A DNA stretch of 59,504 nucleotides, from positions 1 through 59,504 of IMG/VR virus record IMGVR_UViG_3300050021_000174. One strand, 5' to 3'. Below are positions 1-59,504 of this stretch, piece by piece. The notes under the pieces are model-generated. The model saw nothing but the letters and a program-made list of their open reading frames with translations, was not told the DNA's origin and did no database searches. The translations under genes were made by a program, and so were the position numbers. This DNA comes from a virus. The first letter of the stretch is position 1; every line of letters begins with the position of its first letter.

Positions 1-127
1 CCTAATACCTCCCGTGTCTTGCGTTCTGCTGTATCTGAAAACGCTCGCTGTCAATGTCCGTTAGCGCCCGATCCCTCTCGCGCCGATATTCATTGGCCCT
101 GTCTTGCTCATGCTGCCGGTACATATC
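1..127. repeat. Terminal direct repeat of the contig (circular assembly overlap)
   Basis: The first 127 bases are identical to bases 59378-59504. A repeat of exactly 127 bases equals the largest k-mer used by common de Bruijn assemblers, so this is more likely an assembly overlap of a circular or circularly permuted genome than a biological terminal repeat. It lies inside the 3' part of the gene at 2-400. Removing one copy gives a genome of about 59,377 bp. Confidence 0.9.
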
Positions 128-400
128 GTCTCTTGCACTATCGACAGCCTGATGGTGCTCAAAAGAATCGGAGCCGCGTTCAAGATCGTCACTGACCCGG
201 TGATCGACTCTACCTAAAGGCTGAGTATGGGAACAACCACAGTCGCAGCCAGAGACAGACACCCACGGTCCATGCCACGGCGAATTAGGGTCTTTGGCAG
301 TATCTTCATCTACCAACTGACCGAAGCTCTTCTCACCATGAGACACCGCAGGTACACAGAACAGAAACATCGTTGCCAGAATACAGAATAGAATCTTCAT
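2..400 (-). CDS. Small secreted protein, charged coiled-coil C-terminus
   Basis: Predicted 132-residue protein. I take the ATG at 400 because it opens a clear signal peptide (MKILFCILATMFLFC followed by a VSHG/E boundary); a longer reading frame exists upstream but lacks such a leader. A Cys-rich stretch (GCDCGC, about residues 50-55) follows, then an Arg/Asp/Glu-rich half with repeated RERDR-type heptads. It would act in the periplasm or envelope. It is the last gene of the leftward block that wraps around the contig junction, and its TAG ends one base from the solitary IS right end. Family not recognised; a lysis-linked or superinfection role is only a guess from the signal peptide. Confidence 0.6.
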   Translation of the reverse strand: MKILFCILATMFLFCVPAVSHGEKSFGQLVDEDTAKDPNSPWHGPWVSVSGCDCGCSHTQPLGRVDHRVSDDLERGSDSFEHHQAVDSARDDMYRQHEQDRANEYRRERDRALTDIDSERFQIQQNARHGRY

Positions 401-401
401 C

Positions 402-698
402 TCACTTTCCCCCCTCAACCCATGTGATTCCACGTAGCCTCAAAAAACGCTTCCAACTCTCTATGGCGGAATCTGATTCGCCAAGTTGCTTTTTTAGGTG
501 CTCAATCATATCGAGGCAGACGTTCTTAGAGAACCCGCCCAACGGTCCCGTCTCGTGCCAATCAAGCCGGTCCTGAGTTTTTCTTAGGTTGTTCTCCATA
601 CTGTCCAAAGCTATTTCGAGGCCATGGATGCGTTCGTTGAGCTGCGCCCTCGTCTTCTTTTTGAGAACCCGGTTCATAAACCATTCGTACGGTTTCAT
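402..698 (-). CDS. Hypothetical coiled-coil protein
   Basis: 98 residues. The ATG lies one base beyond the stop of the upstream ribbon-helix-helix gene (TGA-G-ATG), so the two are translationally coupled. Residues 15-50 form an amphipathic, Leu/Arg-rich helix, and the rest is rich in Lys, Glu and Trp. No catalytic motif or membrane segment is visible. Downstream is the secreted-protein gene. Function unknown. Confidence 0.6.
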   Translation of the reverse strand: MKPYEWFMNRVLKKKTRAQLNERIHGLEIALDSMENNLRKTQDRLDWHETGPLGGFSKNVCLDMIEHLKKQLGESDSAIESWKRFLRLRGITWVEGGK

Positions 699-699
699 C

Positions 700-858
700 T
701 CAATCTCCCTTCCCCAATTCCTTCATCTTGTCTCGTACCCGGAGATAACCGTCTATCGCCCTTCGGATGTGTTCGGAAACCGAAAGGCCATCAGCCGCCT
801 TTAACTCACGCAGCTTTTGATACTCATTCTCAGTTAAGAATAATGCGATTTGTCTCAT
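700..858 (-). CDS. Ribbon-helix-helix (CopG/Arc-like) DNA-binding protein
   Basis: A 52-residue protein beginning MRQIALFLTENEYQKLRE. The short N-terminal strand (IALFLT), helix, and SVSEHIRRAIDGYL helix match the ribbon-helix-helix fold of CopG/Arc/MetJ repressors, which bind DNA as dimers through the strand. It starts the leftward operon 858-400 and faces the divergent winged-helix gene at 1038, so it probably binds the intergenic region 859-1037. Specific targets are not known. Confidence 0.7.
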   Translation of the reverse strand: MRQIALFLTENEYQKLRELKAADGLSVSEHIRRAIDGYLRVRDKMKELGKGD

Positions 859-957
859 AGTTAAAATCATTATACGCTTTCTATATGCGATGGCAATAAC
901 TTTCTTTACCCCCTTGTAAATAATTTTGAATGCGGATATTGTGGAAGGGAATCTTAG

Positions 958-1007
958 CCCGGTGGTCGCTCCCGTAAGAGGGGGGTGCCCAATCGCCCCC
1001 CGCCGGG
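958..1007 (+). ncRNA. Structured 5' leader RNA (three-way junction, C4-like candidate)
   Basis: In the divergent gap 859-1037 the + strand folds into a closed three-way junction. The outer stem is CCCGG (958-962) with CCGGG (1003-1007). One arm is CTC/GAG around CCGTAA (969-980). The other is a G/C stem of about seven pairs, 981-987 with 994-1000, with one T.G pair and loop CCCAAT. GTTCAA follows directly. The shape and the CGTAA loop recall the phage C4 antisense RNA family, but I cannot run a covariance search. The rest of 859-1037 is AT-rich promoter DNA for both directions. Confidence 0.35.
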
Positions 1008-1037
1008 TTCAACTCTTAAAGCTCATTGGGGAGCAAT

Positions 1038-1358
1038 ATGAAAAAAAGACCATCAGATAAAGCGTACTTCAAAACTCGCCACAACGTAGTAGATGCAAAC
1101 AAATTCAGAGCACTGCCCACATCAGCTCAATGCCTATACTTCCACCTAACCCGCCTGCAAAACTGGTACTGCAACGGTAAACCCGGAACATTCGAGCAGC
1201 GGGACTGGCAACTCATTGTCGAAACCGGGCTCCCCGAACGCACCATCCAACGCGGCAAAAAAGAATTGATCGAGAAGGGCTTTATCAAAACTAACCGGCA
1301 AGGGCCGAAAGGCCCGACCGTCTACACCGTGCTCACTCCAATGGAGGGGAAAAGATGA
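1038..1358 (+). CDS. Winged-helix DNA-binding protein (replication-initiator-like)
   Basis: 106 residues from the ATG at 1038, chosen over an upstream in-frame TTG because GGGGAG sits seven bases before it. The order 'FRALPTSAQCLYFHLTRLQN' helix, a GLPERTIQRGKKELIEKGFIK recognition helix and wing, and a YTVLTP end fit the winged-helix domain found in plasmid/phage replication initiators and helix-turn-helix adaptors. A related domain is encoded at 16144-16479. The stop overlaps the start of the ParB-methyltransferase gene (ATGA), so the pair forms one unit. Likely a regulator or replication accessory protein; exact role unknown. Confidence 0.6.
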   Translation: MKKRPSDKAYFKTRHNVVDANKFRALPTSAQCLYFHLTRLQNWYCNGKPGTFEQRDWQLIVETGLPERTIQRGKKELIEKGFIKTNRQGPKGPTVYTVLTPMEGKR

Positions 1359-2614
1359 ATGAAACAAGAGCGGTATCAGAAATAATTTATCGAGAGGACC
1401 TTTACCCACGTTCACTTACAAACCCTGAAAGGGTCCAGGCATATTCTGAAAACTTGGAGATACTACCGCCCGTTGAAGTCAATCAGCACAATATCCTAAT
1501 CGACGGTTGGCACCGATGGACCGGATACAAAAAAAAAGAAATCGAAAGAATCCCGGTAATAGTCACTCAAACGGCCACAGAACAAGAGATTTTATTTTTA
1601 GCGATTCAACGCAACAGCACTCATGGCTTGCAGTTGTCGCAGGCAGATAAACAAGACAAGGCAAGATCCCTCTACCATGCCGCGCCGGTTCGAGAGAGGC
1701 AAGAGTTCAAGAAAAAACTGGCAGGGCTTTTATCGGTAACGGAACGAACTATAAATTCCTGGTTGTCGCGTATCGACAAAGACACCAAGGAAGCACTCAA
1801 AACGAGAATTTTCGATATGTGGCTCGCCTGCTACACTCAGCAGGAAATCGCAGATGAGATCGGAATACCGCAACAAACAGTCAGTGACGAAATAGGGAAG
1901 TTTACCGAAAATGGAAACCTTTCCAAATCCGGTAAAATCCTCTTCCAAGATGACTTCGAACACCCGTTCTTCAACGTATGGAAAGTGCAGGATAAATCAA
2001 ACAAGGTCAATCACTTCGGCAACACCGAAGCGCGTTGGCTGGAAAATCTGCTCTACCTGTATACAAACCCTTTCGACATTGTAGTTGACCCCTTTGCCGG
2101 AGGCGCTTCAACTATCGACATCTGTAAAAAACGCGGTCGCAGATACTATGTGAGCGACCGGAAACCAATCGTAGAACGCGAAAAAGAAATCCGGCTTTGG
2201 GACGTGACCGAAGGTTTGCCGCCCATTCCAAGATGGCAGGACGTTAAACTCGTCTATCTCGATCCACCGTATTGGAAACAAGCAGAAGGAAAGTACAGCA
2301 AAGACCCCACGGACTATGCGAATATGACACTCGAACAGTTCAATAAAAATCTGTCTGAACTTATTCACTCCTTTGCAAAAAAGCTTGCCGGAGCATACAT
2401 CGCGCTCATCATCCAACCTACCCAATGGAATGCACCCAACAGGGAGTACACCGACCATGCCGCCGATATGATCCGATCCATTAAACTTCCAATCCACATG
2501 CGCTTCCAATGCCCCTACGAAAGTCAACAAGCCAACGCGCAGATGATGGACTGGAGCAAAAAAAACAAAATCCCGCTGGTTCTTTCACGGGAACTTATCG
2601 TTTGGAGGGTCTAA
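1355..2614 (+). CDS. ParB-domain / HTH / DNA methyltransferase fusion
   Basis: 419 residues. Residues about 10-95 form a ParB/Srx-type nuclease-like domain with the signature IDGWHR (49-54). Residues 120-185 contain helix-turn-helix segments (TQQEIADEIGIPQQTVSDEI). Residues 200-419 are an amino-methyltransferase with motif I-like DPFAGG (245-250) and catalytic DPPY (303-306), which methylates adenine N6 or cytosine N4 using S-adenosylmethionine. Such ParB-methylase fusions occur in phages and are thought to protect phage DNA or mark regulatory sites. The gene overlaps its upstream neighbour by 4 bases and its downstream neighbour by 1 (TAATG), implying coupled translation. Methyl specificity cannot be told from the sequence. 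Confidence 0.85.
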   Translation: MNETRAVSEIIYREDLYPRSLTNPERVQAYSENLEILPPVEVNQHNILIDGWHRWTGYKKKEIERIPVIVTQTATEQEILFLAIQRNSTHGLQLSQADKQDKARSLYHAAPVRERQEFKKKLAGLLSVTERTINSWLSRIDKDTKEALKTRIFDMWLACYTQQEIADEIGIPQQTVSDEIGKFTENGNLSKSGKILFQDDFEHPFFNVWKVQDKSNKVNHFGNTEARWLENLLYLYTNPFDIVVDPFAGGASTIDICKKRGRRYYVSDRKPIVEREKEIRLWDVTEGLPPIPRWQDVKLVYLDPPYWKQAEGKYSKDPTDYANMTLEQFNKNLSELIHSFAKKLAGAYIALIIQPTQWNAPNREYTDHAADMIRSIKLPIHMRFQCPYESQQANAQMMDWSKKNKIPLVLSRELIVWRV

Positions 2615-3072
2615 TGCCGCAAGAAGAAATCTACGGAAAACGAGATAGGACGTACTCGGATTGGCATCGGCGGAACTCCACACGCCGGTATATCGGGATA
2701 GAAAAGGCACAACTCCTGACTATGATCGACCTCGATGCTTCGGTTTATGTCGAGTACGACGATGGAACCAAGGAACCGCTTGCGCTTATTGAAACTGCAA
2801 TGGACATCGGGCAGTCGTTCAAGTCAGCAACCGTAACTCTTAAACTGGCTCAGCGAGCCAATTTGCCATGCTTTGTTCTACTCTACAAAAAGACGGCATC
2901 AATCCCGCCAGATATTGAACGGTTCAGGGCCAAAAGACTGCATCCCAAAATAGAGAAGGAATGGAGAATCCTCACACCCGAAGAGTGGTGCAAAACCTTA
3001 TTGGCCCTTCGTAAGTGGCAATGTTCCAAGCTCGATCAAGAGTGGGAAACCCAAACCGCTGTCCCGCCATAA
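2614..3072 (+). CDS. Uncharacterised phage protein, partner of the ParB-methyltransferase
   Basis: 152 residues, starting at the ATG that overlaps the methyltransferase stop (TAATG). The core has TMIDLDASVYVEYDDG, then PLALIETAMDIG, then a hydrophobic strand CFVLLYKK. This alternation of acidic strands with helices looks alpha/beta and could be nuclease-like, but a complete PD-(D/E)XK pattern is not clear. The C-terminus is Trp-rich (EWRILTPEEWCKTLLALRKW). Its tight coupling to a DNA methyltransferase suggests a DNA-related role. No family name is certain. Confidence 0.6.
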   Translation: MPQEEIYGKRDRTYSDWHRRNSTRRYIGIEKAQLLTMIDLDASVYVEYDDGTKEPLALIETAMDIGQSFKSATVTLKLAQRANLPCFVLLYKKTASIPPDIERFRAKRLHPKIEKEWRILTPEEWCKTLLALRKWQCSKLDQEWETQTAVPP

Positions 3073-3393
3073 TGGCGTATCAGAACCCATTCCTGTCCCG
3101 CCACTTTTGAGGTGACAAAAAGGGGGGTACTTAATAAGAAAGAAGTTTATAAGAAGGGATGTAAAACCCCCACAAGAAAATCTATCCTGAAAATCTCACA
3201 AGTTGCCGGAGGCAGGCACGATACCCACCCCGGCCTCCCGGTAGCCCCCCGGTGGGGTCTCCCCAGAGAAAGAATGCCTATACCATGGGGGCCGTCTCTA
3301 TGGGGACGGGTATCCATAGGGGGAATCTCCACCCCATGGGGACATGCTGGACATCCTCTCGGTTGGGTGAGAACAACAAACGACCGTATGATA
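3073..3393. other. Convergent intergenic region with repeated CCATGGGG motifs (possible pac/terS-adjacent site)
   Basis: About 320 bp with no convincing gene between the rightward gene ending at 3072 and the 3' end of terS. From 3230 to 3360 it becomes rich in C4-5/G4-5 blocks: CCCCGGTGGGG near 3245, CCATGGGGG near 3293, TATGGGGACGGG near 3300, ATAGGGGG near 3316 and the perfect palindrome CCCCATGGGG near 3331. These form overlapping inverted and direct repeats. Packaging sites often lie in or beside terS, so a pac role is possible, but bidirectional termination is an alternative. Confidence 0.4.
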
Positions 3394-4032
3394 TTAATCT
3401 GTGTTTGGGTCTGTCTTGGAGGGTACTGCGGGGCCTAGACTGGTACACCGTAAGGCTTTGCTGGCTTCGGCTGCTCTCTTAGTTCCTTCAGCCATACGTG
3501 CTACAAGCTCGACACTGCCAGATACTTCCACCTGCTGCTTGTCTGCATACTTCCGAGGATTGAACTTGGCAGCCAACCACTGGCGGCCACCTATTCGGAG
3601 ACGCGACCGATCTACATTGTCGTAGGTTTCGTGGGAGACAACACCCTTCCACTCCTTCGTCTTAGTGCTCGTATGCTCAGTGTCGGCTATTTCAATGGTT
3701 TCTTCGGCCAGAAGCTCGGCCTGGGCTTCCCGTGCCTTCCGGTATTGCTCCGTGAACCAAGGATCTACCTCTTCCACCACCCAGAACAGTGCAGTTGATG
3801 GTGCTATTCCCAAGTCTTTGCATATCCGCCTTAGACTGGGTTTATCGTCATCGGTCAGTCTTCGGCATAATTCGGCTGCAACGGCCTGGTCGTAATTGCT
3901 TTTCGGTCCTGGTCCTGGCAGGACTTTACCGGTTATGGGGTCGTGTGGGAGATTGGGTGTTGTATCGAGGGTATGACCTGGGAGGAATCTTCCGGTATCG
4001 GGATCTCGATCCAGGTTGGTTTGTTGGTCCAT
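3394..4032 (-). CDS. terS: Terminase small subunit
   Basis: 212 residues from the ATG at 4032, preceded by GGAG nine bases upstream; a longer frame from a TTG at 4071 has no such site. After a Pro/Gly-rich N-terminus comes a helix-turn-helix (LRRICKDLGIAPSTALFWV), then WFTEQYRKAREAQAELLAEE, then the DRSRLRIGGRQWLAAKFNPRKY block typical of Sf6/P22-like small terminases. It recognises the packaging start and recruits TerL. Unusually, it lies far from terL (49176-50735), on the other side of the contig junction and among early genes. Next to it are the G/C repeats at 3230-3360. Confidence 0.85.
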   Translation of the reverse strand: MDQQTNLDRDPDTGRFLPGHTLDTTPNLPHDPITGKVLPGPGPKSNYDQAVAAELCRRLTDDDKPSLRRICKDLGIAPSTALFWVVEEVDPWFTEQYRKAREAQAELLAEETIEIADTEHTSTKTKEWKGVVSHETYDNVDRSRLRIGGRQWLAAKFNPRKYADKQQVEVSGSVELVARMAEGTKRAAEASKALRCTSLGPAVPSKTDPNTD

Positions 4033-4409
4033 GGGATTACTCCGGGACGTGTTGGGGTATAGGTTGAGCAATAATAATGGGTTACAGGGCCATTGTAGGG
4101 CTTTGTTTTTTAGTAGTCAAGTGTCTCAGTGAGACAGTATTGCGGAAATATCGTTAAAAGCGTTTTGGGTGGCTGTTAATTGGCTTGCGTGGCCGATTTG
4201 AAATTATTTTTGATGTGATAGTAAAAAAAGACTTGACAATCAATTTCATCGGCTCTATCTTGCAAATCAACAAGGCAACATTCTTTGAAAACATGAAGCT
4301 GGACCGAAACCGGACAACGTAAGATACCGGGGCCTTGGCAACTAAAGCCGGGACAGCGAGAAAGAAAGCGACTCAGAACAGGATAGAGGGCAGAAGGGGA
4401 GTAACTATC
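4033..4409. other. Divergent intergenic region and long leader
   Basis: 377 bp between terS and the small rightward gene at 4410. It is AT-rich near 4120-4235 and contains one strong rightward promoter (4234-4262). The 147-base leader that follows can form a stem around CCGG...CCGG near 4338-4365 and has no open reading frame with a good ribosome site. Nothing else is recognised in it. Confidence 0.5.
4234..4262 (+). promoter_or_regulatory. Sigma70-type promoter for the rightward small-gene cluster
   Basis: TTGACA at 4234-4239, a 17-base spacer and TATCTT at 4257-4262. The -35 is perfect and the -10 differs at two positions. Transcription would begin near 4270 and read the cluster 4410-5931, which ends at a terminator at 5939-5969. 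Confidence 0.75.
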
Positions 4410-4673
4410 ATGGCGTATTCACCTAACAATGAGATCGAGAGGGCACTGGGCGGATTTCGACACAAAGAGACAAAGGCACAATTCGAATATAGGGATAACG
4501 ATACCGGGATGTTTCCGGAATTCCCGCACCAGGTCTATCTCACCAATGGGGAAATGAGATTTGCGCGAATAATGAAAACCGTGGCGGTTGTTGTGGTGGA
4601 TGAGGAAGAGTATGGATTAATCATAGAAAAGTGGCCCATTAAAACGTTGTGGGCGAGGGAAAACCTATCTTAG
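4410..4673 (+). CDS. Small hypothetical protein
   Basis: 87 residues from the ATG at 4410 (GGGGAG ten bases before). The upstream in-frame TTG at 4335 would add a basic tail but has no ribosome site. The protein reads as a small beta-rich domain (FRHKETKAQFEYRDN, QVYLTNGEMRFARI, VAVVVVDEEEYGLII) resembling short Hfq/SM-like barrels in its strand pattern; this resemblance is weak. It is the first gene of the early rightward cluster. Function unknown. Confidence 0.6.
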   Translation: MAYSPNNEIERALGGFRHKETKAQFEYRDNDTGMFPEFPHQVYLTNGEMRFARIMKTVAVVVVDEEEYGLIIEKWPIKTLWARENLS

Positions 4674-4761
4674 CTAATCAATTCAATCCGCCCTCTACCA
4701 TGTTCTGAGCGCAAACCGATAGGGACTGTAGAGCGGGTCACAATATGGAAGGGATACAATC

Positions 4762-4971
4762 ATGCAGACGGCAGTGGATAACGTAAAGGCATCAGCACGG
4801 AAGACGGCTTTCGGGTACGTTGGCCGGATCACAGTTTTTGGGGACAAGCGGCGGTTGTGGAGTAGGTCAACGCTGATCACTCGGCAAAGCAGGGGTGACG
4901 CACTCCATGATGCAAGAATACTTGCCATTGATACGATCATTCAAAACGTAGTTGAGGTTCAGTGGGCTTAA
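4762..4971 (+). CDS. Small hypothetical basic protein
   Basis: 69 residues, start chosen at an ATG preceded by GGAAGGGA. The sequence is rich in Arg and Lys in its middle (FGDKRRLWSRSTLITRQSRGDALHDAR) and ends in a hydrophobic helix. No family is recognised. It sits between two other short genes in the same direction and may be an early host-takeover or nucleic-acid-binding protein. Confidence 0.45.
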   Translation: MQTAVDNVKASARKTAFGYVGRITVFGDKRRLWSRSTLITRQSRGDALHDARILAIDTIIQNVVEVQWA

Positions 4972-5057
4972 CATTTAGCCGCGGCCCGCTGTATAGTCTC
5001 TATCGAACCGGGGGACCGATCCCGGATGATGGGCTTGGGATGAAGAAAGGGGAGAAT

Positions 5058-5174
5058 ATGAAAAGAACTGAGATTACTGGCATTATTAGAGATTGTGGCA
5101 AATTGGTAGCGACCTGCTCACATTGCGGCCGCACGGTTGCGGTAGAGGCGAAAGAGGGCAAAAATGGTGTTTAG
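5058..5174 (+). CDS. Very small zinc-ribbon-like protein
   Basis: 38 residues starting MKRTEITGIIRDCGKL with AGGGGAG seven bases before the ATG. It holds one CSHCG knuckle and a further Cys at position 13, so it may bind zinc alone or as a dimer. Short genes with strong ribosome sites are typical of this cluster. Function unknown. Confidence 0.5.
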   Translation: MKRTEITGIIRDCGKLVATCSHCGRTVAVEAKEGKNGV

Positions 5175-5251
5175 GGACGCTCATGCTCATTGTGTGTGTC
5201 AAGGCAGGGCAAACTAACATCAGTAGCCTACGGGCCGAAAGGGGCATAATC

Positions 5252-5413
5252 ATGGCAGAACCAAAGAAGGCAACGGCAATAATCCTGCGGGGTATAGACC
5301 CGGAGATGTGGACTAAGTTTCGGGTTTTGTGCTTGCAAGCGGGCATCAGCGCACAGGCGAAGGTTGATGAGCTTATACGGCGCGAAGTTGAGCGCGCAGG
5401 AGGGAAACCATGA
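5252..5413 (+). CDS. Small ribbon-helix-helix-like protein
   Basis: 53 residues from the ATG at 5252. KATAIILRGIDPEMWTKFRVLC followed by GISAQAKVDELIRREVERAG has the strand-helix-helix order and spacing of the ribbon-helix-helix fold, similar in layout to the proteins at 700-858 and 5755-5931. It would bind DNA as a dimer. A very short frame (5410-5466) overlaps its stop by ATGA, but I cannot support it as a gene. Confidence 0.55.
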   Translation: MAEPKKATAIILRGIDPEMWTKFRVLCLQAGISAQAKVDELIRREVERAGGKP

Positions 5414-5516
5414 TCCAGTTACAGAAGGAACAGCGAATAACCGATCCTCGCCAGATGTGCATCTAACTAAACATTCAATCCCCGTGCCTCCGGGTGCGGG
5501 GAGAAGAGGGGAAGAA

Positions 5517-5735
5517 ATGAGCGAATCGGTAGAGTCTCTAAACCAGAGAGATAACGGCCTAAAAATAATGGGCTACTTACGCAAACACGAATGGAACACC
5601 AAGTCTGACATTGCTAGCGAATTGGGAATTGAAGAAGTTGATTTTGAGTTAGCACTACAACATCCGGTGTGTGCTGGCCGAGTTCGTACTGGGGTCCGTT
5701 CCGACAGCTACGGCCAAATAGTGATATGGCTATAA
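5517..5735 (+). CDS. Small winged-helix protein
   Basis: 72 residues from the ATG at 5517, preceded by GGGGAAG. LKIMGYLRKHEWNTKSDIASELGIEEVDFELALQ reads as a helix-turn-helix with a following wing (AGRVRTGVRSDSYGQIVIW). A GC hairpin (CCCCG...CGGGG, 5481-5502) lies just upstream and could modulate its translation. Probably an early transcription regulator; target unknown. Confidence 0.5.
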   Translation: MSESVESLNQRDNGLKIMGYLRKHEWNTKSDIASELGIEEVDFELALQHPVCAGRVRTGVRSDSYGQIVIWL

Positions 5736-5754
5736 TGAGCGAAGGAGGCCAAAA

Positions 5755-5931
5755 ATGACAAAACCGATTAACACCGGGTCAATATCGAACCTGCCGCCGG
5801 ACCTGTTGAGGCAGGTTAAACAGCATTTACTGAACCTTCCGCCGACCGACCACGTGAAGACTGTTTCAGGGTTCGTGATTGCTGCTCTGGAGGAGAAATT
5901 ACGGCGCGACTGGATAAGGCAAACGCCATGA
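5755..5931 (+). CDS. Small helical protein, RHH-like
   Basis: 58 residues, ATG at 5755 preceded by AAGGAGG, one of the best ribosome sites in the cluster. SISNLPPDLLRQVKQHLL then VKTVSGFVIAALEEKLRRDW suggests a strand followed by two helices, again near the ribbon-helix-helix layout. It is the last gene of the early cluster, eight bases before a terminator stem. Function unknown. Confidence 0.55.
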   Translation: MTKPINTGSISNLPPDLLRQVKQHLLNLPPTDHVKTVSGFVIAALEEKLRRDWIRQTP

Positions 5932-5938
5932 ACCTACT

Positions 5939-5969
5939 GCCCCTCTTCGTGAGGGGCTTTCCTCGTTTT
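5939..5969 (+). terminator. Rho-independent terminator
   Basis: A perfect 7-bp stem GCCCCTC/GAGGGGC (5939-5945 and 5951-5957) with loop TTCGT is followed by TTTCCTCGTTTT. It ends the rightward early cluster 4410-5931 and separates it from the convergent leftward block. 5970-6063 holds nothing else recognised. Confidence 0.8.
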
Positions 5970-6063
5970 AAGCGCCTCAATCCCTTGTTTCAGCTACCCG
6001 CCCGTGTCTCACTTCGTTTCTAATCCGAAGTGCCGGAATGGACCCCTTAACGCGATTTCTACG

Positions 6064-6456
6064 CTACTTTCCCGCCACCATCGGCCCCGCAATTTGCAGG
6101 AATCTCTTGAAGCTCCTTATTTCGTAGAAGAGATGGTCTAACCGAACCAGTTTCAGCCGGAATAGTTTCTGGTCTTCAGAAAGCCTACCCTTTGCGGCTT
6201 TTAGCTCGATCCATAACGTCATCCCATAGGGCATGGCTGCGAAAATGTCAGGTTGGCCCGGCCTGTTCCTGCCTCGCGAACGATCATGCACAAATGCTAT
6301 CGCATGGGAGTCCAGCCAGCTTTCAATTTTGAGCTGTAGGACGCTTTCTTTCTCCTTGTCGGGTTCTTCATCGTCTTTGTGGGGAAGTTTGGCCGCAGAC
6401 CTATCCTGACGACGCTGATGGTATTCTAAAAGCTGCTGTTCCGACCAATTAGCCAC
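6064..6456 (-). CDS. VRR-NUC domain nuclease
   Basis: 130 residues with a GTG start overlapping a GGAGGAGGGGG ribosome site. The C-terminal 85 residues match the VRR-NUC type of PD-(D/E)XK nuclease: VLQLKIESWLDSH (Glu helix), HDRSRGRNRPGQPDIFA (catalytic Asp in GQPDI), then WIELKAAKGRLSEDQ (Glu and Lys of ELK). Small phage VRR-NUC proteins are thought to cut branched DNA during recombination. The N-terminus is basic and charged. It is the last gene of the leftward replication block, followed by convergent genes. Confidence 0.85.
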   Translation of the reverse strand: MANWSEQQLLEYHQRRQDRSAAKLPHKDDEEPDKEKESVLQLKIESWLDSHAIAFVHDRSRGRNRPGQPDIFAAMPYGMTLWIELKAAKGRLSEDQKLFRLKLVRLDHLFYEIRSFKRFLQIAGPMVAGK

Positions 6457-6717
6457 TTATTCCCCCTCCTCCCCCAACTCCGGGAACCGGCTGATAGCGT
6501 TTTCCTTCCAGGCGGTGAGCTGGCGCAGGTCTTTTTCGAGTGTGTCACATTCAGTCAGCCGCCACGCAGCTAACCGTTGTGCTCCAATGAGTTCAGCCTT
6601 CAAATTTTCAATTTTCGCTCTAAGAAAGCACGGGTTCCACTCTTGCGCCTGCCGTTCGCCGGTTGCTCTTTTCGTATCCCATTCGTCTTTTTGTACTGGC
6701 TTCCCGTATTCGGTCAT
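6457..6717 (-). CDS. Hypothetical coiled-coil protein
   Basis: 86 residues; a long amphipathic helix (AKIENLKAELIGAQRLAAW, LEKDLRQLTAWKENA) ends in FPELGEEGE. The same last eight or so residues and the DNA under them recur, frameshifted, at 8554-8704, so the two genes are diverged paralogs. Its start overlaps the upstream gene by four bases and its stop abuts the nuclease gene. Function unknown. Confidence 0.55.
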   Translation of the reverse strand: MTEYGKPVQKDEWDTKRATGERQAQEWNPCFLRAKIENLKAELIGAQRLAAWRLTECDTLEKDLRQLTAWKENAISRFPELGEEGE

Positions 6718-7268
6718 GATTCCCCCTTAGCCCCCTGCTCCATTGCCCTGGCCTCGGCCTGGCCCTCTATGATCTCCTGCACCGCACTGTCGGCCCGTTT
6801 CGTTTGATACCGGCCATGCAATGCTTCGTCTTTGATTACACTGCGGAGTTTCTTGTTTGTAGCTTTCAACTCGGCAAGTTCAGCATCCAACTCATCACGA
6901 TTCTCTTTTGCCTGTGCGATTTCAGCCCTTGCAGCGTCCCGTTCTTTCGTAATGGCTTTAATCTCTGCTAGGCAAACTCTCAATGCATCAGCCAACTCAC
7001 CCGAAAATCGAACGGACTCATAAGCCATCCATTTAATGCGTTTCCAGCGTTCCTCGTCGGTGTCAATGGGAATGAGCACCGAGCCTGAAGGAGGTTGCAG
7101 TATCACAGCCGGTTTTTCGATAGAATACGACTCATCCGGCAGCTCTGCCGTGCATGACCGACAGTTCGAAAACATATCATTCTGCATGCCCACCGGTGCC
7201 TTGCTGGCGCGGATATTCCGGCACGATTCAACCGTTGTCTGTTTTTCGGTGTAAGGGCATTGCCACAT
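6714..7268 (-). CDS. Cys-containing coiled-coil protein
   Basis: 184 residues from the ATG at 7268, which overlaps the stop of the methyltransferase frame (TAATG). The N-terminus has paired cysteines (CPYTEKQTTVESCRNI and FSNCRSCTAE), suggesting one zinc site. Residues 70-150 form a charged coiled coil with many Glu, Ala and Lys heptads. It may bring proteins together on DNA; no family recognised. Confidence 0.5.
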   Translation of the reverse strand: MWQCPYTEKQTTVESCRNIRASKAPVGMQNDMFSNCRSCTAELPDESYSIEKPAVILQPPSGSVLIPIDTDEERWKRIKWMAYESVRFSGELADALRVCLAEIKAITKERDAARAEIAQAKENRDELDAELAELKATNKKLRSVIKDEALHGRYQTKRADSAVQEIIEGQAEARAMEQGAKGES

Positions 7269-8192
7269 TAGTCTGCATCCTTTATCGCCTGCATGATTTT
7301 TACGATCACCTGCGGCACTACTGAGTCTCCGAGGGCGGCGATCCATTTGGATCGGTCAGGATCGTCAGAGGGTAGCCCATCCACCATGCCGCAAAGCGAC
7401 TCGACAGCCTGTAGCCAGTGCATGTCCCAACCGTCTCCGACAATGGCCGAGAATTCCTCTCGAAAGTCTCTGGACTGCATTTCTCGGAGCGGTGATCCCT
7501 GGCCGTCAATGTGGGCAATAATCCAGACTCTATTTCTTCTGTGCCAGGCACCGACCGGCTGATGCAGGTATAATAAAACTCTCGACCCAATAACCCGCTC
7601 TCTCCATACCAGAGAGGATACTTTCGTATGCCAATCCCCCGTCAATAGTGAGGAGACCAACGACGTTCTCGAAGATTGCCCATCTGGGTTTCGTAATTTC
7701 CAGCGCCTTAATAGCTTGGTCCCAGAGCCAACGTGGGTCTTGTTTGCCGAGCCGTAGGCCAGCACAACTTGCTGCCTGACAGGGCGGTGAGGCGGTGAGA
7801 AGGTCGATTCCATCACTACATCGTATAATTGGCCCCTCTGCAAATTTCTTTGATGAGAAGCTGTGTGTTGTCCCTGTCTCATATTCGCATCCGACCCTTG
7901 CAGAGTAGGCAGTAGGGCGTTCTTGTATTTCGGCCTGCTCTTCGAGTTCCCCGCATACTGAGCCTGTGCCATGTCTTCCAGTGTTGCGGTACTCTTGGTT
8001 AGCGTAGGCAACAATTTGTTCTTCATCGTTTATGTCCTCAATGATCGGCACACCGGGCCAAAGGCGGTTAAGCTGCTTCCGGCGCCACGGGTCTATTTCG
8101 CACAGGGCCACGTGTTTGCAGTCTGGCCAGACGTGGGAGGCGGCGAAGCTGAAGCCAGAGACGGAGCCAGAGAACAGGTCGATGTGCCTCAC
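7268..8192 (-). pseudogene. C5-cytosine DNA methyltransferase, split by a frameshift
   Basis: Two reading frames together encode one C5 methyltransferase. The first (GTG at 8192, preceded by AGGAGGGG) carries motif I HIDLFSG, motif II CEIDPW, catalytic motif IV SPPCQ and motif VI ENV, and stops at 7530 just after FIIPASAG. The second frame, ending at 7268, carries motif VIII (VGAWHRRNRVWIIA) and a motif X-like ALGDSVVPQV near the C-terminus. The join lies in GCCGGTCGG near 7565-7575, where one base too many breaks the expected PASAVGA. An insertion of about 45 residues of unusual composition (YANQEYRNTGRHG...) precedes motif IV. Without motifs VIII-X the first half should be inactive unless frameshifting occurs. 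Confidence 0.75.
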
Positions 8193-8554
8193 GCTATCCC
8201 CTCCTTTTGCTCCCCGCCATAATATCCAAACTCCCATTTCTTTTGCTTCCACTGGACCAAAACAAACTTGAAATACCAGTATTGGGACGCAGCCACTTTG
8301 ATTTTTACGTTTGCGTCGTCTTGCATGAAGCCCTTAGTCTCGTGAAGCTCGATCCTATCTGTGAACAACACGATGAAGTCAGGGGTGTAAAAGGTTTTGT
8401 CGGCAAGGCGCAACTTTAACGCCTCGTAGCGCCAGTCAATGATTTCACCAGCCATCTTCAGGCCGTCCAAGTATTTTCCGTAACGCTCTTCGAGCTTATT
8501 CATTCCCTTTTCGGGTCGAGGTCCGAATCGTGGCTTGAATCGTCCTATACTCAC
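8189..8554 (-). CDS. DUF1064-type PD-(D/E)XK nuclease
   Basis: 121 residues from the GTG at 8554, which overlaps a TAG and follows AAGGAGGG; the frame is open further upstream to 8704, but that part is better explained by a frameshifted neighbour. The core MNKLEERYGKYLDGLKMAGEI, YTPDFIVL (catalytic Asp), IELHETKGF (Glu, Lys) and the DDANVKIKVAA helix match the small phage nucleases of DUF1064, possible Holliday-junction resolvases. The stop overlaps the methyltransferase start (GTGA). Third small nuclease of this block, with 6064-6456 and 20591-21148. Confidence 0.75.
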   Translation of the reverse strand: MSIGRFKPRFGPRPEKGMNKLEERYGKYLDGLKMAGEIIDWRYEALKLRLADKTFYTPDFIVLFTDRIELHETKGFMQDDANVKIKVAASQYWYFKFVLVQWKQKKWEFGYYGGEQKEGIA

Positions 8555-8704
8555 TATTCTCCCTCCTTCGCCAACTCCGGGAACCGGCCGTTGGAGTTGC
8601 TCGATTTCCTCAACCAAATCCCGGAACGTATTGCAGCCCGCACAGTCGCAAGCGCCCTTCGCGGATAGATCCTGTTTAATCGCTTCGAATTGTTCTTTTG
8701 TCAT
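8554..8704 (-). pseudogene. Small coiled-coil gene, apparently frameshifted
   Basis: From an ATG at 8704 with AGGAGGA before it, one frame encodes MTKEQFEAIKQDLSAKG and a CDCAGC motif, then EEIEQL. Near 8595 the other frame resumes as RFPELAKEGE followed by TAG at 8554, matching the end of the paralog at 6457-6717. A -1 shift therefore fuses it into the downstream nuclease frame. It may be decayed, or it may yield an N-terminally extended nuclease of 171 residues. Confidence 0.5.
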
Positions 8705-8784
8705 TCCTCCTCCTTTTCTCGCAGGCTGGCCGCTTCCTTCCAGGGACGCGGCCCGAGTGAACGATTCACTCACCTGCGAAACAA

Positions 8785-9306
8785 TCACCAAGGCAATTCA
8801 TCTTCGGCCGGCGGTTCTCCCTCAAGACGTTCAGGAGAGTCGCAAGCAAACTTAATGCCGCGGTTTCCCCTTGCGATCCAGCATAGGCGGGGATCAGGTC
8901 CATTCAACCGGTCAATCTCGGCCAGACAAGCCCTGACATAGATTACCGCAATGGACTTGATTCTATTGTCGGCAAAACTCCCCACCCAGGATTCAGGGCA
9001 ACCCTGCGCTAACCAGTTGTCTATTTCTGCACGTTGCAGCTCCCATGGGTCAGGTTGTAATGCCTTGAGTCTCCGCAACTCATCCGTAGCACTAATCAGT
9101 TGCCGCCTGTATATATCCACCGTTTTCCCGAGGCGATCCACGAGGTACGCCTGAGCCGCCTCCCACGTATCGTGGTACACTTGATAGTCGGTTATCTTGC
9201 GTTCTTGACGATCATTATCAAGCCATACGGTCTTGTCGGTTTCCCCAGTGATTTCCACTTCGGTTATCTCGTTGTTCCACCGGCTCCCAGTTCTATACTT
9301 TTTCAC
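8785..9306 (-). CDS. Hypothetical protein with central coiled coil
   Basis: 173 residues from the GTG at 9306, with GGGGGAG before it; the open frame extends further but overlaps the small Cys gene. The N-terminus is a small beta domain (TEVEITGETDKTVWLDNDRQERKITDYQVYHDTW), the middle a helix (AAQAYLVDRLGKTVDIYRRQL), and the C-terminal part (LCWIARGNRGIKFACD) resembles the neighbouring 52-residue protein. No family recognised. Confidence 0.5.
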   Translation of the reverse strand: MKKYRTGSRWNNEITEVEITGETDKTVWLDNDRQERKITDYQVYHDTWEAAQAYLVDRLGKTVDIYRRQLISATDELRRLKALQPDPWELQRAEIDNWLAQGCPESWVGSFADNRIKSIAVIYVRACLAEIDRLNGPDPRLCWIARGNRGIKFACDSPERLEGEPPAEDELPW

Positions 9307-9451
9307 TTTCTCCCCCTTCCGAAGCCGAGTACAAGTCGCAAACAAACGCAATGCCCCGATCTGCACTTGCACCCCAACATAGGCCGAAAGTTCGGCCGTC
9401 TCGTTCCGGGCAGTCAAGGTTCGGACAAACTTCAAACGGTTTTAGTCTCAT
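9293..9451 (-). CDS. Small Cys-rich protein
   Basis: 52 residues from an ATG at 9451 with AGAGGAG seven bases before. It has a CPNLDCPE knuckle, then LCWGASADRGIAFVCD, giving four cysteines that could hold one zinc ion. The second half is similar to the end of the protein at 8785-9306 (LCWIARGNRGIKFACD), suggesting a duplicated short domain. It overlaps both neighbours in other frames, as is usual for this compact block. Confidence 0.5.
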   Translation of the reverse strand: MRLKPFEVCPNLDCPERDGRTFGLCWGASADRGIAFVCDLYSASEGGESEKV

Positions 9452-9614
9452 GGTTTGACTCCTCTCCGTGGATCTCCAAGGCGAGCAGCCGCTTGATCTG
9501 GGCGGAACGCTGACGGACTAGTCGCCTCTTCTGAGAAGTATCCCAGGGCGGATTTTCGTAAATCGAAAGCAAAATCGCCTCCAGTTTCGCATCGAACTCT
9601 TTCCCGAATTTCAT
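9432..9614 (-). CDS. Small hypothetical helical protein
   Basis: 60 residues starting MKFGKEFDAKLEAILLSIYENPPWD; mostly helical and basic, with no cysteine and no membrane segment. A GGGGG-containing ribosome site lies ten bases before its ATG. Its 3' end overlaps the Cys-rich gene by 20 bases. Function unknown. Confidence 0.45.
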   Translation of the reverse strand: MKFGKEFDAKLEAILLSIYENPPWDTSQKRRLVRQRSAQIKRLLALEIHGEESNHETKTV

Positions 9615-9665
9615 TTTGCTGCCCCCTTTCCCGCAAGTCGAAGCGGTTCCATTTTCCGAATGTCC

Positions 9666-9831
9666 TTAAACTGTTACAGTGTAAAAAACGCCCTTTTCCG
9701 AGAGCTCCGTAAGATAATTAATATCTTTGTAGATCAGTTTGAACCATTCACCATTTCCACGGGATTCCCTAAATCGTTCGTGGAGTTCTCGCTCAAGCCT
9801 ACCGTGATTATTCGAAGCTATTGTACACAAT
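9666..9831 (-). pseudogene. 3' remnant of a GIY-YIG/T5orf172-like gene
   Basis: Directly downstream of the IS right end an open frame without a start runs about 54 codons to TAA at 9666. It reads NNHGRLERELHERFRESRG, then GEWFKLIYKDINYLTELS. The pattern 'LE..LH..F...R..GEWF.L' is typical of the C-terminal part of T5orf172/MUG113-type GIY-YIG domains. The missing N-terminal half is not on the other side of the IS, so it was deleted rather than merely interrupted. 9615-9665 has nothing else. Confidence 0.55.
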
Positions 9832-9847
9832 GTGACTACTCCGTCAG

Positions 9848-11002
9848 CTAAAGCAGACGGCTTCTTGGGACACTCGGAGCAACCTCCAAGTTAAGTCCCA
9901 CAGGCTTAGTCCAAGCCTGAACACCACGAGCAAGAATATTTCTTGCAGCGTTGTGATCTCGGTTTAACACAAGTCCACAGTGAGGACAGTTGTGAATACG
10001 AACAGACAAAGATTTTTCGACAATTTGCCCACAAGAGGAGCAGATTTGACTTGTGTTTTTAGGGTTTACACCTATCACAGTGACACCAGCACTTTCAGCC
10101 TTGTGTCTCAGGATGCTCTGGAACGATGCCCAAGCAACGTCAGAGATCGAACGGGCGAGTCTACGGTTCTTGACCATACCTTTGATGTTCAAGCTTTCCA
10201 TAGCAATCATCCCGTATCGACGGATCAATTCATTAGAAGTTTTGAAGTGAAACTCTCTGCGAACATTCTTTACTTTAGCGTGAAGCTTTTGAACTTTCTT
10301 AATAGCCTTGCGCCCATTACTTCCAAGCTTCTTTTTTCTAGAAAGGCTACGTTGTCGCCTTCGCAATTCAGGAAGCTCAGCCTTGAGGAATCGTGGATTA
10401 GCGACATGCTCACCATTACTAGTGACAAGGAAAGAGTTAAGCCCAACATCAATACCAATCGAAGGATTAACAGAGGGAGCAATAACAACATCTCCCAGGT
10501 CACAAGAGACAATCAAATACCACTTTCCAGCTTCTCGCTTCAAGGAAAGAGTTTTGATCGTGCCCTCGACTGGACGATGCAAACAGACTCGGATTATTCC
10601 AACGTGTTGAACTCTCAATCTATTAGCAGTCAGGCGAATTCCATCACCGTGAGAGGGAAACTCAACAGAATCAAAGAAGTCCCTTCCTTTGAATCGTGGG
10701 TATCCAGGTTTGTCCCCTGTCTTGATACGACGAAAGAAAGCCTGGAAGGATTTGTCCAGTCTTCTCATAGTAGCTTGAGCAGAAGAGAAGTTAATTCTAG
10801 CAAAATAGTCGTTAGTAGTCCTTTCAGCCTTGAACCAAACAGACTGCTCAGTGTATTTGATCGACTTCTTTTCCAGTTCGTAAGCATCTTTCTTTTGAGC
10901 AAGGCAGGCATTATACAGGCGTCTGTGAGTCTCAAGCATTATCCCAAGCTCACGCTCCTGATTTTTGTTAGTCCAAAGCCTGTATTTGAAAGCCTTTCTC
11001 AC
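9848..11002 (-). CDS. tnpB: TnpB RNA-guided nuclease (IS605 family)
   Basis: 384 residues from a GTG that directly follows the tnpA stop (TAAGTG). All RuvC-type acidic residues are present: D185 (SIGIDVGLNSF), E269 (GMIAMESLNI) and D349 (LNRDHNAARN), with a zinc ribbon CSSC/CPHC at 321-342 between the last two. TnpB uses an RNA from the element's right end to cut the resealed donor site, helping the element persist. Length is close to the family norm of about 380-400. Its transposase is truncated, so the protein may now act on its own as a guided nuclease or be recruited for another role. Confidence 0.92.
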   Translation of the reverse strand: MRKAFKYRLWTNKNQERELGIMLETHRRLYNACLAQKKDAYELEKKSIKYTEQSVWFKAERTTNDYFARINFSSAQATMRRLDKSFQAFFRRIKTGDKPGYPRFKGRDFFDSVEFPSHGDGIRLTANRLRVQHVGIIRVCLHRPVEGTIKTLSLKREAGKWYLIVSCDLGDVVIAPSVNPSIGIDVGLNSFLVTSNGEHVANPRFLKAELPELRRRQRSLSRKKKLGSNGRKAIKKVQKLHAKVKNVRREFHFKTSNELIRRYGMIAMESLNIKGMVKNRRLARSISDVAWASFQSILRHKAESAGVTVIGVNPKNTSQICSSCGQIVEKSLSVRIHNCPHCGLVLNRDHNAARNILARGVQAWTKPVGLNLEVAPSVPRSRLL

Positions 11003-11114
11003 TTACTTTCCCTTTTGTGCCTCTATGTATTTTCTAATCGTATATTCGGAAACGTGTCCAACAGACCCGGCATAATAAGACCTAGACCAAAGTGTCGGAA
11101 GTTTACCACCCTCC
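11003..11114 (-). pseudogene. 3' remnant of a Y1 transposase gene (tnpA)
   Basis: About 36 codons encode GGKLPTLWSRSYYAGSVGHV, then EYTIRKYIEAQKGK and TAA at 11003. This matches the C-terminal end of TnpA, including the catalytic tyrosine helix (IRKYIE); compare WGGHLWSPSYYVGTAGHVS in the intact TnpA at 23595-24008. The HUH motif half is missing. The remnant overlaps the last three codons and stop of the primase gene in another frame. Confidence 0.8.
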
Positions 11115-12839
11115 CCGCATAAGCCTATAGTCCTCTTTCCCGGCTCTGCGCCAATCACCCATGTTGGTAATTGCTTTTGAATTATCTAAGTCAACCTCGA
11201 AACTTCTGACAAGACCGTTTGCATTAAACTTTGGATTTCGGGACAATTTCACTTTCTCCAAATAGGCCATAACGTATGGGGAAAAACCGGGCCGCAGGAT
11301 AAGATTTAGAGAAACGTAAAGTCGTGATTTCTCTTTTGTTGCCTCACCGCCCTTACCTAAAGGCTCACCCTTCTTTTTCTGCAACGCTACAACGCAAATC
11401 CCGGAACCTACCTTCTCGTGAATACTCTTCAGAATATCTCCTATAGCGTAAAAATCCTTGTGGATGTCGATGAAATCAATCACGGTAGCTTGGTCTGCCA
11501 AGATGTGATGGTGGTAGTTCTTCTCCACTCTACCAAAATCCACTCGGTTCCAAAGGTCTGTATCCATCCAACTCCCATAAGACAGAAGCCGTCCATCAAG
11601 TTCCGCGTCGCTCATTTCGCTGTTTATGTACCTGATTCGATGGGTCCGAAGATTGAGGCGACAGAACTCCAGCATGAACCACGTTTTAGCGGCGTTCCCG
11701 TCCCCGGCCACGACAATGAGATTACCCGGCTGGATTTTAACAAACTCACTGAGTCCCAGGGGGAGAGTGCAGCGATATTCACTGTCTTTGCTCTGGAAGA
11801 GTTTTTGCGGTGTAAACTGGGTGTCTATTCTTTGATACGTGCCAGATTTAGTTCCGATCCGTTCAATGACATTTTCTTTTAGTAATCGAGACAATATATT
11901 GCGAGTGTTTTTAGTATCTTTAAATCGCAAGTCCCGTGCCACATCAGTATAGTGGAACACGCCATCTGTAATATCTAACCATTTCCGTATCTTATCGGAG
12001 TCAGACAGCTCAGGCCGGACTAAGTTTGTATCATAGTTTGTATCAAGTTTGTATCGGTTTGTATCACCCTCCGCAGATGTACCGTTTGTACCGTTTGTAT
12101 CGTTTGTATCATTTGTATCAGACGGACCCGGCCCATATCTTTTCCAAGCCTGATCTACTTTTGATAGTGCTAGCCGCTCGGAAAATCGTGGTGTACAGTT
12201 CGCCGCCGCGTGGCAAACCAAAAGCTCAGCCTCGGCCTTCGATACGTCTCTTCTGCGTAGTAGGCAGGCATACTTAAAGAGTTTTTCGTCCCGCTCCCCC
12301 TCTCCTACACCCGCCAAAATGGACAGGGGGTCCAACTTCGTAGGGCCATCGTTATCCAAGGGTACCATTGAATAGAGGTTTAAAATCCACCTTGGGGGGT
12401 CCACAATAGAACTGTCAGGGCCGAGTTTGTAGGTTCCTCCGGTTTCAGGGTGAATGCTTCCTGGGGCTACGACTTGACCCCCTACTCCGCGAATATCAAA
12501 TCCTAATTCTTTAAATGCCTTGTTGCCGTATACTTTCTCTTTGGGGTAGCGGTAGAGAAAATGAAATTTTCCACTTCCCGTTTCGTGATACCGGGTTGCA
12601 GGGCAAGTCCAATGGCGCTTAATGCAAGTCTTTTCAAACAGCTCCGGATCGTCAACATCGAGAACGAGTACGCCGCTAGTAGGTCCGCAGGCTATCCCGG
12701 CATTGTCTCCCTCTTGGAAATCTATCTCTTCAAAAGATCGGCGCTTATGGCAATACTGTTGCCACTCTTTTTCCAACGGGACTTTGCCCTTAACCCTAAT
12801 AAGACTATATTCCTCTGACAACTGCCGAAACAGTTCCAT
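11103..12839 (-). CDS. Primase-polymerase / RecA-like helicase
   Basis: 578 residues from an ATG at 12839 (an upstream in-frame ATG at 12863 is possible). Residues about 1-170 are an archaeo-eukaryotic-type prim-pol domain (IACGPTSGVLVLDVDDPE, with the DVDD metal residues). A hydrophilic linker of DTN/GTN repeats follows near 250-280, then a small helical domain, then a RecA/DnaB-like ATPase with a modified Walker A (VAGDGNAAKTWF) and later acidic/glutamine motifs (CVVALQKKKGE). It primes and unwinds DNA at the replication origin. The last codons and stop come from the adjoining tnpA remnant, so the C-terminus was cut or replaced, though the ITNMGDWRR end motif is kept. Confidence 0.85.
   Translation of the reverse strand: MELFRQLSEEYSLIRVKGKVPLEKEWQQYCHKRRSFEEIDFQEGDNAGIACGPTSGVLVLDVDDPELFEKTCIKRHWTCPATRYHETGSGKFHFLYRYPKEKVYGNKAFKELGFDIRGVGGQVVAPGSIHPETGGTYKLGPDSSIVDPPRWILNLYSMVPLDNDGPTKLDPLSILAGVGEGERDEKLFKYACLLRRRDVSKAEAELLVCHAAANCTPRFSERLALSKVDQAWKRYGPGPSDTNDTNDTNGTNGTSAEGDTNRYKLDTNYDTNLVRPELSDSDKIRKWLDITDGVFHYTDVARDLRFKDTKNTRNILSRLLKENVIERIGTKSGTYQRIDTQFTPQKLFQSKDSEYRCTLPLGLSEFVKIQPGNLIVVAGDGNAAKTWFMLEFCRLNLRTHRIRYINSEMSDAELDGRLLSYGSWMDTDLWNRVDFGRVEKNYHHHILADQATVIDFIDIHKDFYAIGDILKSIHEKVGSGICVVALQKKKGEPLGKGGEATKEKSRLYVSLNLILRPGFSPYVMAYLEKVKLSRNPKFNANGLVRSFEVDLDNSKAITNMGDWRRAGKEDYRLMRGGW
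12023..12122. repeat. Iteron-like TTTGTATC(A/G) direct repeats inside the primase gene
   Basis: Nine copies of TTTGTAYC plus a variable base lie within 100 bp, at spacings of 9-13 with one longer gap. They encode the DTN/GTN linker of the primase. They could be a simple tandem expansion that lengthens the linker, or iterons of a replication origin placed inside the replication gene. Confidence 0.6.
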
Positions 12840-12872
12840 GTCAGATTTACCCTCCTCCTGCATATCAAGCCC

Positions 12873-13145
12873 CTACAGCGTAGCCATAAATAAGTCCAAC
12901 GCCTCCAAAGCTAACTCTTGGAATTGGTCGTTTTTGGCCCGGTCGTAAAAATTTATTATAAATGCGTATGTGGATTTTCCGTCTTTTTCGTAAGGCTTTG
13001 CGGGCATAGCGAGCCATCGCTTACCCGCTTTTTCGTGTAAGCAGATATCGCGTATCTCGATCCCTACATTTGTTAATCGGAGAGTTAAAAATCCTTGGAG
13101 GGTATTTTTGTTAAACGGTCGGAAATCCTGTATCTGTATAGCCAC
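12873..13145 (-). CDS. SpoVG-like small nucleic-acid-binding protein
   Basis: 90 residues with a GTG start six bases after GGAGGA. The order IQDFRPFNKNTLQGFLTLRL, IEIRDICLHEKAGKRWLAMPAKPY, YAFIINF and a final helix resembles SpoVG and related phage proteins, in which a regulatory strand order ends in a MP-containing turn. Such proteins bind single- or double-stranded nucleic acid. It lies directly upstream of the primase in the same direction and could be a replication accessory protein. Confidence 0.55.
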   Translation of the reverse strand: MAIQIQDFRPFNKNTLQGFLTLRLTNVGIEIRDICLHEKAGKRWLAMPAKPYEKDGKSTYAFIINFYDRAKNDQFQELALEALDLFMATL

Positions 13146-13275
13146 TAGAGTCCTCCGAGTGAGAGATTTGCGCGGGCTTCAGTGAGTTTGCCCCCAGGGA
13201 CAAAGGGCGAACCCCTCCCGTCTTTCTCGGAAGTTCCCGCGCACAATCGTTAGTTTCAGAGTTGGATTTGCTCAT
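13111..13275 (-). CDS. Possible short leader protein (uncertain)
   Basis: A 54-residue frame (MSKSNSETNDCARELPRK...) starts at an ATG in the leader of the SpoVG-like gene and overlaps its first 35 bases. The composition is polar and low in structure. There is only a weak ribosome site. It could be a coupled leader peptide or chance; I include it because it fills most of an otherwise empty 300-bp gap. Confidence 0.2.
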   Translation of the reverse strand: MSKSNSETNDCARELPRKTGGVRPLSLGANSLKPAQISHSEDSSGYTDTGFPTV

Positions 13276-13330
13276 ACTTGCGTCCCCGGTTCAAGGCTCC
13301 AATCGGTCTGACCCGATCAGATTGAAACTC

Positions 13331-13359
13331 ACTATCTCATATCCCCGCCCCTATTGCAA
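13331..13359 (-). promoter_or_regulatory. Candidate promoter for the replication operon
   Basis: On the minus strand TTGCAA (13359-13354), 17 bases, then GATAGT (13336-13331). Downstream lies an inverted repeat ATCGG/CCGAT (13304-13319 region) that could be an operator. It would drive the SpoVG-like, primase and following genes. The rest of 13360-13461 is AT-rich with no gene. Confidence 0.4.
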
Positions 13360-13461
13360 GCCTGCCTACACACTTTTTCTCTGCCGGGTAGGGGAAGGCT
13401 GTATTTTTTCCTATTTGTAAGATTCATTGCTATATGAGTATTAATATTAGTAGATAGTGTT

Positions 13462-14367
13462 TCACGCATCAAGGCACATCGACTGAACTGAAGGCCGATC
13501 AACCGCATTCATCTGGTATTCAATTTTGAGCTGCTTTTGTTTCTCAGTCGGTAAGTCGGGTGTCCCCTGAGCGTCGAAACCGTCAGCGAACGGCCACTTG
13601 GCGATCACCGCATCTCGACAGGCAGGATAGCCGTAGACATCACTCCAAATTCCCCGGAGGCATTCGGTATGCCAGTAGCATCGAGGAGCTTCCGGCCCTA
13701 TTCCTGCTTGTTTTCGCACCTTTCCTGACGGCCAGATCGTACAGCCGTTGACGCGGATTGCGTTTGCCGGGATCACTATCGGTTTGATCGGCTTCGGCAA
13801 CGGGATAATTGCCGCTACCTTCACGACCACAGCGGGCTTGCGTGACGCCGTGCCGGTGCAAGTGGGGCAAATTGAGTCGGGCCTACCGTGGCGTCTGATA
13901 TGACCCCTTGTAACGTCCCGCGTCATTCCGCAGCCAGGACAAATAACGGGGACTCGCTCCTTCTCTGTGCATCGGAAACATATCCCGCGCCAAGCGTCCG
14001 GTGGAATGTGCAAGCCGCATTTGAGACACGGCACGAAACCCTTACGCCCATTTGCGACGTTCCTCTTTCGGCCACACTCGTTACAAACTGACTGAGGCGT
14101 TAGGTTCAAAGAGTGCTTGTGCGTCACCTGACGGTCCCTGTGACATTTTGGACAGTTAACGGTTACAAGTTGTCCGTCCTTACACCAGTTGCAAAGATAA
14201 TGGTCAGTCAGCACGCGACGGCCACACTGGATACATTTTGACACGGTTTCTATCCTCCTGGTCCTCCACCCGACGATGTGCCTACATTGACGACATAGGT
14301 TCCCCGATTGCCCCCAATACCGGCGGCCACATTCCGTACATGTTCGAGTAGTACGGCGGCGGGGCAT
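13462..14367 (-). CDS. Multi-zinc-ribbon protein
   Basis: 301 residues from the ATG at 14367, overlapping the previous stop (TAATG). The first 185 residues carry nine or more CxxC pairs in a regular series (CTECGRR, CRQC, CIQCGRR, CNWC, CPKC, CNECGRK, CLKCG, CFRC, CPGCG, CPTC), forming about five zinc ribbons. A Pro/Ile-rich hinge follows (IIPLPKPIKPIVIP) and then a compact C-terminal domain (GCTIWPSGKVRK, CYWHTECLRG). Arrays like this bind DNA, RNA or protein. It is unusual for a phage gene to hold so many. No family recognised. Confidence 0.6.
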   Translation of the reverse strand: MPRRRTTRTCTECGRRYWGQSGNLCRQCRHIVGWRTRRIETVSKCIQCGRRVLTDHYLCNWCKDGQLVTVNCPKCHRDRQVTHKHSLNLTPQSVCNECGRKRNVANGRKGFVPCLKCGLHIPPDAWRGICFRCTEKERVPVICPGCGMTRDVTRGHIRRHGRPDSICPTCTGTASRKPAVVVKVAAIIPLPKPIKPIVIPANAIRVNGCTIWPSGKVRKQAGIGPEAPRCYWHTECLRGIWSDVYGYPACRDAVIAKWPFADGFDAQGTPDLPTEKQKQLKIEYQMNAVDRPSVQSMCLDA

Positions 14368-14609
14368 TAGTGGCTTTCTCTCCATTGGATAACCGTCTGT
14401 TGGTCTAATAGCCTCTTCATTCGGTTATTTTCATCGACGAGCATTCTATTGGTAGCCTTGAGGTCGGCCATATCATCTTCCAGGTCGCTCAATTCATCTT
14501 CCAGGCTGCTTATTTCGTTTTGGAGATTAACCGATGATCCGTCGGCTACTATCCGAACAAGCTCTTTGGCTACAGGGAGAGGGAGAGAAACAACCGCCGC
14601 CCGATTCAA
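14367..14609 (-). CDS. Hypothetical coiled-coil protein
   Basis: 80 residues with a TTG start seven bases after GGAGG. Residues 25-75 form a continuous coiled coil (ISSLEDELSDLEDDMADLKA, RMLVDENNRMKRLL). Translationally coupled to the zinc-ribbon gene. The heptads suggest a dimer that may join with its partner. Function unknown. Confidence 0.5.
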   Translation of the reverse strand: MNRAAVVSLPLPVAKELVRIVADGSSVNLQNEISSLEDELSDLEDDMADLKATNRMLVDENNRMKRLLDQQTVIQWRESH

Positions 14610-14636
14610 ATTCGGACCTCCAAATAAGGTGCTCGA

Positions 14637-14759
14637 TTAGTGGCTGCTCCTATCCGTGTCCGACTTCCCCTCACCCCCGAAACGCCACATGATTTCACCG
14701 GCAAGCCGGATGAGGGCTATGATGCCGATGCCTATTAAAAGCCAGTGTTGCCAGTGCAT
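14637..14759 (-). CDS. Tiny membrane protein
   Basis: 40 residues: MHWQHWLLIGIGIIALIRLA is a single hydrophobic segment, followed by a polar, charged tail (EGKSDTDRSSH). GGGAGG lies seven bases before the ATG. It would sit in the inner membrane. It lies among regulatory genes rather than lysis genes, so a host-membrane or exclusion role is as likely as a lysis role. Confidence 0.5.
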   Translation of the reverse strand: MHWQHWLLIGIGIIALIRLAGEIMWRFGGEGKSDTDRSSH

Positions 14760-14781
14760 AACGTCCTCCCTGAAGTGTGCG

Positions 14782-14997
14782 TTAATTGTTTGCCCAGCGC
14801 GCCCAATCTCTGATGCGATTCTTGAGCTTGTTAAGATTAGACTCTTCCCAGCCCTTGAATTTGCCGTGCCAGAATATGCCCATCTCTAGGATGTCCATCG
14901 TTTCAGCATTCCCGTGAATCATGAACACTGCAAATTTTCCATCAGAGGTAAGGCGTTCGTACGCGCAAGCTCGATATACTGTTTGGGGGTGTACCAT
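14782..14997 (-). pseudogene. Gene fragment fused out of frame to a ParB-methyltransferase remnant
   Basis: From about 14955 downward this frame encodes LTSDGKFAVFMIHGNAETMD and ILEMGIFWHGKFKGWEESNLNKLKN, a protein-like sequence with balanced composition. Upstream of that point the open frame only shadows the ParB gene. It therefore looks like the 3' part of a second gene joined after a deletion near 14950. No family recognised. Confidence 0.4.
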
Positions 14998-15581
14998 TCG
15001 TTTTCGCCGGTATTGACGGTGCGGAAGTGAGGCTTCGCAATTTCCTCGGCTTGTTTCTCGGGAGGGAGCGAAGCTATCTTTGAAGCTGTGCTTACCGCAA
15101 TATTCCCTGATTCGACTTCACGGACAAGTTCGGGGATACCCTCGCGCAAGACCTTACTGGCAGAAGCTACCGTTCGAGGGGAAACATTAAGCAAATCTGC
15201 CGCCTCGGAACGCGTACAGACATGCAAATTTGCATCTCTTGATATGTCAGCCCTCTGTCCGTGTCTTAAGCTCTCCACCTTGGCCGCCACTATTCCGCGC
15301 TGTCCTTCGTCCAAATGCCTCCGGTGCAGGTTCAGGCTGAGGATGAAATTGATAAGTGGCACGCACCCATCGAACTCAATAAATCTCGGTTTTACCTCGG
15401 CTTCAATACAAGCCCGATACCTGTTGCGCCCGTCAATGATTTTGCCCTGGTAGGTGGTTATCGGTTCCATCAGGCCATTAGTTCGAATGTCTTCAACCAA
15501 AGCTTCGAACTCTCGACCTTCCATGAGCGGGAAAATGTTTGCTACCGGATGAAACTCCATACGTTCTATCCTTTCAGGCAT
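14919..15581 (-). CDS. ParB-like protein, truncated before its methyltransferase domain
   Basis: 220 residues (an inner ATG at 15560 with AAGGAT before it is an alternative start). It has a ParB N-terminal domain with IIDGRNRYRA (the DGxxR signature), a helix-turn-helix (SEAADLLNVSPRTVASASKVL), an IASLPPEKQAEE segment, and then ENEWYTPKQYIELAR, the sequence that normally opens the adenine-methyltransferase domain of phage ParB-Dam fusions. The frame then changes to an unrelated tail and stops at 14919. The ParB and HTH parts could still bind DNA; methylation should be lost. Confidence 0.7.
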   Translation of the reverse strand: MPERIERMEFHPVANIFPLMEGREFEALVEDIRTNGLMEPITTYQGKIIDGRNRYRACIEAEVKPRFIEFDGCVPLINFILSLNLHRRHLDEGQRGIVAAKVESLRHGQRADISRDANLHVCTRSEAADLLNVSPRTVASASKVLREGIPELVREVESGNIAVSTASKIASLPPEKQAEEIAKPHFRTVNTGENEWYTPKQYIELARTNALPLMENLQCS

Positions 15582-15658
15582 GTGCCCGGTTGTGTTCTCA
15601 CTTCACCGCTGCCCTCGCTTTTCCCGGCAAACCATCGGGATAAAGAAGTTCCTGAATG

Positions 15659-15736
15659 CTAACCTCTCCCTTGGTTGCCGAACTGATAGCCGCCGCCGAG
15701 TTGAGATTTGTTTCTAAGAAATTCAGAATACTCCAC
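15659..15736 (-). pseudogene. N-terminal remnant of a phage helicase/methylase-type gene
   Basis: A GTG five bases after GGGAGG starts MEYSEFLRNKSQLGGGYQF, then GNQGRG and a stop. The opening 'YSEFLRNKSQLGGGYGF'-like pattern is the usual N-terminus of phage SNF2-type helicase or DNA-methylase proteins of 400 residues or more, which continue with a DFQ motif. Only 25 codons remain, so the rest was deleted. 15582-15658 and 15737-15795 hold no other gene. Confidence 0.4.
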
Positions 15737-15795
15737 TTCGTCCTCCCATCTACGGTTTACCCAAGGCTTGCGGTTGCTCCCCCTTGGCTATCGCC

Positions 15796-15996
15796 TCAAT
15801 CTTGGGTGGCATCTAAATAAGGGTTCCCGAACTCTTCGGGCCACATCCATTTTTGGCGAGCGATGCCCGTTGCGGCTTCGAGCTTCTCGGCCATTTTTTT
15901 AGATGGCGTTTTCTTTCGGCTTAAGATGTCCTTGGCCCAACGCTCCCCCATTGGAACTTTTTCAACCAGAAATTTAACTTTGTTCTCATTAAGCAT
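15796..15996 (-). CDS. Cro-like transcription regulator
   Basis: 66 residues from the ATG at 15996 (a GTG three bases earlier is possible). VKFLVEKVPMGERWAKDILSR, then KKTPSKKMAEKLEAATGIARQKWMWP matches the YdaS/Cro-like helix-turn-helix family, in which 'PS.K.A..LE..TGI' is typical. It should repress early transcription by binding the direct repeats at its own promoter (16032-16078). It is the first gene of the leftward regulatory block and faces the rightward genes from 16641. Confidence 0.75.
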   Translation of the reverse strand: MLNENKVKFLVEKVPMGERWAKDILSRKKTPSKKMAEKLEAATGIARQKWMWPEEFGNPYLDATQD

Positions 15997-16031
15997 CACT
16001 GCAACCTTTTCTGTTTTTGAGTCGTACTATA

Positions 16032-16078
16032 AGTGTAGAATAACGTGTTCCGTTCAGTCAAGAACTATTATGTGTTCC
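16032..16078 (-). promoter_or_regulatory. Promoter and paired operator of the Cro-like gene
   Basis: On the minus strand TTGACT (16061-16056), 18 bases, TACACT (16037-16032). Two direct repeats, TAACGTGTTCC at 16041-16051 (inside the spacer) and TTATGTGTTCC at 16068-16078 (above the -35), are 27 bp apart, so a bound repressor would cover the promoter. Confidence 0.55.
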
Positions 16079-16096
16079 ATCGGCAAGCTCCGAAAG

Positions 16097-16135
16097 TAGC
16101 ATACGCAAACGTAGTCAGATAGCATACGAGAACGT
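16097..16135. repeat. Second pair of direct repeats (TAGCATACG..AACGT)
   Basis: TAGCATACGCAAACGT at 16097-16112 and TAGCATACGAGAACGT at 16120-16135, two differences in 16, 23 bp apart. They lie just beyond the 3' end of the winged-helix gene and upstream of the Cro promoter, and differ from the TGTGTTCC pair, so they are probably sites of a second protein. Confidence 0.5.
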
Positions 16136-16143
16136 GCGCTATC

Positions 16144-16479
16144 TCAACCTTTCTCCCACCTCGCAGTCCCGTTTCCGGGAACTGCTATGTCAAGGAAGCC
16201 ATGTTCGATCAGGCTGTCAATCGCTCTCAAAAACCGGGGTGGCGTTATCCCCATCTTTTCGGCAGTGCGGTACGGAAACACAAGCTGGTCATGATTTGTG
16301 CAAACCCATTTCCCGGCTTTCCGCTTAGTTTTCTCCATCTTGCGCTTTCCTAAAAAAAGCAGATAGATTTGCGGAGCAATCCCAGGTGGAAGATTCAACC
16401 ATGCTGCCGATGTGACAATTTCGCGGTCAATAACAATCGGGCCGAGAGGCCGTTTTGCTTTTTGCCCAGAATTCTCCAT
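16144..16479 (-). CDS. Winged-helix replication-initiator-like protein
   Basis: 111 residues from the ATG at 16479, with GGAGGGG upstream. AAWLNLPPGIAPQIYLLFLGKRKM, QLVFPYRTAEKMGITPPRFLRAIDSLIEHGFLDI is a winged-helix domain similar in layout to the protein at 1038-1358 (short helical entry, recognition helix, 'LI.HGF.DI' wing). The end (GNGTARWEKG) is short compared with relatives I know, which continue past a RW motif. Divergent from 16641. Likely a regulator or initiator accessory. Confidence 0.55.
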   Translation of the reverse strand: MENSGQKAKRPLGPIVIDREIVTSAAWLNLPPGIAPQIYLLFLGKRKMEKTKRKAGKWVCTNHDQLVFPYRTAEKMGITPPRFLRAIDSLIEHGFLDIAVPGNGTARWEKG

Positions 16480-16589
16480 TAAATATGGACCCCTCCAAGA
16501 TTTACAATTCCCCCATTCCCAATATACCAATAAACGGGTTATGATGGAATAGAAAATTCGAGGGTCGGAACATTTCATTCACTTTTTGC

Positions 16590-16618
16590 TTGCAATCAGC
16601 TTTCAATGAGATTAAGAT
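16590..16618 (+). promoter_or_regulatory. Candidate rightward early promoter
   Basis: TTGCAA (16590-16595), 17 bases, TAAGAT (16613-16618). It would start the rightward block 16641-23508 and lies back-to-back with the leftward regulators, as in phage immunity regions. Confidence 0.45.
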
Positions 16619-16640
16619 AGTTGTGAAAGTGAGGGAAGCG

Positions 16641-16838
16641 ATGACGCAGCAAGAGATGAAAGATTGGATTGATTCAGCTTCTTATGAGCAGCTTTTGAGA
16701 AAATGGCGTTTTGCACCCGCCGGAGATCCCTTCTTCTGTGGAGAAATTGGAGGCTATTACACCGAGAAGCTCCACGATAAAAAGCAGGAAGTGGGACAAT
16801 CGGAGCATGTTGCTGCAAGTAAGTCGATAGGCTGGTAA
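16641..16838 (+). CDS. Small conserved phage protein (WRFAPxGDPxF type)
   Basis: 65 residues from the ATG at 16641 after GAGGGAAG. MTQQEMKDWIDSASYEQLLR, KWRFAPAGDPFFCGEIGGYY and a final SKSIGW match a short protein widespread in phages and plasmids ('W..AsYe.LL.rWRfAp.GdpmF.Ge.G.YY'). Its function has not been defined. It is the first gene of the rightward block, so it is expected early. Confidence 0.7.
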   Translation: MTQQEMKDWIDSASYEQLLRKWRFAPAGDPFFCGEIGGYYTEKLHDKKQEVGQSEHVAASKSIGW

Positions 16839-17310
16839 CCGAAACACCCGCCACGCTCCGCTTGTTTCGACTCGCGGTCCTGTGAGCGGCAACCGCCCGA
16901 AGATTCCAACCCCGTCACCATGAGGACCGGATGAAGCGGGCAGGAAACAGAATCGGAAACGGCAAGAACGGAAGCGGAGTGAACTGTGGTGGAGTTGCCG
17001 AAGTAAAGGCGCGGTTTAGTAGGCACGAGGTAACCGGACATGTCAAAGCTGATTAGGCCAGGTAGACGCGAACGAGAGGCTAGAAACAGGCACAAGCGAG
17101 CGATGCTCTCGCATTTATCGCCAACCTGTGCGGAATGGGTGACGCTGAAGCTCGGACGTAAGAAGTTTTCTATCTGGTGCAGGAACCAGCTTTCATCCAC
17201 TGGTGGCCGATAGCTGAAAGTATCGCAAGAATGGACGAAGAGCACCCGACGTATCCATGCAGGTATCAAATCCTGTCTCCACCAACCAACAATTCAACCA
17301 GGAGGATAAC
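16839..17310 (+). ncRNA. Structured noncoding region, possible group II intron 5' fragment
   Basis: 470 bp with no acceptable rightward gene. The + strand is purine-rich and has many short complementary GC stems and GAAA-type loops (GGAAACGGCAAGAACGG near 16950, GAACTGTGGTGGAGTTGCCG near 16981, CACGAGGTAACCGGACATG near 17023, CGAACGAGAGGCTAGAAACA near 17070). This order and wording resemble domain I-III of bacterial group II introns. No reverse transcriptase and no domain V hairpin follow, so it would be a truncated or ORF-less copy. A leftward frame across it (16757-17269) looks like chance. An unrelated large phage RNA is the alternative. Confidence 0.35.
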
Positions 17311-17373
17311 ATGAGAAAAACGATCATAGGTCTGGCCATTGTATCGCTGCTCGGTTCGGCGGGAGCTTCATAG
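17311..17373 (+). CDS. Signal-peptide-only leader peptide
   Basis: 20 residues: MRKTIIGLAIVSLLGSAG plus AS, then TAG. AGGAGG seven bases before the ATG is an excellent ribosome site. The peptide is a textbook signal sequence that stops right at the expected cleavage site. It is either the relic of a secreted protein gene or a small functional membrane peptide. A stem-loop (17391-17409) follows. Confidence 0.45.
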   Translation: MRKTIIGLAIVSLLGSAGAS

Positions 17374-17551
17374 GAGTTCAAAATGAAACGGGCCGGAGAA
17401 AGTCCGGCCTCATAAGGCTCTACAAAGACGATCGTTCCAGAAATGGAGCGCGGGACAATCTGGCCCGGCTGGGCTGGGGATATTTTGTTAATTTCAGAAA
17501 CGACGACAAGAAAAACCCCTGCGGGCTTTCCTGTGGGAGAAAGGAGGGGTA
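17374..17551 (+). other. Hairpin-rich spacer before the pentapeptide gene
   Basis: Contains a 7-bp stem GGCCGGA/TCCGGCC (17391-17397 and 17403-17409, loop GAAAG), which sits in a tiny frame MKRAGESPAS, and a weaker CCCC/GGGG structure at 17515-17548 that overlaps the ribosome site of the next gene. Possible attenuation; no gene of note. Confidence 0.4.
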
Positions 17552-18268
17552 ATGCTAATCCAAATCAAAAAATGGGTAGACGGTAGCGTTTTGCACGCTA
17601 TTGAGGCTGATAACCTCAATGCTGCTGTTGAAATGCTGATTTCGAAGTCGGCCGATCTCTCCGGGGCCGATCTCTCCGGGGCCGATCTCTCCGGGGCCGA
17701 TCTCTCCTGGTCCAATCTCTCCAGGGCCAATCTCTACAGGGCCAATCTCTACAGGGCCAATCTCTCCAGGGCCAATCTCTACAGGGCCAATCTCTACAGG
17801 GCCAATCTCTCCAGGGCCAATCTCTACATGGCCAATCTCTCCTGGTCCAATCTCTCCGGGGCCTATGGGATAAGCAAATATCTAACGACTCCACTCTATA
17901 TGCTGCTCGATCAACCTGGGCTTATCCGCGCATATAAGCTCGTGACCGATAAAAATACCGGCCCAACTTACCCCGGAACCATCTACGCGCAGGGCCAAAA
18001 GTATGAAGTCGCGAATGCGTGCTGCGACGAATCCGAACAATGTGCTGAAGGCATTAGTTTAGCCACTCTCGATTGGGCGATGAAGGAATGGAGGCCGGGA
18101 TTCAAGATTTTGATCGCCGAGTTTACTACTCAGGAAATAGCTGCAATACCTATAAGTAGTGACGGAAAATTTAGAGTGAAATCCTGCCGGATTGTAGGCG
18201 AAAAGGATTTGAAAGAGCTGGGGCTGGAAAACGAGCAAGTCAACGCAGAATCGGAGGAACAATCATGA
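17552..18268 (+). CDS. Pentapeptide-repeat protein
   Basis: 238 residues. After a 32-residue start come about 14 pentapeptides of the A(D/N)L(S/Y)x type (ADLSG x3, then ANLYR and ANLSR units, residues 34-105), which would form a right-handed four-sided beta helix. The rest is a separate alpha/beta domain ([40 protein letters not shown]) also found in phage pentapeptide proteins. Under the repeat the DNA is nearly perfect 15-bp tandem repeats (17650-17865), so copy number can change by slippage. Some pentapeptide proteins mimic DNA and inhibit gyrase; whether this one does is unknown. GAGG precedes the ATG. Confidence 0.85.
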
Positions 18269-18528
18269 ACAAACTCGAAGTTTTGGAATCACTCTTAAAA
18301 GACATGCAGGCTAAACGTGAAGCGATCAAAGTTTTATGGATGGAGCTTCAGCCCGAACACATGCCGGCCGCCAAAACGATATGGCGCTGCTACGCCGAAG
18401 AGGGACGGGAGGGCGATTTTCCGAGCAGGACCGAACCGGCCATGGCAACCGACATGTTGAACCGGATGTTTTGGGAGCATTTTGGGGAAACGGTCTACCG
18501 AAAACCTACAGGGTACGTGGAGAAGTAG
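18265..18528 (+). CDS. Small hypothetical protein
   Basis: 87 residues; the ATG overlaps the pentapeptide stop (ATGA). Mostly helical, charged, with [20 protein letters not shown] in the middle. Coupled into the rightward early block. No motif recognised. Confidence 0.5.
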
Positions 18529-18530
18529 CG

Positions 18531-18791
18531 ATGAACGAGCCTGAACGTATTTATCTCATGAGTGACGGTGACGATGTGGAATCTCCGGAGACTGAATATA
18601 TCAGGTGGTCTCCGGAAAGGATGGATGAATCAGACGTTGAGTATGTCCGTGCCGATATTCATGCGGAGCTGCTTGAGGCGTTGAAAAATCTCTACGACAT
18701 CAGCGAACCATTTCATCACGATACCGATGCCGTTTGGAGGGTTTGTAAAAAACAGGTCTTGGCCGCTATCAAAAAGGCCGAGGCCAAATAG
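18531..18791 (+). CDS. Ea22/YxRxD-type small phage protein
   Basis: 86 residues from ATG 18531, three bases after the previous stop. ERIYLMSDGDDVESPETEYI and RMDESDVEYVRADIHAELLEAL follow the pattern 'VxYxRADl...L..AL' common in lambdoid-type early proteins of unknown function. The C-terminal half is helical (LAAIKKAEAK). Confidence 0.55.
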   Translation: MNEPERIYLMSDGDDVESPETEYIRWSPERMDESDVEYVRADIHAELLEALKNLYDISEPFHHDTDAVWRVCKKQVLAAIKKAEAK

Positions 18792-18799
18792 GAGGGGTG

Positions 18800-18934
18800 A
18801 TGATCTGCACGATTGACGACGCAAAACGGAAAATCTGCCCACAGATGAGCGGTTGGATTCCCAGCTCGATCCTTGGGAATGTAGCTGAGTGGGTGTTTAC
18901 TTACTGCCAGACGGACCAATGTGCCTTGTGGTAG
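18800..18934 (+). CDS. Small Cys-containing protein
   Basis: 44 residues with GGAGGGG directly before the ATG. Cysteines at CTIDDAKRKICP and CQTDQC and a final LW fit the tiny 'CP....C....C..W' proteins seen in phage early regions. Possible single zinc site. Function unknown. Confidence 0.45.
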   Translation: MICTIDDAKRKICPQMSGWIPSSILGNVAEWVFTYCQTDQCALW

Positions 18935-19002
18935 AGCTGGCCCAAAGAGACCGTGACGGGGGTCGCGGGATACGGCCGCTGCGGACTGTCGAGGGGGAAC
19001 AA

Positions 19003-19266
19003 ATGATTAAGCGCAACATCGATATTGAAATCAGTATATCCCCAAGAGAACTGGCAACCGTTTTCTGTAACCTGGATGCTGACAGCCAAGCATCTTTCTT
19101 TAATTGGATCGCCGAAATCAGCGGGCAGTGGGCAGTTCCTTTTTGTCTTCAACTCCAGGCCATAATTGATTCTGACGTTCTGGTCCCTTCCGGCAGGCTG
19201 GCTATGGAAGCAATAGGGGATTACGGCAAGGCATGGAGGCCAAATATAGGAGGAGGTGAACTTTGA
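19003..19266 (+). CDS. Hypothetical phage protein (early block)
   Basis: 87 residues from the ATG at 19003 after GAGGGGGAA. ISPRELATVFCNLDADSQASFFN, AVPFCLQLQAIIDSDVLVPSGRLAMEAIGDYGKAW matches a small phage protein type ('eQa.Ff......mQLq.i.....L...gr..M..IG.Ya') of unknown role that is often near recombination genes. Ends in a Gly-rich stretch that overlaps the next start. Confidence 0.5.
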   Translation: MIKRNIDIEISISPRELATVFCNLDADSQASFFNWIAEISGQWAVPFCLQLQAIIDSDVLVPSGRLAMEAIGDYGKAWRPNIGGGEL

Positions 19267-19580
19267 AACTCAGAAGCGTGCTAAAAATTGGTTATGACGA
19301 GTATGAAATCCCTGAAGACATGCAACCATCAGACATTGAGACGGGTGTTGAGTTTCTCTACCGGATCATTGGAGACAAGAAAAAAATGGTCCTTACGACG
19401 ACCTTTGAACCGGAACCGGAACCGGAGCTTGACGATAAACCCGAACCGGCACTACTCGATGCACTTAACTTGATTCTTCCGCTTGCTAAGGGATATGCGG
19501 CCGAACATCCCACTGGCGCCAACCAAGATTATGTCACAATCGCAGAAGCAGAGATCGAAAGAGCTAAGGAACCTGAATAA
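19263..19580 (+). CDS. Hypothetical acidic protein
   Basis: 105 residues with a TTG start after AGGAGG (nine bases). It holds an acidic Glu-Pro tract (EPEPEPELDDKPEPA, about residues 50-65) joining a small N-terminal domain to a helical C-terminus. Overlaps both neighbours (TTGA and TAATG). Function unknown. Confidence 0.5.
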   Translation: MKLRSVLKIGYDEYEIPEDMQPSDIETGVEFLYRIIGDKKKMVLTTTFEPEPEPELDDKPEPALLDALNLILPLAKGYAAEHPTGANQDYVTIAEAEIERAKEPE

Positions 19581-19759
19581 TGCTCACTCCTGCGCGTATT
19601 GCGGAAATCAGGGACCGATTTTCAGGCGACGATAAGAACGTCATCGATGAGCTGATCGCCCACATCTGCTGGCAGCAAGACAAGATCGAACGGCTAAGGA
19701 TAACAGTTAAGATCGTTTTGGGCTGGTATTACGAGCTTAGGGAGAAAAACAATGGATGA
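19580..19759 (+). CDS. Small helical protein
   Basis: 59 residues; the ATG shares a base with the previous stop (TAATG) and the 3' end overlaps the ERF gene by eight bases. PARIAEIRDRFSGDDKNVIDELIAHI then QQDKIERLRITVKI is fully helical. It is translationally linked with the ERF recombinase and may accompany it. Confidence 0.5.
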   Translation: MLTPARIAEIRDRFSGDDKNVIDELIAHICWQQDKIERLRITVKIVLGWYYELREKNNG

Positions 19760-20594
19760 TAAAGCCATGACTATACGTGAAGAGGATTCACCGCGCGGGC
19801 TAATTGCTCTGGCGTTAGAGAAGAGTGCCGATCCAACCACTCTTGAAAAGCTGATGGACCTGCAAGAGCGGTACGAAGCTGGGCAGGCTCGGAAAGCATA
19901 CGTTGCCGCGATGTCTGGGTTTAAAATGGAGGCTCCGGCGATAATAGCGAAAAGCGACACAGTTGATTTTTCAACGCAGAAAGGCCGGACGCACTACAAC
20001 TACGCCAATCTGGGAAGTATCGTTCTGGAAATAACGGCCCTGATGGGAAAGTATAGCCTATCCGCGTCATGGGAAACGAAGCAGGACGAGAAGGATAACA
20101 TAATAGTCACCTGCCACATTACTCATGCCGCCGGGCATCGGGAGAGCGTTACATTGCGGGGCCCTGCTGATGAATCCGGCAACAAGAATCGCATCCAGGC
20201 GGTCGGCTCAACGGTCACATACCTGCAACGCTACACCCTGTTGGCCGTTTTGGGCCTGGCAACCGGTGAAGATGATGACGGGAGAGGCGGCCAAAAAGAA
20301 AGCAAACCCCCCATATCCCAGCCGAAGGCCAGAACCGAAAGCAAACCCGAAACCCTGACTGTGCGCGGGATCATAGACGAAGTGAAGGTTTTCGACGGGA
20401 CCACGAAACAGGGCAAGGCATATACAAAGTATGGCGTCGTGATCGGAGGCGTCAGTTACGGTTCGTTTGACGCAAAAGTGGGCGAGCTTGCCGGGCAGTT
20501 CCAGGGCTGCGAAGTGGTCCTGTCCTTTACCTCGGACGGGAAATTCAACACTGTTGTTGAACTCGTCCCCATCGCGGAAGGCGAAGCGGCATGA
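19752..20594 (+). CDS. erf: ERF-family single-strand annealing protein
   Basis: 280 residues. Residues 28-180 match the ERF superfamily core: LMDLQERYEAGQARKAYVAA, FKMEAPAI, THYNYANLGSIVLEI, then a loop ending GSTVTYLQRYTLLAVLGLATGEDDDG, the conserved end of the fold. A Lys/Pro-rich hinge follows and then an OB-like C-terminal domain (TVRGIIDEVKVFDGTTKQGK, YGVVIGGVSYGSF). ERF anneals complementary single strands in phage recombination and can circularise the genome after injection. The next gene, a nuclease overlapping by 4 bases, is the likely resection partner. Confidence 0.9.
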   Translation: MDDKAMTIREEDSPRGLIALALEKSADPTTLEKLMDLQERYEAGQARKAYVAAMSGFKMEAPAIIAKSDTVDFSTQKGRTHYNYANLGSIVLEITALMGKYSLSASWETKQDEKDNIIVTCHITHAAGHRESVTLRGPADESGNKNRIQAVGSTVTYLQRYTLLAVLGLATGEDDDGRGGQKESKPPISQPKARTESKPETLTVRGIIDEVKVFDGTTKQGKAYTKYGVVIGGVSYGSFDAKVGELAGQFQGCEVVLSFTSDGKFNTVVELVPIAEGEAA

Positions 20595-21148
20595 TCGAGT
20601 TCCAGGAGGATAAGCACGTCTACACTGTTGATGGAGTTGTTTATCCGAGCGTTACACAGGTGTTACACGACATGGGCCTGTCCACATATTACGACTCGGG
20701 CGATGACTTTTACAAAGAGCGCGGTCAAGCTGTGCATAAATGCTGCGAACTCATCGACTCTGATACTCTCGATTGGTCAAGCGTGGACCCTAGAATTACA
20801 GGGTACTTAGATGCTTATCTGGCATTCAAAGAGGAAACCAGGTGGCAGTTCGACCACTCTGAAGAGCGCCTTGCTGACGATACTTACAAATTTTGTGGCT
20901 CGCCGGATAGATTTTGGCCCCTGCTCGATTTAAAAACAACGGCTTCGAGATTTGATCTTCAATTATCGGCTTATGCAATTCTGCTGCAAGCCAACGGATT
21001 CAAGCCAGGGAGAGAAGCCTATTTTCTACAGTTGAAACCCGACGGGAAATATACGCTGAACACTTACGTGTTGAACCGACGGGATACCGGGATATGGCAT
21101 TGCGCCGTCAGTTTGTGGTGGTATCGAAAAGAGAAAGGACTTTTGTAA
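20591..21148 (+). CDS. RecB/Cas4-like PD-(D/E)XK nuclease
   Basis: 185 residues; ATG overlaps the ERF stop (ATGA). The order YPSVTQVLHDMG, ERGQAVHKCCELI (His), FCGSPDRFWPLLDLKTTA (Asp, Asp and Lys of D-x-K), DLQLSAYAILLQANG (Gln-Tyr motif) is that of single-domain exonucleases of the PDDEXK_1 type. It resects double-strand ends to feed the annealing protein. About the usual size for the phage version. Confidence 0.8.
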   Translation: MIEFQEDKHVYTVDGVVYPSVTQVLHDMGLSTYYDSGDDFYKERGQAVHKCCELIDSDTLDWSSVDPRITGYLDAYLAFKEETRWQFDHSEERLADDTYKFCGSPDRFWPLLDLKTTASRFDLQLSAYAILLQANGFKPGREAYFLQLKPDGKYTLNTYVLNRRDTGIWHCAVSLWWYRKEKGLL

Positions 21149-21325
21149 ATGCCGCGCAACGTAAAAGCCACAACATACTTGGGGGATTCGGTTTATGCCG
21201 GGCGGGACTTTGGAACTCTCTTTATCTGTACCGACAACGGATGTGGACCTGAGAATGTTATCTTTTTCGAGCCTGAAGTATTCGAGGCTCTTCTTAATTT
21301 CGAAAAATCCACAAAGGAGGATTAA
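21149..21325 (+). CDS. Small hypothetical protein
   Basis: 58 residues; ATG directly follows the nuclease stop (TAAATG), and AAAGGAC lies nine bases before. Mixed strands (ATTYLGDSVYAGRDFGTLFICT) with a GCGP turn, then an acidic helix. Ends in AAGGAGGATTAA, which is the ribosome site of the next gene. Function unknown. Confidence 0.5.
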   Translation: MPRNVKATTYLGDSVYAGRDFGTLFICTDNGCGPENVIFFEPEVFEALLNFEKSTKED

Positions 21326-22039
21326 ATGAACTTAACCGCACAAATACTCGAAATTACCCCGGAGCCAACAGAAGTTGAAGTCTTGAAGCAAGAGGCTGTG
21401 ACCTTTTATGACACCGTTAAGGGTCAAACGATAACAACAGTCCAAGACTACGAACAGGCAAGGGAAGGGCTACTTGAGGTTAAGTCGCGCCTCAAGAAAA
21501 TTGACGAAAAGACAGACCCCATGAAGGCTAAGACGTGGGAGGCTCACCAAGCTACCCTCGCGTTTATAAAAGAAGCTAAAGCCCCATATCTTGAAGCCGA
21601 AATTTTCTTCAAAAAGGAAATATCCAGGTTTTTGACCGCCGAAGAAATAAGACGCAAGGCCGAAGAAAACCGCCTTCGCCTCATTGCAGAAAAAGAAGCT
21701 GAAGAGCGCCGCCTTGAAGCCGCTTTGCGTGCCGAGGAAGAGGGCGATATCGAAGAAATGGAGGCCACCCTTAACGAAGTTCCAGCCTTTGTCCCTCCTC
21801 CCATAGTCCCAAGGACGGTGCAGACAGGGAATGGGATCCAGATGCGGGAAGTCTGGACATGCGAAGTCACTGACTTGAAAGCCCTTGTAAAAGCCGTGGC
21901 CGAGGGGAAAGTCGCAATCGTGGCTATCCAAGCCAACACAACCTTTCTCGGCCAGCAAGCCCGATCTCTAAAGGGGAGTATGAATTATCCCGGGGTCAAG
22001 GTTTGGGCAACAAAGAATATTGCTGCGGGCAGAAGATAG
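21326..22039 (+). CDS. Coiled-coil phage protein next to recombination genes
   Basis: 237 residues. A long charged helix (residues 45-150, with IRRKAEENRLRLIAEKEAEE and LEAALRAEEEGDIEEME) precedes a conserved-looking C-terminal part (VREVWTCEVTDLKALVKAVA, PGVKVWATKNIAAGRR). Proteins of this layout often follow ERF or RecT genes in phages; role not defined. No membrane segment. Confidence 0.55.
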   Translation: MNLTAQILEITPEPTEVEVLKQEAVTFYDTVKGQTITTVQDYEQAREGLLEVKSRLKKIDEKTDPMKAKTWEAHQATLAFIKEAKAPYLEAEIFFKKEISRFLTAEEIRRKAEENRLRLIAEKEAEERRLEAALRAEEEGDIEEMEATLNEVPAFVPPPIVPRTVQTGNGIQMREVWTCEVTDLKALVKAVAEGKVAIVAIQANTTFLGQQARSLKGSMNYPGVKVWATKNIAAGRR

Positions 22040-22071
22040 ACGGTAGCAGCCTAGCTGCATGGGGAGGGATT

Positions 22072-22515
22072 ATGGGATTAGATTGTAGTCATAATGCGTT
22101 TCATGGTGCTTATTCAGCGTTTAACCGTTTCAGGCAAGCGGTTTGCTTTGCTCTTGGTGGTAGCTTCCCGCCGCACTGGAAACACAATCCCGACTTTTCG
22201 ATTACGAAAGGTCCGAATGATGAGTTTACCTATGACCGGACTTTAGACGAGGGCGTGATTTATTTTGGACGATATTTAGATGAAGATTCCGGCTTAGCCA
22301 TTTTTCTGAAGCACTCCGACTGCGATGGAGAGATTTCACCCGAAGATTGCACAAAGGTGGCGGACGAATTGGAATCTCTTTTGCCCGAGATTGAGAAGTA
22401 TGGAATGGGAGGCGGACATATTTCCGCGCGCGGTGGATATGCCGACGTAGCCCGAAAGTTTATAGGCGGGTGCCGTGAGGCCGCTAAGTCCAACGAGCCG
22501 CTGATTTTTGCTTAG
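22072..22515 (+). CDS. Conserved phage protein (MGLDCSHxAFxGAYSAFNRFR type)
   Basis: 147 residues from the ATG at 22072, after GGGAGGG. It starts MGLDCSHNAFHGAYSAFNRF, a start I recognise from many phage hypothetical proteins; the middle has YLDEDSGLAIFLKHSDCDGE and the end GGHISARGGYADVARKFIGG. His, Cys and Asp residues could bind metal. Function unknown. Confidence 0.6.
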   Translation: MGLDCSHNAFHGAYSAFNRFRQAVCFALGGSFPPHWKHNPDFSITKGPNDEFTYDRTLDEGVIYFGRYLDEDSGLAIFLKHSDCDGEISPEDCTKVADELESLLPEIEKYGMGGGHISARGGYADVARKFIGGCREAAKSNEPLIFA

Positions 22516-22544
22516 CGCCCCGCCCCGATAGCGAGGGAGAGTGA

Positions 22545-22736
22545 ATGGAACATTGGAACATTGGCGATAAAGTGTGCCTTCCTGGATGCCAGCGTGAAGC
22601 ACCGGAAACGGTAATCGCTCGCGATAGATTCGGCCGGGTTGAGATAGAGTGGGCGGATGGGAGCGGCAGTTATCATCTGGACCAAGAGCTTGTCGAGCCT
22701 GAGTTGAACGGCGAAATGCCGAGGCAGTTGACCTGA
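22545..22736 (+). CDS. Small beta-rich protein
   Basis: 63 residues, with AGGGAGAG before the ATG. WNIGDKVCLPGCQREAPETV and RVEIEWADGSGSYHLDQELVEPE is a single SH3-like or KOW-like barrel. May bind nucleic acid or protein. Function unknown. Confidence 0.5.
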   Translation: MEHWNIGDKVCLPGCQREAPETVIARDRFGRVEIEWADGSGSYHLDQELVEPELNGEMPRQLT

Positions 22737-22772
22737 GATGCAAAAACTTCTGACCCCTGAGCATAAATAGAA

Positions 22773-22985
22773 ATGAATAGATGGTTGTCGATGCCAGGCG
22801 CGTGTGAGTACGCCGATATGTCACGCAAGACTATGCGGCGCCTAATTGCTGACGGACTGATTGCTGCCGACAGGATAGGCGCAAGCTCGCGCGGTCACTG
22901 GCGCATAGACCGGGAAAGCATCGACAGTTATTTTGGCAGGACTGAGCAAAAAATACTTGCGAAAATACGGGGTCTTCGGCAATGA
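22773..22985 (+). CDS. xis: Excisionase-like HTH protein
   Basis: 70 residues, overlapping the integrase start by four bases. LSMPGACEYADMSRKTMRRLIADG, then GHWRIDRESIDSYF is the MerR-like winged helix typical of excisionases and phage AlpA-type regulators. Next to an integrase gene this points to control of integration or excision. The integrase is broken, so its present role is uncertain. Confidence 0.65.
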   Translation: MNRWLSMPGACEYADMSRKTMRRLIADGLIAADRIGASSRGHWRIDRESIDSYFGRTEQKILAKIRGLRQ

Positions 22986-23508
22986 TTCTGTGCATGAGAC
23001 TCGGGAAGCGCAAAAAATACGGAACTTATTTTATCGAGTTTGATTCCGGAAAACGCCTATCCCTTCAGACTCAGGATGAGCGAGAGGCCAAGCGTCTTTA
23101 TAATGTCTACCGGGCCGAATGGCTTGCGGGGAAGCTCGAACATATCACCGGAGCTTGTTCTAAAACACTTGCGGATTACGCGGAAGAATATCTGAAATGG
23201 GCCGTTGAGGTCCAACCTCACTCGACCTATAGGGCAAACAAACTGGCACTGGATAAACTGAAGCATTTCGCAGGAGAGAAGATCGCTCTGGACCGGATTG
23301 GGATTAAACACATCGACGATATGTGCGCTACGCTCAAGAAACTATCGCCAAACTCGGTCAACAACTACATCCGGCACGCGAGAGTCGTTCTTAATAAGGC
23401 CGTAGATTGGGGATATCTCAAGAGTAACCCGCTATCCAAGGTGAAGCAGGTCAAAGTTGAGAAGCGCCCTCCTGCATTTCTGGACAAGCAACAAGCGGCG
23501 ATATTCAT
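22982..23508 (+). pseudogene. int: Tyrosine integrase, truncated by an IS
   Basis: About 175 codons remain: an N-terminal arm-type DNA-binding part (KYGTYFIEFDSGKRLSLQTQ) and the SAM-like core-binding domain (LADYAEEYLKWAVEVQ to AVDWGYLKSNPLSKVKQVKV). The frame enters the IS left end after AAIF and stops at 23533. The catalytic domain with R-K-H-R-H-Y is missing. It is not found on the far side: joining the flanks gives only about 12 more codons. So the IS insertion was accompanied or followed by a deletion. A phage with this gene cannot integrate by tyrosine recombination. Confidence 0.85.
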
Positions 23509-23558
23509 AAAACCTCCGCAAGGAAACCCCTGATTGAAATCAGGGGAGGAATTGCGGC

Positions 23559-23587
23559 TTGACACGCCGCATCACATGGTATACTAT
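23559..23587 (+). promoter_or_regulatory. Candidate tnpA promoter within the left end
   Basis: TTGACA (23559-23564) lies in the loop of the second left-end stem. TACTAT is 17 bases away (23582-23587) and TATACT 15 away. Both are weaker than the TATAAT in the matching place of the tnpB element, consistent with low transposase expression. Confidence 0.5.
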
Positions 23588-23594
23588 GTGAGGT

Positions 23595-24008
23595 ATGGAA
23601 AACGTTACTACAAACAGAAATTGTGTGTATCAGACTGCTTACCATCTTGTGTGGTGTCCGAAGTACCGGCACGACATTTTGACTGGTGAAGTGGCTAAAG
23701 CACTTGAAGAACTTTTGGATCAAGTTTGCTCCGAAAGAAAGTGGACTATACTGGCACGAGAAGTTCAGCCTGACCACATCCACTTGTTTTTGAGCATTCC
23801 GCCTTCGGTTGCCGTTTCCGATGCTGTGAAAATCCTCAAAGGTACTACGGGTAGACGGCTGTTTGTTCGCTTCCCTGTTCTTAAGAAACGGTTGTGGGGA
23901 GGGCATCTTTGGTCGCCGTCTTACTATGTCGGAACGGCGGGACATGTGAGTGCAGACACTATTAAGAAGTACATTGAACGCTCCGAGCATGTAACGAAGA
24001 GAAGGTAA
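23595..24008 (+). CDS. tnpA: TnpA, HUH Y1 transposase (IS200/IS605)
   Basis: 137 residues, the normal length. HUH motif H61-I-H63 in VQPDHIHLFLS and catalytic Y126 in IKKYIERS; also the typical YHLVWCPKYR start and WGGHLWSPSYYVGTAGHVS. It cuts and joins single-stranded DNA at the hairpin ends and moves the element to TTCAT sites, favouring the lagging-strand template. Only weak GAGG lies close to the ATG, in keeping with low translation. The same ends on the tnpB-only element and the solitary right end mean it could mobilise those in trans. Three bases separate it from the endonuclease gene. Confidence 0.93.
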   Translation: MENVTTNRNCVYQTAYHLVWCPKYRHDILTGEVAKALEELLDQVCSERKWTILAREVQPDHIHLFLSIPPSVAVSDAVKILKGTTGRRLFVRFPVLKKRLWGGHLWSPSYYVGTAGHVSADTIKKYIERSEHVTKRR

Positions 24009-24011
24009 AAT

Positions 24012-24863
24012 ATGGGAGTTCCCAACAAGATCAATAAAGATAATTTGCAATTGGCTTTGAATGCTTACCAATCTGGACAATCGCTGCTTTCCTCCGGGAA
24101 TATTATTGGCGTTAGTGGGGCGGCACTTCGTCAGTATTGCATAAAGCACGGAATAGCACGGAGAACACGAAGTGCATCTATGCGAAAATTGAAAGTTAAC
24201 GAACACTTTTTTGAACAAATCATTAATGAACCCTCTGCATATTGGCTTGGGTTTATTCTTGCCGACGGAACGATTTTTAATGATTCCCTGACTCTTGCTC
24301 TGCATATCAAAGACTCTAATCATTTGGAGAAATTTAAAGAATCTATCGGTGCAGATCATCTTATTAAACATTATCATTATTCCAACCAAACCAGTCGTTG
24401 CCAAATTTCGATACGACGGCATGAGATTGTAAACGATTTGGCTAACCTGGGAATATATCGCAACAAGAGTCTTACTGTTAAGCCTCCGGTTGAACAAATC
24501 CCATTGTCTCTTGTCCATCATTTTTGGAGAGGGGTAATAGACGGAGATGGAAGTATTTGTTTTTTGAAAAAACGCCCTCATAATTCGCACATTTCTCTTG
24601 TGGGTTCTGAATATGTTTGTAATGCCTTCTCTGTTTGGGTCAAAACTTTAGATATAGATAGTCCTGTAGTGAAGCAACATAAAAGCATTTTTGAAGTTAA
24701 AGTATTTGGTAGAATTCGGTGCCGTGTTGTACTTTCTGCTTTATACAAAGATGCCACTCTCTTTCTAAATCGAAAATTTAACGCAAGTCACAATCTTGCT
24801 CGGATTGGTTGCTCTATCGAGCTTCCAAGGGGTGAAGTAGACCACCCTGATGTTGCCGCCTAG
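24012..24863 (+). CDS. LAGLIDADG homing endonuclease with N-terminal HTH
   Basis: 283 residues. The N-terminus has a helix-turn-helix (ALNAYQSGQSLLSSGNIIGV SG then LRQYCIKHGIARR). Two LAGLIDADG motifs follow: YWLGFILADG (77-86, catalytic D85) and FWRGVIDGDG (171-180, catalytic D179), each with the usual beta-strand saddle after it, so it is a complete monomeric enzyme. It would cut one long DNA site. AAGG sits seven bases before the ATG, giving it a better start than tnpA, to which it is coupled. Base composition is more AT-rich than the phage genes around it. It occupies the place tnpB or iscB usually has in such elements. Confidence 0.9.
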   Translation: MGVPNKINKDNLQLALNAYQSGQSLLSSGNIIGVSGAALRQYCIKHGIARRTRSASMRKLKVNEHFFEQIINEPSAYWLGFILADGTIFNDSLTLALHIKDSNHLEKFKESIGADHLIKHYHYSNQTSRCQISIRRHEIVNDLANLGIYRNKSLTVKPPVEQIPLSLVHHFWRGVIDGDGSICFLKKRPHNSHISLVGSEYVCNAFSVWVKTLDIDSPVVKQHKSIFEVKVFGRIRCRVVLSALYKDATLFLNRKFNASHNLARIGCSIELPRGEVDHPDVAA

Positions 24864-24934
24864 CAGCGGACAATAAAGCCTCTGACTTCAGTCAGGGGTT
24901 GTTTACAGTGGACCTCGTGTTGAAATGTTTGGAT

Positions 24935-26209
24935 CTAAATTAAAATTTCGCCCGGTGGCCTCTCATCATATGGAGGTTTTAGCGCAATTAAATCAGCTTG
25001 GCATATTAGTATCTTGTGGGTTTCTTCAAAAGAAGTGGGATAGTAGTTTACTATCCTACTAATTTGAAACCGGCCTTTATACTTGGGCCGTATAAATCTA
25101 GCCCAATTCTCATTTGTATAGTACCAAAGTGAATTACTATTCCAGCGGCTAACGTGAGTCGGGTCTTGAAACGCGCCGCGTCCATCTGTACTCGGCACTT
25201 CTATTAACAGCCAACCGCCGGGTGCAAGAACTCTGTACGCCTCACCCATCGTAAAAATCGGGTCTTTCAGGTGCTCGAAGATATGATACGCCTTAATCAC
25301 GCCAACTGAACCGTCAGCAAACGGCCACCTTTTGTTCAGGTCGCACTTCACGTCCGCGTCGAACTTGTCAACGGTCGTAAATCCCGGCCATGCGTTGAAC
25401 CGTCCGCCGAGGTCGAGTAGCCTGAGCTTGTTGTCTTTGGCCCATCGTATAGCCATGTCCCGGCTGTACTTGAGATAGTTTTGGTCTGTGAGATATTGAA
25501 CTTCGGCATTGTCGGTCACGCTGGTGTTGCTGGGGTGGCGTCGATATAAATATAGGCATTCGTCTATGTGCCTGATTCCCGCAGCCCCGTATGTAATAAA
25601 AAAGCGACAGTTTAAATCGTGGTCATCAGCGGTAGGCATCGTCTCGTCATGTCCGCCAAGGTTGAAGTAGCTGGAAGTTCTAAAACAGCGCACATGATTG
25701 GGGGACCACTCTACCCTTCGGAAAGAATGAGGCGAAGGCGAAAACGCAACCATTTCTTTTAGCTGGTGTCCCTCGAATTCAAAAGCACGAGACTGCCATC
25801 CATAGTCCGAACTGTAAACAAATGGCTCCCAAGTCCGGTCTATGAACTCCGCTGAGTTGCTGTACGCCATGTGAACATCGGAGTCCGCGAAGGATTCAGC
25901 CACCCGATCCAAGGCATTGACCGTGAGCATGTCGTCTGCATCCAACTCGACTAGGACTTCGCCTGTGGCTTCGAGCGCCAAAGTCTTTTTCAATCTCCCT
26001 ATCTTGTTCCGTCCTCCGGCGAGTTCGTCGGGAATGTCTATCACCCTTACCCGGTCGTCTCCTCGAATGTATCCAGGAACCGACCCGCCGTTGTTTACCC
26101 CGATGAGCCATTCCCAATCGGCGTAGGTCTGCTCTTGGAGTTTACGGTAAGCGTCCCGTAAATACGGGGAAGAAGATTTATGGACCGGCGTGAAGACTGA
26201 CAGTTCCAA
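24935..26209 (-). CDS. Glycosyltransferase family 2 / SAM methyltransferase fusion
   Basis: 424 residues. Residues 1-230 are a GT-A fold: SVFTPVHKSSSPYLRDAYRK start, VLVELDADDML (DAD metal motif) and a conserved TADDHDLNCRFF. Residues 255-424 are a class I methyltransferase: LRLLDLGGRFNAW, VDKFDADVKCDLNKRWPFAD, then IKAYHIFEHLKDP and LAPGGWLLIEVPS. The pair could attach and methylate a sugar on virion, DNA or host envelope. It lies directly downstream of the tail fibre gene (11 bases) and is the last late gene, which favours fibre or envelope glycans as substrate; this is inference. Its end is 28 bases from the IS. Confidence 0.8.
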   Translation of the reverse strand: MELSVFTPVHKSSSPYLRDAYRKLQEQTYADWEWLIGVNNGGSVPGYIRGDDRVRVIDIPDELAGGRNKIGRLKKTLALEATGEVLVELDADDMLTVNALDRVAESFADSDVHMAYSNSAEFIDRTWEPFVYSSDYGWQSRAFEFEGHQLKEMVAFSPSPHSFRRVEWSPNHVRCFRTSSYFNLGGHDETMPTADDHDLNCRFFITYGAAGIRHIDECLYLYRRHPSNTSVTDNAEVQYLTDQNYLKYSRDMAIRWAKDNKLRLLDLGGRFNAWPGFTTVDKFDADVKCDLNKRWPFADGSVGVIKAYHIFEHLKDPIFTMGEAYRVLAPGGWLLIEVPSTDGRGAFQDPTHVSRWNSNSLWYYTNENWARFIRPKYKGRFQISRIVNYYPTSFEETHKILICQADLIALKPPYDERPPGEILI

Positions 26210-26220
26210 TAAAGTATCTC

Positions 26221-28533
26221 CTATAGGTTGAGTTTATACCCAAGCACATTAAACGTAGGCGTTGCACCTGCTCCACCCCAATACCAAAGAGTCTGGCCGC
26301 TCAGGATTGGCATTGTTACAAGAATGGTTGTCCCCGCCTGAATGGTAATAAATATATTTGTTCCATCTACACTAAAATTAAGGCCAGTTGTCGCCGCTAC
26401 GGGCTGTAAGGCCGCAAAGGTTACTTCTACTGCATTGGGTGGAATTGTTGTTGATAAGTTCACTGTTCCAGGCGACCCAGATGTATGCGTTCCAACCAAG
26501 GTTACGGGTATCCTGGGATTAATCCATATCTTATCGTTCAACTGATTGCTAAACATCACAATGCTACCGATTCCTATGTAAATACTTCCAACATATCGTA
26601 CATAAGAGTATCCTGTCAGTGGAGTATACCCCGTACTGCCGTCTTGTATGGCTATAAGGTAAGAATCTCCTAAACCGTCTGCATATACGTATAGGTCATA
26701 CCACACCGAACTTAAAACAGAAGGATAATAGGACGAAGGGTCAGTTATATCTGCGTAGAAAATTTTAACAACCGTAGTGTCGGTCCCATTTGACAAAGTT
26801 AAGTCGTGGATATTTGCCATAATGGAATTGGTGCCATGTGTGTTTATGCTTATCTGAGAATAACCGCCGATGGATACGTAACTCTGAGTTGCCAGCGCCC
26901 CCAAAACCTGCCCATTCGAATAGGCTTTCCCGTTCGCAGCACTGAGAAAGAAAGACTGTGCTCCGGCAGCCGTGGTGGCATAAACTCCGGTACTATCCAT
27001 AGCGACCAGCGGATTGCTTGCGGCGGTAGCGAACTTCCCACCCGATAAAAGAGTTACGCTGCTCGCTAGAGTGCTTCCTAACAGTCCGGTCGCCCCTTGA
27101 GCCCCTGTAGCCCCTGTAGCCCCGGCCGGTCCCTGGCTACCCTGTAACCCCGTCGCGCCTTGCGAACCAGAAGAACCCTGTGCCCCGGTTGATCCAGCGG
27201 AGCCTGTAGCCCCTGTCGGTCCTTGACTTCCTTGAAGTCCGGTAGCGCCCTGAGTACCTGCCGGTCCCTGCGCCCCTGTGGCTCCAGTTGAACCGGTTGC
27301 ACCAGATGAACCCTGACTTCCTTGAAGCCCGGTTGATCCTTGAGCACCGTTGGCTCCCTGCGGACCTTGAGGCCCTTGGAAAGCTGCGGAATTAAAATTC
27401 CAGTCGGTGTGTGTGCCTGAGCCGCCTACGGTTGTGGGGTTTATAATAAACGTTGTTCCGGTGTAGGAAACGATATTGCCGGTTATGAAATTGGAAGAAT
27501 TTGCATTCGATGACGTTGTAACTGCCCCGCCAGGCTGATAACCCAAGCCAAGCTGGGTTGTGAAACTGTAATAGGAACCATCATTAGGACTGCCGATAGT
27601 AACAGAGGTAGTGCTGGTGGCCGAGAACGGAGTCCCCGTTCCGCCCTGCGATCCCTGAACTCCCTGTGTCCCCGTTACGCCCTGCGTGCCCTGCGAACCA
27701 GTGGCCCCGGTTGATCCGGTCGGACCTTGTGATCCAGTTGCTCCCTGCGACCCTGTTGTACCAGTAGCTCCTTGTGCTCCTTGCGCTCCCGTCGCCCCCG
27801 TCGCCCCCGTTGCTCCGGTCGGACCTTGGCTTCCCGTTGGTCCCTGTGCTCCAGTTTGTCCGCTTACACCTTGCGTGCCCTGCGGTCCCACGGACCCAGT
27901 AGCACCGGTTGGACCAAGCGATCCCTGCGGACCGGATAATCCCTGCGGACCCATATCGCCCGCAACGCCCTGAACACCTTGGTTCCCTTGCGCTCCGGTA
28001 AGACCCGTAGCACCGGTTGGCCCGGCTGGACCTTGAGCGCCCTGCGGCGTAGTACCAATCGGATAAGATGCAGGATTGCCTGAATCGTCAAACCCGACCA
28101 ACGTCCTAGCGGTAGCCTGAAAATAGGGAACATCTGATTGAGAACTACGGGGTAGTTGAAGCGCACGGTCGGCTTCTTCTTTAAGCTGCTGGACTTGCAG
28201 AGCAAGCTCGTCTAGTCCTGAATTTATAGAAGCTGCCGGTATGTCGGAGTTGGCTACGAAATTTATTCCTTGGGTATACGGAGCTTCCCGCAAAAGAGTT
28301 AGGGTATATCCAATTGGAAGGCTGTTCGTGAGAGTTACGTTCCCCCCCGTTGACACTCCAACCCCCGAAAGAGTGTAGTCTACATTTAAGGTAAGGGTTG
28401 TCTCTACTCCGTTCTCATCGGTAGTCAGGACTAAAAGGTCGGACGATTCCTTTATGATAAAGCTGTACGGGAATGGACCGGTAGCATCCGACCCAGTATA
28501 GGTATTCTTGCATGTGCTGACATTTACTGTCAT
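26221..28533 (-). CDS. Tail fibre protein with collagen-like repeats
   Basis: 770 residues. The N-terminal 160 residues resemble the virion-binding domain of T7-type fibres ([39 protein letters not shown]), ending in a short helix. Two collagen-like Gly-X-Y stretches (about 163-300 and 387-492, rich in GPQ, GAT and GSQ) flank a beta module ([20 protein letters not shown]). The C-terminal 270 residues are a beta-rich receptor-binding head. It is expected to be a trimer. Start overlaps the ATP-grasp gene stop. The repeats in DNA are near-repetitive and can recombine. Confidence 0.88.
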
Positions 28534-29795
28534 GATGACTCCTGAATTTTAGGTATTGATATACCATGATCTTGCATTTTGTTCCATTCGGTCTTTGTTT
28601 TATCTATAGCCTCAAGGGAGGACTCAAGCCCCTCTGCCTTTAGTTCGTCGCGTATCTCTATAATGTTGCCTTTGCATTCTTCCCACGTCGAACCCGTGAC
28701 GGCGATGGTTCCCAAGGTTCCGTTTGGACACGGTTGAGGAAGGACATAACAGGTTCCGTCTATTTCACAAGAGTATCGCAGCTTGATATTGTTCCTGTAT
28801 TTTGGCGGAAAGTATATCGGCAAGGCTTCCGTCTTGGCTGTCTCTGAATAGAGGCATAGTTCCATAGCGCATTTATCGGCGAACTCTGGCTCCACTACTT
28901 TGCCCTGAGCGCCCCCCGAATATATTTTCGGCCAATTTATAACTAGGTTCAATTTGGCCCCGAAACTTGGCGCACCCTCTCTCATGCAAATATCTATTGC
29001 CTTATAGGCTCCATTTTTCTGAACCCTCAATTCGCAAGGCGTGTTGCTGCGGCATCGGTATTTTTTAAGAGTGGGGGCTATTTTTGCATTGTAATCTATC
29101 ACCTGTTCGGGAAGTTGATCGTAGTCCATAGTTTTGCAGAAGTAGGCTTCGCTTTTGATCTCGACACCAAAGACTGTCTTTTGGGGATACTCGCCATCAA
29201 TGCAATACAAATCGTAGGAAATTTCCACCGCATCGGGGACTTCTTCTTCAACAAGGAAGTCCTGCGTTTCTTTCCACGGCCCAAGGTCGCGTGCGAGTCG
29301 GTCCAGTTTACCTTCGGACATCTTGAGGCTATCTGACCTGAATGTTTCGCACATTCCTCTAATTATCGATATTTTAACGTACACCCCTTCGTGAGTTTTC
29401 AAATACTTGCGGAGTGCTGTTATCCCAGCCACAACTTCGTAATTTGGAGCTGGGATATTTAGCTCTTGGAAAAGTTCTTTACACTCGATTCTGAAATTCT
29501 CAATATCTTCTGCCATTTTCGCAGACCAAACATTCTCCCCCATGCCTTCAAGGTGGACAGCCAAATCACCATAAAGAATGTCCGGCATAATCCAAGTATA
29601 TCCTTGCCCTATAAGGTGATAAAAGTCATTGACTCGCGTTACGCCTTTGTAGCCAACGCCAACCTGAAGCTGAAATTGGCTCGGAAAAGCACTGGCCCAA
29701 TTTGAGAAATAGGCTGATTTTTCCGCACCCTGGACGGCCAATGTCCGACTCAATTCACAAAACAACCCTTGGTCAACCACTATAAACTTATCCAT
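28530..29795 (-). CDS. ATP-grasp enzyme in the tail cassette
   Basis: 421 residues from the ATG at 29795. After an N-terminal Rossmann-like part ([20 protein letters not shown] to [17 protein letters not shown]), residues 85-330 fit the ATP-grasp fold: [57 protein letters not shown], then [21 protein letters not shown] and LVINWPKI with metal-binding acids and Asn. Such enzymes form amide or peptide bonds on a carboxylate with ATP. PurD-like proteins of this kind occur in some phages next to tail genes with no known substrate. It overlaps both neighbours, so it is made with the tail fibre. Confidence 0.7.
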
Positions 29796-29980
29796 CACTT
29801 CTTTTCCCACACACTGAACTCGACACGTTTCAGCGGTGTACCACACTCACCACAATCATTGTTCACAAGCGGCGGGTGCGGGCTGTCTTCGCAGGATACG
29901 ATTTTGCGCTCGATAAACTTTCCGCAACCGTCACACCAATGTTTTGCCGGTGGATACTCATCCCGATATTCGTAGTTCAT
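29795..29980 (-). CDS. Small zinc-ribbon protein
   Basis: 61 residues with two CxxC pairs (WCDGCGKF and DCGECGTP) that together make one zinc ribbon. Starts in the ATG overlapping the next gene's stop and ends overlapping the ATP-grasp start (TGATG). Possibly an assembly or regulatory factor. Function unknown. Confidence 0.55.
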   Translation of the reverse strand: MNYEYRDEYPPAKHWCDGCGKFIERKIVSCEDSPHPPLVNNDCGECGTPLKRVEFSVWEKK

Positions 29981-30216
29981 TACTTTTTCTCCACAAGCAT
30001 CCGGTATCTTCCCGCCGCGTGTTGCCTTCCATCTGACCCCTTAACCGTTCCGGCTTTAGGCTGCGTAGAAATCCTCGCATCATTGCTGCTGTGCGCCTGC
30101 CCTCGAACCCCAACCCTGAGCTTGTCTGGCTTGCTCGATTTGCCGGACCTACTCTTGAGGGACTTTACGGCCTTGCTGGATTTACCCGGTGATTTGCCAG
30201 TGAGTATGGTTGCCAT
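29980..30216 (-). CDS. Small basic protein
   Basis: 78 residues, very rich in Lys, Ser and Arg (GKSPGKSSKAVKSLKSRSGK), probably disordered and able to bind nucleic acid. It begins one base after the large ejection protein gene. Could be a minor virion component packaged with DNA. No family recognised. Confidence 0.5.
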   Translation of the reverse strand: MATILTGKSPGKSSKAVKSLKSRSGKSSKPDKLRVGVRGQAHSSNDARISTQPKAGTVKGSDGRQHAAGRYRMLVEKK

Positions 30217-33200
30217 TTAATCGTGTTCCTTTTTAATCATGTCCCTGAAGCGGCTTTTTTGCTCCTTGCCAATGGAGCGTGAACGGTTGATCTTGCCGTG
30301 GATTGTTTCCCGGACTTGATCGCGCTGTTCGGGAGTTAGGACTTCCATGTACGTCCTAACGGCTACCTCTACATTCAGTCCCTTGATCCGTTCTTTTAGC
30401 TCTGAGAGTTTGGCACCCTTCTCGATCTTTCTTTTTTGATCTGGCGTGATTTTCCCGGCATTAACCGCTTCTTCCAATTTGGACTTTGCGTCTTGGGCCG
30501 ACTGCCCACCGATCCTAAGACCCTTTTCGGACTCCTTTTTAAGTTCTCGACGTTCCTTGCTCTTGGGGGTGGCCCCGGTGTAATGCGGGTAGTCTGATTG
30601 AATATTTCTGATCCCACGCTCCCATTCGGGAATTTCATTTACCGAAGCGGTACGAAGCCCCAACCCCTTTGTCAGCGAATCAAATCCGTCAGCCTGTCCA
30701 GTTACCCATCCGAATACATTCTGAAAAGGAATTGGAAGTTTACTTGCCGCCTGAGACAGAATGAAGGATGGAGTTTGCGCCCAGCTCACAGGGCCGGTTG
30801 ATTTTATAGGAGCAGTCAGCTTTCCTTTTAGGTCGCCCTTTGCAGTTATCCCGGCGAGTTGGTCCCACGTAGTGAACGGGTCTCCCTTCCAGTCTATCCC
30901 GGTGAATGCCTCTATTATGGGATTGACCACCATCGGAGAAGCCTTGTGATCTAACGTGGCTATTGGGTGAGCCATCCAGTTTAGAGCATCGGTCATATGT
31001 CCGAAAATTCCGAAGTATTTTCTTTTATCCGGCGGGGAACCCAAGAGCCGAGCGATGGGGGTTATGTCCACATCTAACCAACGGAGTTTCCCGGCGGACC
31101 ATGCTTCTTTGTACCTATCGAAAAATGATTTGTCGTCAAATGCCGACACCAAAAGGTTTGCCGTTACTGTAGCAGCCATACCTCGTGCTGCAACAGAAGC
31201 CCAGAACCGCTGATAGAGTTTGGCTTCTTCGCCGGTCCCGAACGCCTTTACGAACTGCCTAAAGTTACTTTCAGTCCAATCGGGGGCTAATGCTCCGAGC
31301 CTAAACATGTGCTGCCCTGTGGGATTGCGTTCGAGTCGATCCAGGTTCAACCCGCCGAAGTTGTTATTTACGTATTCGGATATTGCCTTTGCCCTGAACT
31401 CCGGTGACCAGTATGGGAACTGCTTCAGGGAGTATTGGTATTCAAGGATAGCGGCCCTAGCCTTTAATCCCGCGCCGAACTTCCCAAACAGGAATTTGGT
31501 CTGTTTCTCGGCAAAGTCAACGAACGCTTGCCGAGCGGCTGTGCCTCCCGGTATTTTCTCTATGGCCTTTGCGATTCTACCCTTTTCCGATTGCCAAACT
31601 CTTTCTTCCCACTCCTGTTGCTTCCCAATGGTAAGACCGCCGTTTTCGACAAGCTCTTTCAGGATAGGGTGATCTTCTCCAATCGCTTTTAGCCCAGCCC
31701 TGTAAGCAGCACGTGGGCTTAGATTCTTTGCTCCTCCTTCGAGTATTCCGTGAGTGCCGAGAAGATATGACCGCATGAACGCCTGATGGTGAAACAGAGA
31801 CGTCATTAGCAGGATTGATTTAGCCTGAGCGTTAAATTTTGTAGCTGAGTCTAAAATCTGTCCCGTCCACCCGGGCAGGTTCTTTAGTGCCGATGAACCC
31901 ATAATATTATTGAGTGAATCAGCTACCTCGTCAGGGGCGTAGAGTTCAGACTTCCGTAGAATGGTGCCATCTTCCGCGACTACCAAATCTTTTCTGACTA
32001 TCGGTTCAAACTTGTGACCGGATACTTCAGCCTTGTCCTGAATGGCGATGATACGTTCTTTCATGTTTTCGATAACGGTTTGAGTTCCAGCGCCGCCGTT
32101 AGTGCCACTAGCCTTTATCTTGGCGATGTAGTTTGCTGCCTCACCTTCCGACATTCCCCTGAGTTTGAGCGATTCGCGGACAACCTCTTCGAGTCTTGCT
32201 ATTGGCCCCGATGTTGCCGATCCTGCCGCTCCAGTGGTTGTCGTCGTAGAAGTTGTACTCACGGTATCCGACAACTCTTGAACGTGCTTTAAAATTGTCT
32301 CGACCTTGATGCTTCCAAAATACCGGTAAGCCTTAAAGTTCGGGTGGTTGACCTGTTTGTATCCTTCTTCGGGGTGATCGAGTAAAAGGGCCTTCCCGTC
32401 TTTCCACTTCGCCTTAGCCATTCGTTTGAGAACGGCTTTGTCTTCTATAACCTTAGATATTTCATCCTTCAGGATGCGTAGGTTGTTCGTAGCGCCCTCG
32501 ACTTGAAGTTCCCGCCCGAATGCCTGGCCTTCAATGATCGTGTCAAATATGCGCTTCTTGGCATGTCCTGTGGTGGTTCCAAACTTACGGGTGAGTTCGG
32601 ATAGGGCCTGCTCGCCTTCTGCCTTTGGCTTCCAAACGCGCGCCGCGTAGTTGTCAAGTACATTCTTGATAACCCCTGCGTCCAGAGCTTCAAGCCCTAT
32701 CTCGTCATAGGCTTTCCGTATCTGAGCGGCGAGCTTTCTAAACTCGGGGTCTTTCTGAAACTCCATTGCGTTGCGAACGACCTGGCGCTGCTCTTCGGTA
32801 AGATATTGCCAGTAACGGGAAATGTGATTAGGATCGCGTTGGGTATCAAGGATCAACTGAAGAGCCTTGTCTATATCCTCACTCTTTTGCCCGAAATGTT
32901 TCTCCCCGGATACCGTCTTTATCTGCTGTTGGAGCTTGTCGGCTTCAACCCCGTTTCGCCAAATCTTGTAATCCTTTTGCCCTATCCACCGGCTCTTTAT
33001 TTTATTAACAGCGGATTGCCATGCGGTAGGTGTTGAAAGTTTGGGCTTGAGAAGACTTGATAGTTTCCCTGCCGCTCCCGTCGGGGCAATCGGTTCCGCA
33101 AACATCTGGAACGGATTGTCTTCCAGCCATTCGCTTAACTGATCGGGAGTCTGGATGTCCTTTGATTTTCCAAGGGCGGTGGCTTTCTCGGCAAGGTTTT

Positions 33201-34167
33201 TGCGCTGCGACTCCCCGTAGGTACTCGCATATTGAAAACCATAGGGCAGAATGTGTCTCTGCGGCTCTTCGCCTTCATTGACCGGCATCTGAACTTGTGG
33301 CGCAATCCCCGGCAGTAACTCAACGTCTTCCGGTTTTACTTCCCTAACACCTTGTACTTCCTGTTCAGTCTGACCGGTTCTAAACTTCGCACCTGCCCCT
33401 GCGAGCCCCGTTTTCTTCTCTCCAACCGGCAGTACGTCTTCGTCCGTAATGGGCGTGATATCCAGGTTGACTACACCCTGTTCGTCCACCATTACCGTTT
33501 CCCCGGTTTCCGTCTTCTGCGGGTGGAGCATACCACCGGGGGATTCAGATGTATCTTCTGATGCTTCTGTGGATGTTGGCGAGAACACGTCCGTCATCAT
33601 ATCAAAGAAGGATTGCTGGGAGCGCCCCGGTTCTTGAGCCGTGCGTTCTCTTATCTGGGCGTTCTTATCGTGCTTGGCGGGTTGCCCGTTGTATGCCAGT
33701 TCGAACTTGGCAACATGAGCGGGAGTATCGTAATATTCGCGGCTCTTTTTGTTGTATCCTTTTCTGCCTTCCCAATCGGGATGCCCGGAGTTCCAGATAG
33801 ATGCTATCTGCTTGGGACTGTATCCCTGATTGACATAACCCAAAACCTCATTTTTAGTAACTGCATCCTCATATTGTTTCATGGGAAGCGGTTCGTTCCC
33901 CAACCCTGCTTTTTGAGCATATTTGGCCGAAGCTGTATTCCAAGTCTTTGTCGTGTACTGGTACTTGCCGCCGTACTCCCCATAATTGTTGCCGATAAAA
34001 GCCTTGGGGTTCCTACCCCCGCTGCTTTCTACTCCCGACAAAGCCCCTACTATCCGATCAACATCAGGATGATCGGCCGGTATGTGCTTGGCATCAGGCC
34101 CATAGCTTGTCTGCGCAGGCTCAACAAAATTTACAGGCTGAATTTGATCGTCAGAAATCGGGATCAT
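30217..34167 (-). CDS. Internal virion/ejection protein with lytic transglycosylase
   Basis: 1316 residues. The N-terminal 150 residues form a lytic transglycosylase domain (IVGALSGVESSGGRNPKAFI with catalytic Glu, GGKYQYTTKTW, IASIWNSGHP). The remainder is mostly helical, with several Ala/Glu-rich stretches and a short Ser/Thr/Gly-rich loop (SDTVSTTSTTTTTGAAG, near 640). By length, position and N-terminal enzyme it corresponds to T7 gp16, which is ejected into the cell and locally opens peptidoglycan to form part of the DNA channel. Overlaps the upstream gene by four bases. Confidence 0.88.
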   Translation of the reverse strand: MIPISDDQIQPVNFVEPAQTSYGPDAKHIPADHPDVDRIVGALSGVESSGGRNPKAFIGNNYGEYGGKYQYTTKTWNTASAKYAQKAGLGNEPLPMKQYEDAVTKNEVLGYVNQGYSPKQIASIWNSGHPDWEGRKGYNKKSREYYDTPAHVAKFELAYNGQPAKHDKNAQIRERTAQEPGRSQQSFFDMMTDVFSPTSTEASEDTSESPGGMLHPQKTETGETVMVDEQGVVNLDITPITDEDVLPVGEKKTGLAGAGAKFRTGQTEQEVQGVREVKPEDVELLPGIAPQVQMPVNEGEEPQRHILPYGFQYASTYGESQRKNLAEKATALGKSKDIQTPDQLSEWLEDNPFQMFAEPIAPTGAAGKLSSLLKPKLSTPTAWQSAVNKIKSRWIGQKDYKIWRNGVEADKLQQQIKTVSGEKHFGQKSEDIDKALQLILDTQRDPNHISRYWQYLTEEQRQVVRNAMEFQKDPEFRKLAAQIRKAYDEIGLEALDAGVIKNVLDNYAARVWKPKAEGEQALSELTRKFGTTTGHAKKRIFDTIIEGQAFGRELQVEGATNNLRILKDEISKVIEDKAVLKRMAKAKWKDGKALLLDHPEEGYKQVNHPNFKAYRYFGSIKVETILKHVQELSDTVSTTSTTTTTGAAGSATSGPIARLEEVVRESLKLRGMSEGEAANYIAKIKASGTNGGAGTQTVIENMKERIIAIQDKAEVSGHKFEPIVRKDLVVAEDGTILRKSELYAPDEVADSLNNIMGSSALKNLPGWTGQILDSATKFNAQAKSILLMTSLFHHQAFMRSYLLGTHGILEGGAKNLSPRAAYRAGLKAIGEDHPILKELVENGGLTIGKQQEWEERVWQSEKGRIAKAIEKIPGGTAARQAFVDFAEKQTKFLFGKFGAGLKARAAILEYQYSLKQFPYWSPEFRAKAISEYVNNNFGGLNLDRLERNPTGQHMFRLGALAPDWTESNFRQFVKAFGTGEEAKLYQRFWASVAARGMAATVTANLLVSAFDDKSFFDRYKEAWSAGKLRWLDVDITPIARLLGSPPDKRKYFGIFGHMTDALNWMAHPIATLDHKASPMVVNPIIEAFTGIDWKGDPFTTWDQLAGITAKGDLKGKLTAPIKSTGPVSWAQTPSFILSQAASKLPIPFQNVFGWVTGQADGFDSLTKGLGLRTASVNEIPEWERGIRNIQSDYPHYTGATPKSKERRELKKESEKGLRIGGQSAQDAKSKLEEAVNAGKITPDQKRKIEKGAKLSELKERIKGLNVEVAVRTYMEVLTPEQRDQVRETIHGKINRSRSIGKEQKSRFRDMIKKEHD

Positions 34168-36533
34168 TCTTCGCCCTCGTCGGGTTCTTCTTTATCGTCT
34201 TCCGGTATCCGCTCGTCATCAGCCTCTTCTTCGCGGTCCTTAGCATCTTCTTTTTCTTCGGGAAGTTCGGGAATGGTTTGAGCTTGGCGTTTTGTTTTGC
34301 CGCGCTGTTCCTGCATGGCTTCTTCTATCTTGTCTTGCGGTCCCATTTCGGAATGGTGTTTTGCAGCGTAAGCATCAGCTTCTTCTGCGGTATTAAATAT
34401 CCCTAAATGTTTCCCGTCCTTCTTGTATTTTTCAACCACTTCTTTATTTGTCATCTTGCGGCCATCGTCATCCAACGTGGGAAGCAGAACTTCTTTTCCT
34501 TCGATCTCAAAACTACTCGACTGAACCGACGATACCGAACCGTCTTTATTCTTAACCACTGGCCGGGTGTTGTAATCAATGTTGCCGGGAACTAAGGGCT
34601 GAATATCATCTGGTTCCGTTATCTCGTTCTCCTGCTTCTCGCTGCCCTTGCCCACCGTGAACATTCTGCCATCTGGAGCTTGATAGATCGGTTCGCCGGT
34701 ATTTTTATCATGTCCCACGAGTTGAGGCTTCTGTGTAGTGTCAACTATCTTGGAACCGTCTGGAAGTTGGAATGCCGGGGCACCTGTCTTTTTGTCGATG
34801 CCTATAAACTTGGGCTTCTGCTTCTCTTCGGCTTGTTGCGGTTGCTGCGTTGCCTTCTTTCCCCCCGGTTCCGGTCGCTCTGGCAACGGCAACTTGCCCG
34901 TAGAAGACGCATCTTTACCTTGGGGTTTATAGACTTCGCCCTTCATTAACTCTCCTGCTTTGTCGAGAATGGCAGGGCCAGACAGCTTATCTTCGCCAAC
35001 CGATTCGGTTAGCGACTGGATAAAGGCGTTTCTTTTCGCAGAGACGGCCAGAACATCGTCTGTATTGTTTGCATCGGCCCAATCGTCTTTGTGCGCCTTA
35101 TCGTACATCTTGAGCGCCGTTTTGAACTCAGGCGCCTTTGCGGGGTCTTGGGCTGTCTGCCTTAGCTTGTCCAGCTTGTCGGCCGAAGCATTGCTTAATC
35201 CGTGAAGCCTTAAATCGTCAATATCCTTCCGATCTGAAATATGATCGTCCCTATCGGGATCAAGTATGCGTTGCCTTGCATCGGCATAGACACTAGGATC
35301 GGTTCGGTTCTTGGCCTTATCGTCGGACGCAATATGCTTCTGCGCCCACTCAATATCCTTTGGGTCGGTGATCTTCTCTTTGGTTTTCTTATCAGTATAA
35401 GAAGAAATATTGCTCGCGTTCGTCTCGCCCTTAATAACGCTATCCCTGAACCTGTCGCTTACCTCGCCTGCTTTCTGTGCCTCCACATTATCTACGTGCT
35501 GCTTTTGCGCCCTGATGTCCGTACAAAGACTTCTGGAGGTCTTTTCGGTCAACCCCCAAGTGGACCAATTAGCAGGGTTATGAACATCGTCCCACGCTTT
35601 GTCAAAGTCGCCGTTTGCGGAAGTCAGATTGTACGTGCTGAATATGTTTTTAGATGCGGCCTCATAGTCCTTTGGGGCTTGCTGTTCCTTCTCGTATCTA
35701 TCCTGTGCTCTGGCTTCATGCAGGAGAGCGGTGCTTCGTTTCTCAGCCTGCCTGATAACCAAGTCCTTAGTCTTCTCACTTAGTCCCTGGTAGACAACGT
35801 CGCCATCCTTATTTTTTATTTGAGCGTATTCACTCTTAGGGTCATTCAGCTTGGCTATTAATGCCTGCGGGTTCTCCCACGCTTCCCGCTGTGCTCGCTG
35901 ATGGAGTGTGTTCTCGATAAACTTACTTCTTTGTTCGACATATTTCTCGGCGTCAATAGCTCCCGAATGATATAGTCCGTCTAAAGTTGCAAGCCCACCC
36001 TTGCGAGAGTCGTGGAAGGATTGAGCACTTGGAGCACTGATCGCTGCATTTCCGAACTTGGAAAGATTCTCGACGCCTCCCGCCCTAAGCTGATCTACCT
36101 GAGTAGTTCGCACTGCATGGTTCACATCGTTGGTATAGGACACTGAATGGAGCGTCATTTGGTTGTCGAGGTGCTGCTTGGCAAGCGGGTCTTTCGTCTG
36201 GTCTAAAATGCTCTTGTGAAGCTCCCCAACCTTCTGCTTCCACAGTTCGTTGCCGCTATCGGGGTTCTGCTTGAAATCAGGGCTGGAAGTAATCTGGTGA
36301 TAGAGTGCAGCGGCCTGTGTCTGAAAGTTTGCCATGCCGGTTGATACTTGATGCGCCTGTTGCGCCTCTTCCAGTTTCTTGCCCCACTGGGTTGCGATAT
36401 TGCTAACCTCTTCGCCAGCATGTTCAAGTGCGGCGCTGGGCGCAAGTTTGGCGTAGCTTAACGGAATCTTGGCTGCTTCCACGTTGCCGTGAGGAAGTTC
36501 TTTGCTCTCGTATGTGGGGATTACTGGAGACAT
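34164..36533 (-). CDS. Internal virion protein (gp15-like)
   Basis: 789 residues, largely helical and Lys/Gln/Ala-rich over 1-520, then a Pro/Lys-rich region with two short beta repeats (KFIGIDKKTGAPAFQLPDGS and QLVGHDKNTGEPIYQAPDGR). Residues 665-740 (VSSVQSSSFEIEGKEVLLPT to YAAKHHSEMGP) match a small domain common in phage ejection proteins with an LLPTLDDDG core. The acidic tail is Glu/Asp-rich. It would form the core or channel with the 1316-residue protein. Confidence 0.78.
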   Translation of the reverse strand: MSPVIPTYESKELPHGNVEAAKIPLSYAKLAPSAALEHAGEEVSNIATQWGKKLEEAQQAHQVSTGMANFQTQAAALYHQITSSPDFKQNPDSGNELWKQKVGELHKSILDQTKDPLAKQHLDNQMTLHSVSYTNDVNHAVRTTQVDQLRAGGVENLSKFGNAAISAPSAQSFHDSRKGGLATLDGLYHSGAIDAEKYVEQRSKFIENTLHQRAQREAWENPQALIAKLNDPKSEYAQIKNKDGDVVYQGLSEKTKDLVIRQAEKRSTALLHEARAQDRYEKEQQAPKDYEAASKNIFSTYNLTSANGDFDKAWDDVHNPANWSTWGLTEKTSRSLCTDIRAQKQHVDNVEAQKAGEVSDRFRDSVIKGETNASNISSYTDKKTKEKITDPKDIEWAQKHIASDDKAKNRTDPSVYADARQRILDPDRDDHISDRKDIDDLRLHGLSNASADKLDKLRQTAQDPAKAPEFKTALKMYDKAHKDDWADANNTDDVLAVSAKRNAFIQSLTESVGEDKLSGPAILDKAGELMKGEVYKPQGKDASSTGKLPLPERPEPGGKKATQQPQQAEEKQKPKFIGIDKKTGAPAFQLPDGSKIVDTTQKPQLVGHDKNTGEPIYQAPDGRMFTVGKGSEKQENEITEPDDIQPLVPGNIDYNTRPVVKNKDGSVSSVQSSSFEIEGKEVLLPTLDDDGRKMTNKEVVEKYKKDGKHLGIFNTAEEADAYAAKHHSEMGPQDKIEEAMQEQRGKTKRQAQTIPELPEEKEDAKDREEEADDERIPEDDKEEPDEGEE

Positions 36534-36540
36534 TTAAGGA

Positions 36541-37098
36541 TTAACTCCCTGTATTTAGAAGCGATGAACCGGCACCGCCGGGCATAAATGCTTTGCTTAC
36601 TCCGGTCAGAAGCGTTGTCCCCGCATTCATGAATCCAGAAGTCTCGGCGTTCTTAGCTGCCCAATCGTCTGTATTGGCTTGCATGCCACCCACTCTCAGG
36701 GCTACATCTCCGCTATATCCGGTGTATTGAATATCTCGCTCGTACTGGCTGTACGTGTTTGCCATAACGTCAAGCGGTGTTCCGACCCCAGGATCGACTC
36801 CGGCTCCACCGTACTTGGCAATCTGGCTTCCGATCATCTTCCGTCGCTGTTCAGATAGATCGAGCTGCTTCGCCTTATCGGTCTGATCGGTCATCTGCCC
36901 TTGAATGCGGGCGACGTTGGCGTTCTGTTGGAGGATAGCTGCCTGAGTTTTGCCCTGCTCGATTGAGCCGACAGCACTCATGGCAGTCCCGGCAAGTGCT
37001 ATAAAGGGGAGTATGGCGGCAAAAGGTCCGAACCTGACATTAGCTGGATAGGGGAAATCTGGTGTCCCTACCCAGAAGGTATCTACGAGGGTCTGCAT
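36541..37098 (-). CDS. Internal virion protein (gp14-like)
   Basis: 185 residues. An N-terminal hydrophobic part (GPFAAILPFIALAGTAMSAV) is followed by helical, Gln-rich sequence (QGKTQAAILQQNANVARIQG, DQTDKAKQLDLSEQRRKMIG) and a Gly-rich end. Such layout is typical of the smallest ejection protein, which inserts into the outer membrane. Overlaps the GNAT-like gene by 16 bases. Confidence 0.72.
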   Translation of the reverse strand: MQTLVDTFWVGTPDFPYPANVRFGPFAAILPFIALAGTAMSAVGSIEQGKTQAAILQQNANVARIQGQMTDQTDKAKQLDLSEQRRKMIGSQIAKYGGAGVDPGVGTPLDVMANTYSQYERDIQYTGYSGDVALRVGGMQANTDDWAAKNAETSGFMNAGTTLLTGVSKAFMPGGAGSSLLNTGS

Positions 37099-37544
37099 AT
37101 TCTCACCACCTCAACTATGTCTTCCTGATCTGGCCCGTATGCTTTGCGGGTTGATTCAATCGTGAAGCCCAAATGTTTTGCCCACCTAACGTCTTGGTCT
37201 AAAGAGGGAAACACTTTGCCTTGCATCCGCACCCATCCGTGCTCGCGTTGGGTCCGATCAAGGTTATCTCGGCATAACTTGAAGGCAAGTTTCCTGTGTT
37301 TCTTTATCCCTGATCTCGAAATGAACATTACGACTTCTGCAAGACTCGGCCACAGGAGTTGGAGAAACACTACCGACGCTACAACACTATCTCCCACAAA
37401 CAGCGTGAAGCCGGTTCCGGCTCTTTCAACTACATCCATGTAAGGTTTAGTCTGAATAAAATCCTTCACTCTGCCGACAGTATCAATGTCAGGGATAGAC
37501 AGGGCGTGTGCGGCCTTGAAGGGTTCTATTTTGAAGTCTGTCAT
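37083..37544 (-). CDS. GNAT-like virion-region protein
   Basis: 153 residues. FKAAHALSIP, FTLFVGDSVVASVVFLQLLW, EVVMFISRSGIKKHRKLAFKL and KVFPSLDQDVRWAKHLGFTIES follow the fold order of GNAT acetyltransferases, as in the T7 gp13-type and related phage proteins. A canonical acetyl-CoA loop (Q/R-x-x-G-x-G/A) is replaced by RSGIKKHRK, so the enzyme activity is doubtful. Probably an assembly protein of the internal core. Confidence 0.65.
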   Translation of the reverse strand: MTDFKIEPFKAAHALSIPDIDTVGRVKDFIQTKPYMDVVERAGTGFTLFVGDSVVASVVFLQLLWPSLAEVVMFISRSGIKKHRKLAFKLCRDNLDRTQREHGWVRMQGKVFPSLDQDVRWAKHLGFTIESTRKAYGPDQEDIVEVVRICRPS

Positions 37545-37645
37545 TAAACCCTTTCATCGTTCTGTGGGCATATTCTCACTAGTTCTTTTTGGTTACTGAC
37601 AGTTCCACAACCCGGACTTACGCATAACCATAATTGCACCGGCAT
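37544..37645 (-). CDS. Tiny Cys-containing protein
   Basis: 33 residues from an ATG with GGAG nine bases before; the TAA overlaps the next ATG (TAATG). It has three Cys (LCVSPGCGT and RICPQN) that could bind a metal with a partner. The tight coupling suggests it is real. Function unknown. 37646-37693 holds no gene. Confidence 0.45.
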   Translation of the reverse strand: MPVQLWLCVSPGCGTVSNQKELVRICPQNDERV

Positions 37646-37693
37646 GATTTGAGTCTCCGGCGTTTGGTTCGCGGCGGTATCTGCTGGAACTTC

Positions 37694-37819
37694 TCAGAGC
37701 GTAAAAACCGGCACGAACACATTTCCTTTACATTTAGGACATCCCAAGGTCGCAAGCGGAGTATCATCAAATTCCTTTTCTTTTCGCTTCAGATGTGAAC
37801 CTATCGGAACAACCTTCAT
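37694..37819 (-). CDS. Tiny zinc-knuckle protein
   Basis: 41 residues from the ATG at 37819, which follows AGGAT; a longer frame upstream only overlaps the stabilisation gene. CPKCKG near the end and a basic middle (SHLKRKEKEFDD) are visible. Function unknown. Confidence 0.45.
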   Translation of the reverse strand: MKVVPIGSHLKRKEKEFDDTPLATLGCPKCKGNVFVPVFTL

Positions 37820-37833
37820 CGGCGCGATCCTAC

Positions 37834-40800
37834 TCAACTCTCCAAACTCAACTCGACAGAAACAGCACTTATCTCCATCGGGAGCCCCGGTGTTGATTGA
37901 AAGCAAATAGAAAGCTCATCGGTATTGGAACTAAACGGTAGTCGCTTGACCCCATTAAATAAAGGCCGCTGAGTATCGGCCATCAAATCGCTGTATGTAA
38001 TGTCGTACAAATCTGTAAAGCTCGCTCCGTATTGTCCGCCGAGACTATTCAACATTCTTACAGCAAGACTGAAGGATAGCTTTTGCCTTCCTAAGCTGGC
38101 TCCCTGTCTGTCAACGGGATCCAATGGGAAGGTCTGGATACTTCCCTGATACGGCAGACCTACCACGGCGCTTACCTGCGGAACCCTCGAAACGGTAATG
38201 GAGCCGCCGGAAACAACGTATTGCCGATCTTCTGGAAGTCCGTCCACAATAGCTGTTGCCGTCATGCCGTCCAGATAGTCTAGTCCCGTAAGGGTGGCGG
38301 CACCGGCTGAAAATACGGTTGCACAATCAAGCAGGCAGAAATCGCTTGCCACGCGGGCCGCCGTACTCAAAGGTTCGTTGTTCGCCATGAGTTCAACGCA
38401 TCGCACTGTCTGGCCGTTTATGGTTCTATTTACAATGCACCATAGTTCGTCATAGCCCACTGTTATCCCGTTGCTCGCCATCTTGGAGGCACACGATTCG
38501 AACGTACCCTGAGTCGTTATCCTGGACCACGCCACTACCTTCTCGTCGCGTTGGTAGGTCAGGGCAAGAAGAACTCCATCCCCTCGAACACAGTAAACAA
38601 TCGAATGGGGCTCCTGCTGATAGCACATATCAAATATGCCGCCTACCGTGATGTGCTCTGCCCTGATCGTTAAGTCGGGAGCTTTGAATCCATCGGACGC
38701 TAAATCGTAAACAAATTCCCTTATCTTCCGCCTAGCCACCTGAGTAAACAACGTAGCCTGCCCTATAGAAACGGGAGCCGGGTATTGTGCGCTGCCGTGT
38801 GAGGTCTGGATATTACACAAAATAGATGTTGCCGTTATGGGAGTCTGATTACTGCCGGAACCGCCCGTGATTTGCCCTTCTTCCCCTATGGAGCCAATCA
38901 TTATGCCTCGCTGGCTCTCCATCCACACTATCGGGTCAATAAGCTGAGTTGGAGAAAAGGTTATGGCCGCGTCGTCCGTATCTCCATCTGGGTTGAAGTT
39001 CTCAAAGTCTCCAACCCACGATCCCCAGATCGTGTCACCCATTCCAAACCAGAGGCGATCGTCATGGAAAAGGGCTGTTGCCGGGTAGCCCCGATACCCT
39101 GACCACGCTCCTTCGCGCCAATTCGGAGTAGGGTTCGTGCTATTGAAAGGAAAAAGAACCGATCCTGTAACCTGAGAGGGTGATATGTACTGCGTTATGA
39201 CCAATGTGCCCCACTGCTCTGCCTGGGATATTTGGCCCGTGTTCCCTGATCCGCTAGAGTATTGAGTACAAAAGAGCCGGTAATAGATATTGCTTCTCGA
39301 TTCTACAAAGCTCTGAGTCGTAGAATAAAAAAATGTGGCGACATCTTCCCAATAATTGAGGTCCGTGCTGCTTTGTAAAACGATTGTGCCTATCCAGTAA
39401 CTTCCACCGTCCGGCGGAGTGTCGGGGGTAGTATCTACTTGGAATTTACCCCTCAGACGCAAGGGAGCGGTGGCTTGCCCCACCGACGTAAAATCTTGAG
39501 CTACGGTCTGACCGCCATGCTTTAATCTCCATAACGCACCTACATGGCCGGGATAAAAGACAACTCCAGGACCAGTGGGAGTTATTCCTAACTGGCATCG
39601 CCAATCGACCGACATATTATTTATGATCGCCCCCGGTGTTGATCCAGCTCCCGACCCATAGGACAAATCCTGATTCACACATCCAAGGGTAATGCCATCC
39701 ACCGGAGCAAGGCAGGTAAATACTATCCAATACGCTGTGCCGGGGGATAAAGCGACCGGCGTTGTGAACTCAAACGTATACACGGTATTCCCGTGTTTAT
39801 TGATGTCAACAAGGCTGCTTGTATCTATGACGGTTCCCGGACTGCCCGATGCGTTTGAATAAACGTAGGCAATTACGGGCGTTGCCGTAGGAGGGGCCGC
39901 AGTTACGTAGAGCTGCGCCGAATTAACCTCGAACCCACCGGACGGGGTAAACATAAAACCCAGGGAGGGCGAGTCCGCAGTAAAGGCGGGTTGCGATGCA
40001 GTTACAACATCCGTCCATGTTCCTGTGTATGTTTTTGACCCTCTATAGCTCGCTGTAAGCGTTACGCTTTCGTAGGCAGAAGCAGACCCTCCTGCCGACA
40101 CAAAGGCCAGGGTTTCTCCGGTTGTGTATCCCGTAGGAGTTCCGGTCTGTGTAACCCCGGTAACGGAACCATTTACTATGATGGGGGTAAACGTAAGTCC
40201 AGATCCACCTGACGCATATGCCGTCACTGGGGCTGTTAGCCCGGAGCCGCCGTTAATAATAATTACCTGAACCGCCTGCTGATTCGGTCCATTGAACAAC
40301 TTAAAGTTGACAACGTTCAGAACGGCTTGAGGCTGCACTATTTGCGACCCGTCGCTACCCGTGGCGCTTACCTGCATGAACAAAGTTGAATCGTCGTTCT
40401 GATCCATGTAGGGACCATCGTTGAAGCTAACAGCCGGGAACGACCATGATGCTTGGGAGAACCGCTGCAGCTTGTAGACCGGGTGCAAAGGGTTTACACA
40501 GTAGACAACATCGAAACTTTCGGCCGTCTGTATATAGGGTAGATCGTCCGTCTGGTATGGCGTTGCCACCTCAAGGGGCAAGCCGGTATTGGGGTCCAGA
40601 ATCCATGAGTACGGAGGACCGGAGAAAAACCTGATGTACTCGTTTCCCCATTCCATCATGTAGGATTCGAGATTGGAGAAGATGAACGGTATGAGTCTTG
40701 CCGTAACGCTCGGGTCTTTGGTCTGAGCTATGAACTTGAAACCCGGGCGAACGAACGCCGGACCATGAGGGCAGATAAGGAAGTTTTCTAAAACCTGGCA

Positions 40801-40896
40801 GGCATCTTTATATCCTTGCTCTTCGACCTGACCGAGCAGCTTCGCACTCCATTCGCCATAGTTTAGGGCGGATATAAGAGAATATTGGTTAGGCAT
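37834..40896 (-). CDS. Tail tubular/stabilisation protein B-like
   Basis: 1020 residues. N-terminus PNQYSLISALNYGEWSAKLLG, CQVLENFLICPHGPAFVRPG and IPFIFSNLESYMMEWGNEYIRF is the conserved start of the long gp12-like stabilisation proteins of podoviruses. It also has inserted beta modules (for example FTADSPSLGFMFTPSGGFEV and several Gly-Ser loops near 240-290 and 290-400), which make it longer than T7 gp12 (about 790). Its Trp-rich stretch (FNPDGDTDDAAITFSPTQLI) is conserved in this family. Forms the tail nozzle below tubular protein A. Confidence 0.85.
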   Translation of the reverse strand: MPNQYSLISALNYGEWSAKLLGQVEEQGYKDACQVLENFLICPHGPAFVRPGFKFIAQTKDPSVTARLIPFIFSNLESYMMEWGNEYIRFFSGPPYSWILDPNTGLPLEVATPYQTDDLPYIQTAESFDVVYCVNPLHPVYKLQRFSQASWSFPAVSFNDGPYMDQNDDSTLFMQVSATGSDGSQIVQPQAVLNVVNFKLFNGPNQQAVQVIIINGGSGLTAPVTAYASGGSGLTFTPIIVNGSVTGVTQTGTPTGYTTGETLAFVSAGGSASAYESVTLTASYRGSKTYTGTWTDVVTASQPAFTADSPSLGFMFTPSGGFEVNSAQLYVTAAPPTATPVIAYVYSNASGSPGTVIDTSSLVDINKHGNTVYTFEFTTPVALSPGTAYWIVFTCLAPVDGITLGCVNQDLSYGSGAGSTPGAIINNMSVDWRCQLGITPTGPGVVFYPGHVGALWRLKHGGQTVAQDFTSVGQATAPLRLRGKFQVDTTPDTPPDGGSYWIGTIVLQSSTDLNYWEDVATFFYSTTQSFVESRSNIYYRLFCTQYSSGSGNTGQISQAEQWGTLVITQYISPSQVTGSVLFPFNSTNPTPNWREGAWSGYRGYPATALFHDDRLWFGMGDTIWGSWVGDFENFNPDGDTDDAAITFSPTQLIDPIVWMESQRGIMIGSIGEEGQITGGSGSNQTPITATSILCNIQTSHGSAQYPAPVSIGQATLFTQVARRKIREFVYDLASDGFKAPDLTIRAEHITVGGIFDMCYQQEPHSIVYCVRGDGVLLALTYQRDEKVVAWSRITTQGTFESCASKMASNGITVGYDELWCIVNRTINGQTVRCVELMANNEPLSTAARVASDFCLLDCATVFSAGAATLTGLDYLDGMTATAIVDGLPEDRQYVVSGGSITVSRVPQVSAVVGLPYQGSIQTFPLDPVDRQGASLGRQKLSFSLAVRMLNSLGGQYGASFTDLYDITYSDLMADTQRPLFNGVKRLPFSSNTDELSICFQSTPGLPMEISAVSVELSLES

Positions 40897-41552
40897 TATT
40901 CACTCTGCCCCTGCCGCCAGCCACGGCTTCTAAACATCTTCCTGCCTTTGAGCCATGAGTCTCTTTGCTCGGGCGGTTGCCACGTTCCCTTCTGTGCATC
41001 TCGCGCCTGCGCCTTGGCAATAAGACCGGCAGATATTTTCATAAGCTCTTCTGAAAGCTTTTCGTTTCCCGTCATCGGGTATGCCAAAGTTGCCGCTATG
41101 TTGTGGGCCAACGCCAACGTGAACATACCAGAAAAAAGCCCCGTCTCGGTAACTCGATAAGTGTATTTCAAGAAGACGTAAGGGATATTTGTTAGGAGTA
41201 AATCGCCCTCTACAACCCACGGGAAGGAATCAATATCACGCCACAGCCCATCGGGCCAAACGACCCCGGCAGTGGGCTCATCTTCACTCCCGCTTAGGTC
41301 GAGTGGCATTATCAAATCAGGAGGCATCTGGAATTGATACAAGTAACCGAAAGCCGGACCCGTCGATAGCTGCTGCAACTGAACCCGCTCCGTTGCGAAC
41401 GTCCAGGCATACTCTTCGAGAAGCGAGTCAAGCAGGATCGGATAGGCTGCGCTGACCAACTGCGCCTGCTCGGTATTTTCCGTGATCGAGACAATGGGCT
41501 TACGTTTCAAAAGTGTCATTGCCATTGTTCCGATCTGTTCAATGCTTGCCAC
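40896..41552 (-). CDS. Tail tubular protein A-like (gp11)
   Basis: 218 residues with a GTG start after AGGAG. EQAQLVSAAYPILLDSLLEEYAW, FATERVQLQ, FGYLYQFQMPPDLI and a final helix match the gp11-like adaptor, a ring between portal and nozzle. Normal size is about 200. Its stop is the first base of the next gene. Confidence 0.85.
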   Translation of the reverse strand: MASIEQIGTMAMTLLKRKPIVSITENTEQAQLVSAAYPILLDSLLEEYAWTFATERVQLQQLSTGPAFGYLYQFQMPPDLIMPLDLSGSEDEPTAGVVWPDGLWRDIDSFPWVVEGDLLLTNIPYVFLKYTYRVTETGLFSGMFTLALAHNIAATLAYPMTGNEKLSEELMKISAGLIAKAQARDAQKGTWQPPEQRDSWLKGRKMFRSRGWRQGQSE

Positions 41553-41553
41553 G

Positions 41554-41994
41554 TTAATCTCCTGCTGCGGTCAGGTACAACTTCACTTTCCCCTGTACGG
41601 AATTTCCCGGACCCGAAACGTTCAGGGTTAGCGAATCGCTGTTGCTCTCACCTATAAGGACGGCCCCGTAGATAGCATTGGCGGTATCCTGCTTAGGGAT
41701 AGCTGCTTCGGTGGCCGTGCGGCTTCTGGTAGCGCCTACACCGCCTAAAACGTCATACCCATCCGCATCAACTAGCGTTACAGTATAAGTGCTCGAAGGT
41801 TCCAGAGATGAAGTACCCGGAACGGTTTTCACCCGGAATAGATATGAACCGGCTATTTTTTTGAAGATGTCCGAATTGAGAACCGTTCCCGTGAAAACAC
41901 CACTGCTGTCTGTGGTCCACACTAAAGAGACGATCCAAGTTATGAGCTGATTGTTTCGTGTCTGAACTACCGATTGCGCGAGTGAGCCTGCCAT
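41554..41994 (-). CDS. Hypothetical virion protein
   Basis: 146 residues. Beta-rich with Ig-like strands (NQLITWIVSLVWTTDSSG, YTVTLVDADGYDVLG, SLTLNVSGPGNSVQG). Lies between the head and tail genes and has AAGG before the ATG. Probably a small head decoration or adaptor protein. No name assigned. Confidence 0.55.
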   Translation of the reverse strand: MAGSLAQSVVQTRNNQLITWIVSLVWTTDSSGVFTGTVLNSDIFKKIAGSYLFRVKTVPGTSSLEPSSTYTVTLVDADGYDVLGGVGATRSRTATEAAIPKQDTANAIYGAVLIGESNSDSLTLNVSGPGNSVQGKVKLYLTAAGD

Positions 41995-42042
41995 TAATCA
42001 CCTTTCTTTCTATGGGTGATAGCTTCCCGTTAGAATAAGTGT

Positions 42043-42234
42043 TTATCCCCCCAAAAGAGTCTTCGCGCCGCCAGTGCCTTGGTTCTGCCCCAGTATAGTA
42101 CTTTGGCGACCCATGGCACGCATGAGACGGATTTTCTCGGCGCTTGCCGCATTGTCCGTTGACTGCTCGGTTTCTTTAGCCGGTGGCGGCATGGGGGGCG
42201 TTGCGGGGGTTGATCCCCCAAACATTCCGCTCAT
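42043..42234 (-). CDS. Small conserved podovirus protein
   Basis: 63 residues starting MSGMFGGSTPATPPMPPP, with an NAASAEKIRLMRAMGRQSTILG centre that is typical of a short protein found beside head genes in Bcep22-like podoviruses. Rich in Pro and Gly at both ends. Perhaps a minor structural or completion protein. Confidence 0.6.
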   Translation of the reverse strand: MSGMFGGSTPATPPMPPPAKETEQSTDNAASAEKIRLMRAMGRQSTILGQNQGTGGAKTLLGG

Positions 42235-42252
42235 GCGAGTTGTCCTTTCAGG

Positions 42253-43467
42253 TTAGGCGATACGTGTAAACTGCATTGTGGCACCCGCATAGACGCTGGA
42301 CGTATCGGCGTGAGAAGCATGTTGTGCCATCTGCATTTGAATTGTTCCGCCCGTTCCAACTACCATCGACCCACGTATTACGGTGTCGATAATCGCAGTC
42401 TGAGAATCAAGAAGGAGCGTTTGGTCGGCGGTCGTGGTCGTATGCTGTGTTACCAAAGCGGAAGCGGTAAACCCCTTGCCGGTAGCCTCTATTGAAGTCA
42501 GGACGGTCGTTGTCAGCTTGAAGGCCACTTTGATGCCGCCGTTGGCTGTCGCTGTTCCAGGCAGATTCACCACAAAAGCGTAAGTCCCCGGCACTACGGT
42601 CGCCACCAAACCTGTCACATTGGCGAGGGTTATGTTGGATGTAGCATCCTGCTGGCTGGAACACCGCGACCAATCGGTAGAGACGGCCCCGGTAATAGTC
42701 TTGTTGGTCAAGGTCTGAGTGGCCGCGATGAGCGCAATCGTATCGGTTGCCGCAGGCAGGGTCGCCGTATAGTCCGAACCGCTCGAATTAGCCGTGGCGA
42801 TGACCGCCTTACCGGTTGAGGAACCTTTCAACTTGATTGAGGTAGTGGCGTCTACGGTGGTGAAAGCTCCGGCAAGGGGGGTTGACCCGCCTATTGCCAC
42901 ATTGTTCATCGTGCTGGCCGCAGTCGGGTTCACAGTAAGAACGCCGGTGGGAGAAATGGCAACCGTAGCCACAGGACTGATGGTTACTGTCCCGGTCCCC
43001 GTTGGAGAGATAGCAACGTTGGCACTCACCGGAGATAGAGTAACGGTACTGGACGCCGCAAGAGTTGTGAATGAACCAGCGCCGCCGCCCGTCGTCCCAG
43101 CTATGGATGCGAAATCAGTACCGGTCCCATAAAGCCAAACAACCGTACCGTTGGTTACGGAAACGCCGGTTGCCGGGCTAGGCCCCTTCACCGTAAGCGC
43201 ATACCCGGTCGAGTTAGCAACCAGAATGATTTGTCCCTTACGAGCCTTAAAAATTGCATTTACGGCCCCGTTTGCGTTTGTAGCGATAATGAGTTGGGCT
43301 CGGTTCTCACCGGCGGTAGCCGTCCAAGCAACAGCGGCAGCGCCGTAGTCATGAGAAGCTACTTGGAACTTGGAAATTCCGACTCCGATTACATCGGCAA
43401 TAAGGGACAGTCCATTGATCGGATCTTCAACAATCTGCTTACGTCTTTTTTCAACAGTTCCACTCAT
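42253..43467 (-). CDS. Beta-rich structural protein (head fibre/decoration candidate)
   Basis: 404 residues from the ATG at 43467 after AGGAG. Starts with a basic, phage-type leader (MSGTVEKRRKQIVEDPING), continues with a QVASHDYGAAAV domain, then TLAASSTVTLSPVSANVAIS and related short Ser/Thr/Gly repeats that also occur in phage fibres, then SYDYTATLPAATDTIALIA-type motifs, ending in a jelly-roll-like part (MQFTRIA). Located between the decoration and tail genes. Possible head fibre. Confidence 0.55.
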   Translation of the reverse strand: MSGTVEKRRKQIVEDPINGLSLIADVIGVGISKFQVASHDYGAAAVAWTATAGENRAQLIIATNANGAVNAIFKARKGQIILVANSTGYALTVKGPSPATGVSVTNGTVVWLYGTGTDFASIAGTTGGGAGSFTTLAASSTVTLSPVSANVAISPTGTGTVTISPVATVAISPTGVLTVNPTAASTMNNVAIGGSTPLAGAFTTVDATTSIKLKGSSTGKAVIATANSSGSDYTATLPAATDTIALIAATQTLTNKTITGAVSTDWSRCSSQQDATSNITLANVTGLVATVVPGTYAFVVNLPGTATANGGIKVAFKLTTTVLTSIEATGKGFTASALVTQHTTTTADQTLLLDSQTAIIDTVIRGSMVVGTGGTIQMQMAQHASHADTSSVYAGATMQFTRIA

Positions 43468-43545
43468 TTTTATTTCTCCTGTCCGTCCGCTCTCCAAGAG
43501 CGAGGTCGCTAACCAGGCTGAGTACCTGGCGCGTCAGGTCTTTCG

Positions 43546-44109
43546 TTAACGTATAGCCCGCCCCGTTGACATATCGGCCGGATTAAATCTTTCCGGTTCG
43601 GGAGCAGGATTGAGAAGCTGCTTCGGACTGGTTGGTTCCGGAGCGTCGAGAATTTCCACATTGATCTTCGTGTCCATGATCTCGAACCTGAAATTGAAGG
43701 GTTCCCCTGGCCCACCTACCGGAACTTTGTTCCTGGCGTAGTTGATCTTTCGGGGATCAACTAGAATCTTGGCCCAAAGTTTCTTCGTTTCCTTTGCCCC
43801 TTCTGGATCATACGGTTCAAACTGAAAGGGGATGAGCCTATCGGTTTCAACATCGACAACCGAAGCGCCTGCCGGATACCAGTATTCGCGGGCATAATCC
43901 CACTTGTGCGGCGTCTCGTGTTGCGAGAACTCTATGTCTATTGTGTCACCCTTTCTATAGAGATGCCCACCATCAGTACCAGGACGGGTCCAGAAACATT
44001 TGTCTTCCCTGCAAACCCAATGGGTAATGCGGGGAACACCCTTTACCTCTTCGGGCTCAGGTTGCACTTGGGCCGCCCCTGTTGGATCGAATTTATATTC
44101 CTTAGCCAT
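43546..44109 (-). CDS. Hypothetical head-region protein
   Basis: 187 residues, AAGGAG before the ATG. HWVCREDKCFWTRPGTDGGHLYRKGDTIDIE and KLWAKILVDPRKINYARNKV suggest a small mixed domain, with a Pro-rich tail. Between the capsid cement gene and the possible head fibre gene. Also has a hairpin-rich spacer downstream (43498-43545). Function unknown. Confidence 0.5.
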   Translation of the reverse strand: MAKEYKFDPTGAAQVQPEPEEVKGVPRITHWVCREDKCFWTRPGTDGGHLYRKGDTIDIEFSQHETPHKWDYAREYWYPAGASVVDVETDRLIPFQFEPYDPEGAKETKKLWAKILVDPRKINYARNKVPVGGPGEPFNFRFEIMDTKINVEILDAPEPTSPKQLLNPAPEPERFNPADMSTGRAIR

Positions 44110-44169
44110 ACTCAGTTCTCCTTGGGTAAGGGAAGGGGATTCCCTCCCCCGCCCCAGGTTAAGTCTTGT

Positions 44170-44616
44170 TTACGTTCCTGATCCAGTCGGAAGGGGTTCG
44201 CCAGAAAGCCATGCCGTAAAGGTTCCTCCTGTAGCGTTTTCGCCCGCTACAGTATTTACGATCTCAAGGTATCTGGGAGCGTTCGGAGGAATGGCGATGA
44301 ACGTCCCGAACCCTACGACGAGTTGCGCCTGAGTGAAGGCAACCGAACCGACAAGTTTTGCAAAGCCCGAAGTGGTGGCCGAGCCCCAAAGCTCGAAGGT
44401 TGATGTCATGGTGTTGCCAGCCGAAGCCCCGGCAGCCGCCATCTGAATGTTTGCGAACACGGGCTTGCCCATACCAATGTCAAAATTGGCAAGTACGGCC
44501 CCGAAAGCATCCGTACCAACTCCGGTGTCAATATAGTCGCTCGCGTTGGCTCCGGTGTTTCCGAGTGCTTGAGGATTGGTGGTTTTTGTAAAGAGTGCGT
44601 CGTAGTCGTAAGGCAT
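44170..44616 (-). CDS. Capsid cement/decoration protein (Bbp16-like)
   Basis: 148 residues. MPYDYDALFTKTTNPQALGN start, then beta-rich NMTSTFELWGSATTSGF and VAFTQAQLVVGFGTFIAIPPN are the pattern of the Bbp16-family capsid cement proteins that bind the outer head lattice. Located right after the major capsid gene, as usual. AGGAG before ATG. Confidence 0.75.
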   Translation of the reverse strand: MPYDYDALFTKTTNPQALGNTGANASDYIDTGVGTDAFGAVLANFDIGMGKPVFANIQMAAAGASAGNTMTSTFELWGSATTSGFAKLVGSVAFTQAQLVVGFGTFIAIPPNAPRYLEIVNTVAGENATGGTFTAWLSGEPLPTGSGT

Positions 44617-44645
44617 ATCTATGCTCCTTCCTTGTCGAGCAAGTG

Positions 44646-45611
44646 TTAGCTGATTTGGGTTTCTGAGTTGTTAATCATTTCGTCGATATAGATCGGAACT
44701 CCCAACACGGCCGGAACTTCTCCGGTTCCCCAGGGGTCTTCCATTGTGTACCAGACGTTCCCCTTGTCCTTGGCCGCTTTGTAAACCTGCGCCCAAATAA
44801 AGCGGTTCACATAGGCATACCCGCCGCCAGCACGGTTTCTCATCTGCGCTATAACGGAAATGAAGGTATCATCATCCCATGTCGATGCCGATCCAGTGGG
44901 AATGATATTTGCGATACGCCCTATAGCGAGAGGGTCTTTTACAACAAGGCCACCCTCCCAAACGAAATGGTCGCGGTAGACTTCCATGAGGCTACCGTCG
45001 CTGAACTGTTTGGTGTCCCTGCCCAAGTCTTCATGCAGAAGCCAACCTTCGCCGCCACGCGGGTAGACCATGAAAGCGGTATCTTCGCCCCAAAGGATTA
45101 CATACATTGAGGTAAGGGCCGCGCCAGTACCGCCGCATCCCTGAATGGTCGTGCTATTCAAAGCGGACATACGGGGTGCAAGGCCGGTCCATGCAAGCGG
45201 GGTTGTGGCTACATTGCCGTACCACAGGTTTGTAGCCCATGTCTGAGCGATGCCTTCCATCGACCCGACAACTTCATCCATACGGTATTCTTGAGGGTTG
45301 GGCATCTTATCCACAAGGCCCTTATCAAGTTCGATATAGCCTTCGAGCATACCGATGTAATCCCGGATTTGCTTCCTGCGCCCGATGTCAGGACTTACGC
45401 CAACGTTAAACCCGCGCCATGTACCGGCGGGCAGATAGGTTCTTTGGACCTCCACGTTCGAGGTCATGTCGTTTCCCTCTTTCCAGATCGGATGCTGGAT
45501 GCCGGGTTTCATCTTATAGAGGATTTCTGCAACCCGAATCATTTCGTTATTGTGGGTCGCCTTGGCTGCTTCAAGAAGGGTCAACCTTCCCACTGTTGAT
45601 ACTGCTGCCAT
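44646..45611 (-). CDS. Major capsid protein
   Basis: 321 residues. LTLLEAAKATHNNEMIRVAEIL, IWKEGNDMTSNVEVQRTYLPAG, GYIELDKGLVDKMPN and a C-terminal IYIDEMINNSETQ are typical of the Bcep22/BPP-1-type HK97-fold capsid protein. Middle has the FMVYPRGGEGWLLHED stretch. AAGGAG upstream, and scaffold before it and cement after. No protease gene is visible nearby, matching capsids that mature without cleavage. Confidence 0.88.
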   Translation of the reverse strand: MAAVSTVGRLTLLEAAKATHNNEMIRVAEILYKMKPGIQHPIWKEGNDMTSNVEVQRTYLPAGTWRGFNVGVSPDIGRRKQIRDYIGMLEGYIELDKGLVDKMPNPQEYRMDEVVGSMEGIAQTWATNLWYGNVATTPLAWTGLAPRMSALNSTTIQGCGGTGAALTSMYVILWGEDTAFMVYPRGGEGWLLHEDLGRDTKQFSDGSLMEVYRDHFVWEGGLVVKDPLAIGRIANIIPTGSASTWDDDTFISVIAQMRNRAGGGYAYVNRFIWAQVYKAAKDKGNVWYTMEDPWGTGEVPAVLGVPIYIDEMINNSETQIS

Positions 45612-45659
45612 GATTTATGTCTCCTTCGTATCTCCGGCTTTGGCAAATACGATGCGTTG

Positions 45660-46481
45660 CTACTTTCTGCCCTTCTTGTTTGATCCCATACTTTTTGAGT
45701 AGTCAAACATGGGACGGCCGTCTTTCCGTGTGGGACTTTCGCCACCACCACCTTGACCGCCGCCGTCTGAAGGGGGTACGTAGTCTTCGCTGATCGCCTT
45801 ACCGATCTTTTCCATTAAACGGACTAAGGTCGGGTTACTGCCAAGCCGGGTATCTTCGAAATATTGAAATTCACTATCTGAAGCAAACTTTCTGAAAGTC
45901 TGCTGCACCAGTTTCGATTTGCTATCAAACTCGTTACCCCACTCGATCTTCAGCGCCTCGATGCCTTCTTGCTCATTCTTGGCGACTTGATCCATGAATG
46001 CCTGCTGCATGACCATGTACTGACCCGCTATGGCCTCGAACTGCTCCTGACCCATACCCGCTTTATGGGCCGCATCTTTCATTGAGGCCACAAAGGCAGG
46101 ATCAACCGGCAAGCCCTTTGGTATATCGAGAGTGTACCCGTCTGCCTTTTCGGGAACCTTGGGGAGTTTGGCGCTGAGTTCTTCATTCTGCTTTGTTATA
46201 TCGTCCTTTGCTTTCTGGAGTTCGAGATGAGCTTTTGCAAGCTCGGATACGTCCTTGCCCTTGAAGTCCTTAAAGGAATCGGACGTTTTGTATTCATCGC
46301 TCAGACCATCGAACCAATTAGGAGCTTCGATCTTGCCGTTTGCTCCAGCGGTTCCCGCGTCTGCGTTTGTATCGGAGTTGCCGGTACCAGCCGCTCCGCC
46401 TTCAACTATTGCCGCACTCACATCGGGGGCGGGAGTTCCGCTTACGTTGGGTATCGTGCCGCCGCTTGCTACATCTGCCAT
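45660..46481 (-). CDS. Scaffolding protein
   Basis: 273 residues from the ATG at 46481 with AGGAG; the frame extends back to 46535 but through a terminator stem. N-terminus Ala/Gly/Thr-rich, then WFDGLSDEYKTSDSFKDFKG and a charged coiled coil (LHLELQKAKDDITKQNEELS), then a helical domain, and a Gly-rich basic C-terminus (PSDGGGQGGGGESPTRKDG). Such a layout is typical of the internal scaffold located before the capsid gene. Confidence 0.82.
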   Translation of the reverse strand: MADVASGGTIPNVSGTPAPDVSAAIVEGGAAGTGNSDTNADAGTAGANGKIEAPNWFDGLSDEYKTSDSFKDFKGKDVSELAKAHLELQKAKDDITKQNEELSAKLPKVPEKADGYTLDIPKGLPVDPAFVASMKDAAHKAGMGQEQFEAIAGQYMVMQQAFMDQVAKNEQEGIEALKIEWGNEFDSKSKLVQQTFRKFASDSEFQYFEDTRLGSNPTLVRLMEKIGKAISEDYVPPSDGGGQGGGGESPTRKDGRPMFDYSKSMGSNKKGRK

Positions 46482-46509
46482 TTGGTTCTCCTGTTTAGTC
46501 CGCCAATAG

Positions 46510-46529
46510 AAAAAGGCCCTCACCGGCCT
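46510..46529 (-). terminator. Weak terminator/attenuator before the scaffold gene
   Basis: On the minus strand, AGGCC then GGTGAG then GGCC and TTTTT. A 5-bp stem with a T-run, so it is weak. It may tune the ratio between the portal genes and the scaffold and capsid, which are needed in large amount. 46530-46613 otherwise empty. Confidence 0.4.
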
Positions 46530-46613
46530 GTGCACAGGAGAGCCTTCTTCGATATTGGCTCCATCAACGGGGGATCAACCCGGATGGAAAGATTGTCAGA
46601 TTAAATTATTACG

Positions 46614-46829
46614 CTATATGTCTCCTACCATTTCAAAATATTCCTTCCGATGTGCGAAAACGAATTTACTGGTGTATTGGTCCATCTCTATTTTTAAATC
46701 ACACACATTGCCGCAAAGATAAGTAGCCCTATCCATTGGGCAGCTTGGACAGTAATCAGATATGCCTCTGCCGTAGCAGAGCATCCTTGCTTGCGCTGTA
46801 TCGTAGTCAGCCACTTCCTTGCAACTCAT
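46614..46829 (-). CDS. Small Cys-rich protein
   Basis: 71 residues from the ATG at 46829 (GAGAGG seven bases before). It has six Cys (CKEVAD, MLCYGR, YCPSCPMD, LCGNVCDLK), likely one or two zinc sites. Position between the Bbp19-like and scaffold genes. Function unknown. Confidence 0.5.
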   Translation of the reverse strand: MSCKEVADYDTAQARMLCYGRGISDYCPSCPMDRATYLCGNVCDLKIEMDQYTSKFVFAHRKEYFEMVGDI

Positions 46830-46840
46830 CGGTATGCCTC

Positions 46841-47182
46841 TCATTTTACGTCCAATTCTTTTTTCTGGCTATTCAACTCGTCTATCAGGGCTTGTTCTGC
46901 CGACTGCCCCTGTTTATATACACACTCGGCGTAGATACCTGGGATGTTGTCGGCTATCGCCAGAAGCGAAGCTCTAACGCCCTCGTTGAAAGAACTTGTA
47001 TCTCTCGAATTTGTAAAAGATGTTCTCCATATGAAACTACTATTTATTATATCAGTCAAGACCTTACGGCCGTGTTCTGTTCCGAAGGTCTTAGCGTAAT
47101 CATTATGAAGATTCAACCGCATCACAAGTATCTCGCGCGCGGCCTCTTCTCGTTCTTCTCTTTCGCGTTGGCGTATTTCCAT
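46841..47182 (-). CDS. Bbp19-like phage protein
   Basis: 113 residues. An N-terminal charged helix is followed by FGTEHGRKVLTDIINSSFIWRTSF and FNEGVRASLLAIADNIPGIY, the 'G..VL.dll...' and 'eG.R...l.I' motifs of the Bbp19 family in BPP-1-like podoviruses. Always near portal. Role not defined. Confidence 0.65.
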   Translation of the reverse strand: MEIRQREREEREEAAREILVMRLNLHNDYAKTFGTEHGRKVLTDIINSSFIWRTSFTNSRDTSSFNEGVRASLLAIADNIPGIYAECVYKQGQSAEQALIDELNSQKKELDVK

Positions 47183-47409
47183 TACCTTTTCTTTGCCACT
47201 TTGCCACCGGAGCGGGGAGCGGCCTTATTGGCAACGGTGCGTAATGCCTTCACTTCTTCGGCTTTGTCCTTTATCATTGACTGTGCTGCCTTGGCCGCAC
47301 CTTTTAACCGATTAGGGTCGCCCATGATCTGCTTTGCTTCTGTCAGAGTCCTGGCATCACTCTCGCGCTGCCATTTAGCATCAAACGATACAGCTGTTGG
47401 TTTTGACAT
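47182..47409 (-). CDS. Small basic protein by the portal gene
   Basis: 75 residues; the ATG overlaps the portal stop. Helical, Lys/Ala-rich (DPNRLKGAAKAAQSMIKDKAE) with a basic tail (SGGKVAKKR). Short proteins like it sit by portal genes in this phage group and may be involved in assembly. Function unknown. Confidence 0.5.
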   Translation of the reverse strand: MSKPTAVSFDAKWQRESDARTLTEAKQIMGDPNRLKGAAKAAQSMIKDKAEEVKALRTVANKAAPRSGGKVAKKR

Positions 47410-49175
47410 TATTGCGCTCCCTGTTCTTCTTGTCCGCCGCCCTGCATTGCTCCCGCCATCTCGGTCAGGGCGTTAGGCTTTGACTTGTCCATAGGTGTTT
47501 TTCCCAAGGCCTTTGCCAACCCCGCCCCCTGCTGAAGCTGTTGCATCTGTTCCTGCTTCTCCTGCTCTTGCTTGCGCCTATCCCGTATAGCCTGTACCTG
47601 ATCTTCCGACCTTATCACACCAGCGGGGCATCCCGTCATGTCGGCGCGCTCCCTGATAGCCACATCAATGTCTATCAGGTCGGCGGCTTCGGGAAAGATT
47701 TTTTCAGCTCCGCCTACGAAATTAACATTCTCGTCAATTACAGATTTGCCTACTTCCTTTTGAGCTACCGCAAGGATCGAGTTATATTCAATCTTGAATG
47801 ACGTTCCCTGTATTTCCTTGGGGGGAGGTTCAAGACCGTACCATTCAGGGAATTCAAGGACTTCCTCGATGACTCCTTCGATAACCTGATCCAATATCTC
47901 ATCTGTCATGTGTTCTATGAATGGGCCAAGTTGAAGCAACCCTTGAGATACCATTTGATCTATCTGCGCCTTGGTTACTCGGTCGGCTTGATTCTCAATG
48001 TTCATCATCATGAGAAAGATGTTGTTGTAGAAACCTACTTTGATTCTTTCCCTGAGTTGGGCCTGCTTTGCCTCTCCCGCCTGAATGTTGAACTTTATGT
48101 TGTAGAGCGGTTCGAGGTGCTTCTGTCCGGTAGTTTGGTTCAGATAGGATATTCCTCCTGCACCCGTCCTGATGGGCTGTCCTTGGAGAGAAGTATCCGC
48201 CGTAACGGGCGGGTCAACTTCTTTATGCACGGCGATAATCATGGACTCTTCCATGTCCTGTAGACGTCTGGCATCTTCAAGTTTTTTAATCGCAGGGCTG
48301 GCCGTACCGTACATATTGGAGCCTACTATCTTCCAACGGGGAACATAATAGGGGAATGTTTTATACCCTGACTCGTGTAGGATTTTTGCTTCACCTTGAG
48401 CGCCGCTTGTCTGCTGAGATGATCTTAATTCTGAACCGCCCTGGTTTTCCCACCACACGGATTCAAACGGCATATTGCGGTTGTCGGATCGACCCACCTT
48501 CCTATCTTTTCGAGGCTGCACACAATGGATGATCTCGTACGAAACATACGGGTTCTTTTCTGCATCAGTCCTAACCTGTTTGCTTGCGGAGTTTTCCCCG
48601 AACTGCTGAACTATTTGTCGTGCCGTCATCCAAACGGATCTGTATAGTGTATCGACCACTCCTAAACTGGAACATGAAATCCAATACTCCCCGTAGGTCA
48701 GAGTCTTAAATCTCAAGCCGTGTTCGGGGTCGCGCTGTTTCATGAAGCAGCCGGTAGCGAAAAGAAGAATCTCTCCGTAAACCTGATGGATGGCACTATA
48801 GAAGTTGCTTACCCGTAGAACGGTATAGATGATACCACTGAGCTTATCCAGCCATTCGCGGGAAGGACCGTACTTGTTGAGGCTCTTGTCTCTGAACGCC
48901 AATCGGAACCAGGGACGAGAGGATGGAGTAAGGCCACTATTCATTCCATTTTGAGCAACTTCTAAAGCGTCCTGTGGGGTAGAATCAAGAATCCTTTCGG
49001 CGCGTTTACCGTGGAGTTGGTCGGGCCTCATATCGTCACCAGGATACCGGCCACATTCGGGCGCAAAATGACGAGTGATCTCTTGGCAAAGAACCTCGTC
49101 AACCTGCCGCTGATCTTTCAGGCGAAGGAACTTTTGCTGGTACTCAGATATTTTTTGACGCTCATCTTGGGACAT
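47409..49175 (-). CDS. Portal (head-tail connector) protein
   Basis: 588 residues. KFLRLKDQRQVDEVLCQEITRHFAPE, GKRAERILDSTPQDALEVAQNG, SGLTPSSRPWFRLAFRD, and QIYGEILLFATGCFM-type motifs are those of podovirus head-tail connectors (T7 gp8/Bcep22 type). C-terminus is Gln/Met-rich (EQEKQEQMQQLQQGAG), often disordered. Twelve copies form the DNA entry ring. Directly follows terL. Confidence 0.9.
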   Translation of the reverse strand: MSQDERQKISEYQQKFLRLKDQRQVDEVLCQEITRHFAPECGRYPGDDMRPDQLHGKRAERILDSTPQDALEVAQNGMNSGLTPSSRPWFRLAFRDKSLNKYGPSREWLDKLSGIIYTVLRVSNFYSAIHQVYGEILLFATGCFMKQRDPEHGLRFKTLTYGEYWISCSSLGVVDTLYRSVWMTARQIVQQFGENSASKQVRTDAEKNPYVSYEIIHCVQPRKDRKVGRSDNRNMPFESVWWENQGGSELRSSQQTSGAQGEAKILHESGYKTFPYYVPRWKIVGSNMYGTASPAIKKLEDARRLQDMEESMIIAVHKEVDPPVTADTSLQGQPIRTGAGGISYLNQTTGQKHLEPLYNIKFNIQAGEAKQAQLRERIKVGFYNNIFLMMMNIENQADRVTKAQIDQMVSQGLLQLGPFIEHMTDEILDQVIEGVIEEVLEFPEWYGLEPPPKEIQGTSFKIEYNSILAVAQKEVGKSVIDENVNFVGGAEKIFPEAADLIDIDVAIRERADMTGCPAGVIRSEDQVQAIRDRRKQEQEKQEQMQQLQQGAGLAKALGKTPMDKSKPNALTEMAGAMQGGGQEEQGAQ

Positions 49176-50735
49176 TTACTGTCTCCAACTCACTTCCCTG
49201 AAAGTCTGCCGTTCGGTTTGCTCCTGAATCCCACGGCCCAATCCGATATAGCTTGGGGATGAATTGTCCGTGTGGGTCTGGACGCTGCCAACCGTAAGCC
49301 TGTCTCTGCTCTTCTTTTCTGTTACTTCCCTAAAAAAAGAGATAGCCAAGGCATCGGCTCTGCCTACATCAACGTCAAGTTCTTCCTTGCTTTGAATTTG
49401 TATCTTGCCGTCACCTTTACCCGGTACTGTTTCGGGGGCCATGATTGCAGCGCGGAGTTTAAGGTCTTGTTCTATGGCTCCGCCTATCTTCAGCCAATCG
49501 CGCATACACCTCCAGAGATACGCCCTCATGTTGCGGCATCCCTGATCGGGTGATCCCGAACCAAAGTCAACCAACTCCCATTGTTTCTTCCAAGTCTGGC
49601 CGCAACTCCAAATGCCGGTTCCCCACCCTTTATCAATGAATACGGCATCAGCTCCCTGGTTATTTTCCTCGTTTGCGAGAATCTGGGCGACTTCTACATC
49701 GTTATCGTTTTTTGGCATAGTGCGTAAGATTTTGAAGAAAAGCCCCTGCCTAAGTCCGAAGACGAGTTCGTTCTTACCGGTCCATGCTGGATCGAGAGTT
49801 AAAATTTTAGGAGCGAAGTTGTACTGTTCGGGTCTGAGTATCTTGCCATAAGCCGCATCCACATCTCTCGTGGAAATGAACTGCCTATCCGATGCTGAAG
49901 GGAAGAGGCCCCGCACACGGACTTTAAAGAAATCAGAGTCTTCTCCGTAGTCGTCTTGCCACTCTTGTATCTGGACCTTGTTGCTAAACTTGCACGTGCG
50001 CGTGTCGATCTGTTTGTGGTTCCACCTGTGGGCGAACTTGCCTCCATCGAAGCATTCTCTGAACCTGCCGGTATTTCTTGTGGGATTGCCAAACACGCAC
50101 CAGATTATTTCTGTCCCAACATCGGTCAAAGCACCTTCGGTAACATTCCAAATTTCGTCAGCGATAGCACTGCTCTCATCGAAGATGACGATAAGTCGCT
50201 GCTTTTTATTGTGCAGTCCTTGGAAGGCTTCTGTATTCTCCAAACTCCAGGGAGCCATGTCTATCCGGAAGGTTTTCTCAAATTCCTTACCCTTCCAATA
50301 AATAGCCGTAGCAGCAAGCTCGAACAGGTCTTTGGTGATACATAGCCTATGCCATTTGGATAGTTCGGCCCAGGTCTTGGTTTTTAACTGGCCTTCAGTA
50401 TTGGCTGTTACGACTCCCTTACTGTTCGGGAAGGTAGAAAGGCACCAGAGTAATATCCATGCCACCAAACTAGACTTGCCCGGACCGTGACCGGATGCTA
50501 TAGCTTCTCGGATTACCCCACCGTCAGGACGGGCGTTGTCCGTAACCCTATTGCCAAGATTGACGAGAAAATCCCTTTGCCAATCGTCGGGACCGGTTTC
50601 ACCCTCAAGCTCTCCGCTCCCCCAAGGGAAGGCATACATCACCCACCCGTAAGGGTCGTAAGCATACGAAGCGCTCTGGTCTACGAGTTGGCCGTAATGC
50701 TCTGCGGCTTTTGCCGCTGCTGTCTGCTTTGCCAC
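49176..50735 (-). CDS. terL: Terminase large subunit
   Basis: 519 residues, GTG start. ATPase: Walker A SGHGPGKSS (81-89), Walker B LIVIFDES (181-188), and coupling motif FGNPTRNTGRF. Nuclease: ILTLDPAWTG (first Asp, near 320), FIDKGWGTG (second Asp) and VGRADALA (third Asp). Close to the Bcep22/epsilon15-like TerL group, whose members pack by headful or with short ends; the sequence alone does not settle this. Small subunit is elsewhere (3394-4032). Confidence 0.92.
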   Translation of the reverse strand: MAKQTAAAKAAEHYGQLVDQSASYAYDPYGWVMYAFPWGSGELEGETGPDDWQRDFLVNLGNRVTDNARPDGGVIREAIASGHGPGKSSLVAWILLWCLSTFPNSKGVVTANTEGQLKTKTWAELSKWHRLCITKDLFELAATAIYWKGKEFEKTFRIDMAPWSLENTEAFQGLHNKKQRLIVIFDESSAIADEIWNVTEGALTDVGTEIIWCVFGNPTRNTGRFRECFDGGKFAHRWNHKQIDTRTCKFSNKVQIQEWQDDYGEDSDFFKVRVRGLFPSASDRQFISTRDVDAAYGKILRPEQYNFAPKILTLDPAWTGKNELVFGLRQGLFFKILRTMPKNDNDVEVAQILANEENNQGADAVFIDKGWGTGIWSCGQTWKKQWELVDFGSGSPDQGCRNMRAYLWRCMRDWLKIGGAIEQDLKLRAAIMAPETVPGKGDGKIQIQSKEELDVDVGRADALAISFFREVTEKKSRDRLTVGSVQTHTDNSSPSYIGLGRGIQEQTERQTFREVSWRQ

Positions 50736-50741
50736 GTTAGG

Positions 50742-50912
50742 CTACCTGGGCCGCTTCTGGTTCTTAACGCTCTTGATGTGCTTGTTGGCGTCGTGCTGTG
50801 CCGCGTTTACATGCGGGCCTTCTCTGTTGTCACTACCGGACTTGGGGCCTTTTCTTCCACCACCGCGCCCACCACAATCCTGCGCTGCTTTTGATGCCAT
50901 GTCGTTACTCAT
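50742..50912 (-). CDS. Small basic Gly-rich protein
   Basis: 56 residues from ATG 50912 with AAGGA before it. Gly/Arg/Lys-rich (QDCGGRGGGRKGPKSGS, then HIKSVKNQKRPR). Not a shadow: good ribosome site and six-base distance to terL. Similar short basic proteins occur before TerL in related phages. May bind DNA. Function unknown. Confidence 0.5.
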   Translation of the reverse strand: MSNDMASKAAQDCGGRGGGRKGPKSGSDNREGPHVNAAQHDANKHIKSVKNQKRPR

Positions 50913-50951
50913 TTATTTTTCCTTTCGTTGGGTCGTTGATGAGAATTAAAA

Positions 50952-51221
50952 TTACTTCAAACTCACAAGGTTGTGATCGTCGGGTTTAGCTTCGGTTGAT
51001 CGAATCGGATCGTCAGCCGTCCCGGTCCCGACCTTGTTGTGGTCCTTCGAGACGAGGCCGAAAATCGCAAACAGTATGGCCATTTCCCACTGATGAGCGG
51101 TCGGAAGTTGACCAGTACCGCCGTTGATTATAGGGTCAATGACCACAGACATTCCGAGAACTAATCCCAAGAGGGTTGTCTGCCAAGATCCAAGTATGGT
51201 TGTCTGAATGAATTTCAGCAT
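50952..51221 (-). CDS. Membrane protein, holin candidate
   Basis: 89 residues with two hydrophobic segments (LGSWQTTLLGLVLGMSVVI and WEMAILFAIFGLVSK) and a charged tail (KPDDHNLVSLK). Next to another membrane protein gene and upstream of terL. Two-segment layout and position fit a class II holin, but lysozyme lies 4 kb away. Confidence 0.55.
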   Translation of the reverse strand: MLKFIQTTILGSWQTTLLGLVLGMSVVIDPIINGGTGQLPTAHQWEMAILFAIFGLVSKDHNKVGTGTADDPIRSTEAKPDDHNLVSLK

Positions 51222-51225
51222 ATGA

Positions 51226-51417
51226 TTATCTCCTCATAGGGGGACCGCCGAACGATCCAATCATCGGCCACATCGCGCTTAGAATCCAGATGCAAATGAA
51301 TACGATTGCAACAACCTGGATGATACGCTTTATCGTCGGGTCAATCGGAAGCAGGCTAACGATGTAGAGCACCGCTCCAATGAGGATTAGAGCTATCAAA
51401 ATCTGTAGTATCGGCAT
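51226..51417 (-). CDS. Small membrane protein (Thivi_2564-like)
   Basis: 63 residues from ATG 51417, preceded by AAGGAAA. Two transmembrane segments (ILQILIALILIGAVLYIVSL and IQVVAIVFICIWILSAM), a short PIDPTIKR loop, and a polar end. This is a common small membrane protein family (Thivi_2564 type); in phages it may be a holin. Overlaps the next upstream gene's stop (TAATG). Confidence 0.6.
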   Translation of the reverse strand: MPILQILIALILIGAVLYIVSLLPIDPTIKRIIQVVAIVFICIWILSAMWPMIGSFGGPPMRR

Positions 51418-51530
51418 TATGATTTCCTTTCCTTCTCCCAATCCTTGAAGCGTTCACATCCGTCCCTGCATGAAGTGTTGTGGTCCACGACAAAGTAGCT
51501 CGAGCATGTGGCGCATGGGTTTACGATCAT
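51417..51530 (-). CDS. Tiny Cys-rich protein
   Basis: 37 residues: CATCSSYFVVDHNTSCRDGC gives four cysteines in CxxC/CxxxC form, likely one zinc site. Overlaps both neighbours (ATGA upstream, TAATG downstream), so it is translationally coupled. Function unknown. Confidence 0.5.
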   Translation of the reverse strand: MIVNPCATCSSYFVVDHNTSCRDGCERFKDWEKERKS

Positions 51531-51685
51531 TGCGATAACCCTTTTCCGCAAAACGGACAATATGAAACCGGATCACCGGAGTACGTGTGTCCGTGAAGCC
51601 ATGCGTCAAAAACAATGTCCTTTAAAGACGGATAGCTTCTCACCCATCCTGGGCAGTCACATTGGTTCGGTATCAGGTCGCTCAT
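51527..51685 (-). CDS. Small Cys-containing protein
   Basis: 52 residues from the ATG at 51685, with GGGAG eight bases before. NQCDCPGWVRSYPSLKDIVFD and YCPFCGKGL contain four cysteines, a zinc-ribbon pattern common in small phage proteins. Follows the HAD gene. Function unknown. Confidence 0.5.
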   Translation of the reverse strand: MSDLIPNQCDCPGWVRSYPSLKDIVFDAWLHGHTYSGDPVSYCPFCGKGLSQ

Positions 51686-51690
51686 GCATG

Positions 51691-52026
51691 CTACTCCCAT
51701 ATTACCACGCCAGTATTTGGGATAACGTGCCAAGCGCGATCATCAAAGCACCCTGCCATGCGGAAGTCCTTTCGGTCAGTGATGTCGAGCTTGGGCATCC
51801 CATTGTCTTCAAGCCAATGTTCGATTACTTCCTTCTGGCCAGGAAATGAAGCGCGAGCAGTAAAGATTTTTACCTCGTATTTCCCCTCATTTACCATAAT
51901 AAGAAGATGCTCTTTCATAGCAGGGACAGGGGGACCAATCTCAAGAAGGTTGAAAACGCCATGGTATTCAGCGAGAGTTGAATCGACGTCGAATCCCCAC
52001 CATTCTTCCGTAAAAATGTCGCTCAT
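51691..52026 (-). CDS. HAD-superfamily phosphatase-like protein
   Basis: 111 residues. EEWWGFDVDSTLAEYHG is motif I (DxDST), VKIFTARA is motif II (Thr), and KPKLDITDRKDFRMAGCFDDRAW carries the Lys and Asp motifs. It is like short phage 5'-nucleotidase or PNK-phosphatase-type proteins that remove phosphates from nucleotides or DNA ends. The start ATG is only 5 bases from the IS left end, which supplies GGAGG nine bases before it. The original leader was thus replaced. Confidence 0.7.
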   Translation of the reverse strand: MSDIFTEEWWGFDVDSTLAEYHGVFNLLEIGPPVPAMKEHLLIMVNEGKYEVKIFTARASFPGQKEVIEHWLEDNGMPKLDITDRKDFRMAGCFDDRAWHVIPNTGVVIWE

Positions 52027-52081
52027 TTCATAAAACCTCCGCAAGGAAACCCCTGATTTCAATCAGGGGAGGAATTGCGGC

Positions 52082-52110
52082 TTGACACGCCGCTGTTTTA
52101 AATCTATAAT
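52082..52110 (+). promoter_or_regulatory. Consensus sigma70 promoter of tnpB
   Basis: TTGACA (52082-52087), exactly 17 bases, TATAAT (52105-52110): a perfect match to the consensus. The -35 lies in the loop of the second left-end stem. It is much stronger by sequence than the version in the tnpA element. Confidence 0.85.
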
Positions 52111-52135
52111 CCTTCAAACAAAAGAAGGATATGCC

Positions 52136-53269
52136 TTGAAACTGATTGCCCAAGTGAAACTTCAGACTACGCCAGAGCAACACAAAGCCCTGATGGATAC
52201 GATTCTGCGTTCGAACGAATGTGCCAATGCGTTGTCTTCTTGGGCTTGGGAATCGCAAACCTTTCGACAATACGATCTTCACAAGGCAAAATATTTTGAA
52301 CTGAAAGAACAGTTTGGCCTTGGTGCTCAAGTGACAATCCGGTGCATTTCCAAGGTTTCCGATTCGTACAAGAAAGACAAGAAAACGAAACGAGTTTTCA
52401 AAGACACCGGCTCCATCGCTTTCGACAGCCGAATCCTTTCTTGGAAGATGAAAGATCAGTCTGTCAATATCTGGACTCTTGTGGGCAGGCTTCGAGTTCC
52501 TTTTCTCGCAGGGAAAAAACAACTTGAACTTCTCGAACACAGGAGAGGTGAAGCCGACCTTGTGCTTTCCAAAGGAATTTTCTATCTGCTTCAGGTCTGC
52601 GAAATTCCGGAACTGCCTGAGTTTGAACCAAAAGGTTTCTTGGGGGTCGACCTCGGAATCGTTAGTCTTGCCACCACTTCGGATGGAGATACTTTCTCCG
52701 GTGAAGCGACGGACAAAGTCCGAGAGAAAGCAACCGAACTTAAAAGAGCACTTCAAAGCCGTGGCGGAAAGTCTTCGAAACGCCACCTTAAAAAGTTTTC
52801 CGGTAAAGAGGCAAGATTCAAGAAGAACACGAACCACGTAATCAGCAAGAAAATCGTTTTTTTGGCTAAAGACACCTGCCGGGCAATCGTAATTGAAGAC
52901 CTGAAAGGCTTCAACGGCAGGACAACGGTTTCCAAGGCGCAAAGAGAACGGTTCGGGAGGTGGAGCTTCGGGCAGCTCAGAGGATATATCGAATACAAAG
53001 CCAAACGGGAGGGTGTGCCTGTAATTGCGGTCAATCCCCGCAATACGAGTCGAACCTGTTCCGTGTGTGGTTTTGTATCTAAGAAAAATAGAAAGTCTCA
53101 AGCCCTATTCTCCTGTACGAAATGCGGGTTTACAACCCATGCGGACTTAAACGCCGCAATCAATCTTAGTTTTAAGGGCAACCCTGTCAATTTGCCCATC
53201 GCAGTCCACGCTGATTCTCAACTACTCCCGTTCTTGGAACTGCAAGCCTCTGACTTCAGTCAGGGGTAA
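52136..53269 (+). CDS. tnpB: TnpB RNA-guided nuclease
   Basis: 377 residues from the TTG at 52136, with GAAGGAT before it (an ATG at 52131 is out of frame). RuvC residues D172 (FLGVDLGIVSL), E254 (IVIEDLKGF) and D337 (THADLNAAINL) and the zinc ribbon CSVC/CTKC (308-330) are present, so it should be active. It belongs to another branch than the protein at 9848-11002, with little resemblance outside the motifs. The last residues ELQASDFSQG are encoded by the right-end hairpin, where its guide RNA ends. Confidence 0.93.
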   Translation: MKLIAQVKLQTTPEQHKALMDTILRSNECANALSSWAWESQTFRQYDLHKAKYFELKEQFGLGAQVTIRCISKVSDSYKKDKKTKRVFKDTGSIAFDSRILSWKMKDQSVNIWTLVGRLRVPFLAGKKQLELLEHRRGEADLVLSKGIFYLLQVCEIPELPEFEPKGFLGVDLGIVSLATTSDGDTFSGEATDKVREKATELKRALQSRGGKSSKRHLKKFSGKEARFKKNTNHVISKKIVFLAKDTCRAIVIEDLKGFNGRTTVSKAQRERFGRWSFGQLRGYIEYKAKREGVPVIAVNPRNTSRTCSVCGFVSKKNRKSQALFSCTKCGFTTHADLNAAINLSFKGNPVNLPIAVHADSQLLPFLELQASDFSQG

Positions 53270-53301
53270 TTGACGGTCATGCTACGCGCTTACTATTCAA
53301 C

Positions 53302-53871
53302 TTAGTTCCGAATCCCAAACAGGTAGAGAGTATTCTTCCAGAGGGCCTTAGTATTCCAACTAAAGCTCTTCTGAACCTTTCCGGTATCAATAACAACTCC
53401 CATTTTTGAGGAAGCAGTAGGGCCGTTAAAACCGACACACACCCCATTGCAAAAGTTGGAAAGGTAAAGGAGTGCATCGGACGATGAGGCATTCCCGACA
53501 TAACTCTGTAGTTCACTCCACACGAGGTTGAAAGCCGCAAGTCCGGCTGCAATTTCAGCGTTGGCAGCGGCGGAGTTATTCTTGCCTGAGATTAGAGCGT
53601 AGAGATTTGCCACCTCAGTGGTGATTGACTGAAGAGTCGCGGCTGCATCTGTTGGGGATCTAAGTGCACAAAGAGTCCCGATCCCGGCATCAATAAGAAC
53701 CGCATATTGCGCCACAACGGGCACAACTTCCGCTATCTTTGCCAACCCTCCAAAAGCAAGGCCGCCATTATAGAAGTCGGTAGCGAGCGTTGTTGGAGTA
53801 AGTGTTCCTGCGCACCCAATCATGGTGGCGAGAACTACCACTAAAAACGATTTTCTAATTTTGAACTTCAT
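53302..53871 (-). CDS. Lipoprotein of unknown function
   Basis: 189 residues. Signal peptide MKFKIRKSFLVVVLATMIGC ends in a lipobox-like MIGC, so it should be a lipoprotein. The remainder is helical and Ala/Ser/Leu-rich (NSAAANAEIAAGLAAFNL) with two further Cys. Among lysis genes; outer-membrane spanin or exclusion lipoproteins are options, but length exceeds usual o-spanins. Function unknown. Confidence 0.55.
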   Translation of the reverse strand: MKFKIRKSFLVVVLATMIGCAGTLTPTTLATDFYNGGLAFGGLAKIAEVVPVVAQYAVLIDAGIGTLCALRSPTDAAATLQSITTEVANLYALISGKNNSAAANAEIAAGLAAFNLVWSELQSYVGNASSSDALLYLSNFCNGVCVGFNGPTASSKMGVVIDTGKVQKSFSWNTKALWKNTLYLFGIRN

Positions 53872-54104
53872 ACTTGCTCCTCGACCTTCCCGGTCAAAAC
53901 GACGGGCTCCACTATCGGAGCGGTTGCGGTTTCGGGATAAACCCCTATGGGGGGCTTGTCCGCTTCGCCAGTCAGGGCTTTTTCAAGCCGGTCGATGTCT
54001 GCCAAGGTATTTTCGTAGTTAGCCTTGGCCGCTACCCGCGCTTTCGCAATGTGGGTTTTGGCCGCGCTCTCCATCTCGATTGCTTTATCTGTAAAGATGC
54101 CCAT
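53868..54104 (-). CDS. Small hypothetical protein
   Basis: 78 residues. N-terminal helix (DKAIEMESAAKTHIAKARVAA to LEKALTG) then a Pro/Val-rich tail (KPPIGVYPETATAPIVEPVV). Four-base overlap with the lipoprotein gene. Function unknown. Confidence 0.45.
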   Translation of the reverse strand: MGIFTDKAIEMESAAKTHIAKARVAAKANYENTLADIDRLEKALTGEADKPPIGVYPETATAPIVEPVVLTGKVEEQV

Positions 54105-54114
54105 GTTAAAACTC

Positions 54115-54912
54115 CTATCGCTGATCCGCTATAGCTTGCATTGCATCGAGTAGATTGCCCGTGAACTCCGGACAGAACCTACTCGCACTCTGAATCATCT
54201 CCTGGGACGCTACAATCCACATCTCATCAACCTGGGTCAGTGCGTCTTTGGTGGCGTACAGAATCCCGCCCCATGTGAGAATGGGCAAGAGGTTGTCTCC
54301 CAACTTCGGTACGGTCAGCCCATAAGAAGGAATCCCAACGCCGTGACCGCCAAGGACATTCCCACTTCCGGTCCAGACCTGGCCGTTGCGGAAAGCCGTC
54401 TGCATATCATCCGTACAAGAAACGCCCGTATGGAGGTACTTGAAGAGAAAAGCGGCGAGCCTTACATGGTCCCAGTTAGAGGGATCAATGAACACCTTGA
54501 CTGTCGGTTTCTCCCCGAACGATCCATTTGCAATCCAGTTATCCAAGGAGTTGGAGATATTGAGACCGCTGTCTTTGCCCTTTGTTTCCGCGAGGTATTG
54601 CTTTACAACCGCAGGCGCCGTAGGAATAACCCGTTTCCCGACAAGACCCGCGTAAACGGTCCGGCCATGGGCTTTCATGCACTCAACACAGTTGCCGTAG
54701 CCGTCCTCAGTCGGTACAGCCGGGTCAGGGCCGTTGCCGTCGAGCGGGAAAAGTACCGCCGGGTCACTCTCACCTAAGCTTGCGTAGACGGCACCCAGAG
54801 TGTCGTACATATTGGGGATCGGAGGTAGAGTTACCGGCACGAGGTCTGCGAACTGCAAGGCCTCGTCGATGTGTTCCTGGATTGGAGGTAATTTTCCTAA
54901 GTTGTATTGCAT
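54115..54912 (-). CDS. Papain-like cysteine peptidase/amidase-type protein
   Basis: 265 residues. Core features: EDGYGNCVECMKAH (possible catalytic Cys), a central DPSNWDHVRLAAFLFKYLHTGV helix, GGHGVGIPSYG (His), and PILTWGGILYATKDALT. This C-H-(N) order with WG is that of papain-fold proteins found in phages without known substrate; it could be a peptidoglycan or protein hydrolase. Located with lysis genes. Confidence 0.5.
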   Translation of the reverse strand: MQYNLGKLPPIQEHIDEALQFADLVPVTLPPIPNMYDTLGAVYASLGESDPAVLFPLDGNGPDPAVPTEDGYGNCVECMKAHGRTVYAGLVGKRVIPTAPAVVKQYLAETKGKDSGLNISNSLDNWIANGSFGEKPTVKVFIDPSNWDHVRLAAFLFKYLHTGVSCTDDMQTAFRNGQVWTGSGNVLGGHGVGIPSYGLTVPKLGDNLLPILTWGGILYATKDALTQVDEMWIVASQEMIQSASRFCPEFTGNLLDAMQAIADQR

Positions 54913-54913
54913 C

Positions 54914-55267
54914 TTATGTCCCTTTCGGGCGCTGTACCACCGTACACCTATCCAACTTGTCGCTGAGTCTTTCTACGGATTTCCTAATGTCTTCCAGGGC
55001 GCGAGCAGTCATTTCCCGCTGTATAGTAACGCTGTCCTTAACATCGTTGTGCTCGCCCCTCGGTGTGAAGTTCGTGTTCGCCGTCTCTTTGAACGACTCC
55101 AAAACGGAAATGCGCAGGCACATTGCCCTTGCCTGTTCCTCGATAGCGCCGGTCCATTTCGAGATTACGACGAGCTGAATTACAACCGCCAATAGTACCG
55201 CTATGACAGTTGTTACCGCGCCGATAATACCGTATTTTTCGACGAACATGCGGCGTTCCGGACTCAT
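54914..55267 (-). CDS. Membrane-anchored coiled-coil protein (i-spanin/XhlA-like candidate)
   Basis: 117 residues. One transmembrane helix (VTTVIAVLLAVVIQLVVIS, residues 17-36), then a periplasmic coiled coil (SVTIQREMTARALEDIRKSVER). Its position after the lysozyme and N-in topology suggest an inner-membrane lysis protein. No overlapping outer spanin found, though a lipoprotein is 1 kb downstream. Confidence 0.55.
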   Translation of the reverse strand: MSPERRMFVEKYGIIGAVTTVIAVLLAVVIQLVVISKWTGAIEEQARAMCLRISVLESFKETANTNFTPRGEHNDVKDSVTIQREMTARALEDIRKSVERLSDKLDRCTVVQRPKGT

Positions 55268-55429
55268 CTAAAACCAACCTCCGCGCATAAACGACGGTGG
55301 CCCGGTTAGAATGTCGACAACATCGGCCGGAGAGTGCGCCTCCTGGTATGACTCAGAGCCATCGCATGATTTGCAAGGCTCTTCGAGCATATCGGCTTGG
55401 TAATATTCGCAGGTTTGGCACTTGCTCAT
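55268..55429 (-). CDS. Small Cys-rich protein overlapping the lysozyme gene
   Basis: 53 residues from ATG 55429, which overlaps the lysozyme stop (ATGA). SKCQTCEYYQADMLEEPCKSC is a zinc-knuckle pair. Longer reading upstream only shadows the lysozyme. Function unknown. Confidence 0.5.
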   Translation of the reverse strand: MSKCQTCEYYQADMLEEPCKSCDGSESYQEAHSPADVVDILTGPPSFMRGGWF

Positions 55430-55872
55430 CGGGCAATCATCCTTACAGCCAGGCGCGAACATCGTTCCGGCGCTTGATGGGCGAATTTGCTCGACATGAT
55501 AGACATAGCCGCTCCTGCCCAATCCTTTGCGGCGATTGCAGACTGGAGGTGATGCCAATCCTTCAGTTCGTGCATGAGATCAAAAGCCATATTTACGAGG
55601 GTGCGCTGTACGTTATCGGGGAGGGAATCGTAAGACGGGAAGATTTCACGGCAGCAGATCACCGCCGCGTTAACATCGTTGTTGTACCAGCCGACGATCA
55701 CCTGATCGGGAATGCCAACTTTGAGCCAGGCTGCTATGTCCTGCCAGGAACATTTAGCCGCTTCTAAATTATGCCCTATTCCCCCAGTCCAGATGCCCTT
55801 CGTGTCCTTGTAGGGATGGGTGCGTCGGCCTTCGTCTTCAACCAACTCGGCCTGGAGCCTGACTCTATCCAT
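55426..55872 (-). CDS. Endolysin, T4-type lysozyme (GH24)
   Basis: 148 residues from the ATG at 55872 (GGAG nine bases before). LQAELVEDEGRRTHPYKDTKGIWTGGIGHNL holds the GH24 triad pattern: E14 (DEG), D23 (KDT) and T29 (TGG). It cuts the glycan chain of peptidoglycan. No signal peptide or SAR helix at this start, so release needs a holin. Length is near the T4 norm of 164. Confidence 0.88.
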   Translation of the reverse strand: MDRVRLQAELVEDEGRRTHPYKDTKGIWTGGIGHNLEAAKCSWQDIAAWLKVGIPDQVIVGWYNNDVNAAVICCREIFPSYDSLPDNVQRTLVNMAFDLMHELKDWHHLQSAIAAKDWAGAAMSIMSSKFAHQAPERCSRLAVRMIAR

Positions 55873-56068
55873 CGCACAACTCCATAAACGAGAAAAGGCG
55901 CCCATTTCTGAGCGCCTCGCGGCGGCGCATGTATGCGGTGATTATTTCGGCAGGAGCGTCGCCCAGGTGGTAGGAGATGAAAGCCGCTTCTCCTGCAACT
56001 ATGTTGGAGTGCGGCGGGGGAGCGTAGGTCCGAATGTTGTAGCCAAAAACTATGTCAGTTCCAGCCAT
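55865..56068 (-). CDS. Small hypothetical protein before the lysozyme
   Basis: 67 residues from ATG 56068 (GGAG nine bases before). GTDIVFGYNIRTYAPPPHSNIV, then EIITAYMRRREALRNGRL. No membrane segment. Overlaps the lysozyme start by eight bases. Function unknown. Confidence 0.45.
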   Translation of the reverse strand: MAGTDIVFGYNIRTYAPPPHSNIVAGEAAFISYHLGDAPAEIITAYMRRREALRNGRLFSFMELCDG

Positions 56069-56087
56069 CAAGAAAGCTCCGCAAAGT

Positions 56088-56603
56088 CTAAGTCTGGGGT
56101 ACGCTCGGCTTTTTTCGTAGAACGGACAAGCGTTTTATATCTTCGCCTGCCCACAAGTCTTGTTTTGAAATTGACATATCAAATTGCATGTCGGCACAAG
56201 TACCGCCGTCCAGGAGATAGCCAACGGCTCGCAGGAAGGCTTCGGGGCTATCCCCAAGACGACCTACGGCCCAATTACATGCCGTGCATAAAAGCCCTCG
56301 GAAAAGTCCGGTTTCGTGACAATGATCAACATTTAGGTGTTGATTCGGAGAGGGCGTTTTATGGCAGATAGCGCATTTGCCCCCCTGTCTTTTGTAGGCT
56401 TCTTTATATTTTGAGTCTGGTAAGGGACGGAGTATTTGCTGTTTAGCTTTTTCAATTTCGCATTGTTTGCACGTACCAATTAGAACTGATTTTGTTCCGT
56501 CGTCGCTAACTTTACACGAGAAGTCTTCAACCGAAAGGTTCGTCTTACATCTTCGGCAATAATGGAACCCTATTGGAGATAGTTGCGGGTTTACGGCTAC
56601 CAT
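56088..56603 (-). CDS. Recombination endonuclease VII-like HNH nuclease
   Basis: 171 residues, AAGGAG before ATG. The N-terminal half has a zinc ribbon (YCRRCKTNLSVEDFSC, then CKQCE). The second half is the endonuclease VII core: YKRQGGKCAICHK, LNVDHCHETGLFRGLLCTACNWAVGRLGDSPE, with DHCH metal/active-site residues and zinc cysteines. T4 endonuclease VII resolves branched DNA before packaging. First gene of the leftward late region. Confidence 0.88.
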   Translation of the reverse strand: MVAVNPQLSPIGFHYCRRCKTNLSVEDFSCKVSDDGTKSVLIGTCKQCEIEKAKQQILRPLPDSKYKEAYKRQGGKCAICHKTPSPNQHLNVDHCHETGLFRGLLCTACNWAVGRLGDSPEAFLRAVGYLLDGGTCADMQFDMSISKQDLWAGEDIKRLSVLRKKPSVPQT

Positions 56604-56699
56604 TAACGCTCCTTTGGGTCGGATTCCCTAACAAATCAACTGCCCCCGCCTTGTGAGCGGAGGCATATTGCGAGAAAGGGGGAGGATGAGTGTTGGTTA

Positions 56700-56729
56700 A
56701 GGGTACAGGGAAGTAAATGGGTCTGTCAA
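56700..56729 (-). promoter_or_regulatory. Candidate promoter of the leftward late region
   Basis: On the minus strand TTGACA (56729-56724), 18 bases, TACCCT (56705-56700), preceded by TG. The -35 is perfect and the -10 poor, so it may need an activator, as late promoters often do. Confidence 0.45.
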
Positions 56730-56739
56730 TAGTGAATTA

Positions 56740-56768
56740 CGATATGCCAGTATTTTAACGAAATATCG
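56740..56768. repeat. Inverted repeat CGATAT...ATATCG upstream of the recombinase gene
   Basis: CGATAT (56740-56745) and ATATCG (56763-56768) enclose 17 bases in the divergent gap 56604-56861. It could be a res-like crossover or binding site for the adjacent serine recombinase, or an operator. Confidence 0.35.
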
Positions 56769-56802
56769 GCAAAATAAATATGCAATAACAAACGATAGAG
56801 CC

Positions 56803-56831
56803 TTGACTTGTTATTATTCTAGCTGTATATT
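56803..56831 (+). promoter_or_regulatory. Promoter of the serine recombinase gene
   Basis: TTGACT (56803-56808), 17 bases, TATATT (56826-56831), each one base from consensus. Start would be near 56838, giving a short leader with AGGGGG before the ATG at 56862. Confidence 0.75.
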
Positions 56832-56861
56832 AGGGGCAACTTTTAGGGGGATGGATAAAGG

Positions 56862-57530
56862 ATGAATGTTTTCGCGTACTTGCGGGTTTCTACTAGTGAA
56901 CAGGACGTTCATGCCCAGCGTGGAGCCATTGAGCGGTTTGCCGCCAGCAACGATGTCACCATTTCAAGGTGGTATGAGTTCTCGATTAGTTCGAGGAAGA
57001 GCATGGAAGACCGGGGTATAACTGAGCTTCTGTCGAAACTAAAACCCGGTGACGAATTGATCGTTTCGGAAATATCAAGATTGGCCCGTAGCGTAGGTGA
57101 GATTGCGACGATATGCGATACGCTTTTACAGAAGAGAGTCCGTCTGATATGCCTGAAAGAACGTATAGACCTCAAAAGAAATGGCCGGGACATGGACCTG
57201 ACTTCGCAAGTCCAAATAAGTATGTTTGCCCTGTTCGCTCAAATATCCAGGAGTTTAACGAGTCTGCGGACTCGTGAGGGCCTAGCAGCAACCCGAGCTA
57301 GAGGTACGGTCCTTGGAAACCCCCGCCTGTCTGAGCTTAACGACCGCAAGAAGGCAGAAGCCCGTACCTTCGCTTTAACACTGGAACCGATAGTCCGACC
57401 CATGATCGAAAAGAAGATGTCCCGGCAGGCTATTTGTAACGAACTCAACCGGCGTAAGATTAAGGCTCGGCGGGGCGGGAAGTGGTCGCAACTTCAATTA
57501 AGCCACGCGTTGAAGCAGATGGATGGCTAG
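56862..57530 (+). CDS. Serine recombinase (resolvase/invertase family)
   Basis: 222 residues. FAYLRVSTSEQDVHAQ with nucleophile S10 and R8, then DELIVSEISRLARSVGE (catalytic Arg region) and QISMFALFAQISRSLTSLRTREGL helix E; the C-terminal part has a helix-turn-helix (KKMSRQAICNELNRRKIKAR). This is the small resolvase/invertase type, not a large serine integrase. It may resolve genome dimers or invert DNA; no invertible segment is evident. It is the only rightward gene in this part and has its own strong promoter. Confidence 0.88.
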   Translation: MNVFAYLRVSTSEQDVHAQRGAIERFAASNDVTISRWYEFSISSRKSMEDRGITELLSKLKPGDELIVSEISRLARSVGEIATICDTLLQKRVRLICLKERIDLKRNGRDMDLTSQVQISMFALFAQISRSLTSLRTREGLAATRARGTVLGNPRLSELNDRKKAEARTFALTLEPIVRPMIEKKMSRQAICNELNRRKIKARRGGKWSQLQLSHALKQMDG

Positions 57531-57531
57531 G

Positions 57532-57717
57532 TCATTCGGGACATCGCTTGAGTGTGTCGAATCCACCACCGTTCCAGCACGACTCTTCGTTCTTTTTCTT
57601 GTTAGGAAGATTGTTTGTGCAGTCCCTTACCCCTAACTGCACAATGCAGTTATCATTTGTTGCCTCATACTCGTCAATGACAACCGCCAGCTTATCCAAA
57701 AATTCGGTCCAGTTCAT
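57532..57717 (-). CDS. Small hypothetical protein
   Basis: 61 residues. MNWTEFLDKLAVVIDEYEAT, then NNLPNKKKNEESCWNGGGFD. GAAGGGTGAG lies before the ATG; the same GGGTGAG leader recurs before the next two genes. It converges on the recombinase gene, with one base between stops. Function unknown. Confidence 0.45.
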   Translation of the reverse strand: MNWTEFLDKLAVVIDEYEATNDNCIVQLGVRDCTNNLPNKKKNEESCWNGGGFDTLKRCPE

Positions 57718-57778
57718 CTCACCCTTCCCCTAACTCCGCTTCAGATTCAGCATTTACTAAAGATACTTAGGACGTAAC

Positions 57779-58060
57779 TTAATCCCGAAAGTAAGCGGGA
57801 TAAGAAAAATTAGATAACTTGGCTTCGTAATATTCCATTTCGGCTCGTTGCAGTTCTTTGCTGTCGTGGGAGGCTATGGCTTTTTGAAGTAGCAATTCGA
57901 AGGTTATCCTATTCGCGGTTTGCCGGTCCTCTTGGCTTTTTATGACCCCATTGTTCACCGCCTCAATCACAGCCCATAGGTCGAGATCGTCTACCCGCTG
58001 TTGGTAGATTTCCTCGGTATCAACTTCATTGTCGCCCTTGCCAATAGTTACCCAGAACAT
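57779..58060 (-). CDS. Small hypothetical acidic protein
   Basis: 93 residues, helical: TEEIYQQRVDDLDLWAVIEA, NRITFELLLQKAIASHDSKE, LQRAEMEYYEAKLSNF. AAGGGTGAG before the ATG. Function unknown; its neighbours are also short and of unknown role. Confidence 0.45.
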   Translation of the reverse strand: MFWVTIGKGDNEVDTEEIYQQRVDDLDLWAVIEAVNNGVIKSQEDRQTANRITFELLLQKAIASHDSKELQRAEMEYYEAKLSNFSYPAYFRD

Positions 58061-58062
58061 AG

Positions 58063-58389
58063 CTATCTCACCCTTCCCCTAATAACCGCAATCTCTTCCT
58101 GCGTGAACATCTCGGCAGGCTCGAAGAATACAAAACTAAACTCTAGGCCCCGTACCTTGCGGAGATCCAATCTGGATGCAATATCCAAAAACACCATCTC
58201 GGCCCCGTTCTTAAACTTGCACCACGCCCTCTTGTGGCTCCACTCAGACCAATGATCTTGGAGAAGGATACACAGACGGGCCTGAGCGTACCGCTGGTCT
58301 GAAACGCGCCTACAGGCTATCAGGCCGGTTCCGTTGGGATAGCGGTTACTCTTCTCTATAATGAGTGATGCAAGTTCGGTTGGGTTCAT
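58063..58389 (-). CDS. Hypothetical protein with terminase/helicase-like end
   Basis: 108 residues. WCKFKNGAEMVFLDIASRLD, RKVRGLEFSFVFFEPAEMFTQEE resembles the 'NGa.i.f........l.G..f..v.fdEa...' stretch before and at Walker B of terminase or helicase ATPases, with Glu in place of Asp. No Walker A is present, so it may be a domain relic or simply a small domain of this shape. Confidence 0.4.
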   Translation of the reverse strand: MNPTELASLIIEKSNRYPNGTGLIACRRVSDQRYAQARLCILLQDHWSEWSHKRAWCKFKNGAEMVFLDIASRLDLRKVRGLEFSFVFFEPAEMFTQEEIAVIRGRVR

Positions 58390-58407
58390 GATTGTTGATC
58401 TCCACTT

Positions 58408-59253
58408 TTATATGGGGTTCGGATAGACGGTTTCAGTTCTACGCCAAAAAAAGTTCCTAACCGAATCCTTGCCTTTCCTGTTGGCGTTCCAGGCCATAAT
58501 CAATATGGCAAGGTATTCGTAGTCCATATACGTCGCTCGGTCTGATTTCATCTGGCGCATACGCTCTCTCGCTACGAGTACTGGATGCCCACTGCTCAGA
58601 CCTGCGCCAGTAAGTAATTGATTAAACATGCTATCTGCCAGTTCCTTGTGTATGTTCTTTAGTAGATAATGGGCGAACGCGACAATGCCCGGAGCACATA
58701 TTCCCCTTAACACCCCGGATTTTTTGTTTAAAAACTGAATCGATTCCCGTATGGTAGGATGCTTTGCTAAATATACCGAAGCCAACTGCGGGGTCATCCT
58801 TTTAACGGTGGTGGTGGGTATTCCCCCATCACGAGATTCCCATCTTTGCACCCACGTCAGTACGGCGGCGAGGGTCTTGCAATTAGTCTCGCCATCTATT
58901 TTTAGGCTATCGGCTATAGACCTAGTTTTACCTCGGTCTATGGTTTTAAAGACATCTGCATGTAGCCCCCACACGATAGTTACCGGGATGGATGCCCCCG
59001 ATTTAACTACTGCCATCAATCTATGCTGACCATCTAGCAGACAGTCGTTTTCGCTTATTTTAATGGTTTCGCCGTTGTCTTGCCATCTCCTTTCGCGCAT
59101 GTCCTGCGCGTAGCGTTCTACGATGAACTTATCTATGTTTCTGTTCTTGGAATAGTTCCTTTCAAGAATGCTCCGGGCGAAATCGGGAGACATTACGACT
59201 CTCTCCACAACAACACCGTCTTGGATGATCCTTGACATTAGCGGATTTCCCAT
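58408..59253 (-). CDS. ParB/DGQHR-domain protein
   Basis: 281 residues with GGGAGAG before the ATG. Residues 30-120 carry ERYAQDMRERRWQDNGETIK, CLLDGQHRLMAVVKSGASIP and FKTIDRGKTRSIADSL, the DGQHR-type ParB/Srx-like fold. The rest is helical (LAAVLTWVQRWESRDGGIP to FNQLLTGAGLSSGHP). Related phage proteins are common and thought to bind DNA and perhaps hydrolyse CTP. Third ParB-type protein of the genome; it opens the leftward block that wraps round the contig junction. Confidence 0.75.
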   Translation of the reverse strand: MGNPLMSRIIQDGVVVERVVMSPDFARSILERNYSKNRNIDKFIVERYAQDMRERRWQDNGETIKISENDCLLDGQHRLMAVVKSGASIPVTIVWGLHADVFKTIDRGKTRSIADSLKIDGETNCKTLAAVLTWVQRWESRDGGIPTTTVKRMTPQLASVYLAKHPTIRESIQFLNKKSGVLRGICAPGIVAFAHYLLKNIHKELADSMFNQLLTGAGLSSGHPVLVARERMRQMKSDRATYMDYEYLAILIMAWNANRKGKDSVRNFFWRRTETVYPNPI

Positions 59254-59337
59254 CTCACTCTCCCTTCCTGCAAACCCAACTTCACCTTTTATTTTTGAGG
59301 CTCAGGGAACAACCCCCGGACTCTGATTCATGAAATC

Positions 59338-59377
59338 TGGAACTGCAAGCCTCTGACTTAAGTCAGGGGTAGTTGAC
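59338..59377 (+). mobile_element. Solitary IS605-type right end
   Basis: GGAACTGCAAGCCTCTGACT then TA, AGTCAGGGGTA and GTTGAC: 38 bases matching the right end of the tnpB element with only two differences, including the hairpin and the last codons of tnpB. No left end precedes it. TTCAT is present at 59327-59331. The following bases, CCTAATACCTCCCGTG, lie in the guide position and are also bases 1-16 of the window. 59254-59337 holds nothing else. Confidence 0.75.
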
Positions 59378-59504
59378 CCTAATACCTCCCGTGTCTTGCG
59401 TTCTGCTGTATCTGAAAACGCTCGCTGTCAATGTCCGTTAGCGCCCGATCCCTCTCGCGCCGATATTCATTGGCCCTGTCTTGCTCATGCTGCCGGTACA
59501 TATC
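59378..59504. repeat. Second copy of the 127-bp contig overlap
   Basis: Identical to 1-127 and therefore the same genomic stretch seen twice, covering the 3' part of the secreted-protein gene. It begins exactly at the base after the solitary right end. Confidence 0.9.

Follow-up and report, generated by a model that had tools for sequence, protein, structure and literature searches.

The RNA-guided nucleases TnpB and IscB are regarded as the factors by which IS200/IS605 transposons are retained; homing endonucleases are considered the protein-guided counterparts of both. In the ISDra2-type elements, a gene for a Y1 transposase, tnpA, is followed by tnpB. In TnpB systems, the omegaRNA (reRNA) is formed from 3′-terminal tnpB sequence together with the right end (RE) of the element (PMC10097598). 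In ISDra2, the functional scaffold spans positions -116 to -1, and both the stretch from -231 to -117 and the C-terminal domain of TnpB are dispensable (PMC10097598). Composite elements are represented by the IStrons, in which a group I intron is combined with an IS200/IS605 or IS607 element (PMC4227781).

The window analyzed here is the complete 59,504-bp IMG/VR virus record IMGVR_UViG_3300050021_000174. At positions 23509-24906 it contains a transposon (element A) with intact genes for a Y1 transposase and for a two-motif LAGLIDADG homing endonuclease (LHE). Element A is a real, exact nuclease exchange within an IS200/IS605-type transposon.

Phage genome and insertion site

Head, connector and tail phage proteins are encoded in the window. 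Its termini are identical over 127 nt (1-127 and 59378-59504), and the contig is therefore likely to be the closed genome of a phage. To the left of element A lies an N-terminal fragment of a tyrosine integrase gene (22982-23506; this and the features described below for elements A and B are on the plus strand), which is truncated at the element and lacks its 3′ half. The integrase catalytic domain was not found in any part of the record, rejoining of the flanks of element A did not restore the integrase frame, and no relative whose integrase is intact, and which would reveal the empty site, was found in a search. The earlier note had spoken of an integrase site; with the N-terminal fragment only in the record, the integrase is not cleanly interrupted. 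Because the fragment at the insertion is left without its 3′ half, no homing site is visible.

Elsewhere in the window, an ORF at 17552-18268 contains 15-nt tandem repeats (17620-17889) and is pentapeptide-repeat-like (ADLSG-like). A large ORF of 770 aa (26221-28533) is collagen-like with GPQG/GATG repeats and probably encodes a tail fibre; it is adjoined by a glycosyltransferase-methyltransferase fusion (24935-26209).

Ends and transposase of element A

Direct reading placed a TTCAT target or TAM-like site at 23504-23508, to the left of element A. The left boundary of the relatives L024, L025, L029 and L045 likewise consists of (T)TCAT followed by A, and TTCAT is also found at a second element of this phage, element B. 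The left end (LE, 23509-23575) contains a subterminal hairpin, CCCCTGATTGAAATCAGGGG (DNA fold z -4.0), and is 97% identical to that of element B over 67 nt (23504-23570). The LE motif lies far above chance, with two occurrences found against none expected in shuffles. The RE (24870-24906), which was delimited by direct reading, relatives, a covariance model and folding, comprises the hairpin CCTCTGACTTCAGTCAGGGG and stops with the cleavage end TTTAC at position 24906; the relatives stop at the same motif.

A sigma-70-like promoter (TTGACA-17-TACTAT, 23559-23587) is predicted before tnpA by consensus match. The tnpA gene (23595-24008) encodes a protein of 137 aa that was identified as Y1_Tnp by Pfam (7.6e-43) and as IS200 by NCBIfam (4.4e-47). 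The protein aligned over nearly its full length with solved Y1 transposases; H61 and H63 were invariant and the catalytic Tyr126 was present. Element A has the Y1 HUH transposase with HxH motif and catalytic tyrosine that is characteristic of IS200/IS605 elements, as well as hairpins just inside both ends, a short target of fixed sequence at the LE and no target duplication. Both the limits of the element and the completeness of its transposase (H61/H63, Y126), as given in the earlier note, were borne out by these analyses. In the tnpA copies of L025 and L029 (3001-3411), a serine replaces the catalytic tyrosine (RRSIER and QRSIER, respectively), and these copies may be inactive.

The second gene is a chimera of a phage endonuclease and a TnpB tail

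In a genome scan with tnpA, a Nitrospirae MAG, Sutterellaceae, Aquisalimonas and others yielded relatives that are 62-69% identical; a Methylomarinovum tepidoasis plasmid carries one of 74% identity. In the ISDra2-type elements L024, L025, L029, L045 and L234, tnpB begins 0-3 nt past the tnpA stop, and tnpB is present in L027 and L030-L034 too. The five former elements share with element A the Y1 transposase, the hairpin ends, the TCAT/TTCAT target, the spacing of the second gene, the omegaRNA and the RE. They encode a full TnpB, whereas of this RuvC nuclease just the last 27 codons are left in element A, behind a LAGLIDADG enzyme.

The second ORF of element A (24012-24863) starts three bases past the tnpA stop. 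Its body (24012-24779, aa 1-256) contains an N-terminal HTH and two LAGLIDADG motifs whose D85 and D179 are invariant across an alignment of 53 sequences. The ORF is matched by the endonuclease family PHROG 4645 (3.9e-56) and weakly by Pfam LAGLIDADG_3 (0.0048, below cut-off). The predicted model (pLDDT 92) is confident to about residue 260 and its confidence falls in the tail; the HTH was modelled as three helices (residues 9-45), and the best solved folds were PI-PfuI (Z 18.7), I-Tsp061I (Z 17.4, 1.1e-9) and I-DmoI (Z ~15). The two LAGLIDADG helices, the acidic catalytic residues and the LAGLIDADG fold are all in place. Relatives of the LHE are phage or plasmid genes of the homing endonuclease gene (HEG) type that adjoin gyrA, dnaE and terminase genes. 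The free-standing phage HEGs of PHROG 4645 (27-38% identity) likewise combine an HTH with two LAGLIDADG motifs; no transposase adjoins them, whereas the LHE of element A lies within a transposon and continues into a TnpB tail. No defence-system model matched the LHE or TnpA. Moreover, no group I intron was matched by Rfam at the gathering threshold in the 59,504-bp record, so element A is not an IStron. As in IStrons, two types of mobile element are combined around tnpA/tnpB (PMC4227781); in IStrons a ribozyme was added, whereas element A gained an endonuclease gene.

The remainder of the ORF (24780-24863) consists of the 27 codons NASHNLARIG...HPDVAA and the stop, and is fused in frame to the LHE. 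This tail is 46-58% identical to the TnpB tails of L024, L025, L029 and L045, and in a search with the LHE of element A, residues 256/257-283 matched the ends of the relatives' tnpB genes. At the junction, the LHE terminus ...FLNRKF is followed by NASHNLARIGCSIELPRGEVDHPDVAA, and in L024 the TnpB sequence ...RAHSDC is followed by NASRNLARIGETAVSPRAVVNTPDVGS. LHE relatives in other phages align as far as aa 255-262, with R254 and K255 invariant. As the LHE homology ends at aa 255-262 and the TnpB-tail homology starts at aa 257, two independent homologies meet at approximately one codon. The second ORF is an LHE-TnpB-tail chimera. The GC content is 47% in tnpA, 38% in the LHE body (GC3 31%), 53% in the TnpB tail and 50% in the phage; the LHE body is compositionally foreign.

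Of the earlier description of this gene as a complete two-motif LAGLIDADG enzyme with an HTH, three bases behind tnpA, the enzyme itself stands (PHROG match, model, D85/D179), but the ORF as a whole is a chimera with a TnpB tail. The statement that the LHE takes the place of TnpB is confirmed by the tnpB genes in this slot of the nearest relatives and by the last 27 TnpB codons at the end of the ORF. Almost certainly, a phage LHE gene was exchanged by recombination for the body of tnpB, from the tnpB start position to the RuvC-III codons, and the tail, the omegaRNA scaffold and the RE were kept. An assembly artefact, in which the LHE of another phage was joined to a tnpA-tnpB element, might be considered for a single copy in a metagenomic contig. 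It would have required two codon-exact joins, one keeping the spacing from tnpA stop to start and the other in frame with the TnpB tail, in a contig with identical 127-nt ends, and is scarcely credible.

An omegaRNA scaffold is retained at the right end

A covariance model built from eight relatives, element A excluded, matched 24780-24906 over its full length (104.6 bits, E 2.8e-29; E-values of this search are rough). When these 127 nt were aligned to seven relatives, 31 pairs were obtained with 98% of cells paired, and 16 pairs had changed on both sides. None of 500 shuffles reached a covariation as high, although the structure was partly derived from the same sequences and shuffling does not remove their relatedness. 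The predicted omegaRNA also folds far more stably than shuffles (RNA fold z -4.46). By eye and by covariation, GTAGAC (24837-24842) forms the 5′ arm of a pseudoknot and pairs, with one G-U, with GTTTAC (24901-24906); in the relatives, a GUAAAC loop (GUAGAC in element A) pairs with the RE terminus GUUUAC. Judged by fold and covariation, element A carries the RE omegaRNA scaffold with pseudoknot of OMEGA systems. The LHE/TnpB junction lies at -127, as compared with the ISDra2 scaffold at -116 to -1. The 16 nt beyond the element, AGTGGACCTCGTGTTG (24907-24922), would be the guide of the retained omegaRNA, a role suggested by the described systems (PMC8612924, PMC10097598).

Stem 1 of the omegaRNA of element A contains two U-U mismatches, which could represent early decay. 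As the compensatory changes may be older than the swap, they do not demonstrate present use of the omegaRNA.

Sister element B and other loci with such ends

Element B (52032-53274) has LE and RE of the type of element A, no tnpA, an intact TnpB gene (52136-53269) and its own omegaRNA with pseudoknot (GUCAAUU with AAUUGAC). Its RE hairpin is identical to that of element A over 24 nt, and its TnpB is matched by Pfam and has, by eye, the RuvC residues in place. Copies of element B with 99.5-99.6% identity over ~1.25 kb were found in the phage contigs L074 and L076, and IMG/VR L073 is 97% identical over the available part. The alignments with the near-identical copies stop at the element ends, which indicates that this type of ends moves. 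The comparison suggests recent movement between phages for element B, not for element A itself. The tnpA of element A is the sole full Y1 gene in the record, which makes its product the obvious source of transposase for element B in this phage; TnpA of element A probably mobilizes the tnpA-less element B.

It is also possible that the retained omegaRNA of element A is usable by the TnpB of element B. Such cross-use is made uncertain by the score of just 25.8 bits that the omegaRNA of element B reached with the A-type covariance model. A and B might constitute a split pair with two nucleases, in which A provides TnpA to both and keeps its omegaRNA, B provides TnpB in trans, and the LHE is a second, protein-guided drive; we regard this arrangement as doubtful. 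If it were true, LHEs would be recurrent cargo of TnpB-bearing transposons, of IS605 type here and of IS607 type in the contig L078.

Ends of the A/B type enclose other contents elsewhere. In L071 (2037-3661), they flank a reversed IscB-like ORF with RuvC and HNH motifs recognized by eye, and gene-free, MITE-like derivatives with LE and RE occur in L072 (3276-3490, ~200 bp), L263 and L307. The presence of such ends around a reversed IscB-like ORF or around no gene at all indicates that the end family tolerates nuclease exchange. The IS605-type elements with IscB (L071 and others) belong to the same end family as element A and carry a different nuclease cargo; IscB is RNA-guided and its gene reversed, whereas the LHE of element A is protein-guided. 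The window also contains a third IS605-type locus on the minus strand (9832-11105), with a TnpB of another clade and a tnpA remnant (11012-11092). This locus is 99.8% identical to L077, which lies with the element B copy L074 on one 74,885-bp contig. A solo RE stub without LE (59331-59377) lies close behind a TTCAT and is 95% identical to the RE of element B over 40 nt.

A related endonuclease in an apparent IS607-type element

The best viral match to the LHE of element A (35% identity) was found in L078 (2656-5450). There, the TGA of the LHE gene immediately precedes the ATG of an intact tnpB, with no gap, and upstream of the LHE lies a 93-aa MerR-type HTH. By itself this HTH is unspecific, as other MerR-type models score higher, and the IS607 type was therefore assigned from a comparison with L323. 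In L323, a full IS607-type TnpA, the N-terminus of which closely matches the L078 HTH, comes before a TnpB that is 59% identical to that of L078. Behind tnpB, L078 and relatives alike have the RE motif ATTTTTGTAAGTTT. By this comparison, L078 looks like an IS607-type element with the LHE in place of the serine-recombinase (catalytic) domain of TnpA. As in element A, a related LHE precisely occupies one gene slot of a transposon of the TnpB-bearing kind; in L078 tnpB is intact and the catalytic domain of the transposase is lost, and the reverse applies to element A. No LHE was found near the other TnpB relatives of L078 (0 of 39), and element A and L078 were not joined with support in the LHE tree. 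The position of the L078 LHE within an IS607-type element indicates that element A is not the sole case in which a TnpB-bearing transposon captured an LHE.

The LHE might target conserved tnpB sequence: it would have homed into the RuvC-III codons and would convert other TnpB elements, and the upstream part of tnpB would have been deleted later. In element A the junction falls within AAYGC, a conserved coding motif of tnpB, and the L078 LHE adjoins tnpB too. The latter is located at the tnpA/tnpB junction and not at RuvC-III, however, an LHE at the RuvC-III position was found in no other tnpB, and a second exact deletion would be required. This explanation appears improbable.

Search for further pairs of tnpA and LHE

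Besides element A, no LHE adjacent to a Y1 gene was found in ~80 viral LHE loci, 76 viral Y1 loci and 82 RE loci. The 82 viral RE-pattern sites were preceded by TnpB in 25 cases; reversed IscB-like ORFs were present at several of those inspected, and short derivatives also occurred. A second tnpA+LHE element was found neither in viral scans with the LHE, tnpA, LE pattern and RE pattern, nor in the genome scan with tnpA, nor with the LE pattern in 765 genomes, nor by an LHE search of eight genomes with tnpA relatives. In 119 genomes from the phylum to which G014 belongs, the LHE family was matched once. At the DNA level, whole element A matched phages and plasmids in tnpA only. In L215, which was considered as a tnpA+LHE unit, the LHE lies 1.6 kb from Y1 and TnpB on the opposite strand and was rejected as a neighbour.

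The pairing of tnpA and LHE is rare, and a general class of such elements was not supported, as no other Y1-adjacent LHE was found. The remark in the earlier note that the combination is not recognised as a described class agrees with the literature searched (open-access papers and some preprints), in which we found no paper on tnpA+LHE elements or on LAGLIDADG genes in IS605/IS607 elements. The nuclease exchange is new to the literature searched and rare, with one parallel in the IS607-type element L078.

As element A is a single copy in one metagenomic contig and the searches revealed no tnpA+LHE relative, nothing indicates that the pair is under selection or has spread as a unit. The LHE may thus have been a chance hitchhiker that recombined once into tnpB, whereby the nuclease was lost and a tnpA-only IS with a neutral, decay-bound passenger remained. 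The singleton status of element A in all searches is consistent with this, as are the foreign composition of the LHE, which suggests a recent arrival, and the two mismatches in omegaRNA stem 1. On the other hand, the two junctions are exact, neither of the active sites nor any ORF is damaged, the operon layout has been preserved, and the IS607-type L078 provides another LHE swap. We consider a chance passenger unlikely, though well worth keeping in mind. The earlier note had proposed homologues without LHE, together with an LHE confined to this genome inside an interrupted ORF, as the mark of a hitchhiker. By this measure the locus does resemble a rare capture, but L078 has a related LHE as a built-in part.

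Proposed mode of action

The best overall explanation, to which we assign about an even chance, is that the tnpB body was swapped for a phage LHE, that the element is moved by TnpA and that the LHE is a fixed-site homing or exclusion endonuclease. The LHE probably was inserted at the tnpA/tnpB junction and tnpB was then deleted in frame, a route made likely by the L078 LHE that abuts the tnpB start. TnpA would excise and insert element A, and probably element B too, as single-stranded DNA at TTCAT. The LHE would be translated as the second cistron, in the tnpB slot, and would cut one fixed site of 14-40 bp in element-free DNA, such as a co-infecting phage or a host allele. Like the free-standing phage LHEs, it would gain by homing or exclusion. 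That TnpA mobilizes A and probably B, and that the LHE gains in this manner by cutting a fixed site, is a tentative reading that falls somewhat short of an even chance.

The earlier note had suggested that the LHE does the retention job of TnpB, such that the rejoined donor site or the circle junction is cut and repair restores the element. The LHE occupies the slot of the retention nuclease, and the role of TnpB has itself been compared to homing endonucleases (PMC11870625). A fixed-site enzyme, however, cannot follow an element that enters any TTCAT, whatever its flank: the donor joint consists of TTCAT and a variable flank (here TTCAT followed by AGTGGACCTCGTGTTG), which is too little for an LHE. 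The circle junction is constant, yet cutting there would destroy the element. Moreover, what was kept of the TnpB system is its guide-RNA part. Retention by the LHE is very improbable; most likely, the enzyme serves in homing or exclusion by cutting at a fixed site and is not a TnpB-like retention device.

In the proposed mode of action, the transposon would be a vehicle for the endonuclease gene, and the endonuclease a site-fixed drive replacing the guide-directed one. The natural swap of TnpB for an LHE, with the guide-RNA scaffold left in place, makes it directly testable whether a fixed-site enzyme can stand in for a guided nuclease. It likewise allows testing whether an orphan omegaRNA still serves a TnpB acting in trans.
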